The notes beneath the pieces were generated by a model that was given only the letters and a program-made list of their open reading frames with translations, was not told the origin of the DNA and made no database searches. A DNA stretch of 64,000 bases from assembly GCA_027943245.1 (NCBI GenBank), contig JANDJZ010000110.1:62001-126000 (forward strand), given 5' to 3'. Every line of letters begins with the position of its first letter. The first letter of the stretch is position 1. The DNA is from Acanthamoeba sp. SK_2022b (taxonomy: Eukaryota > Discosea > Longamoebia > Acanthamoebidae). This document shows positions 1 to 64,000 of this stretch, piece after piece. The translations under genes were made by a program, and so were the position numbers.

Positions 1-84
1 ACTCGTCTGGCTGGGAATGGCGGGTTCGCTTTCCTTGGTGGCCAGTACTGACGCACGCGCCCGTGGCTGCGATCGCGCCAACAG

Positions 85-1085
85 GTCTCCCGCGCGACCA
101 CTCCGAGTCCTACTGGACCTTCATGCATCGCAACCTGTTCGACCACATCGATATCTCCAAGGAGAACATCAACATCCTCAACGGCAACGCCGCTGATCTC
201 GTACGAAACTTGCCTCCTTCTTCGGTGGGGCCTCCTGCCAGTGACACCTGTCATCTCACGTTGCCCCTTCTGCGCATAGGAGGCAGAGTGCAAGGCTTAC
301 GAAGCCAAGATCGCCAGCTACGGAGGAATCCATCTCTTCCTCGCCGGCATCGGCACCGACGGTAGCGCTTCATTACTTGTTCATTATTTTATTTTCAATA
401 ACAACGATAGCAACGAGTTCGAAGTGCCTTGCGAGCGTGTCTCACTATGCGCGGTGTTACTCGTGGTCATTGCTGCAGGCCACATCGCCTTCAACGAACC
501 GGGATCTTCGCTCGCCTCGCGCACACGTGCGGTGGTATGGATGACAACTGCACGCTCCAGCTCCAGCTCGGTCAAATGACCACTGCTCACTTGTGTGCGT
601 GCTTGTTAGACGCTGGCCTATGAGACGATCGTGTCCAACTCGCGCTTCTTTGGCAACGACGTCACGCAGGTGCCCAAGCGCGCTGTGACCGTTGGTGTGG
701 GCACCGTCATGGTACGGACCGCTCGGCGCCTGTCTGGTGGCTGAGACGCACTCAGCTGAATCGTGCGTCGGACATTGGGGGCTGTTCCGTTGTAGGACGC
801 CAAGGAGGTGGTGATCATCATCACCGGCGTGTCCAAGGCCATCGCCCTTCAGCAAGTCGTCGAGGGCGCCATGAGCCACCAGTGGACGGCTTCCGCCATC
901 CAGATGCATCCCAACGGCATCATCGTGGTCGACGAAGACGCCACCAACGAGCTCAAGGTCCTTGCCCTCCCTTCTCTCCGAGTTGTGTAGTGGCCGTTCT
1001 TCTCACGCGACCGATTGACCGATGGCATGAGCAGGTCAAGACCGTCAAGTATTGGAAGGGCGTTGAGCAGACCGAAAGCCTCTGA
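85..1085 (+). CDS. Glucosamine-6-phosphate deaminase/isomerase, 5' end outside the usable sequence
   Basis: Converts glucosamine-6-phosphate to fructose-6-phosphate and ammonia in the cytosol. Six exons join in phase: about 85-200, 280-361, 479-534, 610-711, 796-957 and 1035-1085. Family motifs follow in order: [10 protein letters not shown], the [19 protein letters not shown] block, the catalytic-loop segment [16 protein letters not shown] split by an intron, VTVGVGTVM, and [18 protein letters not shown]. The last exon ends [16 protein letters not shown], shorter than the animal C-terminal tail. The N-terminal third (substrate-binding SxGxT region) is not found in bases 1-84, which look intronic, so the gene begins to the left of the window. 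Confidence in the family is high. Confidence 0.93.
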
Positions 1086-1456
1086 GACCAATAAATTAAA
1101 ATTCAATTTTAAATGGATTTTTTCATCAAAATTCTTTCCATTCTTTATGGCGTATTCGGACGGAATGTTTGACAGGCCAAGGACATAAAACCCACGGGGG
1201 CGACCTACGCCCAAGCGTTGGAGCAACACCCACTTGGTCGTCCGGGGCACCCAGCTTGCACCTCAGTTATTGGAGCTCCCCAGGAGAAGGAAGAAGTAGG
1301 AGTAGGAGAGGACGAGACGTTGTTTTCACGCCCCCCTCCCGTATTAGAGTTAGTTCCACTTTTAGGTCACGCGAGAAGACGCGGAGGAATAAGAAGAAGC
1401 TAGCTGAAGTGTGTACGAGTATATAGAAAGATTAGAGCTTCAGGGAGGAGAAGAAG
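1086..1456. other. Intergenic gap between deaminase and PP2C genes
   Basis: An AT-rich 3' flank is followed by a purine-rich stretch with many GAAGAAG/AGGAG runs just before the phosphatase start codon. It probably holds the 3' UTR of one gene and the promoter and 5' UTR of the next. I see no coding signal or RNA gene. Confidence 0.4.
1090..1095 (+). terminator. Candidate polyadenylation hexamer AATAAA
   Basis: AATAAA begins five bases after the TGA of the deaminase gene, in an AT-rich stretch unlike the GC-rich exons. Position and sequence fit a eukaryotic poly(A) signal; use is inferred. Confidence 0.4.
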
Positions 1457-3386
1457 ATGGCGAATAGGAAGTTCAACTACAACTCGTTCGTGAAGCAGAC
1501 GAACACACTACACTCCAACCTCACGGATTCGCAAGAACGGAAGCGAAACGAGAGCGGAGACGAGGCAGGCAGCCCATCCAGCGGTTCATCGCCGGCGTCA
1601 CTTTCCCCATCGACCTCGTCATCTACTGTCGACACTCGGCACATCCCCGCCCCCTCTCAAGTCAAAGCCGCTGCTCCTCACACCAGGTCTCCCTCTCGTC
1701 GCTCTCTGCCCCCCCCCCCTCCTCTGTCGCTTTCGTTTTCTCGCTTTCGTTCTTTCTGTGCCTTCGCTTTCGCTCTTTGCAGCTGTCGCTCGCTGGTGGG
1801 CTAACGGTCGTGTTGGTCACTCTTCTCTCTATCTCTATTTCTATCTCTCTGCGATCGCCTATTGCTGCCCTGCACGCGCGTGTAGCAGACCGGCCGTGAA
1901 GAAGCCGCCGCCGCTCGGCAATGCGGCAGCAAAGGACATGAAGCGACTGGTGGGCACGGTGAAGGCCGGCGGGCGAGTGGGCAAGATGCTCGAGATGCTG
2001 GAGAAGGGCGGCTGGGACGAGGTCGAGCGCGAGGTCAAGGAACGCGAAGAACGCGAAGAGAAGCGACGCGAAGATCTGGGCATCGTCGCGAGCCCTCGGA
2101 CCCAGGGCAACGGCACGTCTGCGCAGTCCGGCGCTTCCACGTCCACACACCACCACACCGCCGCCGCCGCCTCGCCCTCGCCCTCGCCTCGAGGGCCGGC
2201 CCCCGTCGCGAAAAAGAACGAAGCGAAAGCGAACGGCGCTGCCAAGCCGCAGGGACTCAAGCCCGAGCGAAGGATTCTCGCTTATGGCCTGGGCGCTGTG
2301 CAGGGCAAGAGGTGCTCCCTCCATTCTCTCTCATTGTTCGACGATCTCTTTATTTAATTGTTATTTATTTATTTATTTATTTTATGTGCAGGCCAACGAT
2401 GGAAGACGCGCACGCGGCGTATCTCGAGCTCCCCCAGAACCCCCACGTCGCCTTCTTCGGCGTCTACGACGGCCACGCCGGTGACGAATCGTCGGCGTAC
2501 GTGGCCGAGTGCCTGCACGAGGAGATCGACCGGGCCCTGGCGCGGACAAAGGGCACGGCCGACTGGGCCCAGGCCGTCACGTCGGCCTTCTCGACGGTCG
2601 ACGAGAACCTCATGGACGAGAGCGAGTCGATGATGTGGACCTCGGGCACGACGGTCGTCTGCGCGGCGTTCCACAAGGAGGAGCGCGAGCTGTGGGTGGC
2701 CAACCTGGGCGACTCGCGCTGCGTGCTGGCGCGCCACGGCCAGGGCGGGGCGAAGGTGGTGGCCGAGCCCCTCTCGTCGGACCACAAGCCCTGGATCGAG
2801 GGCGAGCTCCAGCGCATCGAGCGCGCCGGCTGTCGAGTCACCGAAGGACGCATCAACGGTTCGCTGCTGACGTCATCATGAGCTCACGTCAACTTGCCAC
2901 CAACGCACACAACACGCAACACACAGGCACACACGCGATGAGTCGGGCGATGGGCGATTTTGAGCTGAAGAACAACATCAACCTCGACATGCGAGACCAG
3001 GCCATCTCCAACGAACCGGAGATCCGAAGAGTGGGCGTTGCCGCGTACGTTTCCTCTTCCCCCCCCCCCTCTCCCTGTCCGGAGCGCTGAGGCTGCGGAT
3101 CGCAGGGAGGAGCTGTTCTGTGTGCTGGCCTGCGACGGGCTGTTCGACGTGATGAGCGACCAGGAGGTATCGTGTGTAGATAGATGTGGAGCGTGTGCTT
3201 GTGTGTTGCTGATACGTGGACTAACCCTGGGAAACCACGAAGGTGGTGGAGTGGGTGTACGATCGCCTGGTGTCGACCAACGACGACCTGGAAACGATCG
3301 CCGAGCGCTTGGCCCACCATGCCGTCGACATTGGCAGCACCGACAACGTGAGCGTCCTTATCGTCACCTTCCCCCACCACCATTAA
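1457..3386 (+). CDS. PP2C-family Ser/Thr protein phosphatase
   Basis: Metal-dependent (Mg/Mn) protein phosphatase, PPM family. Six exons: 1457-1686, 1886-2311, 2392-2858, 2927-3044, 3106-3166 and 3243-3386. The first two exons encode a Ser/Pro/Ala-rich, low-complexity N-terminal region of about 200 residues. The catalytic domain starts at GKRPTMEDAH and shows FFGVYDGHAG (metal-binding Asp), WTSGTTVV, ANLGDSRCVLA, SSDHKP, an INGTHAMSRAMGDFELK block spanning an intron, LACDGLFDVMSDQE, and a terminal DIGSTDNVSVLIV. All canonical acidic metal ligands are visible. It ends with HHH just after the domain. The start is the first ATG after the purine-rich leader. Confidence 0.94.
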
Positions 3387-3536
3387 CTCTTTCTTTATCG
3401 GTCCTCGCGCCAATGAAGCTCTCCCGTTCAGCACTCCCGCGTTTTTTGTTTTATTATTATTATTATTATTATTATTGTTTTGTTTTTCTTTTCAAAAGGA
3501 AAAATACGTATTTAGCTATTATCTCGAAATTAAATA

Positions 3537-5106
3537 TCATTTTGTGCGACATTTGTGTCGTCGCGTGCGTAGCCAGTAAAGGAGGACCACAGGCGCACAG
3601 GCCAGCCCGACGGCGACTGCCCACAGAACGTAGTTTTCGGCGCCGAAGCCCCATTCCCACTCGACCCACTGCACGATGGGCTCGGCCGACATGCTGCCGT
3701 CGTCGCCGTAGACCCTGTCCCACTTGCGCCGGGTGCACGAGTCGTCCACGCGCACGGTCTTCCTCTTCGGGGACTCGAGCTCCTCGACCACCTTCCTGCA
3801 CAGCTGGCACTCGTCCTCCTCGCCCGCCGCCGCCAGGGCGTCGTACGCCAGATAGGGAGTCACTACCTCGGCCGTCTGGTTGTCGCGGGGCAGTTTGTAG
3901 TCAAAGTGGCTCAAGTAGAGGTCGTCATCGCGCTCCAGCCGGCGGAGGTAGTCGGCCAGCGCCTTGGGGCCACCGAAGGCGTCGACACGAATGACCGACC
4001 GCGCCGAGGGTACGAAGGGCGAGTAGTCCTCGGGGCCGTCGACGATGGGGAGCGCTCCGGCGGCGAAGGCCCGCACGAGCTTCTCGGTGACGTAGTCGCG
4101 GCAGTTGGCGTTCTCCCAGGCCAGCGCGAACTTGTACTGAGACACGACGGACAGCACCTCGTCATCGGTGGCGCGGGCGTCCGAGTTGTTGCTTTTGTAT
4201 TGCATGTTGTTGAGACAGCGGCCGTAGGAGTGGACGGGGTAGTGCTTCATGAGCTCGGCGATGTACTTCTCGCGCTTGTTGATGGAGTCGCAGTTGCTGG
4301 CCCACCATACGACGGCGTTCTTCTTGTGCGCCAACGAGCCCACTGGGGCGTCGGTGAGCTTTTTCATCGTGTGCCGCACGTAGGGCGTGACGATGTCCGC
4401 GTCGAGCTGGTAGCCCCGACGCAAGTTGAACGAGGCAAGTGTGTCGGCGTCAAGCCCCACCTTGTCGCACCGGCGGTCTCGTGGCATCAGGCGCGTGTGC
4501 CATCCACAAGCGCGCCAGTCGAACGCGGGGTTCTCCTGAGAGTAGTAGACCCACACCGTGTTGTCCGACCTGGCGGGCATCTTGTGCAGCTCGAGGTCGC
4601 GTGCGTGGAACACGACCGCCTGTGCTCGCTCCACCCCCTCATGACTGCTCGTGTACCGGCACGTCAGTTCTGCCCCTGTGTGCGTGCGCCACGGCGTGCC
4701 AAGCTGAGCTCTCGCGCACAACTCTAACTACAGCGGAGCGAGCCCCTTTACCTGGGCTCTGGCCGGGTATCGTGTCCTTGGCCGGATGCCGTCGACAAGA
4801 CCTCACGACCGGCTGGGGGTAGACCGGCTTGTCGAAGAAGGGAGTCCAATAGATGATGAGCGTCTCCGCTGGATTCGGGCCCTGTTGCTGCCCCAGTTCG
4901 AAGTCGGCCACCAACTGCCCGCCCTCCGTCTGGGGGCTGCGGAGAAGAGGAGAGCTGCTCGAAAACCACCACGACGCGTAGAAGCACCCCAGCATGGAGA
5001 CGGCCAGCGCGATGCTGACGAGCAGTATCCGACGCCTCGGACTCGCCATAGGCGAGAACAGCAAGCTGGGCGAGCAGGACGGAGGATGGGCGTGTGGGTC
5101 ACCCAT
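3537..5106 (-). CDS. GT10 alpha-(1,3)-fucosyltransferase
   Basis: Predicted Golgi type II glycosyltransferase that moves fucose from GDP-fucose to glycans. Two exons (5106-4752, 4675-3537) join in phase. The N-terminus has a signal anchor (ILLVSIALAVSMLGCFYASW) about 25 residues in; an internal ATG at 5050 (MASPRRR) would put it nearer the start and is equally possible. The GT10 donor-site signature is FALAWENANCRDYVTEKLVR followed by AGALPIVDGPEDYSPF. Upstream are the acceptor-side features QAVVFHARD and WVYYSQENPAFDW. Unusually, a second hydrophobic segment (NYVLWAVAVGLACAPVVLLY) lies close to the C-terminus, before a basic tail, so both ends may be membrane-associated. A GDP-sugar transporter is encoded further right (26373-28914), but the two genes are not adjacent. 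Confidence 0.9.
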
Positions 5107-5354
5107 GGGGGGGGGGTCTCCAGCTGGGTTTCGGAGCGAAGAGGCCCGCCAACTCGCAGTGCGTGGCTCCGAATAGGCAGCAATTCGGAGATTATCTCCG
5201 ATTGGCCCAAACCTGGAATGCTACAATGAGCGGAGGAATGTTCACAACCCATTGCAACCACCAGCAATGGGCCTCTTGGCAGCTACAAAAGCTCACCGCG
5301 GCGTGTTGTGCGGAGTAGAAGATGGCAATAGGTGGGCACGTCCAAAGCAGTGTT

Positions 5355-6626
5355 TCAAGGGTCAGGAGTCTCTTCTTCGCCCATGCAAGCAGCCTCCTCG
5401 ACATCGGGCCACATGCGCAGCGCCTGGTTGTGCAAAAACCAACATCAACTCAAGACACGACGAAGAGTTGTGATGCACGTACTCGCCGGTAGAGGGCGGT
5501 GGCCTCCTCTCGTTTGCCGTAGGCTTCCAGCACTTCGGCGTCTCGGTAGAGCTTGAGCGCTGTTCGTTGCTCGTGTCCCAACGTTTCCTGTAACAAACTG
5601 CTCAACAACAGGCACAGCCGCAGCCACACTACGCACGCGGACAGGAGGTACTGCTGATCGGAGCTCAGCCACGTTGACCCTTTCGTCGTCTTTGAGCAGG
5701 TGCTCGACCAGTAGGGTCGCCCCGCCCGTCATTTGCCCCTGATCATTGTCACCATCAACGAACGCAGCCAGCTTCTGCACGTTCTGGCCCATGTCGTCCT
5801 CACCGCTAAGTAGGAGCAGCATGCTGTCATTGGGGCCGCCCGGATGCTCGGCGGAGGCCCTTTCGAGAAGCAGGCGGCGAGCGTAGTCCAAGCAGTGGGG
5901 CCAGATGAAGCGGTCAAAGTAGAAGCCCGTCGTGCCGCTGGTACGCAGCCGGCGCTGTCGAGCCTGGTCACGCCCTATCAGCACGAGCACTCGCTTGTCC
6001 AACAGTTGGACCAGCTCGCGATTGGCAAACAGCAGGAAGCCCTCGACAAAGACCACCGGCGCGGGGAGATTCGGGGCCGACCTCTCGCCTCCCTCGCGCG
6101 CTGTGTCCAGGCAGGCGTTGCACTTTCGCGTGCAGTCAGCCACCAGACGGTTGACCTCCTACAGGGAGGTTGAGTCAGCAAACGACTGCACCGGGGGGGG
6201 GGGGACAGTGGCGCACGGCGATCAGCTCCTGCCAGCGGATTGACTCGGGGACCTCCCAGTTGGCGATCGACAGCTTCTGTCCGGTCTCGGTCTCCACCTC
6301 TTCCCGTGGTGCCTCTTCGGCCTGGCCAGTTGCGTGAGACACCGGTAAGGTGGCAAGGGGCATTCGGGGAAGGGCAGCTGCAACGAACCTCAACAAAGAA
6401 GAGGTCTTGATGAACGACACCACAGGCGCGGTGGTCTTCACGGTGTAGTGCCAGCCACTCCTGGTGCCCCCCCCCCCCTCTCTCAGCCCAGAAAAAATCG
6501 GGGCAAAAAGTTTGGGCAGGGGCCACGCACGGAGACGAGGGTGGTCTTGCCGCTGCGCGAAGGGCCCGATATGCCCACCACCACCGGCCGCACACACTGC
6601 GGGCACGCCTTGGCCACACCCTCCAT
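5355..6626 (-). CDS. Nicotinamide riboside kinase-like (uridine kinase fold) with C-terminal TPR-like extension
   Basis: P-loop kinase predicted to phosphorylate nicotinamide riboside in NAD salvage. Exon 1 (6626-6537) carries GISGPSRSGKTTL, the Walker A loop. Exon 2 (6460-6389) ends GVVHQDLFFVE, matching the HQD-FF substrate motif. Exon 3 (6321-6217) has ANWEVPESIRW. Exon 4 (from 6158) has VVFVEGFLLFANRELV and the lid segment RLRTSGTTGFYFDRFIWP. Beyond the kinase core the same strand continues: an exon ending at 5483 with a hydrophobic stretch and KLYRDAEVLEAYGKREEAT, then a last exon 5423-5355 starting ALRMWPDVE. Together these read as one TPR-like helical hairpin. The splice junction between kinase core and extension, around 5650-5760, is unresolved. 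Confidence 0.8.
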
Positions 6627-6716
6627 GCTCCGAAGAAACAATGCCACAAAACCTTGAGAAGGCAGTTCGAGGCAAAGGTACAACAGTCAACGCGATTGAT
6701 GATTGGCTACTGGGGG

Positions 6717-7667
6717 TCATGGGTTGTCGGCATGGTGTTGCCGCTCTTCCTTGAGCCGGCGTGTGCTTTGGTGCTCGGCGTGGAGGTCCTTCTTCTCCTC
6801 GCGCCACTCCTCCTTGGGACAGGCCGCGCGCAACTCGGACTTGAGCCGGTTCCACTGCTTCTGGTAGCGCCGCTTGTACGTCTCCCAGGGCGTGTCGTCG
6901 GGGTAGGCCTCCAGCTCGCGCCACAAATCGTTCATTGCATCGAACCGACTGATCTTGCCCTCGGTCGCCATCTGCACACATACATGTAATGACAACGCAA
7001 GTTGTAGGCAACGTCCATCCGACGCCCACACAGAGAGGAAAGAGAGGGAGACCTGTAGTGCAAAGTTGAGGATGCGGAAGGAGTGGAAGAGGGATTTCTT
7101 GGCTACGCGCACGTTGCGGTCTGCCGCCACCTCGATCTTCTTGCGCGCCTTGGACCAGCTGTGTCCGGCCCGAAACGAAGCCGCCTCGCGCACGCGCTGT
7201 GGGGACACGGCGAAGGATGTGGCGACCAGCTCTGCCGGTCGTCGCTCGCGCAGTTTCATGTGTGGCGGCAGGAAGACGCACTCGAGGATCGGCACAGCGT
7301 GCTGGTCCAACAACCGCTCAAACCGCGTCAAGCTCATGATCGTGGCATCGGCATCGTTTGCCTTGCCCTGGATCGTCGCCTCCACGTCCTCACACCGCTC
7401 GGCACACGCACTTCCACCCTCTGTGCCATCCTCCAGCACGATCACATAGTCCTGCACACAGGAGCACAAACCTCGATAAATTAAACAAATAAAAAGACAC
7501 AATTTTTGGTTTACCCAATCGCTTGCGGGGCCGTGTGTGCCGTAGACCCGACTGCCGTAAAGGTAGATGGCCACCACCCTATCGTCATCCAGCCCGAAGT
7601 TGTCCGTGACCCACGCGGCAGTCCCGCGATCCGAAAGCCCACCAGCGTTTTCGTCAGCGCGTAGCAT
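6717..7667 (-). CDS. Nucleotidyltransferase-like protein (pol beta/MNT fold)
   Basis: Three exons: 7667-7515, 7451-7053 and 6971-6717. The first ends with GSRVYGTHGPASDW and the second opens DYVIVLED, so splicing makes the GS...DxD signature of the minimal nucleotidyltransferase fold, with both metal-binding Asp positions. The rest resembles predicted nucleotidyltransferases whose substrates are poorly known (PILECVFLPPHMKLRER, a helical FRAGHSWSKARKKIEV segment). The third exon gives a highly charged C-terminal helix (EEWREEKKDLHAEHQ). The ATG at 7667 is the first in frame. A possible further 5' exon near 7780-7720 (RFFGLSGIPNGSRGRLF) is visible but not joined with confidence. Substrate unknown. 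Confidence 0.75.
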   Translation of the reverse strand: MLRADENAGGLSDRGTAAWVTDNFGLDDDRVVAIYLYGSRVYGTHGPASDWVNQKLCLFICLIYRGLCSCVQDYVIVLEDGTEGGSACAERCEDVEATIQGKANDADATIMSLTRFERLLDQHAVPILECVFLPPHMKLRERRPAELVATSFAVSPQRVREAASFRAGHSWSKARKKIEVAADRNVRVAKKSLFHSFRILNFALQVSLSFLSVWASDGRCLQLALSLHVCVQMATEGKISRFDAMNDLWRELEAYPDDTPWETYKRRYQKQWNRLKSELRAACPKEEWREEKKDLHAEHQSTRRLKEERQHHADNP

Positions 7668-8154
7668 ATTTTAATGAAACATTTCACTTTCTGCATGAAC
7701 ATTTCAAACATGCTTTCCTGTACTTTTCTTCGGGGAACAGTCGCCCACGGCTGCCGTTGGGGATGCCAGAGAGCCCAAAGAAACGACCTGCAATAATAAA
7801 AGTGAGTAATTTGTGATTGGTTGGAGACGGCGGCACTTTTGGCATTATGGCAGAACGGCAGGGACTGCCAATTCTTGTTCCTGTTCTCTCCGGTTTTTCG
7901 AAGCCCCAGGCCAAGTGAAAAGGGCGCGCAGGTTTCGATTTTTCTTGATCCTCAAGATCAATCCCCTCGATTGATTAGATAGAATCACCAATCCTATGAT
8001 TGAGGTACCACCACACCACAAGATTCTTGAATCAAGATGCCCGGAAGGAGATTGCATCTGATTGACCTTCTCCCTCTTCCAGATTCCTTGGTCAGCGGAC
8101 TACGAGTAGGGCTTTTTTTTGAGGAGGAGGAGGCTTAGAGGTCCAAGGAAGGGC
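7668..8154. other. Divergent intergenic gap
   Basis: Lies between a minus-strand and a plus-strand gene, so it should hold both promoters. It contains short palindromic runs (CTTGATCCTCAAGATCAA near 7945) and AT-rich patches. Apart from the possible minus-strand exon near 7780-7720, I see no gene. Confidence 0.35.
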
Positions 8155-10451
8155 ATGAGACCATCGAGTAACACCATGCTGCTACGTGTAGCAAGCGACG
8201 CCACCGGCGGAATACTTCCCCGGCAACCATCTTCGTGCAGGGTTGCAGCGCAGTCCCCACCAGCGTCTCTGAACACCGGCAACTACGTGCCGCCCAAGGC
8301 GCTTCAGCTCGGCTCGGGTGCACTCACCCCAGTCGTGTGCCAAGTGCCTGGCGGAGCTGCCGAGTACGTCTTCACAACACGTGCTTCTTCTCTGTCCTGG
8401 TTGCTGACTCTACAGACTGCTCTTCTTTCTCCAGATTCAACGTGTCTGAGTACGTGGAGGAAGCCGCGTCGAAGGTCGGTTTGCCTGTGGACTGTCCGCA
8501 GGTGATGCAGGCCATCACCATCCTAAAGGCCAACGGTGCGTGCCGTAGTTAAGCTCTGTTTCCCTCAACACCACGGCTTGCTCAACGGAAGATTCGTCTC
8601 TACCTTCGTGCGTTGGTGTACAGGTTTCGTGTCACGTCCACTTGTGGAGAGCCTAAGCGAAAAGATTGCACTCGACTACTTGAAGCTACCGATTGTCGTT
8701 TGGGTGTGCCTCTCTCAGCTTAAGGTACAATCGCATAACACACTGTCACATGTCGTACGATGTCTCACCCGCTCCTTTGCAACCGCAGCCGAGTGTGGGC
8801 CTCCCGTCACCGACTGCCGCTGAAGATGTGGCGTCACCACAAGCTACGGCTGCTGGTCCCGCGAGCCACAAGCGCGTAGCCGCCGAGATGTGTGCGCCCA
8901 ACAAGAGCAAGGACGAGCCGGCTCCCAAGAAGGCCCGGAAGTCAGACAGCTCAGACGAGTCGGCCCCTGTTACGGCTGCTACGGTGAGCGATCGCATCAA
9001 CAGATACTGCCAAGAAGTAGGGCACGACCCGGCTTTCTTCCAGGTCAAGTCCGTCAGCTCCGTGTACTGCCTGGTGTGCAACAAGACGTTCAAGCTCCAC
9101 GGGCGCGGCCAAATCACACGAGGTGCGTAGTAGTACTGTGCTGCAGTCCAGCGTATGTCCGTGCCATCTCACCTGGCCGTGTGCTCTGTTGTTTTTACGT
9201 CACTACCCACAGTCAAGAGACACATCAAGGGCGAGGGCAAGAAGGGCCTGTCACGTCACATGCACAACCTGCTGAGCGTCAAGGAGAAGCGTGCGTTTGT
9301 CTGGCCTTCCGTTACTTTAAATAAGGAGCGATCAATCGTTTTTAACGGCTTTCTCGCGACGCTCTCCAGTGCGTACGCAGCAGATTCCAATGCTGTGGCA
9401 GATTCCCGCGCACATCCTGCAGCAGGTGCAGCAGGCGCGCCAGACCGTCGCCTCCTTTGCCGGAGCTTCGGTTGCCGGCGGTCGGCCGCAGCCGCAGATG
9501 CTGGCCAACATTCTCCCGGCAACTACAGCAAGCTCCGGTCGTTCGCCGTCCGTGGTGGCTACCATGCAACCAGGCTGCTCGCCCTCAGGCAATGGCCTGC
9601 TACTTAACTCGTTCCCGTCGCCCATCCTCAGCCAGGCCATGGCGGCCGTGCCCTCACTGCAGATGCTGCAGTCGCCTCAGCAGAGCTGCTCCCCACCGTC
9701 CTCCGTGAGCCCTGCCACTTCGCAGACCCCAGCGCGTGCGGCCAATGAGGACACCGCCGCCGGTCTCAATGAAGAGCTTCACCTGCACGGCCAGCGGAGG
9801 CGACTGGACAGCGACACGGGTATGGTGCACTGCCACTGCCTCTCGCCGGCCAAACCCGTGCTCGTCAGGGACTCAGCAGCCATGCTGCCAACAATGGAAG
9901 GCGTCGGGGAGATCGATGGCGGCAGCAACAGCGATGACGAACAGCAGGCGATCGGCAGCCGACGATTCTACATTTGCAACCGCAGGCAGAGCGATGATGG
10001 TTGCACGTTCGTGAAGCCCAGCAACGAATTTACACGATTGATCAACGACGACCGGCTCGAGGAGCTTGACCTGCACGACGAGTCGCTCCAGGGCTACGTC
10101 GACCAGAACCTGGTGGAGGACGACGATGACGGCGGCGCCGGCGCCTACGACGACGACGAGTTTGCTGACGAAGATGACGATGACGGCTGCGGGCTCATCA
10201 TCGAGGAGTATCACCACGACGACGGAGCCGACGTCGGATTGCACATGGAGGCCGGCGAGGTCGAGTCTCCGTCGAGTTTGGTCATGTCCCTCATCACTGA
10301 CGAGGGCGATGAGCCCTCGGCGGCCGATGCCGGCGACGCGGCGCTTCGACATCACTGTGAGGAGAACCGGCTCGACAACGACGAAGACGAGTCCCAGGGC
10401 TCGCCGCTCGAGGTCGAGCTTAACGAGGGCGGCAGCGAGGGGCTCAGTTGA
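8155..10451 (+). CDS. Zinc-finger protein of unknown function, acidic C-terminal half
   Basis: Six exons join in phase: 8155-8363, 8435-8535, 8624-8724, 8789-9122, 9213-9290 and 9370-10451. After a helical N-terminal region (EYVEEAASKVGLP, LVESLSEKIALDYLKLP) and a Lys/Ser-rich nuclear-type linker comes VYCLVCNKTF followed by KRHIKGEGKKGLSRHMHN, a C-x2-C ... H pattern like a C2H2/BED-type finger. The long last exon is Gln/Pro-rich, then strongly acidic with Asp runs. Its TGA at 10449 is followed in the same frame by 53 more codons of the same acidic character up to a stop at 10611-10613; see findings. No family name is assigned. A lineage-specific transcription or chromatin factor is possible (inference). 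Confidence 0.65.
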
Positions 10452-10613
10452 CTCGAGGGCTCCGCCGCCGCCGATGGCGACGTCGATGACGTTGTCGGCA
10501 GCGACGGCGGTGGCAACGCAAGCTGGCTGCAGGAGTGGACCGAGGCGGGTGACGACGCCGAGGACTTCTGGTGGAGCACCAACTGCAGCAGCACCACCCC
10601 AAGGGACGTCTGA

Positions 10614-11076
10614 CGTGTCCGTCCCGCACGCGCTCCACCAGAAGCAGCGACCGACACAGGCCCCCCGCACCCCGTGTTGTGATGGTCTCAGAAGAGGGAC
10701 CCCCCGATTTTTGCGGCCTGTATGTAACACCACCCTAACCTAATGAAGAAGGGTTCTTCATTCCTTTGTTCACTGCCTCGGGTGCTACAAGATTGGAGAA
10801 AGGGGGGAAAAAGCACACGAGGCGTATCTATTCGCTGGTGGGCGATGTTGGATAGGGGAGTGAAAGAGCGAGCGGCTATAGATGTACAGTATGTGCAGCC
10901 ACTGCGCGGTGGATGGCCGAACCATACCGCGCAGCGAAGGGATGGAGAAAAACGATAGCGAAGAGAGGAGGGAGGGAGGTTGTTGAGAGAAGAGGAACCG
11001 AGACGAAGAAGGGCCACCCCTCGCCGGCTCGTGTTGCGTGACAGGGGGACAACCGAGAGGCACGACGTCCTTGGGC
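10614..11076. other. Convergent intergenic gap
   Basis: The 3' ends of a plus-strand and a minus-strand gene face each other here. I see G- and A-rich low-complexity sequence and no convincing reading frame. Confidence 0.35.
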
Positions 11077-12999
11077 TCAGTTGATGACGGCTCGAGGGGA
11101 TTTGAGGGGCAAGGCGTCGGCGCTGGATGTGCGCTGGAGCTTCTTTACCCTTCTCTCAGTTTCGATGGCACGTTGCTGACGTACGCCGAATCATAGGGCG
11201 TCAGTGCTGCTGAAGAGCGCAAGTGCGCAGGGGTGGGGTCGTCTTACCTCCAGGCGCTGGGCGTCGGCCGTGGTCAGCGGCATGAGAGGGAAACTCTTGG
11301 AGTCTTTCTCGGCCAGCTCGCGCAACTCAAAATAGTACTTGCAGTACCTGCGCGACGAAAGGACACGACCACGCCATCGATGAGGGTGAGTATCGGAAAA
11401 AACGAACAGCAACGCGCACACGGCTGACCGACTCTGTTGTAGACCGAAGAGGGACAGAGAGGGGGGGCATACTCGGATGCCTTGAGAGAGACGTTGTAGG
11501 TGATGAGGCCGAGGAAATACTTCTCCAGCTTGTTCAAGTCGTTCACGTTCACGTTGGGGAAGACAGAAAGGAAGTCCACGTTCCACACAGCCTGGTCTTC
11601 CCATACCTGAGAGAGAGAGAGAGAGAGAGAAGAGAGACCACGGCGTGAGCTTACGTTCCCGGGAGGTGCACAAGAGCGGGCCGCTGTGTAAGTTGCGAAC
11701 CTTGGAGGCCAAGATGAGAGCGCCAAGCGTGACGCGCCTCCAGTTGGTGCCGTGCAGGGTGATCTTCGTGTTGGCGATCAGTCTTTCGATGTAGGCCAGG
11801 CACAGGATGGCACACTCGGCGGGCAGCTTCTCGGCCTTGAAGATGCTGAAGAGGAACCGATAGATGTCCTTCTGCGTCGGGGAGCTCACATCGACAGGCC
11901 CCTTCTGCGCTCATTCAAAACGAGAGAGAAAGACGTGCGCGGAAGATGAGCCCATCTCTCGAGCTCGAGCCATAATGGGCGGGCAGAGCAAGCAAGTACC
12001 ACGATGGGGTACTGGCGCTCGTCAAAGATCTCAAACAAAACTGGAGTGGCTGCCTCCCCCGCGGTGGTGTGGTAGAAGATCGCTGTACCCATGCTGTACG
12101 TGTGGGTGGGTGGGGGGTAGGTGACACGAAGCGGTCAGACGAGCTAAGCAAGCGTCCAGACGAGTCGAGCGAGCAAACAGAGAGCTGTGAGGGGGAAGAG
12201 AGCTGTTTTGGCGTTTTGCACGTACCACCATAGCACTTGGTCGAGGTTGGGCGCGCTGATGGTGCTGTTTACGTAGAGGGAGCTGGTGGAGTTGGACTTC
12301 TCTCGTCTGAACTGAAGGGTTTGAAGGTGGCGAGGGATGGCCGACTTCTTCGACAAGGGCGTGGCAGCGGTTGATGTGTTGATCCCGCTCGCGCCTCCCT
12401 CCCGAGACAGGCTCAGCTTGGGCGCCTTGAACAGAACATCAGCGAGCAAAATCTCCTCTGAATCTGAGTAGTAGCGAGTGTTGGCGAGAAGCGATGAGGG
12501 GGGTGTGATTTTACGATCAAGGCGAGCTCTCAATGAGGAAAATGATCCGCGCTAAGCCGCCACGTGTTGAGAGCAAAGCGCGTTGTCGAGTAATGGGGAA
12601 AAACGGGAAGGAGCTTGCGACGCAATTACCTGAGCCATGTAGTTTCTTCTTGAGCTCTCTGACCTTGCGTGTTTCTTCGTCCTCTTCGTCGCTCCAACCG
12701 CCTTCCTCATACTCTTCTGTCTCAATAATCTCCTCGTCGCTTCCCTCCTCATCTTGGGTGTCCTCAGTGTGATAGTCAGCGTCTTCGTCACTGGAAACCT
12801 CGCTCGCCTCGCTTGACTTAGGGGAACCACTGCCGTAGGAACTCGATCGTTGAAGCTGCACTACGTGATGATGTCCAGGCTGAAGCAGCACCGCAGCCGG
12901 CGAATCTGTTGAAGGAGACTCTGTACTCTTCTCTACCTTTGAAGGTGCAGGAGCCAGAGGAGCGCTGCTGCCCACGACTTCCATCATTGCTTGACGCAA
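11077..12999 (-). CDS. Cyclin Y (CCNY)-like cyclin
   Basis: Seven exons in phase: 12999-12630, 12463-12226, 12093-12000, 11904-11701, 11606-11473, 11347-11248 and 11175-11077. The N-terminus is Ser- and acid-rich. Cyclin Y hallmarks follow: SSLYVNSTISAPNLDQVL before the box, GTAIFYHTTAG, the cyclin-box core TAKxx-type segment IYRFLFSIFKAEKLPAECAI, LAYIERLIANTKI, NWRRVTLGALILASK, WEDQAVWNVDF, and YYFELRELAE. The C-terminal tail KLQRTSSADALPLKSPRAVI parallels the Ser-rich tail of animal cyclin Y, which is known to recruit CDK14/16 to membranes. An equivalent partner is not in the window. Junctions are unambiguous. Confidence 0.92.
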
Positions 13000-13568
13000 A
13001 GTACGTAATTCAATCGACTACTTGGCGAGAAATAGATGGGGAAGGCGAGGAGGCAAGAGGTTGACAGGGCTAATGGAAAAGGAGGCAGGAGATAAAAAGG
13101 GGGGAAGATGGATGGATGGATGGAATGCGGAGAGGCGGTAGTCGGAGAACAAACAAACAATCGAACGGTTGCTTGATCTGCAAAATTCATAAATAGAAAA
13201 TTGAGCTGCACAGCCTCCTTAAAGGCAGCGCAGTGTTTGCGGGCACAGCGACTTCTCCCTGCCTTTTCGAGGCCTTCTTGCCTGATGGCGCACCCAAGTG
13301 TTGCCACGCTGCAGTTCGGCTTGAATTGCCCGGCACGATCGTGACCACGAGATGCCCTCTCTGCGTCTGGTTCACCCCGATGCACGCCGTGGCGTTGCGG
13401 GGACAGAGAGCACGCTGAGGGGTTTGGTTAACCCCTCTCCCCGGCTTGGGACAGTTGCAGCGGAACGTGAAGCAGCCCAAGCCAGCGATAGTCGCGAGCG
13501 TGCGCACGCCAAACAAGGAGAGGGAGGAAAATGCAGTGAAGGACGTGTCACTCGTGAGGGCGACTCCT
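13000..13568. other. Intergenic gap between two minus-strand genes
   Basis: Promoter side of the cyclin gene and 3' side of the TPR gene. It contains GATG repeats near 13105-13125 and T-rich stretches. No gene is supported. Confidence 0.35.
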
Positions 13569-15456
13569 TCATTGCTTCTTGTTGGGGATGTCGTCGGTGA
13601 GCTCCACGTGGCTCATGTCAATCTCGATATCCTTGGCCGAATCCCGTTCGTGAGCCTCCGTTGCCCGCCACAGGTCGCCCTCGTCCTCATCGCCCTCGTC
13701 CAACCTCTCCATGGTCTCTTCATCCTCATCCTCATCCTCCTCCTCCTCCTCATCATCGCTGCTGCTGCTGCTTTCATCTTCATCTTCTCCCTCCTCTCCC
13801 TCGGCCAGGCTCTCGTCGTCCATTTCGTCGGCCAGAGCATTGATCCGCGACGGGTCCAGCTGAGTCGTTTGGACATACACAGAGAGAAGCAGTCAGCATT
13901 GTCTGTCCAACAACCAAGCCACAGGGTAGTCGCAGCACGAACCGCTGGTTTGCCTTGCTTGGTCGCAGTCAGCTCGCCCATCGCGGCGGCGCACATCTTG
14001 TCGAGCTCCTCTCGCGGCATGGCCTCCAGCTCCTCCAGCACAGCGGGGATCAGCGACGGATCGAGCTTCTCCTGTTGAGTGACCCAACGATGCGCAGCGG
14101 TTAGCGACTGTCGCTGTCCCCCCTTTCTCACGTCGAAAAGGCACAGCTACGGTGCAGCAGGGCCGTTACCTTGTGCTTGCTCTCCCACTTGAGGATGAAC
14201 TGCTTGAGCTCGTCCTTGTGGAAGGCGTCTGACTTGAACAGGCCCTCTGGGTTGAAGGCTCGCGCTTCGGCCTGCCCCTTGAACTCGTTGACCATGGCCT
14301 TGATCTCGGGATCGTTTTCATCCTGCGTTGATGATGGGCGTGAGCGTGTGCGGGAGCGAGAGCGAGAAAGAGGCAGAAGGGAAAGGCGAGACAGAGCGAT
14401 CGCAGATGAAGTCGCTGAGCAAGTCCAATCGCATATACCTTGTCCATTGCCTCGAGAGCCAAGAATGTGTCGGCGTTGGAGGCAAACTTGGTCTTGAGCT
14501 CGCCGAGCTGATCGTTGCGGCCCAGGTCCTTCAGCAGGCGAGCGTAGTTGCTCAGGCAAGCGGTCGTGTACTCGTTGTCACGGCCGAGGGCGCCATCGAG
14601 CACCTCCAGAGCCCTCTTCAGCACCGGCTCGGCCTCCTCGAGCTTCTTCTGAGCACAGAGGTACCCGCCAAGGTTGCTCAACAAAGCACCTGCAAGCATA
14701 GAACGGAGCGTTTAGAAGATGAAAGCCATTATGGCATTTCTTGGAATTGAGAGTGCATTCAACAAGCGTACCGACGAGCTCGCTCTTGGGGCCGTAGTTC
14801 TTTTCGAAAATGGGAATGGCCTTCTTGCTGACGGACTCGGCCTCCTCCATCTTGTTCGTGAAGGCGAGCACCTCGGCGTAGTTGAGCAGGCCACGCGCAA
14901 CTTCGTGATGCTCCTCCCCGAGAGTCTTCTTAAGCAATGCGATGCCCTCTTCGTAATGCTTCTCCGCCTTCTCCCTCTTGCCGATGTTTTGCTCCACAAA
15001 TGCGAGATTAATCAGCACGCGACCAAGGAGGACATCATCGGCCTTAGCGGAGGCCTGGAGGTCGAGGATGGTGCCAAGCTTGTCCTCTGCCTGCGTCCAC
15101 TTCTCCTCATTCACGTAAACGTTGGCCGAATGGAACAATTCTTCAATTCGCCTCTGATTTACCGAAGTATTGGCCGATGGAGATTTGGTGCCCTGCTGCC
15201 TCTGCTTGGCGATTTCTTTCTCCTCCTCACTGAAGTCCTGGGGAGCTGCCTGCGCAGAGTACCCTCGGCGCGACGTGAATCGCACCGATGGCGGCAGTGC
15301 TGATGAAGACAGCAGCCGGGGCTGTGCGATCAAGAGGGAAGAGGAGCGGCGCGTGGGCTGCGAGGCAAGCCGCGCGAGAGGGGAAGCAGCCGATCGGACG
15401 TGAGGCACGTTGTACGCCACTCCGTTCACCCTACAGGCAGCCATCGTCCGCTTCAT
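13569..15456 (-). CDS. Predicted mitochondrial TPR protein with acidic tail
   Basis: Five exons in phase: 15456-14772, 14689-14439, 14322-14170, 14071-13943 and 13859-13569. The first about 60 residues are rich in Arg, Ser and Ala without acidic residues and include RLLSSSALPPSVRFTSRRGY, typical of a mitochondrial targeting sequence. The middle is helical TPR repeats (EKHYEEGIALLKKTLGEEH, LLNYAEVLAFTNKMEEAE, LLSNLGGYLCAQKKLEEAE), the kinesin-light-chain-like type used for protein binding. The C-terminus is strongly acidic with Glu/Asp/Ser runs, unusual for a matrix protein. Function unknown; an adaptor or assembly role is inference. Confidence 0.72.
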
Positions 15457-15736
15457 CTTCGCTCCGGATCAATCAATGCTCCCCAAAAGCCAGCGAGAGA
15501 AATGCGCCAAAAAATTGTAGAGCGCGCACGATTTCTGCTCCTCCAGAACCACACCATGGGCACCATCAATCTTTTCTAACAACGACCCAGCGGAGGATGC
15601 AGCCGGGCTGGAGACCATTCTCGGCCACCGTGGCGTCGCGTCGGGGGAGCGGCAGCTTCTTGTGTGACCACGCGAGCGTGGTGGCTGGTGAGGCCGCCAC
15701 ACGCACGTCCCAGAGGTGTTGGGGCACCTCCAAACC

Positions 15737-15759
15737 TTGCTCTTCCCACTGCTAGAAAG
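15737..15759 (+). repeat. Left terminal inverted repeat of the transposon
   Basis: TTGCTC, four variable bases, then CACTGCTAGAAAG. The 13-base core is identical to the reverse complement of 25388-25400; the outer hexamer also matches. Similarity continues inward more loosely (ACTGCGGG-like runs). Confidence 0.85.
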
Positions 15760-15839
15760 AACTGCGGGTAAACTGCGGGATTGCGCGGTGGTTGGCGGGA
15801 AAATGGCGGGTTTGCAACACCCAAGCGGGAAAACCCACT

Positions 15840-16395
15840 CGCTACCCGCTTTGCCAAGCGTGTAGAGCGGCGCGCTGTGCGCAAGCGGGAAAAAGATACT
15901 TTTGCCTGCTCCACGCAGGCGCGTCGCGTGGGGCGGCCACACGCATGCGGGAAAAAGATACTTTTTGCCTGCTCCACGCAGGCGCGTAGCGTGCGGCGGC
16001 CACACGCATGCGGGAAAAGGCCGTTTCTACCCGCTTTGCCCAAGCGTGCAGAGTAGGGCAGCCACACGCATGCGGGAAAAGGCCATTTCTACCCGCTTTA
16101 CCCAAGCGTGTAGAGTGGCAGCCACACGCATGCGGGAAAAGGCCGTTTCTACCCGCTTTGGCCAAGCGTGCAGAGTAGGGCAGCCACACGCATGCGGGAA
16201 AAGACCGTTTCTACCCGCTTTGGCCAAGCGTGTAGAGTAGGGCAGCCACACGTATGCGGGAAAAGGCCGTTTCTACCCGCTTCGGCCAAGCGTGCAGAGT
16301 AGGGCAGCCACACGCATGCGGAAAAAAGATACTTTTGCTCCACGCAGGCGCGTAGAGTGGGGCTGCCGCACGCATGCGGGAAAGGCATTTACTAC
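15840..16395. repeat. Subterminal tandem array, about 61-bp unit, 8-9 copies
   Basis: The unit contains TACCCGCTT(T/C)GGCCAAGCG, TGCAGAGTAGGGCAGCC and ACACGCATGCGGGAAAAGG. The CGCATGCGG core recurs near 15943, 16006, 16068, 16128, 16189, 16252 (variant CGTATGCGG), 16313 and 16371. Two copies carry a different insert (AAGATACTTTTGCCTG...). Subterminal repeats of this kind bind transposase or an accessory protein in CACTA elements; binding here is inferred. Confidence 0.88.
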
Positions 16396-16511
16396 CCGCT
16401 CTGCGTCCAAGAAGCGTTTTTTGCACGTTACAAAGATAGAAGGATGTGTGGAGTCGGAGTCTTGTCCGCTCAGTTGCTGGCTGGCCGGCAGGCAGGCGAT
16501 GGGGGGAGGGC

Positions 16512-18731
16512 TCATGCTCGGCGCTCAGCTCCTGGTACCTCTCTTTGCTTCTGGAAAGGGAGGACATTGAGCATATCATCAGGCTCAATCATAAGAAGGA
16601 TCGTACGAACGGACTGGTCGGGCAGATCACGAGTGTCGGCACGGCGGCCCACTTTACTTGCTGAAGTTCTGGGAAGAGGGCTTTCTCCTGCGCCGGCAGG
16701 TCCACCCTTGCTTACGGCCACCGTGCTGAGCAGAGCCAAAAGGTCTTCCTGATCCTGCACGGACATCTAAGAACGAGCAGTCTGAAGAGAGAAAGAGGCA
16801 GACTTACCGTTGGAACGTAGGGCTCTGCTGGCTGAGAAGAAGACTCTGTTCTTGCTCTCTTATTTTGCTTCGCCGCTCGTTCGATGATCAGCGACGCTCC
16901 CTTCTCGGTCGGACGTGCTTGGCGTTGAGGTCGGTGTGGGCCTTTGGCAGGCGTGCCCACCTCAGACGCTCTCTCCCGCGAGGTGGCTGACCTTGAGGTC
17001 GGTTTGGATTGAGAGTTCTTATTCGATGGGAGCTCCAATTCGGTGCAGCTTTCGTCACTTGTCTGAGACTCACTCAATTTAGTTGTACGCTTGCGCTTCT
17101 TCATGTTCGACCGGCGGTCACTGACGTCCTTTTTCTGGCCCTTGATACGGCAGTCAGCTTGTCTATCATGGAGCTTCTCGTCATCGTCATCATTGCCGTT
17201 ACGCCTCTTGTCGTCGTCGTCGTCGTCATTGTCGTTACGCCTCTTGTCGTCGTCGTCATCGTCATTGTCGTTACGCCTCTTGTCGTCGTCGTCGTCGTCA
17301 TTGTCGTTACGCCTCTTGTCGTCGTAGCCGCGCCTCTTGTCCTTGTCGTCGTCGTCGTTGTAGTCATGCCTCTTGTCCTTGTTGTCGTCGTCGTCGTAGC
17401 CGCGCCTCTTGTCCTTGTCGTCGTCGTCGTCGTAGTCGCGCCTCTTGTCCTTGTTGTCGTCGTCGTCGTCGTCGTCGTCGCGCCTCTTGTCCTTGTCGTC
17501 GTCGTCGTCGTAGTCGCGCCTCTTGTCCTTGTCGTCGTCATCGTTGTCGTAGTCGCGCCTCTTGTCCTTGTTGTCGTAGTCGCGCCTCTTGTCCTTGTCG
17601 TCGTAGTTGTGCCTCTTGTCCTTGTCGTCGTCATCGTAGTCGCACCTCTTGTCCTTGTTGTCGTCGTCGTCATCGTAGTCGCGCCTCTTGTCCTTGTCGT
17701 CGTTGGTAAGGTCCCGTCAAGCCTAGTACTGACTATTAAAATGCTGTGTTTGCATTTTTATTTAAAAGAGGCGTACCAACTCCTCAGCCAAAGACGTTGA
17801 CGGTCTCGACGTTGAGGAAGAAGATGAGGACTTTGACATCTTCTTTCTCAGCCTCGCAAACTCGCTCTTGTTCTCTTTCGGGTCTAGACTCTAACGACGG
17901 ATACATACAGTTAATAATAGCGTCATAAGTATAATCACAGAAAGGAATGTACCTTGGATACAAGGGCAAACAGCCAACCTGCTTGTTCGCCCTTACAGTT
18001 CTCAAGAAGCTTCTTATCGAAGAAAGCAACACTCTGAGCCAAATGTACGCCCTTGGAGTCACGCGCGCTATCGAGGTAGGTTAACTCTCCGGCCTTCCGA
18101 AAGCTTGCCCGCAAGATAGACAAACGGGCGTCCTCTTCTGCACAACAGACGAAAGACTTAGCGTCGAAAGTAGTGGATGGGGAGGAATCTAACGTACCTT
18201 TAGTCAGGTGCTCCCTGAACTTATCGAATGCCTCGAACTTGTCGTAGGGTCGCTTCATTGGCTTGGTGAACTCATCGTAGGCATGAACGAGCTCCTTCTT
18301 AATGAAGTTGGTGACATTTCGCCGTCGTCCACGTACCTGCGACGAAGAGTTAAATACGCAACACGCTGCACCGAGAGACGACTACTTACCCAATTAGAGA
18401 GGTTCCGCTTGACGTGTTGTTCGACGTCGTCGTTCACCTTGGTGACCTTGTACTTGTCCATCATCTTCTTCTTGAAGTTCTCGTCGGCTACTACACCATC
18501 GCCGGTCTTGCTGAAGCCACCACATCGAAAGTAGAGAGCCTCTCTCTCGGCTTTGAGATCCTCATGGATCATCTCCACAGAGAGCGCCGAGTTCCGCTGT
18601 TCGAGACGTACAAGCACCTGGCTCTGCACACCAAGGATTCGAGCCGTCTCGTCACCCTGACGGACTAACCGGTCCAGCATCCTGCGGACGTAGACCTCGA
18701 ACTGTTCGTTCTTCTTCATCTTCGACGACAT
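16512..18731 (-). CDS. Transposon-encoded charged repeat protein, function unknown
   Basis: Exons that join in phase: 18731-18390, 18336-18198, 18137-17953, 17890-17777, then a long Asp-rich exon to about 16810 and a last exon 16766-16512. The first part is helical and basic (YVRRMLDRLVRQGDETARIL, DDVEQHVKRNLSNWVRGRRR). The middle carries more than ten imperfect DKDKRRDYDDDD repeats, encoded by a GTC-rich stretch on the plus strand. A Ser/Lys-rich nuclear-type region (MKKRKRTTKLSESQ) and a short helical end (DLLALLSTVAV) follow. How the 17777 exon joins the Asp-rich exon is unclear; a stop near 17763 could instead separate two genes. Being divergent to the transposase and inside the element, it may be an accessory DNA-binding protein (inference). 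Confidence 0.55.
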
Positions 18732-18894
18732 GTAGTGTTGTTGCTGGCGAGTAGAACAATGACCAAACCGCCGCAGTGACCAGACCATTCTACAATGCGC
18801 AGGCAAACACTTGCGCGACAAGTGAATAAAACAAATAAATTAGATAAAAATATAAATTTTATGTTTATCTTCAAGCAGGCGACAGCGTACCACG

Positions 18895-19190
18895 ACAGCA
18901 GCTCAACCTCGTCCTCGTGGACAAGCTCGTCTTCGTCAACAAGCTCATCCTACTGCCCGTCCTCGTCCTCGTGGACAAGCTCGTCTTCGTCTTCGTCTTT
19001 GTCTTCGTCTTCGTCTTCGTCTTCGTGGAAGTTTGTCACGCTTGTTTCCGGTCCTGTTATAATAACAATAATAATAATTCAACAAGTAATAAGTGAATAA
19101 AGTGTAACAAAATAAATAATTAGCGTGCTTACCTTACGGCGCACGAGCGGCAGCAGAATCGAAATGTCGCCCGATTGCCGGCGAGTGTTT
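18895..19190 (-). pseudogene. Probable 5' exons of the charged-protein gene, with an in-frame TAG
   Basis: A minus-strand segment (GDISILLPLVRRK, then GTAAGC donor near 19131) is followed after an acceptor near 19057 by an acidic frame with DEDELVHEDED runs. The frame is interrupted by TAG at 18952-18950 but continues with DELVDEDELVHEDEVELL. The acidic repeat resembles the one in the plus-strand transposase (21780-22000). Linkage to the main gene at 18731 is inferred. Confidence 0.35.
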
Positions 19191-19215
19191 GTTTTAATTA
19201 ATTAATTAAAACAAA

Positions 19216-19508
19216 GCGAGAGGGTCTCCCCGTACTTGGGAGGTGCTACCCCAACGGAGAGCACTCTAAAGAATGAAAAAAGGCCCCGCCCGATTTTTGT
19301 ACTCGGGTCCCTGGGACAAACCGGGATATAAGCTGGCGTGTCAGAAATGTTGTCGACGTTTTCAACGCTTCCGCAGAAATATTGACATGCCCGGATTTTT
19401 GCCTCTTCCGTGGCAGGCCGAGTACAAAAATCGGGCGGGGTCTTTTTTCATTCTTTAGAGTGCTCTCCGTTGGGGCAGCACCTCCCAAGTACGGGGAGAC
19501 CCTCTCGC
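19216..19508. repeat. Foldback (MITE-like) element with arms of about 90 bp
   Basis: Left arm 19216 to about 19306 (GCGAGAGGGTCTCCCCGTAC...) and right arm about 19418 to 19508 (...GTACGGGGAGACCCTCTCGC) are near-perfect reverse complements around a central stretch of about 110 bases. No ORF spans it. It lies between the divergent minus- and plus-strand genes of the transposon, so it is either a nested MITE or a built-in palindrome at the promoter. CAAA occurs just outside both arms but not at mirror positions. Confidence 0.85.
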
Positions 19509-19553
19509 CTCAAAGAGAAAATTATTATTTAATTTAATTTAAAATCACGTACA

Positions 19554-21464
19554 ATGTCGCGATCAAGGCAAGATTTACGGTATGTACATATAAATCCTCC
19601 CATTTTTTGTTAATCTAAGCCTTGAATGCGACGTATGGGCAGCCGTCAAGACCCTACAGCTTCGTGCCAAGGGCCAAGCGATCTGTTCGTTTCCCATCCT
19701 TTGTAATTGTTTGTATCTCGTTTTATAATCTCGTGATGTATATTTACAGATGCAGCGAGTTACAGCAGTACAACACGAGGAAGCAAAGGCGCCGTGGCTC
19801 AAAAGGCAACAACAAGAAGAGGCACGAGGTTTCAAAGTATGTCTTTCCTCTTCTCCCGTTCGACGATTTGTTCACATAGTGTTCTCCCTGCAGGGAGCAT
19901 GCCGAGCACGCTCTACAGCACTACCAACAAGGGAATAGGTGGAAGAGCATCTTCCACACGGTCAAGGACGTGCTACACGTTGAACTGGTACGCTCCACCT
20001 TTTGTCTTCTTTAATCTTGTTCCCTAACATCGTTGGCTCGCCAGGAGTGCAAGTACGAGGTTGTTGTTTTGCTGAGCCAGCTTTTGGACACACGCAACCA
20101 AGCAGTCATCGACCAAGACAACAACCGACTTCACGAGGTTATCCACGATATTGTCTACCTGTTCCCGCCCAAGGACGTTCACAAGACGGCCAGCCAAAGC
20201 GGCTTTCCTCCCAAGCCCGGCACGACCAGCATCCTGCAGCCGGCTGACGCAGCGACCTACTGCTCCGACTACTACGCAGGCGCCGAGTTCCATGAGTACT
20301 CACGCCAGCTGTATGTGCATCTCTACGTACGCTGGCGCTATCGAAACGCCACCAGGGCGTCAGACTTCGAAACGCATGTCTACGCTGACAACGAGAGAGA
20401 AGGTCTCGAGACGGTCTACAGGCGCCTATGGTGCGTGTTTATGGGCTTTAGTGGCTCATCGAGGGACAAAAAGGCACTCTTCGACCTTTTTATCCCGATC
20501 TTTCGTGTGACGTACGCCCTCCTGCTCTCTTTATTGCTTGAGTTTGCTTCCTCTAATCCCTTGCGACTGGGCAGGTGGCAAAAATGGATTGCCCACCGTG
20601 CCAAGCGACAGAAAGCAGAGCACAAAGCGTCCACAGTGACCGAGACGGTGGAGACAGCATCAATCATCCACACAGAGCAGGCTATTGTTTGTCCACTTGA
20701 CTCTCCGGCCTTCCCTTCTTCGCCGATGATTGACAATCAGGCGGCCAAGGAAGCTGAGCAGATCGAGCGGGCCGACCGCGCCTTGTTGGAGCAGGAGGAG
20801 CTGCTTTGTCATCAGCAGGTATAGTGCTCTCTTTGTTGCTTCTTTTCATTTTCATCTTGTTCATCACGATCGTACAGGAGGATGCTGAGCGCTTGGGAAG
20901 AGCGGTCGTGGTGATGCCTTCATCCTCTGAACGCCTCAAGCTTTGGGGCGTTATGGACCAGAGCGTCGATGCCTCGATGGGGCTCCCAAGGAGCTAATCA
21001 AATGGTTCTCACTCAAGCGTTTTTGTATGCGTGTTGCTGTCGACAAGAACGGCCAGATCCTGTTCGCCAGGTGCACCCTTCATTGGTGCTGGGAACGACT
21101 ACATGCGTGGGACGAGGTAGTATCCTACATGAGCTACATTTGCGTGTACGTGATCTCATCCTCACCCCCTTTAATCTATAGAGAATGCTAACAGTTGTAC
21201 TCTGGTGCAGACCCGACATCAGCCATCCCATGGAGATGGTCTGCCCCAAGTGCTGGATCAAGCTCGGCAATGCCCTGGCCTACCCTGGCGCAATCATCCC
21301 GCCCGGCTTTGAGAAAGGTCCACTCTCGAAGCTGCAGTGGATACTCTCAGGCCCAACCTGGGATGAGGCCACGGACACAGGTATGCCCTTTTCTCTTTCT
21401 ATCCAGTCCTCTTTGTTTATTTTTACGTGCAGGGACGTCGACGGAAGCAAAAGCTTGTAAATAG
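19554..21464 (+). pseudogene. Transposon gene A, zinc-ribbon protein, one-base frameshift
   Basis: Exons in phase: 19554-19579, 19750-19836, 19894-19987, 20045-20511, 20575-20818, 20878 to about 21151, then the exon starting at the acceptor near 21211, and a short last exon ending TAG at 21462-21464. The N-terminus is basic (RKQRRRGSKGNNKKR). The middle (QPADAATYCSDYYAGAEFHE, YVRWRYRNATRASDFE) is not recognised. The C-terminal part has CTLHWCWERLHAWDE and VCPKCWIKLGN, possible zinc ligands. The frame breaks at a four-G run at 20979-20982: one more base would join ASMG to APKELIKWF. It precedes the transposase on the same strand, so the two are likely partner genes. Confidence 0.6.
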
Positions 21465-21515
21465 TGCTTTGTTCCGTGTAAATACACTTCACTTTATTGG
21501 AGGGGGGGTGGAGCG

Positions 21516-24500
21516 ATGGAGGACCCTTTGGAGAACAGATACTGGTGCAACAACTGCCACCGGCACGTATCAAATATATGGTCTCATAACAAGACCAAAA
21601 CACATCAGCAACGTACGTTTCCTGCTCTTGTGTGATGTGGCCACGATCTAACAAGTCGACTTGACGACTTCAGATTCCACAAGGACGGCATCTTCGACGA
21701 GTTCAATCTCCACTTCTTTCAATCTCCACTTCTTTGCTGCCGAGTCCAGCCAGCCCCCCCACGAGTGAGGACTCGGACGATGGCGACGAGGACAAAGACG
21801 AGCTGGTCAACGACGGCGACGAGGACAAAGACGAGCTGGTCAACGACGGCGACGAGGACAATGGCAATGACAAGATGGACAAAGACAACAAAGACGAAGA
21901 CAAAGACAAAGACGAAGACGAAGACGAAGACGAAGACGAAGACGAAGACGATGAAGATGAAGACGAGATGGTGGACGATGAAGCTCAACCTGCCACTCAA
22001 GATGAGCTCGACAAGTACTTGATTATACCAAAGGTACGTCTATTATCTTGTTTATTTCACAAATACTAAGATTGGGTCAACAATGTAGGGCATAACGACA
22101 GCGCATAGTGTGACGACCCCCGAGATGTCCCTCTTGGTCAAGCTCTACCGTCTACAGAAGGAGTTTGTGATTTCCAACACCACGTTGGCTCCGTTCCTGT
22201 CTCTCCTACATGATCCTGAACTCGCGATCAAGGCAAAGCTGCCAAGGTCAGTTTACCTGCGTCAGAAAGCAGGAGCGGTATGTACTCCAACTTTGGTTAC
22301 ATGCTCATTTTCTAACCGTAGTTTTACCAGGAAATGTTCCCTCCATTGCCCTTCCGTGAGATGTCAGTGCCAGGCACGGAGGAGTCGCCAGAGGACAAGA
22401 AGATATTCTTCGTCTCACCAATCGACGTGCTTACAAGTCGATATGCACGTCTCACATGCACACAACTTGTGCAAGAGCAGTTCCACTTTCGTGAGGGCCC
22501 TATCGATCATCCATGCCGTTCCACAAGGTGGAAGCAGTGCGAAAGGTACGTTCACAGAGCACATTTCCCTCATGTGCTTACCTCTTTCACCACTCGTACA
22601 GGTGGTTTGGTCTGCGTGCAAGGAAGCACAATCGAAACCCCTCGAGCTGCTGACTACTGCTGCCGGTGTACTACATTGATGCCTTTGAGCAGAGCCGCTC
22701 AAGGAACAAGTCTGTCATGGGGATTTATATGAGCGTTGCCAACATGTCTCGCGCAGAGTACAAAAAGGCTGAGTCGAGAGTCTTACTCGCTCTAATCCCG
22801 AAGACAGTGAATCTCACCAACGCAATACGGCGGGTGATAATCGACCCGACGAGGCTTCTCGAGCGTGGCATTGATATCGAGTTCAAGGCAGAGGGCATCG
22901 TGCGACGGTGCTACGGCTCGGCCTATGCGATCTTGGGCGATCACCCATCCCAGATGGAAATGGCTGGTACGTTGTCCCCCTGTCCCTTTGCCCCTTGTTG
23001 GCTGATGCCATGCGTACAGGTTTGTCTGGAAGGAAGTGCGGCTGCAGGTACTGCCATAAGCTGGCAGATCTCAACTTTGTCAGCTCGTGGCCTACCGAGA
23101 TCAAGGGCCGAACTGTGCAAAAACCGTCACCACGAGGGAACTACAAGACCGTCTACGAGGCGCACACGAGGGCTCTTGAAGACAGTCGATCTGGTCGCCG
23201 AGGCGTGGTTGGACATGCAAACACAAGGATCAAGGCCTTTGGCTGGGCGCAGGAGGTGAGCCCGTTCTGGAAACTTCGGTGGATGCGGCCCTCGTTCTAC
23301 AGGTGTTTTGGCATTTGTCTGCTCCATCTTGTGTACTTGGGCACCGCCAAGGTACGGCTCTTCTCCTTCTGATGACTTTTGCAACTCACGTCAGTCACAT
23401 CTCATGAAGCGCCATTTATTATATACAGCCATCAAGAACAGGCTCTGGAACAAAATCAACGAGAGACTCAAGGAGCTGGTGGACTTTCCTGGCATCTCTT
23501 CTTTCGCCACAGAGTCCACGTTGTGCGACGGAACGAAGACGTACATGCCCACTTGTAGTTTTGTTTCATTTTACGACACACTAAGCGTAGAGTGCAGGGA
23601 CGGTTGGGGGTGGCAAGCCTCAAGGGCGGTGAGATGGACAGTCTCATGCAAGTCATCGAGGTCTTGTTGATCAACTTGGTCAACGATGACGAGCTCAGGG
23701 CCTGGCGTCTGCATGCTGACATCGCAATGCTACTACGATGCGACTCCCTCACCAACAACGACCTTGATCGGCTTGAAAGGCTCGTGGTAGAGTGGAAGAG
23801 CCTGTTTTTTTCACTTTACAACGGCGTTGTAGAGATACCCAAGCGGTCTGGGAAGAGGGAGCAAGGCCCTGGGAAGAAGAGGAAGAAGAAGAAGAAGAAG
23901 GCGAGACGGAGCAAGGCGAAGACGACGACGACGACAGAAAGTGACGCAACGCCACAGCCACTCAACCTCCTCAACCTGCCCAATTTCGAGACGATGGAGC
24001 ACCTGGCTGAGCAGATCCGTTTCCTGGGCCCAATGTGGTTCCAGGACACGATGCTCTATGAGCAACGGCATCTCCAGGCCAAGGAGAAGTGCCGTACGAT
24101 GAACCAGCAGGCCAACGAGCGAGATGTGCTTTTCAAGGTATGTAACTCTTGTTTGGAGCGCACCGTTTTGGTTTGTGTACCAACTCTGGCGCGTACAGAC
24201 GCACCTTCGCGACGCGGTGATGAGTGCAACGAGCTCCCTGGCCAAGACGCCGAGGCAGCGGAAATGCTATGGCTTTGCAGGCAAGTCCTACAGGCCGTCA
24301 CGACCTCCATCTTCGATTGCCAAGTGCAGGCTCAAGGCTGCGATCAGGCAGGAGCACGACATCGACATGGACTTTCGAACAAGCGACCTGTGCCTCTACA
24401 AAAGCGCGTGGCTGGCAGGGCGCAGGCTCGAACGAGGCCATTGGGTCGTCATTCGTGTTCCAAAGCGAACACCTCAGGTACGTTCACGTGCCGTTTCCAG

Positions 24501-25029
24501 TGTTGTTCTTTTCTAACGATGCGTGTAGGTGTTGTTCAGCTTCATGGACAACGACTGTGCCTTTGTCCGTGAGCGGGATCGTGTGGTGATAGGTAAGATT
24601 GAAGAGTTCCTCGAGGTGCAAATCATGCAGGGCATGGAGCCCGTGCGGTGGTTGCAGATGCAGCTCGGCTGTGCGATCGACGAACAAGACGACATGTACC
24701 CAACCTCCAACTTCAAGCGGTTCAAGATACACAGGCCGTACTTTGTCCCTTATGCGTGCAAGGATAGCCCCTGGCGAGTCCTGCGTCGCGTGCACTTCTG
24801 CAGCGATCCCCGTGTGGCGGGCGTATCGATCTTCAACCATCGTGCTTCGAGGCGCATCGAGAACGAGATCGACGAGCAGAGCGACGACGACGAGGACGAT
24901 GACGAGGACGACAACGAGGACGACGACGAGAGCGAGCAGAGCAATGAGGACAAAGACGAGGACGACAAGAGTGAGCAGAGCGACGAGGACGACGCGGCTA
25001 AAGAGACTGACGATAACTTCTCAGAGTAA
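21516..25029 (+). pseudogene. Transposase, tnp2/Plavaka (CACTA-type)-like, disrupted
   Basis: About a dozen exons. The N-terminus has a zinc finger (YWCNNCHRHVSNIWSHNK), then an Asp/Glu-rich region. The core follows the tnp2/Plavaka order: LLLPVYYIDAFE, NKSVMGIYMSVANM, LLALIPKT, a CGCRYCHK metal-binding block, SPFWKLRWM...LLHLVYLGTAK, LRAWRLHADIAMLLRCDSLT, and FETMEHLAEQIRFLGPMWFQ followed by an LYEQRH segment. A Lys-rich insert (GKKRKKKKKKARRSKAK) looks like a nuclear signal. The C-terminus (IHRPYFVP, RRVHFCSDPRVAG) ends in a long acidic tail. Disruptions are a 16-bp tandem duplication at 21704-21735 that shifts the frame, and an in-frame TGA at 22651. Without them the splice phases are continuous. 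The catalytic acids were not identified with confidence. Confidence 0.78.
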
Positions 25030-25036
25030 AACTTTC

Positions 25037-25265
25037 ACAAGTACAGGCGGGGCGGGGAGAAGGCGGGGAGAGGCGGGGGGGGAGAAGGCGGGGGAGAGGC
25101 GGGGCGGGTAGAAAGCGGGAAGAGAGGGGGCGGGGAGAGGCGGGAGAGGCGGGAGAAGGCGGGGAGAGGCAGGGGCAGGGAGAAGACGGGGAGAGGCGGG
25201 GCGGGTAGAAAGCGGGAAGAGGCGGGGCGGGTAGAAGGCGGGGAGAGGCGGGGCGGGTAGAAAGC
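25037..25265. repeat. Right subterminal purine-rich repeat
   Basis: Irregular tandem copies of GGCGGGGAGAGGCGGG and GGGTAGAAAGCGGGAAGAG follow the transposase stop codon. The composition differs from the left array, but just outside it (about 25305-25322) lies the CGCATGCGGGGAAAAGG motif shared with the left array, on the opposite strand as expected for inverted ends. Confidence 0.75.
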
Positions 25266-25387
25266 GTGCACATCACACCGAGTAGATGGCGTGTGGGGCG
25301 TGCACGCCTTTTCCCCGCATGCGACCATTTTGAAGCATTTTTCCGCTGCTGGGTGGGTGTGTATTTCCCGCTATTTCCTCGCCAATC

Positions 25388-25410
25388 CTTTCTAGCAGTG
25401 AATGGAGCAA
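25388..25410 (-). repeat. Right terminal inverted repeat of the transposon
   Basis: CTTTCTAGCAGTG, four variable bases, GAGCAA: reverse complement of the left end at 19 of 23 positions. CAAAC follows directly, as it precedes the left end. Confidence 0.85.
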
Positions 25411-25524
25411 CAAACAGTTTATTTTATTTTATTTTATCTTAATATTTTTAAAAAAAAGGTATTTTGTTAAAACAAATAAAAGAATAAGAATAAGAATTAG
25501 AATAAGAAACCACGTTTCCGTACC

Positions 25525-26172
25525 TCGTAGAAGTGAGCGTGACCATTGGATTTACTTGACCTCTTGCGCAAGCCTTGGTAACGCAAAGCGGTCAGCACTC
25601 GATGCACAGGCGCCGGAGGGGCGGGGAAGAGGGGAGTGGTTTACTTCTCGGCGTTGGGCATGCGCATGTGGGTGAGTGCGACAACCAGCCGGGCGCCCTG
25701 CACGCAGCTCGTTGGCCCGATCGCCGGCCCTCCAGCACAAAATCGAGGAACTCGACGGGGCAGGTTGACGATGGTCTGCAGCCAGTCCTCTTCCATCAGA
25801 CCCACCAGACCTAGAGGCCTCCCGCAACCCGCCTCACAGTGGTCCGGCCGACCCCGGCGCGAGGACGAGCGAGAGTGGGTGAGGGGCGATACCGATCTTG
25901 ACGCCGTTCCACTCGATAAGGCGGGTCTTGAGGCCGAAGGCCAGGGGCTGGTGGGTAGCCGACAGGTTGACGTTGCTCATGAGCCACGGAAACTTGCACT
26001 GATTGGAGTACTTGAGGAGCGTGTCCACTCCGAAATCAACGCTCTCCCGCCTATGCGTACCGGTATTTAATACGGCGACAAGGGCAAGATACTGCTGGTT
26101 GAGATAGACAACAAAGGTGTGTGCATCGTTGTCAGTTGCCAGTGAGGGAGGAGTCTTCTTTGCTTCACACAA
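25525..26172 (-). pseudogene. 5'-nucleotidase (UshA-type metallophosphoesterase) remnant
   Basis: Middle of a calcineurin-like 5'-nucleotidase. Recognisable pieces in order are VDFGVDTLLKYSNQCKFPW, SNVNLSATHQPLAFGLKT, WNGVKIGI, MEEDWLQTIVNLP, VVALTHMRMPNAEK (family ALTHMR motif) and, after a GTAAAC donor, NGHAHFYE where GGHDHFYE is expected. The N-terminal metal site and the C-terminal domain are absent, the NHE before FDFG is missing, and the second His-rich motif has Ala for Asp. With about 120 bases between it and the transposon end, the gene is truncated and probably dead. Confidence 0.65.
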
Positions 26173-26372
26173 GACGTTTGAATCCAGGCACTAGTGGCTG
26201 CTGAACCTCGATCACTTTACTTCTCCTGGCTGGGACAAAGTCACCTTAGCCGAACGCTTCGCTCCCCAGTGAAGCGGCGGCTGCTACAAACGGATAAAGG
26301 TGTGTTGCACAAAAAGGTGGAAAAGACTCAAAAATGGGGTAAAGAAGACGGAAGCCGTTTGGTGCGCGCTGC

Positions 26373-27289
26373 TCAGCGTTGTTGTTGAGCCTCAACTCTT
26401 TTCCGAGACTTGGCCCACGTGTAGACCAGCGCACCGCCCAACCCCACCATCGTGCTCACTGGAGACCGTTACCCACCCCAGCCACGCCCACCCCACAGTC
26501 AGCAGGCTCCAGCTGGAGTGTTGGGGGGCATGCTAAACCTTTGCCGATGAAGGTGAAGGGGGTCTTGAATATGAGCGAACCCACGATGGTCAAGGGAATC
26601 TTGTTGAACGAACCCACCTGCACGTCGTAATGACCACCGCCGCAGTCCCAACCTCGCGTGTGAGCATGGCACCCACTAGAGACGTAGAGGGAGAGAGAGC
26701 GAGAGAGCGGTTTGGGTGGGAGGCGGACCATGGACGTGGTGGTGGGCGAGGTGAGGCCCATCGCCCAGAAGGAGCACATGGAGATGCCGATCGAGCAAGA
26801 GCCATTGAGGAAGAGCAACACCCAGAACGACGGCATTGACCACGCTTCCCTGTGTGCGGTGTGCGGTGTGCGGTGTGCGGTGTGCGGTGTGCGGTGTGCG
26901 GTGTGCGGTGTGCGGTGTGCGGTGTGCGGTGTGCGGTGTGCGGTGTGCGGTGTGCGGTGTGCGGTGTGCGGTGTGCGGTGTGCGGTGTGCGGTGTGCGGT
27001 GTGCGGTGTGCTGTGTGCGGTGTGCGGTGTGCGGTGTGCGGTGTGCGGTGTGCGGTGTGCGGTGTGCGGTGTGCGGTGTGCGGTGTGCGGTGTGCGGTGT
27101 GCGGTGTGTGTGCAACCAGAGAGAATACAGCCGAAGCTGGGTCTGAGAAGATAACGCACGATGACAAGATGGTGTCGAGTTCCCTGAAGTAGAAGAAGCA
27201 GGGGATCAGGAGTGGGATGGCGATGATGTTGTTGTAGTACACCATATTCCACTTGCTCAGGTTCAGCGTTCGCATCAGCTTGTTCAGAT

Positions 27290-27363
<74 letters not shown>

Positions 27364-28509
27364 CGAGGATGGAGGTGAGCGAGATCGAGAGAGAGAGAGA
27401 GAGAGAAATGGCAATCATGTGTATGTGTGTACCGTGTAGGTGGTCTGGCAGGCGCAGTTGAGGAACATGTAGAAGTAGCCGTCAAGTCGGAACTCGAGGT
27501 CGTTGTAGCCCGCGACGATGCTTCCGAGGGCCTGCCGCCATACGATGATGGAGGAGCGCGTGAATCGATCGGGACTCAGCAGCGAAAAGGGCATGGCCCT
27601 GGCGAGAGGAGGCGCGTACCATGATACCGAGCGACCCGGCGATGGACGGAGAGATGGGGTTGTCGAAGAAGATGCGGTCGCCCAGCGTGATGGCAATGGT
27701 CGTGAAGTTCTTGAATACGGTCACCATCGCCACCGAGATGAGCCCCAGACTGGCCACGCCCAGCCCACCCACTCACAGTCAGCAATTCGCGACGCACGAG
27801 TTGTGCTCCGGGGAACAGAGATTTGAGAGGGGGGGACCTGAGCTGAGAGGTGACCAGCATGGCCACGAAGCACATGTTCAGCGGCGTCCAGGCATACTGT
27901 GCGCGCGCAAGTGGTTCGTTGAGTGAGACCACACACTCGCTCTCGCACACAATATCAGCATGCATGCAGGCACACGAGGCACGCACCACTTTCTTTGCCT
28001 CTAGCGGCTCCAGGCTAATGCTGCCCCATTGGCCGAGTAGCCACACAAACACCACCACGAAGGAATTCTACGTGCGCGCATGAAACGAGAGCGAGAGGTG
28101 AGAGAGGGTCAGATTGAGGCGGAAAGCTGAAAGAAAGAGGGGGGGGGAGGTGGATGCCTGGAACACGGTGAGGAAGAGGGGATAGTCGAAGCTGTAGAAG
28201 TTGATGATGGCCTTGTTGGAGAGGGTCGTCGCCATGGAGGTCAGACTGTAGGCCAGGCACGCCACGACCGGGAGGATCCATCGCGGCAAGTCTGCGCACG
28301 CCACCCGCATCGGCACCGCATCACCGCCGCATCACCAATCACACGTACGCATAGGTGAGAGCGGTGCTACTACACAGGGCATCGGGGAGACACCGATGGC
28401 GCGCCGCACCCTTTGATGAGGAGGAGCCCAGCGTGAGGCCGGGGGTCGCGGGAAGCGATTGCCGCCGGCCCGCGTCTGCACGCCAACCGCAACGGTCAGT
28501 CGAGAGGCG

Positions 28510-28571
<62 letters not shown>

Positions 28572-28914
28572 ACAGGAGCGAGGTGGGCGAGTGGGGCATG
28601 GCAACCGCTCTTTGACCACCTAGCGGGAGGGAGAGAGAAGCCAAGCACGTACGCTGAGCAAAGGAGGGGTGGTGCATGTTGAGCGGATCGCCGGCACCGG
28701 GTGTGGAGGAAGCGGCGGCAACAGGAGGCGAGACGGTGAGCGAGAGGTGGTCCTGCGCCGTCTCGGTGCTCGTGGCGAGAGTGTTGGTCTTGCGCTCCCG
28801 CCAGCCCTCGCCGGCCCCTTTGGCAGGCTGCACCAAATCTATCACCTGCTCCGTGGCCAAAGGTAGTGATGTAGCGGGGCCGGGCTTTGTGCTCATGGAT
28901 ATAGAGATCTGCGA
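26373..28914 (-). CDS. Nucleotide-sugar transporter, GDP-mannose type (SLC35/VRG4/GONST-like)
   Basis: Golgi multispan carrier exchanging a GDP-sugar for GMP. The N-terminus (28914 or 28893 to about 28350, two exons) is Ser/Thr/Pro-rich and cytosolic. Membrane exons follow: WILPVVACLAYSLTSM with LSNKAIINFYSFDYPLFLT; NSFVVVFVWLLGQW; WTPLNMCFVAMLVTSQL; LISVAMVTVFKNFTTIAIT; LDGYFYMFLNCACQTTYT; KWNMVYYNNIIAIPLLIPC; SFWVLLFLNGSCSIGISMC. GSFNKIPLTIVGS corresponds to the G-x-LNK GDP-binding motif. The last exon ends ALVYTWAKSRKRVEAQQQR. Introns carry a heptamer array and (TG)n tracts; one acceptor appears lost (see findings). It could supply GDP-fucose or GDP-mannose to Golgi enzymes such as the GT10 protein (inference). 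Confidence 0.88.
26853..27107 (+). repeat. Heptamer minisatellite (GTGTGCG)n, about 36 copies
   Basis: Almost perfect tandem copies of GTGTGCG with one visible variant (GTGTGCT near 27007). It lies within an intron of the sugar-transporter gene, between the exon ending near 27160 and the one starting at 26850. Because 7 is not a multiple of 3, all frames are open in both directions and the apparent ORFs are artefacts. Confidence 0.95.
27292..27361 (+). repeat. (CA)n microsatellite abutting an exon
   Basis: About 34 CA units. On the coding (minus) strand it is (TG)n and runs directly into the codons for YLNKLM of the sugar transporter, with no AG between it and the exon. Confidence 0.95.
28513..28567 (+). 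repeat. (CA)n microsatellite in an intron
   Basis: About 27 CA units in the first intron of the sugar-transporter gene; (TG)n on the coding strand. Confidence 0.93.
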
Positions 28915-28931
28915 CACAACAATTGCCTTAA

Positions 28932-28997
28932 TAATTATGTGAATTATTAAAGCCCACTAATTTTTCCTGATAATGGTTTTAATAATTCACATAATTA
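28932..28997. repeat. Perfect 20-bp inverted repeat in the AT-rich promoter region
   Basis: TAATTATGTGAATTATTAAA at 28932-28951 is the exact reverse complement of 28978-28997, with 26 bases between. It lies just upstream of the minus-strand transporter start and could be a small mobile remnant or a promoter palindrome. The rest of 28915-29375 is AT-rich without a gene. Confidence 0.85.
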
Positions 28998-29375
28998 AAC
29001 TGAATCACGGATGCAGTAGGTGGTGGGGCCTTGGTAGATTGATGTTGTGTGCGATCTCTCAAGTAATATCTTGATTTAAAAAATAATGAATAAAAAAATG
29101 GTTGCGGGCACCGAAAGAGATTGCCAACCGTACCTAAAGACAGATGGAAAAGAAGAGGAGGGAGAAGGGGAGCGCAGGTGGGAACGGAGAGAGGGGTCGG
29201 GCCGGCAAGCTAAAGATCGAACAAAGGCATCAGGGCAGCGGAATGTTATTTCAGTTTGGCACGCCACAAAAACTCCGAACTCCAAACGCAAGACACACAT
29301 GCAACAACGCCTGGCAACTCACGCTTGCAACGCACACAACGCGCCAACGTCGGGTCTCTGGGCAACCTCCATCGG

Positions 29376-30909
29376 CTAGCCTCGCCAGGGGTTGCGTGGC
29401 CTCCCGCCGGAGACGCCGTCGAGCGAGAGCCAGTCTAGCCCGCCGGAGCCCGCCGTTCCCTGTCGCCCGCCGGCAGTGGTGCCCATCATGTTGGTCCGCA
29501 AGCGGCTGCCGAACAGGAAGTCGCGGGTGCGGTCGGTCAGCTTGCGCCCGTCGGCCACGATGATCTTCTCCCGCACGCCAGTCCGCCACACCTCGTGCGT
29601 CTTGAGGCTCCCGTTGGGATACCACTCTCGTGTCTGCCCCTCCAGCATCCCCTCGCTCCACTCCCGCTCTGACTCCATCTGCCCGCTCTCGTACCACGTC
29701 CTCGCCGGCTGCCGCCACGAATGCACACGTCAGCCACCACCTTAAGGATCGCCCCCTTTTCGCCCGCTGAGATGGGGGGAAAGCCAGTGCGTACCCCGTG
29801 GAGCTGATCGAGTTGATAGTGTTCCTGGCATTCCATGTTCCCGTTCCTGAAGTACCACAGGCTCTCTCCATCAAGTTGGCAGTTGGCGCTGTAGCGCTGC
29901 ATTGTTCGTAGAAGCGTGCTTTTGCACGGCTGATGTGGGAGCGGCGGTGGTGGTGATGATGATGTTGAAGAGGAGAAAGAAGAGGAGGAAGAGGAGGAGG
30001 AAGTAGAAGAGGAAAAAGAGGCGGAAGAGGAGCCAGGGGCCGCGCGGGGTGGCGTGGGAGGAGCGTAGAAGTCCTTGAAAGAGCCAAAGATCTGGATCTG
30101 AGCACTCTTGTTCATGTAGGCGCGCACCAGATCCAGTATCACCTGCAGCAGTCGGTGAGAGAAAGAGCAAAGGGAAAGAGGGCGAGGGAGTAGGAGTGAG
30201 AGTGCGAGAGAGAGAGAGAGAGAGAAGCGCACGTCGGGTATGTCATCAACAGGTATGCGGTTTGACATGACTCGCGCAGAGGCTCGAGCGCTCAGCTCCT
30301 GCAGGGACGTGGTGATTATCAAACACTCGGAGTAGGCCACTGGGGGCGGGCGCGTGCCTGGAGTGACGGCACGCGCACGTGGGCGGCGGTGCGCGGGCTC
30401 TGCTTGCTCTCCTTCCTCCGCTTCTCCTCCCGTCGCTTTGCCTCTTCTGTGCGGTCACGAACGTTGGGAGTCAAGACTTGCAGGACACGCGCCCGCACAA
30501 TGAGAGCGAGAGAGGAGAGAGAGGACAGCAAGGCCTGCAAGGGCGTGCCTTCGCTCCAAGAGGGCAGATCGGTGAAACGCAGGAGCAGACCCGAGGGTCG
30601 ACGCTTGTGCTGTTTGGGCGCTCTGGGCTGCTCTGCCACCGGGTCTGCAGGTGCCACAACACAACACAACAACCAGCGTTGACCCACAATGGCCTAGGTC
30701 AGTTCGTGGCTTGGTGCTTGGCGAAGTTGATAATCAATAACAACAATAATAAGAATAATCAACAACAGGTTTGCTTATATACGCTCTTCAGTAGTTATGC
30801 AAAGGATTGTGATCTTGGACAAACCTGCTGGATTCGAGGCATCGAGCGATTGTGTGGACTTCCGTTCAGTGTCTTCGTCCGCCGGAGACCCGTTAGGACG
30901 CTCGTCCAT
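29376..30909 (-). CDS. MORN/YwqK-type repeat protein
   Basis: The start at 30909 (MDERPNGSPADEDTERKS) joins an exon from about 30647 with LLLRFTDLPSWSEG and a basic helix (REEKRRKESK). Later exons give AYSECLIITTSLQELSARAS, ILDLVRAYMNKSAQIQIFG, a long Ser/Pro tract, then the repeats GESLWYFRNGNMECQEHYQL, RTWYESGQMESEREWSEGML and REWYPNGSLKTHEVWRTG. These match the WYxNGxLxxE pattern of YwqK/MORN repeats, beta-hairpins often involved in membrane or protein contact. The end is Gly-rich. The junction between the basic exon and the AYSECL exon is not resolved (about 30340-30450). Function unknown; the repeat type is seen directly. Confidence 0.68.
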
Positions 30910-31004
30910 TTGGTTTTGATTGTCGCCTCAGATTATGAGGTCTTTTCGGCCTCCGAAGCGGAACCACGTTTTTTTTTGTTGTTTGGTGAAAAAATTAAAT
31001 TTCT

Positions 31005-32078
31005 TTATTGGATGAGAAGGCCAACGAGCAGCAGAACGCCGAAGAGGAGGTGGAACTGCGCGGTCTGCTCGACCAGGGTGTCCTTGTGGAGACCCTCCTC
31101 GAAGCGGCGCACCAATCCAAAGGCCATCGGAAGTGCGAGCAGCGGCAGCGCGGGCAGCAGCACCGATCCGCCGGCGAAGCCGCTTCCCGCTTCTCCGGAC
31201 TGGCGTGGGCCTCCCAGACCAGGGAGGAGGAGAGGTTGGAGATAGACCAACGCAACGGCGGCGTAGGCGAGAGCGATGAGGACCACGTAGAAGCGGCGGC
31301 AGTTGTCTACTGATCTGAGTAGGCGTGCGACGGTAAGCGTGCGCGCGCGGCGGTCCTTGTCGAGGTCGCGGGTGTTGTTGGCGTGAAGAATGGCCACGGC
31401 AAGGAGACCGGGCGCGAGCGACAGCAGGCCGGGCACGAGCCACTCCCACCGGCCGGTCTGCATGAAGAACACGCCCAGGACGGGCAGCGGCCCGTAGCAC
31501 AGGAGGATGGTGAGATCGCCCAACGCGCGCGCCTTGAGGCGCACCGGTTCGGCCGTGTAGAAAAAGGCCAGCAGCGCGCCGACGACGAACAGCAGCAGGA
31601 GGTCGACGCAGCCGCCCCAGGCCACCACCACGTAGGCGCCTATCGCCGCCGCCACGGCGAACGCCGCCAGCGAGAAGGCCAGCACCTGGCGCGGGCTCAG
31701 GCCGAGGTCGAACAGCGTCCTGTCGCTTGCGGTGGCCTTTTGGTCGTTTCCGCTGACAAAGTCCCAGTACGTGCTGTGGCCGTAGCACCCCCCCCCCCGG
31801 CAAGTGAAGATGAGCGAGCTGTCAGAAAGGAACCAATCTGGGGACGCTGTTGTTGTTCGTGAACACGAAAGTCGAGCGGGCGCTGAGCGTGCGTACTTGG
31901 TGAGGTTAGCGGCAGCGTGGACGGAGAGGGCGCCAGCGAGGGTGAGTGCCAGCGTGCCCCATGACCAGTCGTCATCGTGTTGTTGGTGCAGCATGCGGGC
32001 TGTCACATTGCCCAAAGCCACTGGCACAACCGAGACCGTGAACGACCACGGCCTTGTCGCCAGCCACCACCGCTTCAT
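31005..32078 (-). CDS. UbiA-family prenyltransferase, UBIAD1/MenA-like
   Basis: Integral membrane enzyme that adds a polyprenyl chain to a naphthoate or benzoate ring in quinone synthesis. Two exons, 32078-31896 and 31773-31005, join in phase to give NLTNTYWDFVSGN, the first Asp-rich motif, split by the intron. This is followed by SDRTLFD, then the second motif AILHANNTRDLDKDRRA. About eight hydrophobic segments are visible (SLAAFAVAAAIGAYVVVAWG, LLLLFVVGALLAFFYT, PLLALPMAFGLV). The start RWWLATRPWSFTVSVVPVA is typical of MenA/UBIAD1. The choice between menaquinone-type and ubiquinone-type substrates cannot be settled from motifs; UBIAD1 similarity (DRT, ANNTRD) favours the former. Confidence 0.92.
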   Translation of the reverse strand: MKRWWLATRPWSFTVSVVPVALGNVTARMLHQQHDDDWSWGTLALTLAGALSVHAAANLTKYARSAPARLSCSRTTTASPDWFLSDSSLIFTCRGGGCYGHSTYWDFVSGNDQKATASDRTLFDLGLSPRQVLAFSLAAFAVAAAIGAYVVVAWGGCVDLLLLFVVGALLAFFYTAEPVRLKARALGDLTILLCYGPLPVLGVFFMQTGRWEWLVPGLLSLAPGLLAVAILHANNTRDLDKDRRARTLTVARLLRSVDNCRRFYVVLIALAYAAVALVYLQPLLLPGLGGPRQSGEAGSGFAGGSVLLPALPLLALPMAFGLVRRFEEGLHKDTLVEQTAQFHLLFGVLLLVGLLIQ

Positions 32079-32480
32079 CTTCCTAGACCGCCGCCCTGGC
32101 TGGGGTTAAAAAAAAGATATTATATAAAAATTTTGGTTGGTGGTGCAGCTCCCACCACGCGCCAAGATGTGACGTTCACGGTCACCCAAAGCGCAGCTCT
32201 CGCAGCAAAGCTTGGGGCCCAAGTATGGGGATGTCCCAGAACGCTTTGGCCGAGCTGAACAAGGTCTGGGTGGGCCTAACCGTCCTGTTTCTGCACCAGC
32301 CACTCAGAAAAAAGAGAGTTTAATCAGGATAAGGGTATATTCCTCTCCTGTTCTCGTCTTGCTTTGCCGTATCTGCTCCACCAGTTCCCCGCACCTCACC
32401 TCCAACCGCTGTCAGCGCGGCCCCCGGATCGGCGAACAGCAAATATTTTTTTATCATTTTTATTCTCCAATTTTGAGCAA
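32079..32480. other. Divergent promoter region
   Basis: Lies between the minus-strand prenyltransferase and plus-strand carrier genes, so it should hold both promoters. An AT-rich stretch precedes the carrier start. No gene is seen. Confidence 0.4.
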
Positions 32481-34108
32481 ATGGCGGCGCCGCAGGAGGA
32501 GAAGGTGAAGCTTGACACGCCGCCCAAGGGAGCGCTGATGGGCGCGGGGAGCGGTCTACGGGAGGGCTTGTTCGGGTTCGGTTGCGGCGTGCTGTACGGC
32601 ATGACTTCCCCCCTCATTGGCCACCCCTTCGACACCGTCAAAACCAAAATGCAAGCGCAGGCACGCTCCCCACTCGTATTTGGTTTATTATCTCTTTTTT
32701 TTTGAATTATTATTATTATATATTTATTATCTCTTTTTTTGAATAATAATAATTCAATTTATATTCGGGACATTTTTATATCCGCTTTTATTCACGATAA
32801 TTGGTTGGAGTGCACAGGAAGGCTACAGGACGGGCGGCATGATGCGCACGTTCGCCACGGTGATCAAGAACGAAGGCTTCTTCGCCCTCTACAAGGGACT
32901 CCTGCCGCCGCTCATTGGCTCCGGTAACTGCCCACCCTTCGTCCATTGTGGTGGCCTCATGAAGCCTCAGCTGTTGCTAGCACCGCCGCTCATGCCCTCC
33001 CCGCCGTGTACGCCAGGCATCTTCAGGTCGGTACAGTTTGGCGTCTACAACTCGAGCTGGGCCATGCTGCGCGATTGGTCCTTCGGTCGAAAGGTCCGCC
33101 TCCTTAACACGCACGCACGCGCTCACACCACACGCGCACGAGAGAAAATCCGAGTGAACGAGTGTGGCGCGGGGTGACGTGTGCAGGAGATACCAGGCAC
33201 CGGAGGCCTGGAAGTGCGGGTGGTGGCGGCGGGCGTGGTGGCCTCGACGGCGCGCACGGTGATCGAGACCCCGCTGGAGTTGATCAAGGTGCGGAGGCAG
33301 ATGGGCCAGTCGTGGAAGTTTGGCGAGCTCTACCGCGGCTTCACCGTCACCTGGATCCGCACCTGCGGCCTCATGTGCACCTTTTTCATCCTCGTACGCG
33401 CCTCTCCTCACTCTCTCTTTCTCTTTCTCTCTCTTTTCACATGCGCGCGCAGCGAGAGAGTAAGTGTGGCTGGCCGTGTGTCTGCGGGCTGATGATCAAT
33501 TGGTGGTGGTGATCACGTGTCAGGTGGACTCGGGAGTGAGGCATCTGCCCAACCTCATCAACGCGCCCTACATAGGTACGGCGAGCCCCCTCGCTCTCCC
33601 TCCCCTTGTTCATGGTGGTGATGAAAACATAGTAATGATGTTCTCTGTCACAGGCCCGTTCCTGAAGGGCGGTCTCTGTTCGACGATATCGTGGTGGATC
33701 ATCTGGCCGTTCGAGACCCTCAAATCGCAAGTCCAGGGCAACACGCCCGGCCCCAAGGGCATCTTCAGCCGCCTCGCCTTTGTCGCGCAGTAAATCTCTC
33801 CCTCCACTCTCCTCTCTCTTTCCCTCCACCTGCTCCGCGTGTGGCGAGGACCTCACCAAATCCACCACCACCACCTCCTGCAATGCAGGACCGGCGGATT
33901 GGCGGGCCTGTTCCGGGGCATCGTGCCGGGGTCGACGCGGAGCCTGCTGGCCAACGGGTGCAGCATGATCGTCTTCACGCAGTGCCAGAGCCTGCGACAC
34001 CACTTCGTCGGCGACGAGCAGCCGCCAGCGTCCCTGCCCCACGCCCCGCTCGACGCCGACGGCAACGCCATCGTCGAAGAGTCTTTGCCGTCCGAGTCAG
34101 ACCAGTGA
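32481..34108 (+). CDS. Mitochondrial carrier family (SLC25) protein
   Basis: Inner-membrane solute carrier. Seven exons: 32481-32659, 32818-32923, 33017-33093, 33187-33393, 33524-33575, 33654-33789 and 33889-34108. Three repeats are visible. The first has PLIGHPFDTVKTKMQ and ends in FALYKGLLPPLIGSG. The second has TVIETPLELIKVRRQ with LYRGFTVTWIRTCG. The third has WWIIWPFETLKSQVQ with LFRGIVPGSTRSLLANG. The PxD/E-x2-K/R signatures are kept, with T-P-L-E and P-F-E variants in repeats 2 and 3. A hydrophilic tail of about 25 residues follows. The substrate cannot be told. The first intron seems to start with GC rather than GT. Confidence 0.93.
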
Positions 34109-34220
34109 CCGGAGAGGGAGACAGAGAGAGAGAGAGAGGCAGACTCGTGCTGTTGTACCGGTACAACGAATATTAAAATGTTTAATACTAAACCCAACGC
34201 AGCGTTCGCGGAGGCTCGTC

Positions 34221-36364
34221 TCACTGGGCGGAGGCGTCCTTTCGGAGGAGGCGGTTGAGAACGTGGACGGTGAGCGGGTCGCTGAAACCAAACACGAGGG
34301 GGCCCGAGATGCGGGAGCCCGGGGAGGGTCCGTCGATGCAGGCCTTGGTCCAGGGCTGCGTCGCCGACGGGCCCTCGAATCGCTTGTAGGTCTTGGCTCG
34401 CTTCGCCTTCTTCTCGGGTTGCTGCGCCTTCTTGGGTTGTTCTTCTTGCTTTTCCTTTTTGGGCTCCTTTTCCACTTGCGTTTCTTCTTCCGGCTCCTCG
34501 TCGGCGAACGTGAAGCTCTCCTGTCCCTCCTCCTCCTCCTCTTCTCTCTCCCTCTCCCTCTCCTCTTCGGACCGCAGCTGAGTCGCGTCGGGTGTCGTGA
34601 TGGGCGTGCCGTCCTCGTGCTCGTCGTCCCGCTTCTGGCGCACCACGAACAGCGGCCCGTCGCGGCCCTCGTGTATCTCCATGATCCACACGGAACCCCA
34701 CTTGACAGTCGAGGCCCGGTAGCCCACGGGGTAGGGGTGCCGGTACATGCACTGCTTGCTGCTGTGGTACTTCTCCGGCGAGGCGTCGCCTCGGTAAATG
34801 CGGCCCAGCGACCAGATGGTGGTGGCCACGGAGGCCAACGAGAAGGGCGCAGCGATGTGCTCGGTATCGGGCACGCGGCCGTTGCCGTGGAACCCGCGCG
34901 CGTGCGACACGAACGCCCCGCGAGTGCGTCGGATGACCGGGCGATCGGCCAACTCCTGCACTACTTCCTTCTGCTCGTTCGTGTCAGACACGCACGCACA
35001 TGCCCGGTGAGCATCCGTGCAGGAAACCACGCCAAAGCAGAGAGCACGGTGACTCACCTTGATCTGCGCGTAGTCGAGCGCGGGCTCGTTTTGAAGCCGA
35101 CGCGACTTGCGCACCGGCTGGGCTCCCGCCAGCCTCGAGCTCTCCTCTGTTTGTTCATCATAGGTAACATTAATTATTTGCTTAATAATATATATATATA
35201 TTATTCATTAATTTAATTATTTCTTTTGCGTTGGAAAAGCTGGATGTCGGCTTCAAGCAGGAGAGCAGGAAGGAGAGGGAAACTTGGGGGGGGGGGATTA
35301 CCGTCGCCCTCGAATGAGTCGTCGCCCCGGCTGAGGTCGGCGTCGCCGGCGCTCCAGCGGTGTCGCTTGCCGGTGTATTTGCGGGCGGGCCCGGCCGCGG
35401 ACGCGGAGGACATGCCGAGCGACTTCTTGGCGTCGAGAAGCCCGAGCGACTGGAGGAATCGCTGGTTCTCCTCCATGCGCCGCTTCCGCTCCTGTTCATA
35501 GGACGACTCCTCCTCTTCCTCGTTTTCTCCGTCTTCATCTACGTCTTTGTTCGCGTCACCTTCATCAGCTTCTTCGTCTTGGTCTTGGTCTTCGTCGTCC
35601 TCGACCACTGCCTTCTTTTCCTCGTCTTCGTCGGCGTCCTCGACTTCGCTTTCGTTGTGGCCGGAACTGTTCTCGGCCTCTTCCTCCTCGTCCTCCTGCT
35701 TCCGCCGTCGCTTGCTTCGGCTATTGGTGCTGCTGCTGCCCTTGTCCTTGTTGGCATCAATAACGGCCTTTCTCGTGCGCTTGGCGAGCCGCCTCGGTGC
35801 AGCGACAGCCGTCTCACTGCTTGTGGTCACGGCAGTGGAGTGATCGCCTTTCGCCTTTCGGGCGCAGCCGGGGCACGTGAACGACTTGAGCTTGCTGGCG
35901 GCCGTCTGAAAAGCCGATCATTGTGGACAGGCAAGAGGGAAAGAAGAGCGAGAGGAAGGTGAGATTGCAAGTGTATAAGGGTAAATTGACCCAGCGGACG
36001 CACCTTGGTCATCCCAATGCAGCCTACGTGGAACCAATCGTTGCAAGCGTCACAGGCGATCATCATCCTGCCATCATCTGGTCCTTTGCACACGCAGTAC
36101 ACGCGCTAGGCCAAAGACAAATTGTTTGGGAAGAGATGTTAGGAGTGAAGCCTTCGAGGTAGACCTGGTCCAGACAACAAATTCGTATGAAATTGTAAAA
36201 ACCGCCAAAGCGCAATTTGGATTGAATTATTTTCTGGTGCCACCAAGATCCTAGCGAGCGAAGCAAGTGAGGTTGTATTGGCGCCTTACCTTGTTCTTAC
36301 GTCCCGATTTAGCGCCGGGCTTGGCGTCCAGTGATTTGCTCTGTGCGGTCCTAGATCGACTCAT
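34221..36364 (-). CDS. PHD finger protein with FYRN-FYRC domain
   Basis: Nuclear chromatin-associated protein. Exons: 36364-36290, 36105-36004, 35905-35302, 35146-35058 and 34970-34221. The PHD finger spans exons 2-3: VYCVCKGPDDGRMMIACDAC, NDWFHVGCIGM and FTCPGCARK, giving the C4HC3 ligands. A long acidic and Lys-rich linker follows (EEEEAENSSGHN, DEDQDQDEEADEG). The C-terminal half has the FY-rich core: YRHPYPVGYRASTVKWGSV, WIMEIHEG, then after a charged insert FEGPSATQPWTKACI and SGPLVFGFSDPLTVHVLNRL. PHD reads histone tails and FYR domains occur in KMT2 and KDM5 proteins, but no SET or JmjC domain is present, so this is probably a reader subunit (inference). Confidence 0.9.
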
Positions 36365-36609
36365 ACTACTTGATTCTCACGGACAGTCGCAATCGCCCTC
36401 CACTTTCGCTGTTTCTTCTTTATCTTTAGCCTTACGCTGTTTCTTTATCTTTAGCCTTGGGCTGCCACTGTCGACATAAAAGGCACATTGCGGGAAAGGC
36501 CACCACGACAGCAGGGACGCGTGTTGTATTATTTTGTGGTGGTTTTGCAAACTGGAATACCACCTGGCTCTGCGTCAATTGCTGGTGTATTACTAGATCG
36601 ACCCTTGGT

Positions 36610-37960
36610 GCTGAGGTGGGAGAAACAAGCGGAATGTCAAGATATGTCTAACACTTTACAAGATGGCATCTTTAGCCAGTAGGACCAGGCATGGGCAACA
36701 ACACTTCTCCTATGTGGTTAGAGTTACCATCCCTTTATGTACTCAGCATCCCTTTCCCAAAAACATCTCTTTTATCTCTTGACCAGACACACCCTCATAC
36801 AGTGGTCAGTCTCATAAAGGTTATGGGCCCACAACTTCTCACCCAATGCTAAAATCAACCACAGCCCATTGGGCTCCTCATTACCCCTCTTCATTACCTG
36901 AGTGGAACTGAGCTGCACTAGCCATGGCAGTCTACATTATAACTGCACACTCACCCAAGCCAACATGCAGGCACCATGATGGTTGTGTAGTTGATGTCCA
37001 TAGCCTGCTTGGGGAGGTTGTTTGGAGTCTGATACCTTGGACTGATGAGAGGCTGTGCAGGACCATGAAGATCTGTTCTTATTGGATGTAGAGTTGCTGG
37101 TAGAGGTAGAAGCAACGTTGGCCTTGTCACCACAACACCACAACACCACCACACCACCACCACAAAATCGCCACAACACCAATTCATCATGACAACATAA
37201 CCACAACAACACCACAATACCACAACAACATCACCACAACATTACCACACCATTACCACAACATCACCACACAACCACCACAATTGCCACACCACCACAA
37301 CATCACACTATCACAACAACCCCACAGGTGACACCACCAGCACCATACTATCACCACAACAACACCACTCCATCACCATAATAACACCAAAACATCACCT
37401 CACCACCACAAGAACAACCACCACACCATCACCACAATTTTACCACCACAACCACAACACCACCAAAACACTGTCACCACAAGATCACCAAAACAGCACA
37501 ACATCACCACAACATTGCCACACCACCACACCACCACAACATCACCTCACCACCACAACACCACCACAATTACCACAACAACACCACCACAACACCACCA
37601 CATCATTACCTCAATGACACACCACCACAACGCTACAACACCACCACACGATTACCACAACAACACACCACAACCTCACCACAACTCCACATCAACACTG
37701 TTACCCCCAAGACCACCACAACACCACCATTCCATCACCAGAACACCACAACAGCCCCACAACACCAAAACACCACCACACCAACAACACACCAACATCA
37801 CACCAACTCAACAACAAACACCACATCACTACCAGCACATCACCACCACAACATCACCACAACACCACCACACCAGCACCACAAAACAACACACCAATGA
37901 ATGGTGCAAATCACAAACATACAACAGTCAGTGGCACCTTGAAGAAACATGACAGCTGTC
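36610..37960. other. CpG-poor, AT-richer block without genes
   Basis: Almost no CG dinucleotides occur here, although flanking host DNA is full of them. The left part is unique-looking sequence rich in TG and CA, and the right part is the CAC/ACA repeat listed next. No reading frame with host-like codon use is seen. The block lies immediately upstream of the WDR26-like gene. Confidence 0.7.
37125..37905 (+). repeat. Long imperfect CAC/ACA repeat (CCACAACA type)
   Basis: About 780 bases made almost wholly of CAC, ACA, AAC and CCA trinucleotide combinations such as CACCACAACACCACCACA, with occasional ATCACC. Any His/Thr/Pro reading frame here is a composition artefact. A mirror repeat on the other strand lies at 44935-45340. 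Confidence 0.9.
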
Positions 37961-38007
37961 TACTCAAATGCTGCTGCTGCTTGCTATACCATCATTTAAG
38001 CAAACAG

Positions 38008-38465
38008 GCAGTGGACAACACGTGGACGGCCGGGCCAACATGACTACGTTCGCCTTCTTATCCAGGCACTCTGCGACTTGGGCCTCAAGTACGTATATCT
38101 TTTTCTCCCCACAAAAGATGAAGCATCTTTCTACTTCGTCGACGGATTGCCGGCAAACCAAGATCTTCAGCAAACGGCTGACTTGCATCGCCGCGGCGGA
38201 TGGTTTGGTGGTTGGGGGGGGGGGCAGCCAAAGCGCGGCCATGGTAGCCAAGGAGTCGCGCACGTCGCTGCAGTCCGAGGCCGTGACCACTTTCTGTGAG
38301 GGCGTCCTCCGTGGCGAGTGGAAGGCCGTGGAGGACCTCCTTCCCGAACTGCACGTTGATGAGGACGACGTACCGGTACACCAACGCGCCCACATCAGCA
38401 ACTTGCGCACACGTGTTGTGTGTGAGTGTGTGAGTGTGTGCGTGTGTGCGTGCGTGCGTGCGTGC

Positions 38466-38514
<49 letters not shown>

Positions 38515-38889
38515 CCAGCAATGAACAGTCAAGCAGTTAAGTGGACTCACCCCCCGATCTCCCCTCGAACGTCGCGCAGAGCGTCCTCTTCTTGCTCTAT
38601 GAGCAAAAGTACCTGGAGCTGCTCGAGCAGACGCTCTCGACTGTCTGCGAAAGGAGCTGACGCCCCTCCGGCAGGACTTCGCCCGCGTCCATCGACTGAG
38701 CAGGTCAGAGCGAGCTGAAGCAACGAGCCAACTGGGACGGCGTGCATGGCTCATCGCGCGCCAAGCTGCTCGAAAAGCTCAGGAGTACCGAGACCTCTCC
38801 TACTCGTGATTTAAAAAAACGTTTCACCCGCGCAGGTGCTGACGCGTCGGTCCCGTTTGGTCGGCGCACGCATCACGCACACAACACAC

Positions 38890-38944
<55 letters not shown>

Positions 38945-39137
38945 CAGGATACATTCCTTCGAGCACTCTTCCACCTCCGCGAAGGCTCGAGACGTTGGTT
39001 CTTCAAGCGCTGGAGTTCCAGAAGTCGCACTGCCAGTTCCACAACACGCAGTACGACGATCTGTCCCTCTTGGAGGACCACGCCTGCACCCTGTACGCGC
39101 TCGGCTCCGCCTCCACGCAGGCCCTCGTCCATTGTCA

Positions 39138-39191
<54 letters not shown>

Positions 39192-39913
39192 CGCACTAAC
39201 AGCAAATCACGCATCGCGACTCGATCAGGGACCGCCTGCCGCGGAAAACCAAGCACGTGCTCACCGCGCACACGGGCGAGGTGTGGTACGTGCAGTTCTC
39301 CCACAACGGCAAGTTCCTGGCCTCTGCCTCGCGGGACAAGTCGGCCATCATCTGGAACGTCCAAGACGGGGTGCGCGCCCCTCTCTGTCCTGCGCTCAAC
39401 CCAACCCAACTCGCCCCAACCACGACGCGCTTCGTCGGCAACATGGCTCACCCCGCTCTGTTGCGCAGTCGGCGGAGCCGCTTCACGTCTTGGCGGGCCA
39501 CAGCAAGGAGACGTCGTTTCTGTCGTGGAGCCCCACGGACGAGTACCTCATCACGGCGGGCGGGGACAACGTGGTGCGGTTGTGGAACGCTCAGACGGGT
39601 ACACGCCCCGAAGCTCTCTCTCCCTCCTTTGCTGTCCCCATTTGCTGCGCGCGGTTGCTTGCTGCTGACGCAAGCGCGACGTCGGTACAGGCGAGCAAGT
39701 TACGGATTGCCTGAGGCACACGAACGCCGTGACAACGCTGGCGTGGATGCTGGACGGCAAGCATATCGTGTCGGGCGGCTTGGACAAGAAGATCTACATG
39801 TGGGCACGTGTCTCCTTCTGCTCCTCTCCCCTCTCCGCGGGCTCGTCGTGTTCGTCGTCTCGACGGTAGTGTTGCGTTGCTGCGTACTAACCACTCGTGT
39901 TTCTCTCGCGTTG

Positions 39914-39974
<61 letters not shown>

Positions 39975-40912
39975 AGGATCTGGAGGGAAAGGACGTGCAC
40001 GCGTGGGACTTTGCGCGCTCGCAAATCAACGACCTGGTCGTCTCTCCCAACGGCCAGTGGCTTATCGTGGTCACCCAGGAGAAGAGGATTCGACTCTACG
40101 ACATCCAAAAGGGGAGAAGGAGAGGTACCAGCTCCTCCTCTCCCTCTCTCTCTCTCTCCCTCCCCCGCCCACCCGCTCGCTATGTGTGCATGTGCGTGTT
40201 ACTCACGCGATGATGAACGTGTGCGTAGCCTCGACGAGACGGATCGTCGATCACGTCGCTGTTGATATCCGACGACAGTCGATACCTGCTCGTGAACCTC
40301 GCCTCGCAGGAGATCCACCTCTGGGACCTCGACACGCGTACGCTGGCCCAGAAGTACACGTACGTGTCGCGCCCACTGCACTGCACTGCAATTTGCCTGC
40401 AGCCAACGCAACGGTTTCCGGGGAGGGATGCGCGCAGTGGGCACAAGCAGAGCCGCTTCGTCATTCGGTCGTGCTTTGGGGGCGTGGGCCAGGGCTTCGT
40501 TCTGTCGGGCAGCGAGGACAACAACGTGTACATATGGAACCGGGAGCACGGCACGCTGTTGGACTCGCTCGCCAGCCACACAGGCACGGTCAACTCGGTG
40601 GCGTGGAACCCCAAGAACCCGCACCAGCTCGCCGCGGCCTCGGACGACCACACGACCCGCATCTGGGAGTCGGAGCACGCCCCGAAGAGGCACGGCACGA
40701 AGAGGAAGGCGCGGGGCGCGCACGAGGGCGAGCACGGGGGCGTCGCGACCGAGAACGGCAAGGCCGTCGGTGGAGGAGGCAACGGGGTGCACGCCCACGA
40801 TCGTCACGGCCAGCTGCAGCAGGTCAAGGAGAAGGAGAAGGCCGATGATGACGAGGATGATGATGGCGATGAGGAAGACGATGACTGCTTGGCTGGCCTA
40901 CCTTGTGCGTGA
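38008..40912 (+). CDS. WDR26/GID7-like CTLH and WD40 protein
   Basis: Subunit type found in the GID/CTLH ubiquitin ligase. Order: a LisH-like start (GQHDYVRLLIQALCDLGLK, exon 38008-38088), CTLH segment (ESRTSLQSEAVTTFCEGVL, RGEWKAVEDLL), VLFLLYEQKYLELLEQ, LDCLRKELTPLRQDFARVHR, RANWDGVHGSSRAKLLEKLR and PPPRRLETLVLQALEFQKSH. WD repeats follow (LTAHTGEVWYVQFSHNGKFL, LAGHSKETSFLSWSP, RHTNAVTTLAWMLDGKHI, NGQWLIVVTQEKRIRLYD, SRYLLVNLASQEIHLWD, GSEDNNVYIWNREHGTLLDS, LASHTGTVNSVAWNP), then an acidic tail. The first coding exon upstream is not identified. Two opposite one-base frameshifts interrupt the CTLH part (see findings). Several introns hold (CA)n or (TG)n tracts. Confidence 0.88.
38469..38513 (+). 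repeat. (TG)n microsatellite in an intron
   Basis: GTGCGTGCGTG units grade into pure TG in the intron before the VLFLLYEQKYLELLEQ exon of the WDR26-like gene. Confidence 0.93.
38887..38942 (+). repeat. (CA)n microsatellite next to a splice acceptor
   Basis: About 28 CA units ending CACACGACAG, directly before the exon starting at 38948 with YIPSSTLPPP. Confidence 0.93.
39141..39190 (+). repeat. (CA)n microsatellite in an intron
   Basis: About 25 CA units between the LYALG exon and the exon encoding PRKTKHVLTAH of the WDR26-like gene. Confidence 0.93.
39917..39972 (+). repeat. (CA)n microsatellite next to a splice acceptor
   Basis: About 28 CA units followed by ATAG, the acceptor of the exon DLEGKDVHAWDF in the WDR26-like gene. 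Confidence 0.93.
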
Positions 40913-40917
40913 ATGTA

Positions 40918-40923
40918 AATAAA
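40918..40923 (+). terminator. Candidate polyadenylation signal AATAAA
   Basis: AATAAA lies six bases after the WDR26-like stop codon and is followed by further overlapping AATAAATAAA copies. Confidence 0.45.
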
Positions 40924-42246
40924 TTGAATAAATAAATAAATAAACAAATAAATATCCAAAAAGTTTGGGCACAGAAAAGGCCGAAAGCAAAACAGAAATT
41001 AGAGGGAAACACGGCAAGGACAAAGAAGGAAAGCGCCGGAACGACGCAGATTGAGAAAAGGAAACAGCCACGCCTTTTTTCGATCCATTGGCCAGGAGTG
41101 CTCACGTGCAGCGATCAGTATGGCTTGGACTGGTGGAGACGTGGGAAAACTCGAGCTCTCTTGGGTGAGGTTGCAATGTAATGCTCCAATGGAACGGTGC
41201 CAACGCAAGGGAACCCCCCCCCGAGCAGGTATTTAAACGCCCGTTTTGACCTCAGTTCTTCACTTTTCTACCCACCAGCTACAACCAACAACCAAACTAC
41301 CTGCGGAACCTCTAACCTCCCTCACCGTTCTACATAAGCTATGCCTCGAGTCCCGCTACCACCATCCGAGCTGCAAGTGAGGCGACCGTGGACCTGGTGG
41401 ACTGAGCTTGTACCTGGGCCGGACTGAGCCCTTGCCCACGAAACCTTAGCATCATAACGCTAAAGGTTGGCCTCCAACTCAAGCGCGACCGCCAGGCCTG
41501 AAGGAGAACAGCTGCGGGGGGCCTGCAAGGTACATGGCTGCTTCTCCCCCCCCCTTTCTCTTTTTCAGAGTGACCGCAAGCTTTCTTCTATGGGACAGAG
41601 GCCACCTCGAGCCTACGTGTGTTAGTGTGTTTGGTTGTGCGTGACTCATGGTTAAACCGAGGTGGGCGGTTACCCTCTGAGGCGATATGGTTGTGCTCTC
41701 TCTTCTCCATTCTGTCTTCTCACGCACACAGAACTACCTGCTCTGAGCATGTCCAACCTCAGTGTGCGAACCACGGCATCGTGTGCGGTCCTCAGCCCCA
41801 TGGGTCTCCCTGAGGACTTGCCTGGCCACATAGGTGGTGCCCCTGCAGGCGCATGCGAGGACTTGAGAGAGTTCAGGCCTCTGTTCTCCGTCCTACCGGA
41901 GATGGGGATGGCTTGGGGCTCGGCCATCCTCTGTGTGTCTATCCCCTCCGTTTCTCTCTTTCTTCTGTCTCTCTGCAGGTGAAGGTGGCCGGCCCCCAGC
42001 TCTCCCAGCCCAGCAAGCGTTCGCTACCACACGCCCCAACGCGCGCTCGAGCGCGACCAGTCGGCCCAGCCCACGAAAGCAGCGTCGTCATCGGTAAAGA
42101 GCCGCAGGCGGATGTCAACGATAGGGTGACCGCGACCAAGGCCATCGCGAGGAGGCGATTGACTTGTCGGCCCTTAACAACAAACAACATTCAAATGCAA
42201 CTCTTGTTCTTTACCCAACCGAAAACTTTGGCAGTTAGCCCTCGGG
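40924..42246. other. Gap between WDR26-like and amino-acid transporter genes
   Basis: This 1.3 kb holds no recognised gene. A weak plus-strand candidate starts at 41749 (MSNLSVRTTASCAVLSPMG) and could splice after CTC near 41930 to an Arg-rich frame after the acceptor at 41980, but it matches nothing I know. Both flanking genes end here. Confidence 0.4.
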
Positions 42247-44037
42247 TCATCGGAGGAAGTTGAGGTAGAGGTTGGACGCGGTGCCGATGACGCCCATGGA
42301 GAGGCCGATGGTGATGAGGAGCGACGAGAGGTAGGTGTGGGGGTCCTTCCAGCTCGCGCCCGACACCTTGAGGTGGGTGAGCGCCGGCACGATGTGGCCG
42401 CAGAACATCACGCACGTTCCGCCCAGCAGACCAAACACCTGCTCGTCGGTCCACATGTGTGAGCGAATGCGAATCACTCCCGCGCGCGAGTGTGGTCGTC
42501 AAGGCAGGGGGACAGATACCGTGGTGATGTTGGGGACGGCGATGGCCACGAAGACGAGGAGGAAGATGATGGCCAGCGTCTCCAGCACGTCACGAAAGAC
42601 GTGCGGGCCTTCGCTCGGGCCAAAGAGCATGTAGTCCACACTGCGCAGGAGGCGGTGAGCGTTTGGCGGCTGCGGAGGACATAAACAGGGAGGGCGGGGG
42701 AGGAGGGGGAGAGCACTACCTTGTGCGACAGGGCGTGGTGAAGAAGGGCACGCTCATGATGAGGGCGATGGTGAAGATGAACGACGCGGCCTGGAGCAGT
42801 ATGTCGCTCAGCGGGTAGTTATTCAGCATATTCTGCTGCGTCGCATCCAGGAACGACAAGTAGCCGCACACGCCTTCCATCAACGCACACGCACACATCA
42901 CACACACACATCACACACACACATCACACACACACACACACACACACACACCACACGATGATGTCAGAGCTTGCGCGCACGGGAGGCAGGGCGCACGGGA
43001 GAGGGCGTACCGAGAGCAGAGTTGAAGAGGAAGAGGATGAGGCAGTCGGTGAAGAGGATGCTCTGCATGCGCCGGCCGTCCTGGGGCTGGAGCTCCTGGT
43101 AGAGCGGGAAGATGGAGATGTGGGCCGAGTAGACGTAGAGCATGATCGGGAGGAGCGGGAGGAGCGCGGGCGACCCAAAGTTGGCGTAGGCGATGCGGTC
43201 GCGCACGACGTCCCACTCGGTGGCCAGCGCGAAGCGCTCGAACGAGCGGAAGAGGATGATGAACAGCAGGAAGAAGATGGAGGCGAAGCCCAGCGACGAC
43301 ACGTAGCGCAGCGACGACAGGTTCTTGACCAGCGCCAGCGGCAGGATGACGACCAGGGTGAAGGCCAGGATGAGGAACCACCGCTCGGTCAGGAAGGCCG
43401 ACGCCGCGGGCCCCGGTGACCACGAGGAGGAGGAGGAGGAGGAGGAGTAGTAGTGGGACAGCTCGCCCAGGTCCACGCCCAGGAACAGCCGCAGGTAGTT
43501 GGGCAGCACGTCGCCCACGATGATCAGCTTGCCGATCGCGCTGCCCCACGACACGACGATGATGTTCACGTTCACCACCTTCTCCTGTTGCGTTGTGCGC
43601 GCGCGTGGGAGAGTGAGCGTTGATGTGGAGCGATAGCGAGAGAGAGAAAGAGAGAAGGCTGGGCCCACACCATGCGCTTGCCCAGGACTTTGCCGACGAG
43701 CTCCTCGTAGGAGGTGGTGTGGGTGGCCTCGAGCGCGGAGACGAGGAGGTGGTAGGAGTAGAAGGTGAGCGCCGCGCCCAGCAGGAGGAAGGCCACGCCC
43801 GACGCCAGCCCGAATTGCATGAAGATGAATGGCAGCGTCAGCGACGAGGAGCCTGCACCGCGCGCGTACACACGTCGTCCATGTTGGTCGGTAAGAAAGA
43901 GCGCCTACGTAGTCATGGGACTGCACATTGCAACGGCTGTTGGCCAAGGGTGGGCCGGTGTACCGATGGTCGATGTGAGCATCTGGAAGGTTGACGCCAC
44001 CACTCCGCCCTTGGGCAGCGTGTACCACGGCTGGTGC
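42247..44037 (-). CDS. Amino acid transporter, AAAP family (SLC38/SNAT-like)
   Basis: Proton- or sodium-coupled amino-acid carrier. The N-terminal exon (to about 43971) ends YTLPKGGVVASTFQMLTSTI and joins GSSSLTLPFIFMQFGLASG, the conserved unwound first helix of the fold. Further hydrophobic segments: GVAFLLLGAALTFYSYHLLV, EKVVNVNIIVVSWGSAIGKL, FLILAFTLVVILPLALVKNL, FASIFFLLFIILFRSF, LLPIMLYVYSAHISIFPLYQ, FTDCLILFLFNSAL, DILLQAASFIFTIALIMSVP, LETLAIIFLLVFVAIAVPNI and VFGLLGGTCVMFCGHIVPAL. About 11 helices fit the family. It ends NLYLNFLR. The start codon is uncertain: no clear ATG precedes the first exon, which may itself be exon 2. Confidence 0.88.
42890..42955 (+). repeat. (CA)n-type imperfect microsatellite in an intron
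   Basis: CACACACAT units grade into pure CA; (TG)n on the coding strand. It lies between two exons of the amino-acid transporter. Confidence 0.85.
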
Positions 44038-44102
44038 GTGCACCACGGATAATAGAATTAATGAATAATTATTATGTTTAATAATTATTTCAAATTAATT
44101 AT

Positions 44103-44570
44103 TCATAATTGCTGGCGCAAGTAGAGAGAGACCAAACAAACACAAGTAGGTGATGGAGGGGGTGGGCAACCTGCGTGGTGGCTGTGGGCTGGCTGGCGTA
44201 AGCTGTTTCCTCGTCTCCTCCCACGAGGAGATGCAGCCATGCAAGGATGATGGAGGCGAAAAGCAAGTGGCGCAGCGAGAGGAGGAACAAATACGGACCA
44301 CCGTCGCCGACTGGGCACGAGCAGAAGCCGTCCTTGATCTGAACATCGGACACGCGGGGCTCCACGAGCACCCATACATCATACTTGTCCGCCTGTGAGC
44401 CCTGCACACATAGTAAATAAGACCTTTATTCTTTAATTTTACAAAAATAATAAAATATAATGTGGAAGGTACCTGGCACTTGGCGCGTATGGTGTGGCCC
44501 TGGTGCGACAAACTCGAGACGGCGCGCGTTTCGTAATACTTGATTACATAAATCTGACTTTAGCTTGCTT
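44103..44570 (-). pseudogene. SWIM zinc-finger domain remnant
   Basis: Minus-strand exons read YYETRAVSSLSHQGHTIRAK CQ (donor GTACCT near 44471), then GSQADKYDVWVLVEP, VSDVQIKDGFCSCPVGDGG. This is the SWIM pattern (strand, AKCQGS, CxCP). The last two ligands (C-x-H) are not found: the expected CKH is replaced by a sequence reading SLRHLLFASIILA. The 5' part of the gene is missing and the sequence runs into the CpG-poor block. Probably a truncated gene. Confidence 0.55.
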
Positions 44571-44574
44571 TACA

Positions 44575-46860
44575 GGGGAGAGCACATGGCCACACACACC
44601 TAGGGGGAGGTTGGCTGGACTCAAGCAGTTGACATAGGGGCACACAGTTCATCCTGCATATGGGGTGCACTCAGTCAGGCCCAGCCATGGCTCAGCTTGC
44701 ACAGAGCAGGGGGGTTACCTCATACACAACATTGCCTCCAGAGCAGGCCAGTGGTGCCACTACCATCATAGCTGCCCACCACATCCAGTGCTTGCCAACC
44801 TCCATCTGTTGCTCAGATTGCAATCAATATTTGGTACTGCGCCTGCTGGCAGCTTTGCATGACGCTGCAAGCAACCAAGCGACCATGCTATCTGCTGAAG
44901 AATAAGAAAACAAAAAAAATTAAAACTGGTAGCAGCTGTTGTGTTGTGGTTGGTGTTATGCTGTGGTATTGTGTGCAGTGGTGTTGTGGTTGTGATGGTG
45001 TTGTGTTGTTGTGGTGGTGTTGTGGTGTTGTTGTTGAGGTGGTGTTGTGATGTTGAGGTGTTGTGGATGTTGTGATGGCGTTGTGGTGATGTGGTGTTGT
45101 GGTGTTGTGGTGATGGTGTGGTGGTGATGGTGTGGGGATGGTATGTGGTGATGTTGTTGTGATGGTGGTGGTGATGGTGTGGTGGTGATGTTGTGGTGTT
45201 GTTGAGGTGTGGTGATGTTGCAGTGGTGTTGTGGTAGTGTTGTGGTTGTGATAGTGTGTGATGATGGTGTGGGGTTGGTGTGGGGATGGTGTGGAGTTGT
45301 TGGGGTGATGTTGTGGTGTTGTATTGATGGTTCACCCATCAGCAATGATTGGACATTGGCTTTGCATGGGCAAACACCAATGCAATGATAGAATTTTGCA
45401 GCCTGGAACTTCCCAGTTTCAGGAGATGTAGGGCCATACAGGGGTTTCTCTCCCTTCCTTTTTTGTCTTAGTGTCACAACACCAAACCACCTCCCCAACA
45501 TCAGAATGACAATAGTGATGCCTGCCCCAGCTGGTTTTGTAAGGCCATCTGTTCATTTAACTTCATTTTCACACAAAAAACTACCCTCCATTTTTTGCAC
45601 CGCTCCATTGACTTTTACTTCATAAAATGAAAAATTTTACCTCATTAAAATCCATTTTATAGCACATAACAAACAATTACTCTACCTAAAATATTGTTAA
45701 AATTACAATTGTTACTTGGTCTAAAGCTGGTTAATTCACCAGATAGCACTGCATTCCTGGAAATGAGTGCATAAAAAAACGCCAGTCATTTTCGACCTGT
45801 CATTTGATAAAAGAGGAGGTTTTACCGTGTTGTGGAGATGCTGTTGTGGTGTTGTGATGGTGTTGTAGTTGTAGTTGTGACCCAATGTTTTGCACTGTGT
45901 GCAGTGGCTATGCTTGTGGTCACAGTTCCACTCTACTGCAGGAGCAATGATCCTTGTGCACTTGATGGTTGTCATGTTTTCAGCACAAGTGCCCGCCATT
46001 GAGGACTTGTTGTGATTGCCATTGTTGCAGTTGTCAAACTTGCATGTATGGTGCTAATCATTGTCTAATAAAAAGAACCAGTGCAGCCATGAGCTTGGTA
46101 AGTTGTTTGTGTGGAGGGCTGTTGATGCCTTAAGTTTCTGGTTCACTTGAGTGTAAACTCAAAGTCAATGTTTGCCTTTTCAATGTAGTTGATAGAGCAG
46201 TTGCCAGAGGCAACAAGTTGGGTGCTGGTAGCAAGTCTATAATGCACCAGATGTGGCATTATAAGTGATCGACACTGAGTCAGAGGTGATCAACACTGCA
46301 GTTTAGTGGAGAAGTTCCTTGAGGAATGAATACTGGATGTGCTTGTTGAAGTTCTTTGAGTTAAATCAGTTAGCAAGCTGTTGCCAGATGACTTGTGGAC
46401 CAAGAATGTCCTTGCTGAACCAGTGACACAACACAGGGTTGAGCTGCATTGTGATCATGGTGGAGGCAATGCTTGATTGGCTGACAAGTGCTTAGTGTAG
46501 TTGATGTATCCATATGTTGCAGTTGGTCCTGTCAAGGTGCTGACCAGGCAAGGAGTCATACAGGATCACATTGTGGTAGGCAGTCATGGACATAGCCAAG
46601 GGTGCAGCAGGTGGCCCTTGGTTCACAAGTAAGAGCTTCCTGTAGTTGAGCAAGTTGTTGTCTGAGGTCCTCAATGGCCTCATGGTGATGACTGTTGCCC
46701 TGGTCATTGCTGGTTGCAGCCTCTCATGTTGATTGCAAAGAGCAGTATAGCAATTGACAAGGTCTTTGGACAGCCCTCTGCAACAGCTCACCCAGAAGGT
46801 ACTTTACCTGTCCAGAAATGTGATTGTGCTCCTTCAATGCAAAGAATCCAGCACTGTCTG
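44575..46860. other. Second CpG-poor, AT-richer block without genes
   Basis: CG dinucleotides are very rare here, while TG and CA are abundant. It contains the GTTGTGG-type repeat at 44935-45340, a shorter similar patch at 45825-45870, and unique-looking AT-rich sequence (ACTACCCTCC..., long stretches near 45590-45720). No host-like gene is visible up to the kinase start at 46946. Confidence 0.7.
44935..45340 (-). repeat. Long imperfect GTG/TGT repeat, mirror of 37125-37905
   Basis: About 400 bases of GTTGTGGTGTTGTGGTGATG-type sequence, the reverse complement in kind of the CACCACAAC block. It is the same satellite-like composition in opposite orientation. Confidence 0.88.
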
Positions 46861-46945
46861 CGTTGAGTGGGTTTCTGGAAAGACCAGCAAAGCTGTCACC
46901 GTGCAGAGAGCTTGTTCTGGCCTGTTTGGCGCCTTTTTCTTGAAG

Positions 46946-49916
46946 ATGGATTTGCCCCCAGAATCACTGCACCCGCAACCCGCAGCACCTCGATTCGAAA
47001 CACCAACCAAACCATTCAAAGAGGTTTCTTCATCCAAGCCTTCTGTTTCAGAGAACTTTGGTGACGCTGAACTCAATCGCGCTCGAATCAATAAACAATC
47101 TGAAAAACAACTGCCAAGCCGCCTACTCGATTTGTCTTCATTTCTTACAACTGAATATGAAGTGGTTCCCGTTTGCAAGGTTCGTCTTAACATTCCTCTT
47201 TTGATGCACCATTAACCATTGGAATGCCCTCTTGCATGTCCTTAAAGTGGAGCTGCTTGATTCCAGAGATGGAAGCTTGCATCTTGAGGAAGACATTTCT
47301 ACATCCTTCCACACCGTATTGCCTTCAGAATTCGCGCTTACCGCCAATCCCCCTCGGCCATTCGTGGGTGAAGCACTACGTTAGACTCCTCCGAGACACA
47401 TATGGCTGGGTAAGTGCTGTTACTCTTGCCGCTCTCACGTTTGGCGTGATCACAGACGCATTTGCGACACCAGGTCAAACGGCTCGAGCTCCTACAGAGC
47501 CTCGGACAGGCGCCCACCGAGTCAACCTGGCGCAGCTACGTCTATACGGACAGTGAGAGAATCTTTCTTGATGATCCTGAACTTCATGCCGAGTGGTACT
47601 ATACTGCAGAGCTTCGAAGTTGTTTGCCCACCGTCAGTGCTGACAACCATGCACAGCAATTCGCAGCTTGGCATTGCAGCAATCCACCATCCTGCTGCAG
47701 GCGCTCGGCCCAACGTCTCTATGGGCATCGTCAGCGTAATGCCTGATGCGCTGCCAGGCTGCAGGACGGGAAGCTTGTCCCTCTGCTTCGCTGATGGGGA
47801 GGAGAAGCGCCACCCCGAGAACAACTCTGACGAGTACAGTGATCCTTCTCCTCCCTTCTCTTTGCAAGACAAGACAATTGACCTTTCAACTCTTCGTTAC
47901 AGGGCCAAGCTTCTATGTATCATGTCGGCTCGCATGCACCACATCAAGGACTCACTTGGCTTGGCCTTTTGGGATGGTAGCTACTGCGATCTTCCCCTGC
48001 CGGTAGCGGTGGGCACATTACGGTGCGGCGCCAAATGGTCGGTCTACCTGATGTGGCGCGACGGAAACCGTCAGCCATTCCAGTGGGCGAAGGTCATCAA
48101 CGAGAAGGACCTGAGCACGCCAGAGGAGTTTCTGCACTACACTACCTTCACCTTCCGTCTGTTCCGCTACGGACAAATGTTCAAGAACGTCGTCAAGAAG
48201 CGTATTGAGGATGTACGTTCCCAAGCCTGTACAGTATCAGTAGCTTTATCATTCATTTTCTCATCTTTATCCACACATAGCTCCACAGTAACGAACAGGA
48301 GAGTGATCAAGAAGGTGATCTTGAAGTATCAGAGGCGGAGCAAGATGATCAAAGTCACTTGCCGTCGCCTGGACAGCCTCCTGCGCCAGCACAGCAACAG
48401 GTACGTGGATTAATAGGATGTGGTAGGTAATCACTCACAAGCTTCCTTTGCTAAAGGGCGGACAACCAAGCAAGGGTACAGCCACGTCGGAGCCAGCGCG
48501 AGGAAAGCAATGGACTCAGATGGAAGTGCTCTCTCGGGTACCGAGCTTCCTTTTTTGAAGCCTGTTTACTAAGCACTGACCAGCACTTCCATGTGTTGGT
48601 GGGCGACCTGAGTAGGACGAGGAGAGAGAACTGGACATCACAGTAGGTGGCACACGGCACGACGGCCTTTATGTTGTGCGCAAAATGTCCAAGTTGTACG
48701 ATCCTCAGCGTCACAAGCGAGAAGTCAATGCCTACAAGCTGTTAAGTAACCAAGGTGCGAGCGAGCCATGAAAGCTGCTTCTTGCCCACTTGTAGGCTCA
48801 TAGTATTGTGCACGTTGGCGTGTTGCTTATGGCGCAGGTGTGACACCCCAGCTGCTAAGGCACTGGAAAGATGAGGCCACAAAGCGCTTGGTGATGGAGC
48901 TCGAGTACCAGCCTTCCATCCAGAATTACTATCCCACCACAATGACGGAGCTCAGGCAGTACATGGTCGGTGTTCTTAAGGTACCGCCACTCTTGACCAA
49001 CTTTCCATTACAGCCGAAGCATTGATTCAACACGCATGTCCTTACAACCAATAACAAACAAACGTCCCAGATTTTGGCCCACCTGCACGACACGGTGGGC
49101 ATGATTCACAGAGATATCAAACGAAGCAACATTCTCGTCTACAAGACGTCTTCGAGCGGTATTTAAAACAGATTCGATGTGTTGTGGTGTTGTTGTGCTG
49201 TCACAAATCACTCACTTGCCTTCTCCAGCACACAATGTTAACCATCATGTCTCTCTTTCTCTGGGGCAGACGTGAAGGTCAAGTTGGTGGACTTGGAGTA
49301 CTCGCACCTTTTTACCCAGCCCATCGAGGAGTGTGAGGAGCACTACGGCACATACGGCTACATTTCCCCGGAATGCTGGGATGCTTGGTATGGGATGGCC
49401 TCGTTGGAAGTCAAAAAGCAGGTGCGCATGCATCCCATTATTACAGTGGTATTCATTCTGTTTGGATGCTCTGTGCTATATCCAGACGGTAATGAACGGA
49501 GCTGGAGACATGTTCGCGCTGGGAATCATCTTGGTCGAGTTCCTCTTCGGAATCTGGCTTGATGGCCAGCAGAGGGAGAGCATCGAACTCACCAGGTTCC
49601 TCTCCCAAGTCACAACGATTCCGGACGCCCAACAGCATGGTCCTCAGCCCGTAAAGGACCGATGTGTCGACCAGTTCATTCGCCAGCTTGGGTAAGTTCA
49701 CCAAGCATGGGCGTGATTATTACGGGTGTTGCTTGACTTTTCGCCTGCTGATTGCCTTCCAGCGTCAAGCCGGTGTGGTCGGAGGGCTTTATGCTGGCGC
49801 GGCTCGATGGTGGCGACGAGGCTTTGAATCTCTTGCAAAGGCTTACCTGCCATGCCCCCGGCGATCGGCTGACCGCGGCGCAGGCGCTCGCGCACCCCTT
49901 CTTGAATGGGGAATGA
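46946..49916 (+). CDS. Divergent Ser/Thr protein kinase with large N-terminal region
   Basis: About 12 exons starting at 46946 (MDLPPESLHPQPAAP). The N-terminal half (HSWVKHYVRLLRDTYGW, EWYYTAELRSCLP, LAFWDGSYCDLPLPVAVGTL, PFQWAKVINEKDLSTPEEFL) is not a domain I recognise. The kinase part follows: LYVVRKMSKLYDP (Lys in the VAIK position), REVNAYKLL (C-helix Glu), MIHRDIKRSNILV (catalytic loop), VKLVDLEYSHL where DFG is expected, GTYGYISPECWDA (APE-like), GDMFALGIILVEFLFG, and PGDRLTAAQALAHPF. Phe and Gly of DFG are replaced by Leu and Glu, but the metal-binding Asp stays. The exon junction between 47600 and 47710 is uncertain. Substrate unknown. Confidence 0.8.
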
Positions 49917-50026
49917 CAGTCTGGAGCAGCCTTTGACGTGAACCCAAACAACAAGGACCTTTCCGAAGAGTTATTTTCATTCTGTTTTTGAATTGGATGA
50001 ACGAAGTTGGGATGCAGTGGTTTGTT

Positions 50027-50433
50027 CTAGTTGAGGGCGATGGATCGGCGCTTGTGGGTAATGGTGGCGGCGATGTAGCGCAGAAGATCCTTCTTCGTAC
50101 AGATGCCCTCCACACGCCCGAGCTTCGTCACCACCACGTATCGGCAGCCCATGCGCTGGAACAGGTCCAGCACCACGTTAAGCGGGGTCTCGCGGCTGAG
50201 CTGCAGTGGACTCTGCATTTGTTGTGCGTTGCGTGAGCTCGGGCTTCCCCATCCGCACACCGGGAGGGTCAAGGGAGAGCGTACGAGATCTATCCACGGG
50301 CGGAGGTGGAATTCGGGCTGCGCGTCGAGCTGCGGCGAGGAGAACTCCTGCGCAATGCAGCAATACGTGTTGTCCCCGAACGCTCCATTGGTACGGGCGG
50401 CCTCTGCAACGACCACCCCCCGACATGAGACTC

Positions 50434-50484
<51 letters not shown>

Positions 50485-51602
50485 TAATAATAATAAAAAC
50501 AAAGCACAGGGTACCGAGGGCACGCTGCAGTTCTCGACGGGCGATGTAGCCGATGAGCAGCATCTCGCGGGCGTTACTGACGAGGGGATATCCGCTGTAC
50601 GACGTGCGCTCCAACAGATTCTCTGCGCCGACCCCCCCACCACCACACCCACGTCACGGTGTGAGAGATCCACACCAGCACACATACAAACACTATCGGA
50701 TTGTTGTGGGGGGGGACGTGTCGGTACCGAGCCCTCGTATGGTGTTGTGGGCCGACGCGTCGATCACTTGGATGTTTTCGTCCTGCGGCAGTGCATGCGA
50801 TGCGTGTGAGAAAAGAAAGAGCGCATTATGCGGCGTTGCATGAGGCTGCGCGCCAGTTATGTGGGAGGAGCGATGGGTGGTGACATACGTGCATGATTTC
50901 GGCGAGCATGTGAGAGTGATCGCCCACACGCGTCTTGATGTCCAGGAAGGGGTAGCCGGCCATGATGACGTGCTCATCGTAACTGTCATCGGTGAATGAG
51001 GACCATGGCACGACTCTGTCATGGCCGTGGGCAAGCCGGCTGGGAGGAGGAGGAGGGCGGCGTACATTCCGTTGCGGCCAAAGGCGTTGGCGACCCATTT
51101 GCTCACCAGGACGGCCAGCACGATCGGGAATATGTAGTCCACATCTACGCAACGCCACGGGTTATTACTCGTTTTGTTTTGTTTTTGTTTTTGTTTTTGT
51201 TTTTGTTTTTGTTTTTGTTTTTGTTTTTGTTTTTGTTTTGTTGTCGGCGGGTGGGAAGGCGTACTGCCGGTCATTTCGAACGCGATCACCACCAGCGAAA
51301 CTGTGGGCCGTCATCAGATAGAGTCGAGCGTCCATGGATTTGTAGGTGTGGTGAGCATGCAAGGCTTCACGACGCAGCCGAACGTTCGGCCAAGGGAAGG
51401 GAAAGAATGGGAGGCAACGCAACTGGTCATGCGCGTGTAGCCCGAGAGGACGGCCGTGGCGCCGAGCAGAGCGTACACGCCCGGGTCGACGCACTGCTCG
51501 TGATCACCGAGCGGGCACGTCGTGAACACCTGCCACCCAGAAAAGCCGCTGCGGTGCCCCCCCCCCCGAGTTTGAGTGCACATCACGGCAAAAGGGGCGC
51601 TG

Positions 51603-51664
<62 letters not shown>

Positions 51665-54600
51665 GCCCAATGACATGGGAAGAAGGTTACCGCTGGATGC
51701 ACTGGGTGATAATGCCGATGGCGCGGCCCATGCAGGCGCCCACGCCCAGCGCCGGAATGAACAGACCGCCCGGCACTTTGAGGCCAAAGGTCCAGATGGA
51801 GAAGCCGAGCCGACAGATGGCTGCGAAGATGAGCCACAAGATGGGCTTCCACGGCGCATCGAGGCTGTGACCACGGCAGCAAAGTGCGTGAGTGCGAGCT
51901 GCGCTCCCCTCGTGTTGAGTGCGGCGGTGAGAGGGGAGAGGGAAGGGAGCCGCGGTACTCGCAAAGGGCGGCCATCTGCTTGTGGATGGGGCTGCAGGTG
52001 CTGAACAGCCGCGAGAGCACCTGTTCGGTGTCATGTCTCGTGTAGTCATTGGGATACGAGATCAACGCCGTTATGGCCGCCACACACACGATCTCCAAGA
52101 TCGGATGCCTGGCCAACCACACGCACACACGTGTACGTGAGCCACTCACTCGGTGATGCGCCGTGAGCCCACAATGATCAAGGAAGAGATCACGCACTTG
52201 GCCATGATGGACGTCTTTCGGTAGGAGCAGAGACGCAGGTTGAGCTTGATGAATAGCGCCCCGCAGAGACCTGCGCGCAGCACGAGCACCCTCGATGAGC
52301 TTCCTTTTACCCCCTCCAACGACGACCACCGCTACGTGGCCTTGATGTCAAAACGCGCGCATTAATGGCGGAGGGGCGCACCTCCCAGCGCAGAGGTGAC
52401 GAGGAAGGGGACCAGCTCGAACACCTTCCAGTTGGTCGCGAAGTTGCCCTCGAACACCACCACCTTGCCCGTGTTCAGGGGATCGATGAACTGCGCGAGG
52501 CGTGCGCGCGCGGTGAGCGTCGGCGCAACGTTGTTTTCCCACGAGGTGCAATCGCCGCGGTTGAACAGGCCTGGGAGAGGAGAGGGGCGGGGCGGGGCGG
52601 GGCCACGCACCTGCACCACAAGGACGGCGATGACGGAGCCAAAGAATGCGCGCCACATGTTCTTGTGGGGGAAGTAGTAGCTGCACTCCTGTTCTCGTTG
52701 GGTGGCAACCAAAAGGCGAGGGAGTCGTTAAGAGAGAGAGGACTCGTCGTGAAGTGGCCGTGCGCTATGGGAGTGTAGGCTTACCTCAAGACCGAATATG
52801 GTGCCGCCGATGGGCGACCCGAAAGCCACGGACACGCCACAAGCCATGGCCGCGCTCATGATTTCCCGCTTCTTGGCTGTCAATACGCACACACGCACAC
52901 GCACATACACGAGACACGGTAAGACGCAATGAGCGGCGGAGCAAAAGAGATCAAGAGAGAGAGAGAGAGAGAGCGGGCGCGCGTGCCTTCGTTGTTGTAG
53001 TACTTGGGGAAGAGTCGGACCCACACCTCGGCAGCGCAGCAACCGATGTGGACCAGCGGGCCCTCCTTGCCCACGCTGAGTCCCGAGCTTACCGACAAGA
53101 TCTGTGCGTGCGTGGGTCCATCGCAATGGACAGGCGCCGCGTTTGAGCCACACACGTCTGGCCAGCAACTGGCTGATGGATGGCTCAGAGCGGCGTGCGT
53201 ACCAGACCGAGAAACTTGACGACGAGAGTCTGGAAGGAGGCAAAATTCTTGATGACGTAGCCGTTGAGGATGGCCTTAACCTGCGAGACCACGGCAGACA
53301 CACAGCCCCCTTAGCTTAAACTATCGGTCCCAAGAAAGGCGAGGATTTACTCCAGTGGAGGATTGGGGGGGGGGGTGAACGGGAGACGCACTTCGGTGAT
53401 ACCCGAACCCGCGGCCCACTTGCACAGGCTGAACGTGAGCCAGCCCGCCAGACCAGCGTACGACGTCTGTCCGGCCCCGGCCCCAAACGTATGAGATGCG
53501 CGTGACGAGGAGTTGTGGCAGCGAGAGGCCCTGGGCGGTGGGTTTGGATTGGGGGGGGGTACCGCCATAATGGTGTAGATAAACATGGAAAATAAATAGG
53601 TGAGCGGGCCAGCAGGAATGCCCAGCGTGTCCGACCAATCCCGCCACGCGCACGATCCTGGAGGAAGAGAATGGCACGACCGACCGAGGTCAGCGACACG
53701 GGATCGACACAGAGTCGGTCTACGTGGTTGAGGAGCTAGTGAGAAGGCGGGAGAACACGCACGAGGATCGACGCAGCAGATGTGCTCGGTGAGCCACCAG
53801 TCGGTGGTGCAGAAGCCGAACTTGGTTCCGGTGAAGAAGTTGACGCCCATCTCGATTATTGCGCCCAGCAGCCCCGTGGTGACACCTGGCCGGAAGCAAA
53901 AGCGCGCGAGTGCTTAGCGCGGTTGAACAGACGGAGGCCCCCACAGATCGACCGACGACGATCACGACAATATCACAACAAACGACGCGCCTCCGGCAGC
54001 TTAGAGCCAGGCGTACCGACGAAGACGATGAAGATCCAGCCCTGCGTTCGGTAGAAGAGTTTGCGCAGCGTGTTCAAGAAGGTCTTCTGCTCTCGTCCAC
54101 CCCCCCCCCATTCGCATAGCGCACGCGCATGAGCACAGCCACCACCTATGCACACACGTACAGTAGGCCCGGATCACCATCTCCAAGCCGGCGCGGAAGC
54201 ACGTACCGGCTGCTGAGAGAAATGACCGGAGAGGGGTTGTTAGTGAGATGGCCCGGCTTGCTTACGGGCCAGAGAGAGGTGGCGCGTACCAGTCTGGCGT
54301 TTCGAGCGCGGTCCCTCCCGTTGACGATGGACTCCCGCACCCAATCTGTCCCCGCGCACACATGCGCGCGTGCAAGTGCGTTGAGGAGTTGAACGACAAC
54401 CACAAGGGGGAGCCTTCGGAAAGGGGAGGAGAGGCACGCACCAATGCTGTCCCCGTCTTCGTAGACGGAAGAGTAGCAGTTCAACTCACCGTCGGCGAGC
54501 ACGCCCTTGGACCACTCGCGCGTCAGCAGCGCCAAGTTGGGTGCGGACTGACCACCACACACACAACGGGCAAACAGCAATTCCAAACGCGCGCGCGTGA

Positions 54601-55064
54601 GCAAACCGACAGGAGATGGGACAGCTCCCCTGATCTCTACCACGGCTGGCCGTGCGGTACCGTGGTGCGGCTGCGCGGTCGCAGCTCGTTCATTTCGAAT
54701 CCCTCGGCGTCTTCACCCCCGTCATCGCTTCCGCTTCTGCTGTGGGCAAGGGTACGCCGAGCCATTAGCTCGGCCGCGCTCTCCACGTCGTGCCCTGCGC
54801 CGCTCGGGTGTCGGGCCAGTCGCGGCGACGTGGCGCTGATGTCGCTGCGAACGTGGCGATCGCCTTCGCTCAGGGTCCCAGCCATCAAACCGGTCTTCGC
54901 CGTGTGCAGAGACACAACGGCACGTGCAAAATATAAGCCACCCTACGAGCAGGAGATCAAGAGGAAAGAGATGGAAGTACCCCAGATCCATCGTCTTGAT
55001 CGAGGTTTGATGGGGACGCTGACCTCAGCAGGGGCGCTTCATCAGGAGATTCACTGGCTAGCAT
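50027..55064 (-). CDS. CLC-family chloride/proton exchanger (CLC-3/4/5-like)
   Basis: Many short exons. The start MLASESPDEAPLLRSASPS has an acidic Leu-type sorting sequence. Membrane part: KTFLNTLRKLFYRTQGWIF, GVTTGLLGAIIEMGVNFFTG, AGSGITE (selectivity loop), SGLSVGKEGPLVHIGCC (gating Glu), EIMSAAMACGVSVAFGSPIG then IFGLE joined to ECSYYFPHKNMW (proton Glu), VCVAAITALISYPNDYTR, TFGLKVPGGLFIPALGVGA, and DPGVYALLGATAVLSGYTRM. C-terminal CBS pair: AGYPFLDIKTRVGDHSHMLA, NIQVIDASAHNTIRGL, YSGYPLVSNAREMLLIGYI, VVLDLFQRMGCRYVVVTKLG, ending KRRSIALN. Both key glutamates indicate an exchanger of endosomal or contractile-vacuole membranes rather than a channel (family knowledge). The GSGIP loop has Thr for Pro. 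Confidence 0.9.
50439..50496 (+). repeat. (AAT)n microsatellite in an intron
   Basis: About 18 AAT/TAA units in an intron of the CLC gene, ending in ATGATAATAATAATAAAAAC. Confidence 0.92.
51174..51240 (+). repeat. (GTTTTT)n hexamer microsatellite in an intron
   Basis: About 10 GTTTTT units within a CLC intron. Confidence 0.92.
51605..51663 (+). repeat. (GT)n microsatellite in an intron
   Basis: About 28 GT units in a CLC intron; (CA)n on the coding strand. Confidence 0.93.
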
Positions 55065-55312
55065 CTCCAATTTGGTGTGTGTAGAAGCTCTCGCAAAGAG
55101 GGACCCAAATCGCGCCTTGGGAGAAGGATTTCTAGCGATCAGGGTGCTTGCTACAACCACCACCACTTTCTTCTCTGCGGGGGAGTTTGTGTCTCTTTGC
55201 GACTACTCGGTGGTTTCTTCTTTTGTTTCTGTCTTTTTCTTTTATTTTTATGATAATTATGTAACAAAACAGAAATTAAAACTTTCGGTTGTTTGTGCTG
55301 AGTTGACGAGAG

Positions 55313-56292
55313 ATGGAGCAGCTGCAGGAGATCGCGAAGCAGATCGAAAAGGAGCTCAATAAGATCGAGCCTCTTCGAATCGCCGAGCAGAAGACCGGAG
55401 TGCCCAAGCTCTACCTGGCCGCCGGCGCTGCTGCCATCGTCGCTCTCTTTATTTGGCTGGCCCTCGGGGTATTGCACTTCTCATCCACACACGTCCCATT
55501 TTCTTTTATTGTTCTTAATTAGAAAGTGACAATTGTGGTTGTTTCTCATCATCCGGCTCCGAGCAGATTGCGTTCATCGTGAGTGCCGTCACTTTCGTTT
55601 ACCCTGCCCTCCAGTCCGTCCGTGCCGCTCAGACCAAGATCGATGTATTCCTCCGCTCCTACTCCGTTGCGCTACCATGTGCTTCACAAAACAACAACAT
55701 TCCTAATCCTTAATTTGCCCTGCCCCTTGCTCCTCAGGTGGAGCAGTGGCTGACCTACTGGCTCATCTTCGGTGCCTTTGCCGTCTTGGAGAACTTCGAG
55801 GAGTACGCACGCCCCAAGGTTGTGTAGAGGTGAGATTTGTCTCTTACGTCTTTGTTACTAGGACGCTGGTGTACTACCTTCCTCTCTACCACTACGTCAA
55901 GTTCGCCGTGCTGTTGTGGGCTTTCCTTCCCCAGACTATGGTACTACTCCTCTTCTTCATGACCTCCAATAGTGAACTCACACAAATCCGCGCAACCTAC
56001 TGTAGGGCGCGAGAGTGGTGTACCACAACGCCATCCTCAAGTTCTCCCCTGCGGCGAACAGGAAGGAGAAGATCGAGGAGAAGGTGCCCTCATGCCCGCT
56101 CTCCCTTGCGAGACCCGCTTGAGGGACGGGGTCTTGTTTTTGGCTGACCCTCGACTCGGCGTTTGTGTGCGTGTCCCCGTGCCTCGCAAAGGTGGGCGCC
56201 GCCTTCGACTCGCTCAAGGCGAAGGTGACCAGCGTGGTGAACGACGACGCCGCCGACCGCCTCTCGCGGGAGTTCGAGAAGAAGTTCGAGTA
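55313..56292 (+). CDS. REEP/Yop1 (TB2/DP1/HVA22) ER-shaping protein
   Basis: Hairpin membrane protein that curves ER tubules. Six exons: 55313-55468, 55567-55644, 55738-55802, 55862-55940, 56005-56083 and 56192-56292. The domain reads LYLAAGAAAIVALFIWLALG, FIVSAVTFVYPALQSVRA, the signature DVEQWLTYWLIFGAFAVLEN, YYLPLYHYVKFAVLLWAFLP and GARVVYHNAILKF, followed by an amphipathic helix (AAFDSLKAKVTSVVNDDAAD) as in Yop1. The N-terminus is a short charged helix. It lies head to head with the CLC gene, 248 bases apart, so the two may share a promoter region. Confidence 0.95.
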
Positions 56293-56841
56293 GACCATGA
56301 CTCGACCGATCGGGCAACACACGTCGCTCTTGCCCCCCCCCCCCGATCCTTGTTCTCTGGCCGTGTTGGGGGGCAGCAAGTCATAAACGTGTGCCCTTGA
56401 AGAAAGAACCTACCTGGCCCACGAGACCACTTCATACAACGTTGAACGTTTGACGCCCCGAGAGAGTAGAGGGAAATGTGTGTGATGTTTACAATGTACA
56501 GCCTCCTCGCCGTTCGTCCTTACACGGGGCGCCTCAGAGAAGGAAGCGAGGGGGCTGGGCGGGGCCATGCACCCAACCCAACCCTCGCTCTCTCGCTGTT
56601 CGCTCACCCGTTGGCTCTCTCTCGTCCATTCGTTCGCCAACCGCGCCGAGTGGAAAGGGAGATCTCAGGAGCAAGTCTCGGTGTTCTTGCCAACGGTGGT
56701 GCTGGTCGTGGCCGTAGTCGTCTGCGAACTCGAAAAGAACGGGTGGCTGATGATCTCTTCCGACAACTGCGCATCGCGTGATTGTGTTGGGAAGTGGGTC
56801 AGGCGTTGGCGAGCGTTGATCCATTCCACCACAAAGGAACG
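56293..56841. other. Convergent intergenic gap
   Basis: The 3' ends of the REEP and kinase genes face each other. No gene is seen; the codon-like stretches have no family match. Confidence 0.4.
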
Positions 56842-58557
56842 TTAATCGCGGGTGCGATGGCGTACGCTCTTGTCGACGTCGCTCATGCCGTTGAAGAAGG
56901 GATGGACCAAAATTTCTGGAAGGGTGATGCGGGTCTTGGGGTCCGAGTCGAACATGGAGGCCAGCAGGTCATACACCTGAACCAGAGAACGAGAGGGCGA
57001 GATGGGGAGAGAGAGAGAGAGAGAGAGATCATGACGTCAGTGGCACCGCACACGTGGCCACACCGATAGCTGGGACTTGACACGCAAGACGTACGTCAGC
57101 CTCGCGCGGGTTGTCGAACTCGATCAAAATGGACAGCAGGTATTCGAGGCTGGTGGCTGCGACAAACAGACGCAAACGCTTCGTCGTCAGTCGCCGCGCC
57201 TTAAGCCCAAGGCGTTGTAGGCCCACGAGCAAAGCGTGTGGGCTGCGCCAAGATGGTCGCTTGCACCTACCTTCATCGTAGTGCGCCTCGATGTCGGTGG
57301 GGCTGAATGGAAATCGCCCCCGCAGCAAAATGTACAACACCACGCCGAGCGACCACACGTCGGTCGGTGGGCCTTCGTAGGGCTCGCCGTCCAAGATTTC
57401 TTCATACACGCAAACACACGCCAGCGATTCACAACATTGGAGTCAGTCGCGAGCAGCTACGAGAGGCTGCGAGCACCAACTATGGGCTGTGGGGGAAAGG
57501 GCTCACCAGGAGCAACGTAGGCCTCGCTGCCCGAAAACCGCTCGAGGAGCTGGCCCGGCTGCACCTCTTCACAAAAGCCAAAGTCGATGACCTTCACCGA
57601 GCAGAACTGGGCGTTGGCTGGTAGAGACTGCAATCACATACGCGCGTGCATCCGGAGCGGTCAGGTCATCGTCACCCCCACAGCATCCAATGGAAAGGAG
57701 GGGATATTGCTCGTGGCGGGGTGTATACATTCGGTAAGTACTCGACCGCGGCATCAAACTCCTCGTCTATGTTCGTGTCAATGTCCTTTGTTGGAAAGAC
57801 CATCAAATTCTATGTGAAGGGAGACTCATTAGGCAACAGGCCCAACACACCAAAACGGCCTCCCTAATGCCCAGTACCTCGAGGCACAGATCGTGGTGGA
57901 CGATGTTGCGCTGGTGGCAATAGTGAACCGCCTTCACCACCTGGTACATCAGCCATCGGACCTGAGGGAGCATGGGCAAGTGAGACCACAACGGAGCCCG
58001 GACTGCATTCAATTTCGCAACAGGCAATAATCGGTACCTCGCTAAACGTGAGCGATGCCTCCCTCTGCTCCATGTAGTCGTAGAGATCACAACCAGGAAC
58101 ATGCTCCTAGAGAAGGAGGCAGGGGCAAAGCAGCAGGTGTGAGCGGATGGCGGTACGGACAAGAGGGAGAGGGGCTTTATCTACCATGACTAGGTGTATC
58201 TCCTGCGTTCGCACGTCGTCGAAGGCATCCCGCAGCTTGATGATGTTTGGGTGGTTGAGAGTCTTGAGTACCCGTATCTCCGTGGCTAAATGGTTCTTCG
58301 CTCGCTCCGAGAGAAGGGCCTTGTTTATCCGCTTCACCGCCACCTGATAATACAAGCGAAAGAGAAGAGGGGGGGTCAGTGGCCTACGAAGGAAGCAGAA
58401 GAACAGAGAGGGGGGGGGGCAGCTTTAACTTGCCCCTCTTCGCAAAACGCACCTGCTTACTGGAACGTTTGCACTGACCGAGGTAAACAGTTCCATCAGA
58501 ACCTTGACCGAGAACGCTGTCTTCATCAATGATATAGTCACCGATTTCCTTCGTCAT
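56842..58557 (-). CDS. Protein kinase, CAMK-like, with altered catalytic loop
   Basis: The start at 58557 encodes MTKEIGDYIIDEDSVLGQGS with glycine loop GQGSDGTVYLG. Next come VAVKRINKALL (catalytic Lys), HLATEIRVLKTLNHPNIIKL (C-helix Glu), YQVVKAVHYCHQRNIVHHDL with catalytic loop HHDLCLEN where HRDLKPEN is usual, VKVIDFGFCEEVQPG (DFG intact), ERFSGSEAYVAP, TDVWSLGVVLYILLRGRFPF, and VYDLLASMFDSDPKTRITLP with LVHPFFNGMSDVD near the end. About eight exons. The kinase domain fills nearly the whole protein. The catalytic-loop Lys is replaced by Cys, so activity may be reduced. Confidence 0.88.
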
Positions 58558-59178
58558 TGTGCTAAGGAGCTGAGGGAGAGGGCGATTCCAGATGAGCGGG
58601 AGTTTTTGCGCGATGACGGAACGATTGCGGGTGTTTTCGTACTGAGATGGAAGGGGCTAGTCGATGGATGATGCAAGAAAGAGGCAGCAACGAAACACGG
58701 GGCTGTACTGGCCTAATACTCAGGCGCTAGGCAGGCCCGCAGAAGATGCAACTACTGTGACGAGTGAGGTGAAGATGAGCCACTCCGCCTTCTCTTAATT
58801 GAATTCACAAGATTGAGTACAAAGAACCTCACTTGTGCGCGAAGGAATTTGCGGCTATGTTGTACAACCGGAGCTTCCACTGTTATTTTTAGCGAAAACT
58901 AAGCGCACTTGCTAGGCTTGGTTCCTAGACAACGGAGTCAAACAAGGTCAAGCCCCTTGAAACACCAAACATCAACCCAACTCCTTGTGGTGAGCACCAA
59001 GGCGCCAGTGTGTACAGTAAAGCAGGCCTGCTGCCTTCCTGGGCATCAACGCAGTGTTGTTGGAGGCCTCCACTGTGTTAATTTGAAATAATTTCGGAAA
59101 AGCAATTTGGAGGACAAGAAACAGGCTTCCCGCTTTTTTTTATGTTGAGTTCGAATTGCAAAGATCAAGATTGGATCA
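58558..59178. other. Divergent promoter region
   Basis: Separates the start codons of a minus-strand kinase and a plus-strand polymerase. It is AT-richer than the genes; no RNA gene or ORF with support is seen. Confidence 0.4.
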
Positions 59179-62100
59179 ATGCGGCCATGTTTGGTTCGGG
59201 GCAAGTCGAACCGCGACATATTTGCCACCGGTTCGGCTTCTTTGCCAGCACTTGCCCGAGCGCAGTCTCAAACCAACCTGACGCGGACTGGGCCGCGGCA
59301 AACGCAAGATCAGCGTTTCTTCGATGGGCTGGTGATCCACCTCGTGCGGCGGGGTATCGGTGGCGTGCAGTTCAACGTGCTATGCGAACGTATCAAGGAC
59401 AAAGGTGCCTGGTCGGGAGTGGTCGAGATTTTACCACATCCCCTTACCGCTTTCCAGGTGGCAGCGTTGCAGCTAGCTTGGGCCCGCAGGTGAGCATCGT
59501 TGTAGCAAAGATGAACTACGTAGACCTCCTGCGCCACCTCAACGTAACCGAGCTACCGGTGCGTTCCAAATGGGATATCCCGACCCTCTTTCCCTCCCCG
59601 GCATCTGCCATCCTGAGCGCACCCACATGTTATTGACCCGACACGGGAGACCAGGCCAAGTGCAGGGCTCACAGCCTGGAGTGGCTCACCGAGTCTCTTC
59701 GGTGGAAGAAGTGCTTTTCCGCCAAAGAGTTTGCTCTCCTTCCGCCTTCTGCGCCGCCCACCATCTCCCCGCCATCACCTCCCTCGTCCTCCCCGCCTCT
59801 CCCCACCCTTGTCCAGCCCACTACAACTGCCAGCTTCCCGGCGCCCTCTGCAAGCTTCCTAGCGGCACTCCATTCCAAGACCGAGATCAGGCCAGGTACG
59901 CCTTGGCCAAACCTCCCGGCGCCCTCGCCCTATCCCTCACGTGGATATCTCTCAAATTATCCAGGAGCCGCCTCTCTTGGCTCGGCGACAGCGATGCCGC
60001 GCCAGCAGGCCAGCAATCGGGCACGAGCCGCAGCGGTGAGCGCCGTGGTGGAGCCCATCGAAGTGTCGCCCTCCTTTGATTGGTGTCCTGCTGACTTGGA
60101 CGGCATGAGCGGCGAGAGTGGAGGTGAGGCCGACGACGACAACGCGGGGGAAGGGGAGCTCGATTACAGCAGAGAGGGACAAGAAGCGAAAGCGGTGGGG
60201 CCAGAGGACGCGACCTCCGACTCTGAAGACACCGAAGTTGATGAAGAACTGCAGAACTACTTCCTCGCCAGGCAGCGCAAGGAGAGGTCGCCGGCGCAGC
60301 ACGAGTCTGCGATGTTGACGTCGACATCGGCCGAGAGTCCGACAAGCGCCAAGCGCACGACCCGACTGAAAAGGCAACGATCGAAGCCCACGTTCAACGT
60401 CTTCAAGCTCGAGAACGATTGGCTCAAGTACGACGGAAGCGAAGACGACAGCAGCCAGGAAGCCGGCCACGGCGGAGAACGATTCTCGGTGTACATAGGC
60501 GACTCTTCCCTGTCTCTGTCCTTGTCGCCGTCCGATGGCTCACCGCCACTGGCCCCTTCGGTCGACTCTCCACCACGGCCTGTTGAGACGACTGCGCTTG
60601 CGTGGGGCGAGATTGACAGCGAGAAGAGGCTGACCGACGACGACGATGATGACGACGATAATGAAGAAAGCGCGATCAGCTCGCCAGCCACAACGGCGCT
60701 TCGACAACTTCAACCCAACGAAGACCGCAGGAAGCGCATCAAGGGGGACCCACTCTTCCACGCTCTGTTCCGACGGGAGGAGCGAAGCGGCGGCGGTCAG
60801 CAACCGTCGAAGCGATCTGACAACCGCCACGGCCACGGCCATGCCTTGCTTGCTTCTGCCCGACGACGGCACGAAGACGGAGATAAGGACGCAGTCATGG
60901 CGCAGGTGGCCATGCCGACAACTTCGTCTTCTTCACTGTCGCCTCTGCGCGATTCGCCGGAGCGGGAGATCTACGAGTCGTTCTCACAGATCTACGACCT
61001 CACCGAGGCAGCGGCGGTCGAAGAAAGCAGCCAAGCGGCTGCGCACGAGGAGCGTCGCGGCTCTCAAAGCGAGGAGGAAGACTTTAGCCAGCACCTGGCA
61101 CTCGATGGCGGAACGGGAGTGGGAGGAAAGCGGAAGGCACACACCACAAGCACATCTCCTTGACTGGCTGGCTTGCTGCTCATAGACAACAACCGTGCAA
61201 CTTCTGCTGCGCAGAGATCCGATGCTGGAGAAGAGTCTGCCAGCCAGGGCCAGTTCTCCATAGGCGAGTTCTCGCCCAACAACAAGTGCGTGCTTGAGGA
61301 GAGAGGTCGCGCTTGCTCCATTCGTTGCAGCTGACTCCTCCGTCGATGGTCCACACAGGCGGCTACAGAGAAGGAAGCAATTCTTTGCGTGCCAGCAGTC
61401 CCCAGGCCAGTCACCCGGTACCGCTCGCCCTGCGGCCGCTTCCGAGCGAATCACTAACTTCAGGCCTGTGGGCACGCGGGGGGGGGGTCAGTAAGGACAA
61501 ACCACAACCAGGGCATCACCGACATACTGGAGGTGATGCAGAAGAAGAGCGATGCCATCGGGTACCTCCATCCCGCGATTCCCCAATATATATAGTGATT
61601 GGTCAGTCAGACTGATGCGTCGGGGGGAGGGGTAACGGAAAGGGACAAGTGGCGGAGCTTCGCGTACAGGAAGGCGGTGGCAGCGCTCAAGGCTCACCCG
61701 AGGCCCATCAACAGCGCGGCAGAGGCACTCAAGGTCAGGGGTGTGGGGCGAAGTATTGCTGAAAAGGTGACGTTTGCCCTCCTCAGGAGGCCTCCCAGCG
61801 TGCAACGCTGACGAGGGTCGAGGTGTCGTGTATTTGAAGATCGGCGAGATCATCGAGACCGGCAGGCTGCGTAAGGCCGAGGCCACCGACGAGCTCGCCG
61901 AGACCATGAGCCTCTTCTCCAAGATCTGGGGTACCTCTCCCGCGCCGTTGCCTCAACAGGCTGTCCATAGATTACGTGACGTATCACGGTGTGACACACA
62001 CTTATCCCACAGGCGCTGGGCCGGAAACAGTCAAGAAGTGGTATGCTCAAGTACGTGGCTATCAACCCCCCCTCCCCCCTTGAGAGGGCGCTGTCCGTCG

Positions 62101-63276
62101 CCAGGTGTTTGGAGGAGCGCCCCTGGCCGTAGCAAACAAACAATGTCTGATTGGGAGAGGGGTACACTCAGGGCTACCGCACCCTCGAAGACCTGCGCGG
62201 CGCCAAGCTCTCCCGACCACAGCAAGTGGGGCTCCGCCACTACTACGTACGTAGCGCGCAGATGCGATCCTATCTGCGCCGAAACTCTTCAGACCGCAGT
62301 CGCCCCTCCCCTCATGGCTGAACTTCGGGCACGCGTGCGGGTATGCGGCCGAGCAGGATTTCCAGCAGCGCATTCCGCGCGAAGAGGCCAGGCTCCTCGA
62401 GAAGCAGGTGAAGAAGGCCGTCAAGGCGATCTCGCCGCATCTCAAGGCCGTTACGTGCGGGTCCTACAGGTAATCCTCCTCCTCCCATGCGCTGGTCATC
62501 GCACCGCATGACCGATCCAGCCTTGTGTGCGCAACAATCGCAGGAGGGGCAAGCCGGACTGTGGCGACATCGATATCCTCATCACGCACCAACAGGCGGC
62601 GCCGCTCGATGGCACGCTGGACCAACTGATTCACTCGCTCCACGCAGTCGGCTTTCTCACCGACGACCTGGTTCACAGCAAGAAGGTTTCCTCCCCCTTC
62701 ATTCGTCGCGCGCAGTCGAGCTGGGCATGTAGCGAGACAAGACGAAGTCAGCGCCAACCCACGACTGAGCTAAGAATGAATGCATGTGAATTATAGGGCG
62801 ACGTGTACATGGGCGTGTGTCGCTTGCCTCGAGAGGCCAACGGAAGCGGGATCCACAGGAGGATCGACATCCGGATGATCCCAAGGGAGAGCTGGGCCTG
62901 CGCGCTGCTCTATTTCACCGGCTCCGACCACTTCAACAGGTAGGTGGACTGCCGGCGCCCTTCTTCAGACATGGCTGGCTGACCCACCAGCCTGCAGGTC
63001 CATGCGATTGTGGGCGAGACGCAACGGACTGAGTCTCAGCGAGAAGGATTTGCGCCCGCGCTATACCGAAGAGACCAAGGGAGAGCCCATCCCTGGTCTG
63101 CTGACCGAGGAGGACGTGTTCAAGTACGTTGTTTCTTTGCAATGCTCCAGATCGTTCGATTATTTCATTCATATTAACAATTTAAAATGGTAATAACTTT
63201 ATTCCTCAAAAATTGCTATTTCACCTGTAGAGCTCTGGGGCTGGAGTACAAGGCACCCCACGAACGAGACGTGTGA
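59179..63276 (+). CDS. DNA polymerase lambda-type family X polymerase
   Basis: Gap-filling repair polymerase of base excision and end joining. The start [15 protein letters not shown] leads to a BRCT domain: [52 protein letters not shown]. One long exon (about 59672-61150) encodes a Ser/Pro- and then Asp/Glu-rich linker of some 480 residues, far longer than in animals. The polymerase part: [15 protein letters not shown] (8-kDa domain), [31 protein letters not shown] (helix-hairpin-helix), [44 protein letters not shown] (two catalytic Asp), [21 protein letters not shown] (third Asp), [35 protein letters not shown]. It ends HERDV, close to the family ERDW. Confidence 0.93.
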
Positions 63277-63539
63277 GCTGAGCAGAGTTTGTGCGGCAGA
63301 CCTGGAGGCTAGAATTGTTCAAATTAGGTTCAGGCCTCCATAAATGGCCCCGTTGATGTTGTGTCGTGAGACTGGCAACTTGACACGGCGAGCAAGTGCC
63401 AGCGTCAGAGTTGGAGTGCCATGTCTAGTCACCCGACCCATATCCTTGCTTGCCTCCATGGGTCCTTCATCAGTTCTCATCTCACGCCTTCTGCGACACC
63501 ACTTGGCACACACAGCTACGACTGCACAACACCCTGCTA

Positions 63540-64000
63540 ATGCTGTCTCACTCCGACAACTTCAACTCGTTCGGCAGTTACTCACCAAGCCTCGATTACG
63601 AATGCAGTAGAGACGAGACAACGTGGCTGCCTCCCCTCTTTGAAATCTACATTCCCTTCGAAGTAGAGGAGTGGAGTCCTTCTTCGCCCCTGCCATCTCC
63701 TCCGCTCCCTGCTTCGCTCCCCTACGCTACTGAACTGTTACACTCTAGCGCTACTCCCTTACCGTCCCCCTCGCCGCCCATCGCCCCGCCGCCTTCTCCC
63801 ACAGAGCTCAATCCCAAGTGTAGTCAGGAACTAGCGGCCACAAGCAAGCCTTGCTGTGATGTGGAGAGGAAAGCAGAGGCTGGAGTTCCCAAGGCAGCGT
63901 CGAGCAAAGTCCAGCCCCGGAGGCCCAAGACTGTGCCGACATCTGTGTCGCGGCTTCCGGTCAAAAGCGCGGCCCGAGGTGCGACCAACAACGCGCAGCT
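63540..64000 (+). CDS. Open reading frame running off the right end, Ser/Pro-rich N-terminus
   Basis: From ATG at 63540 the frame stays open to the end (153 codons). It starts MLSHSDNFNSFGSYSPSLDY, then has WLPPLFEIYIPFEVEEWSPS, long Ser/Pro tracts, and a basic stretch (KVQPRRPKTVPTSVSRLPVK). Codon use matches host exons. The composition suggests a disordered, possibly nuclear N-terminal region. No domain is recognised and the rest of the gene lies outside. Confidence 0.6.
   Translation, partial: MLSHSDNFNSFGSYSPSLDYECSRDETTWLPPLFEIYIPFEVEEWSPSSPLPSPPLPASLPYATELLHSSATPLPSPSPPIAPPPSPTELNPKCSQELAATSKPCCDVERKAEAGVPKAASSKVQPRRPKTVPTSVSRLPVKSAARGATNNAQ

Follow-up and report, generated by a model that had tools for sequence, protein, structure and literature searches.

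A probable Plavaka-related DNA transposon family with CACTG termini in an Acanthamoeba-like genome

Subterminal inverted motif repeats are a trait of CACTA elements, and in maize Spm the two ends of the element are paired by TnpA. In fungal elements, target duplications are 2 bp for PlavakaA and 2 or 3 bp for PlavakaB, the termini are TGT..ACA (PlavakaA) and CATCA..TGATG (PlavakaB), and EnSpm ends are given as CAC..GTG (Kojima, 2025; PMC12730594). CMC elements that combine CAC..GTG ends with 2-bp duplications are also reported (PMC6004678). In a protist, Amoebidium, the ‘Plavaka giant repeats’ form clusters of up to 50 kb with many genes encoding tyrosine recombinases (PMC11244446).

In this paper we looked at a 64-kb stretch of DNA (the window) that holds a repeated element. 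We assign it, with a probability of about 0.88, to a family of cut-and-paste DNA transposons that lies nearest to Plavaka within the CMCT group (EnSpm-Mirage-Chapaev-Transib-Plavaka) and resides in an Acanthamoeba-like genome. It is a new Plavaka-related variant in Amoebozoa and not a canonical CACTA element; in the one searched paper that names both Plavaka and Acanthamoeba, the passages on these names describe no such element in Acanthamoeba. The amoeba host named in the original prediction is supported by three profilin loci that match an Acanthamoeba profilin sequence over its full length (94, 87, and 85%), and by a fourth locus that matches it in two pieces (59 and 69%). An Acanthamoeba 18S primer pattern was not found in the assembly, which carries little information because the rDNA may be missing from it. 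The borders and ends of the element are:

15747..25400, forward strand: whole transposon as assembled (9,654 bp), with borders common to other copies in unrelated flanks
15747..15759, forward strand: left terminal inverted repeat CACTGCTAGAAAG, from comparison of copy ends
25388..25400, reverse strand: right terminal inverted repeat CACTGCTAGAAAG, read inward, from the same comparison

The element begins with CACTGCTAGAAAG and ends with CTTTCTAGCAGTG. Related copies in the same genome begin and end at the same bases next to unrelated flanks, and their termini begin with CACTG, except in C477 (CACAG). It was originally predicted that the element spans 15737-25410; these borders are corrected here, as the outer 10 bp are coincidental and are not common to the other copies. 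The inverted ends described as 19 of 23 matching bases do contain a perfect 13-bp core, CACTGCTAGAAAG, but that count takes in the 10 flanking bases. TTGCTC/GAGCAA, considered as an outer inverted repeat, is a chance match and is absent from the ends of the other copies. The exact 13-mer occurs 12 times in 45 Mb, against about 1.3 occurrences calculated for equal base counts; 11 of these are ends of related copies, including both ends in the window, and the remaining one belongs to an end stub of 24 bp in C744. When up to one mismatch is allowed the search falls to chance level (35 matches versus 48 for the reversed control).

A target duplication of 2 bp is seen as AA at an empty site and, in two copies that have both ends, as TG (C455) and TT (C275), where the flanks read TG..TG and TT..TT, respectively, each with a chance agreement of 1 in 16. 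The further copies and the empty site that the original prediction had proposed to look for were thus both found in the same genome. At the empty site, on C280, the left flank of the copy C562 matches at 96.1% over 904 bp and the right flank of the window copy at 96.3% over 1,630 bp, and the two matches overlap only at AA. Single-flank searches for more empty sites with the left flank of C455, the right flank of C354, and the left flank of the window copy returned only the queries themselves, and the left flank of C752 also matches C245 (93%). In its assembled form the window copy lacks a target duplication, and the CAAAC on both sides, considered as one, is a coincidence: the right-hand CAAAC is host DNA that is also present in the empty site on C280. 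One could read the window element as a single genuine 9.7-kb insertion that lost its target duplication later, and it is indeed assembled in one piece with both ends. We consider this improbable, since its right flank meets the left flank of C562 without a gap in the empty site, and the left flank of the window copy does not match the C280 stretch and occurs at a single place in the genome. Since the flank on its right side is the partner of the C562 left flank, the window copy is chimeric, either via assembly or via recombination.

The element holds three genes, which, as predicted, include divergent ones, and all three are broken in the window copy. The main gene encodes the transposase:

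21516..25029, forward strand: transposase gene with 10 exons, intact in the copy C354 and broken in the window
22602..22966, forward strand: exon 5, with the presumed first and second catalytic Asp (D316 and D403, C354 numbering)
23598..24137, forward strand: exon 8, with the presumed catalytic Glu (E723, C354 numbering)

In C354 the transposase has 1,007 amino acids, with no internal stop in 1,007 codons and GT-AG sites at all nine introns. In the window gene, exon 2 contains a duplication, exon 5 is interrupted by an in-frame stop, and exon 7 carries a frameshift. All four transposase motifs noted earlier are present in the order given. The presumed triad D316, D403, and E723 is conserved in C354, in a second family of the same genome (C710; 39-45% identity in four of five pieces and 25% in the fifth), and in P0001, a 1,070 amino acid protein from ENA that is a homologue of the transposase (E 1.3e-30, 23% identical across 97% of the query region). 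P0001 shares the motif order and the Asp/Asp/Glu residues, but the C(2)C between the second Asp and the Glu (C420-x-x-C423 in C354, CRYC in C710) is absent at the corresponding place in P0001, which also gives no match to Plavaka profiles up to E 10. In a check for the H(3-4)H of Plavaka between the second Asp and the Glu, one His before the Glu (H703), its place judged by a tnp2 pattern, is shared by C354 and C710 and missing from P0001, and a partner His was not found.

The proposed profile search of the spliced proteins does name a transposase family: Plavaka (PF18759) is the only one matched in Pfam, with the core at 26.5 bits barely above the cut-off of 26.3 and the whole protein below it at 23.7 bits. 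Two other listed matches lie far below their cut-offs. Neither a tnp2 nor a KDZ model is among the Pfam matches of the transposase at a threshold of E 10, where the search filters drop most weak matches. A whole-genome scan with PF18759 gave no match, though introns interrupt the gene and the controls gave no signal either. Homologue searches seeded by the two-sequence alignment and by P0001 found nothing beyond P0001, no relatives were seen among 60 pattern matches in viral contigs, and a PDB sequence search gave no credible relative (best E 0.42). Synonymous and non-synonymous changes number 22/26 between the window and C354 transposases, and 30/59, 70/118, and 50/93 for C562, C275, and C455. 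There is no synonymous excess between transposase copies and therefore no sequence sign of recent selection on the protein.

The two partner genes are:

16512..18731, reverse strand: gene A, 6 exons and 649 codons, based on GT-AG sites and the copies C562, C752, C275, and C211
18731-18390, 18336-18198, 18137-17953, 17890-17777, 17722-16808, and 16766-16512, reverse strand: exons of gene A
19554..21464, forward strand: ORF1, 9 exons, with 495 codons in C354 and a broken frame in the window

The gene models, that of the transposase included, are predictions from sequence alone, the two partner models by splice sites and comparison across copies, and exon 2 of ORF1 is the least certain part. Two partner genes were expected and two exist; yet the ‘zinc-ribbon protein’ corresponds to the C-terminus of ORF1, with a zinc-ribbon-like CPKC, and the ‘DKRRDYD protein’ is exon 5 of gene A, so that each belongs to a longer spliced gene. 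In gene A the charged DKRRDYD linker is flanked by two less repetitive parts, and the window copy has one in-frame stop. Neither ORF1 nor gene A has a Pfam match at cut-off, and no TET/JBP match was found in Pfam for either of them.

Both ends of the element contain subterminal arrays, the left one already described and the right one an addition:

15931..16383, forward strand: left subterminal tandem array, 62-bp unit, 7.4 copies
16025, 16087, 16147, 16209, and 16271 (starts): motif TTCTACCCGC in the left array
25045..25266, reverse strand: right subterminal tandem array, 26-bp unit, 8.8 copies
25104, 25201, 25227, and 25253: motif TTCTACCCGC, inverted, in the right array

The 10-bp motif TTCTACCCGC, which includes a CpG, is present five times on the left and four times on the right, every time facing inward, and the rest of the 64 kb has no copy of it. 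The shared-9-mer score was reached by none of 300 shuffles. With up to one mismatch the motif was found in all ten other copy ends examined, and in none of them in outward orientation.

How does this family compare with the described systems? With fungal Plavaka it shares the 2-bp duplication, the presumed D-D-E triad, and the C(2)C between the second Asp and the Glu, and PF18759 is the only transposase family matched in Pfam, at the cut-off; it differs in its amoeba host, in its two extra genes, and in its CACTG..CAGTG termini, which fit neither published group (PMC12730594). In common with EnSpm/CACTA it has the CAC..GTG terminus, subterminal motifs that face inward from each end, and more than one gene. 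The KDZ elements (Zisupton, Kyakuja) have duplications of 8 or 7 bp, unlike the 2 bp here, and no KDZ profile is matched. Amoebidium also has a Plavaka transposase in a protist, with silencing by 5mC, but its clusters of up to 50 kb are rich in tyrosine recombinase genes and the part of that account available gives no element borders (PMC11244446).

These likenesses raise the option of a canonical EnSpm/CACTA element with a tnp2 transposase, a 3-bp duplication, and ORF1 or gene A in the role of TnpA. The CACTG ends and the CACTA-like subterminal inverted motifs speak for it, as do the CAC..GTG ends of fungal EnSpm (PMC12730594) and their pairing with 2-bp duplications in CMC elements (PMC6004678); we nevertheless regard it as unlikely, as the duplication is 2 bp and not 3, and Pfam gives Plavaka and no tnp2 model (threshold E 10). 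The predicted CACTA/Plavaka membership therefore holds for a DNA transposon of Plavaka type and not, by profile and duplication size, for CACTA. Even less can be said for an immobile repeat or for host genes copied by segmental duplication: the near-identity of C280 and the right flank of C87 indicates that duplicated or allelic host blocks exist, but exact CACTG borders in copies with unrelated flanks in our view refute this reading, and the 2-bp target duplication, the empty site, and the transposase-like main gene make it exceedingly improbable. A Plavaka-related transposon, probably of a distinct lineage as had been suggested, fits better. Its ends, duplication size, and transposase cut across the published Plavaka and EnSpm groups, and therefore, within this superfamily, a given type of transposase is not tied to one type of terminus.

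One possible mechanism is that the transposase, whose D316, D403, and E723 would sit in an RNase-H-like fold, would cut at CACTG and join the ends across a 2-bp stagger, while one or both partner proteins may bind the TTCTACCCGC arrays and pair the two ends, by analogy with TnpA. Such functions of ORF1 and gene A are purely what we infer. The window copy itself is dead and could be mobile only with help from another copy.

The copies form a graded set, from intact to about 41% CpG loss. CpG loss in the copies is 5-41%, with a change of 1% or less at other G/C sites, and the host flanks show no one-sided CpG loss. Such loss in the older copies would be expected of methylation and silencing by the host, and a methylome has been published for the genus Acanthamoeba (PMC12344493). 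Because there is a CpG in TTCTACCCGC and the decay of old copies is almost confined to CpG sites, we suggest that the family is probably first silenced and later eroded through cytosine methylation by the host. A more speculative picture, which we offer tentatively, is that of a separate CMCT lineage bridging Plavaka (transposase, 2-bp duplication) and CACTA (ends, subterminal arrays), with two uncharacterised partners of which at least one would read the CpG-containing end motif; mobility would be controlled by methylation, and methylated copies would be destroyed by CpG-only hypermutation, similar to fungal RIP in a different context. The graded CpG loss beside host flanks free of one-sided loss allows tests of transposon-directed methylation, and of the mutations that it costs, in Acanthamoeba.

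Another feature lies between the divergent genes:

19216..19508, no strand assigned: palindrome with 91-bp arms, 98% complementary

It is unsupported as a separate nested MITE, since its full-length matches sit in four copies of this transposon family; weaker, partial matches are found in C1074, C589, C580 (two places), and C86.

The 45-Mb assembly (1,129 contigs) was searched with the left end, the right end and the transposase region of the element, and these queries retrieved further copies in the genome, all copy counts being at least those stated. An Acanthamoeba profilin, which has one difference from PDB 'profilin I', matches three full-length loci of the assembly (94, 87 and 85% identity) and a fourth locus in two pieces (59 and 69%), and the host is therefore Acanthamoeba or a near relative. 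Among the left ends that still bear a terminus, those in the window copy (contig C87) and in C275, C455, C562 and C752 start with CACTG, as do the right ends in C87, C354, C455, C589, C580 and C1074; the left end in C477 reads CACAG instead, and the right end in C275 keeps its CACTG terminus with a few bases absent just inside CACTGCTA. The exact 13-mer, which is the perfect core of the terminal inverted repeat at both ends, occurs 12 times in the genome, 11 of them at copy ends. Based on these common ends and the 13-mer count, the element occupies 15747-25400 of the window, and of the transposon placed at 15737..25410 by the original prediction the transposon stands while the borders give way to those set by the copy termini. 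The remaining 13-mer lies in C744 (position 10916, stretch L055) in a perfect 24-bp right-end stub that is followed by unrelated sequence and that a deletion or an abortive event may have left.

The alignment of the copies shows that those in C275 and C455 are internally altered, that C1074 is without the left end and inner parts, that contig ends cut off the copies in C562, C752 and C354, and that C580, C589, C211 and C477 give partial matches only. The C455 copy contains a 4.5-kb insert (L031:1171-5639) with long frames that resemble reverse transcriptase (YMDDI) and a tyrosine recombinase, and with terminal repeats that recur internally; judged by eye, the insert is probably a nested retrotransposon of the DIRS type.

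The same two bases are found on both sides of the C455 copy (TG) and of the C275 copy (TT). An empty site on contig C280 matches the left flank of the C562 copy (96.1% over 904 bp, up to an AA) and the right flank of the window copy (96.3% over 1,630 bp, starting at the same AA). The meeting of both matches at one AA means that the insertion duplicated this AA; the left part of that insertion now lies in C562, the right part on the contig of the window. Copies with the same ends and an empty site, which the original prediction had proposed to look for, are thus both present. The window copy itself has CC at the left and AA at the right, i.e., no duplication, and its left flank occurs once in the genome and shares no sequence with the C280 stretch. 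Either two near-identical copies were joined here by the assembler or they recombined.

Outside the element, window 25401-27386 is ~92-96% identical to C280 (stretch L041) over at least 2 kb, and this pair is either an allele or a segmental duplicate. A long tandem repeat at 26840-27190, with several open frames across the two strands (CAVCGVRC / PHTAHRT), is probably a minisatellite.

The gene models were derived from the sequence, with GT-AG sites and the reading frame in other copies as guides to the exons. In these models the element has three predicted genes:

Transposase gene: ten exons; in C354, 1,007 aa with no stop and with GT-AG ends at every intron.
ORF1, same strand as the transposase gene and upstream of it: 495 codons, open in C354, where a shorter alternative that omits exon 2 is likewise open (465 codons including the stop).
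Gene A, opposite strand to the other two: in the window, 649 codons spread over six exons and interrupted by one in-frame stop.

In the window copy the transposase gene has three breaks (exons 2, 5 and 7) and ORF1 is frameshifted, so that, with the stop in gene A, all three genes are damaged. Elsewhere, in-frame stops interrupt the transposase in C562 (5), C275 (7) and C455 (4 in the 716 codons compared, the 5' part being absent) and gene A in C562 and C752 (two each). No copy with all three genes intact was seen among the copies examined, the C354 contig stopping short of gene A. Pairwise codon counts between copies show no synonymous excess, as expected of decaying copies, and therefore do not bear on whether the ancestral genes were functional.

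Single exons searched against Pfam yielded no more than a weak sign of Plavaka (E 0.11). The profile search of the spliced protein, suggested by the original prediction, did name a transposase family: PF18759 (Plavaka) is matched by the whole C354 protein with 23.7 bits (3.3e-5) and by the 432-residue core of that protein with 26.5 bits (4.8e-6), against a cut-off of 26.3, and two other Pfam matches to the whole protein are both far under their cut-offs. A search of 5.8 billion proteins, from which 7,995 candidates were scored, found one homologue, P0001. Compared in five pieces, a second transposase family of the same genome, on C710 (L028, 416-2288), reaches 39-45% identity in four and 25% in the other, and it keeps the motif order. 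Asp (VYYIDAFE in C354), Asp (ILGDHP) and Glu (GPMWFQDTMLYEQ) are kept in order in all three of C354, C710 and P0001, and CRYC in two of them. Only half of the H(3-4)H motif, given for the clade in PMC12730594, is recognisable in the transposase.

In the same paper Plavaka is grouped with EnSpm, Mirage, Chapaev, Transib, ESTA and Lanisha, and the ends and duplications are TGT..ACA with 2 bp for PlavakaA, CATCA..TGATG with 2 or 3 bp for PlavakaB, and CAC..GTG with 3 bp for fungal EnSpm (PMC12730594). The amoeba family resembles Plavaka in its transposase and duplication size, whereas its ends resemble EnSpm. The pairing of CAC..GTG ends with a 2-bp duplication is not new by itself, since PMC6004678 records CMC elements with both. 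The element is real and acts like a CACTA/Plavaka transposon, closest to Plavaka, yet it is canonical in neither group because its termini do not fit the one and its duplication and profile do not fit the other. A transposon of this group was a good guess of the original prediction, as the shared ends, the empty site and the Plavaka-matching transposase indicate; within that label Plavaka is the closest, and the 2-bp duplication and the profile speak against canonical CACTA. The amoeba family is thus a variant of its own within a known kind of transposon. In the literature searched, with Repbase (where an entry is possible), preprints and most subscription journals outside that search, a single paper names both Plavaka and Acanthamoeba, and its passages on them describe no Plavaka element in Acanthamoeba.

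The originally noted subterminal tandem array is borne out at the left end (62-bp unit), and there is another at the right with a different, 26-bp unit. Common to both is TTCTACCCGC, with five exact copies at the left and four at the right, all inward, and none in the element's middle 8.5 kb or the rest of the 64-kb window. When the two ends (700 and 420 bp, as picked by the analyst) were dinucleotide-shuffled 300 times, a shared 9-mer never came up to the observed score of 20, the highest being 2. In other copies, TTCTACCCGC is found inward with at most one mismatch in 10 of 10 ends examined and outward in none, the exact form being absent from two. CACTA elements have protein-binding subterminal repeats with such a layout, which is why the ORF1 or gene A protein is proposed as a possible binder of the arrays. 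Neither protein has a Pfam match at the cut-off, and such binding is therefore inferred.

The decay of the copies was compared over the transposase region with the intact C354 as reference, assuming it to be the least-changed copy. CpG transitions amount to 30/551 sites in the window copy, 86/550 in C562, 189/549 in C275, 158/398 in C455 and 83/204 in C1074, a graded CpG-biased decay from 5% to 41% of sites, against 0.5-1.0% of other G/C sites changed in the same copies. By next base, the changes in C455 are CG 158/398, CA 3/355, CC 2/299 and CT 2/337. The loss is one-sided (189 lost in C275, 3 in C354), and CpG observed/expected falls from 1.06 in C354 through 0.98 (window), 0.81 (C562), 0.41 (C275) and 0.29 (C455) to 0.20 (C1074), with 1.00 and 0.91 to the left and right of the element in the window. 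The host controls are two short flanks. Between the C562 left flank and C280 there are 7 losses on one side and 6 on the other, therefore with no direction, and the 7 are clustered in a 23-bp stretch (positions 685-707); for the right flank of the window copy the losses are 1 and 2. Against the CpG reading, the crude CpG/other ratio is still 16-fold in the C562 flank, and 2.2-fold in the window flank. PMC12344493 describes 5mC on young transposons of A. castellanii, where DNA transposons overall are not 5mC-enriched and some inserts are highly methylated. All 17 in-frame stops over the window, C562, C275 and C455 copies are TGA, 16 of them where C354 has a CGN codon, which suggests that methylation-driven decay would also have killed the genes.
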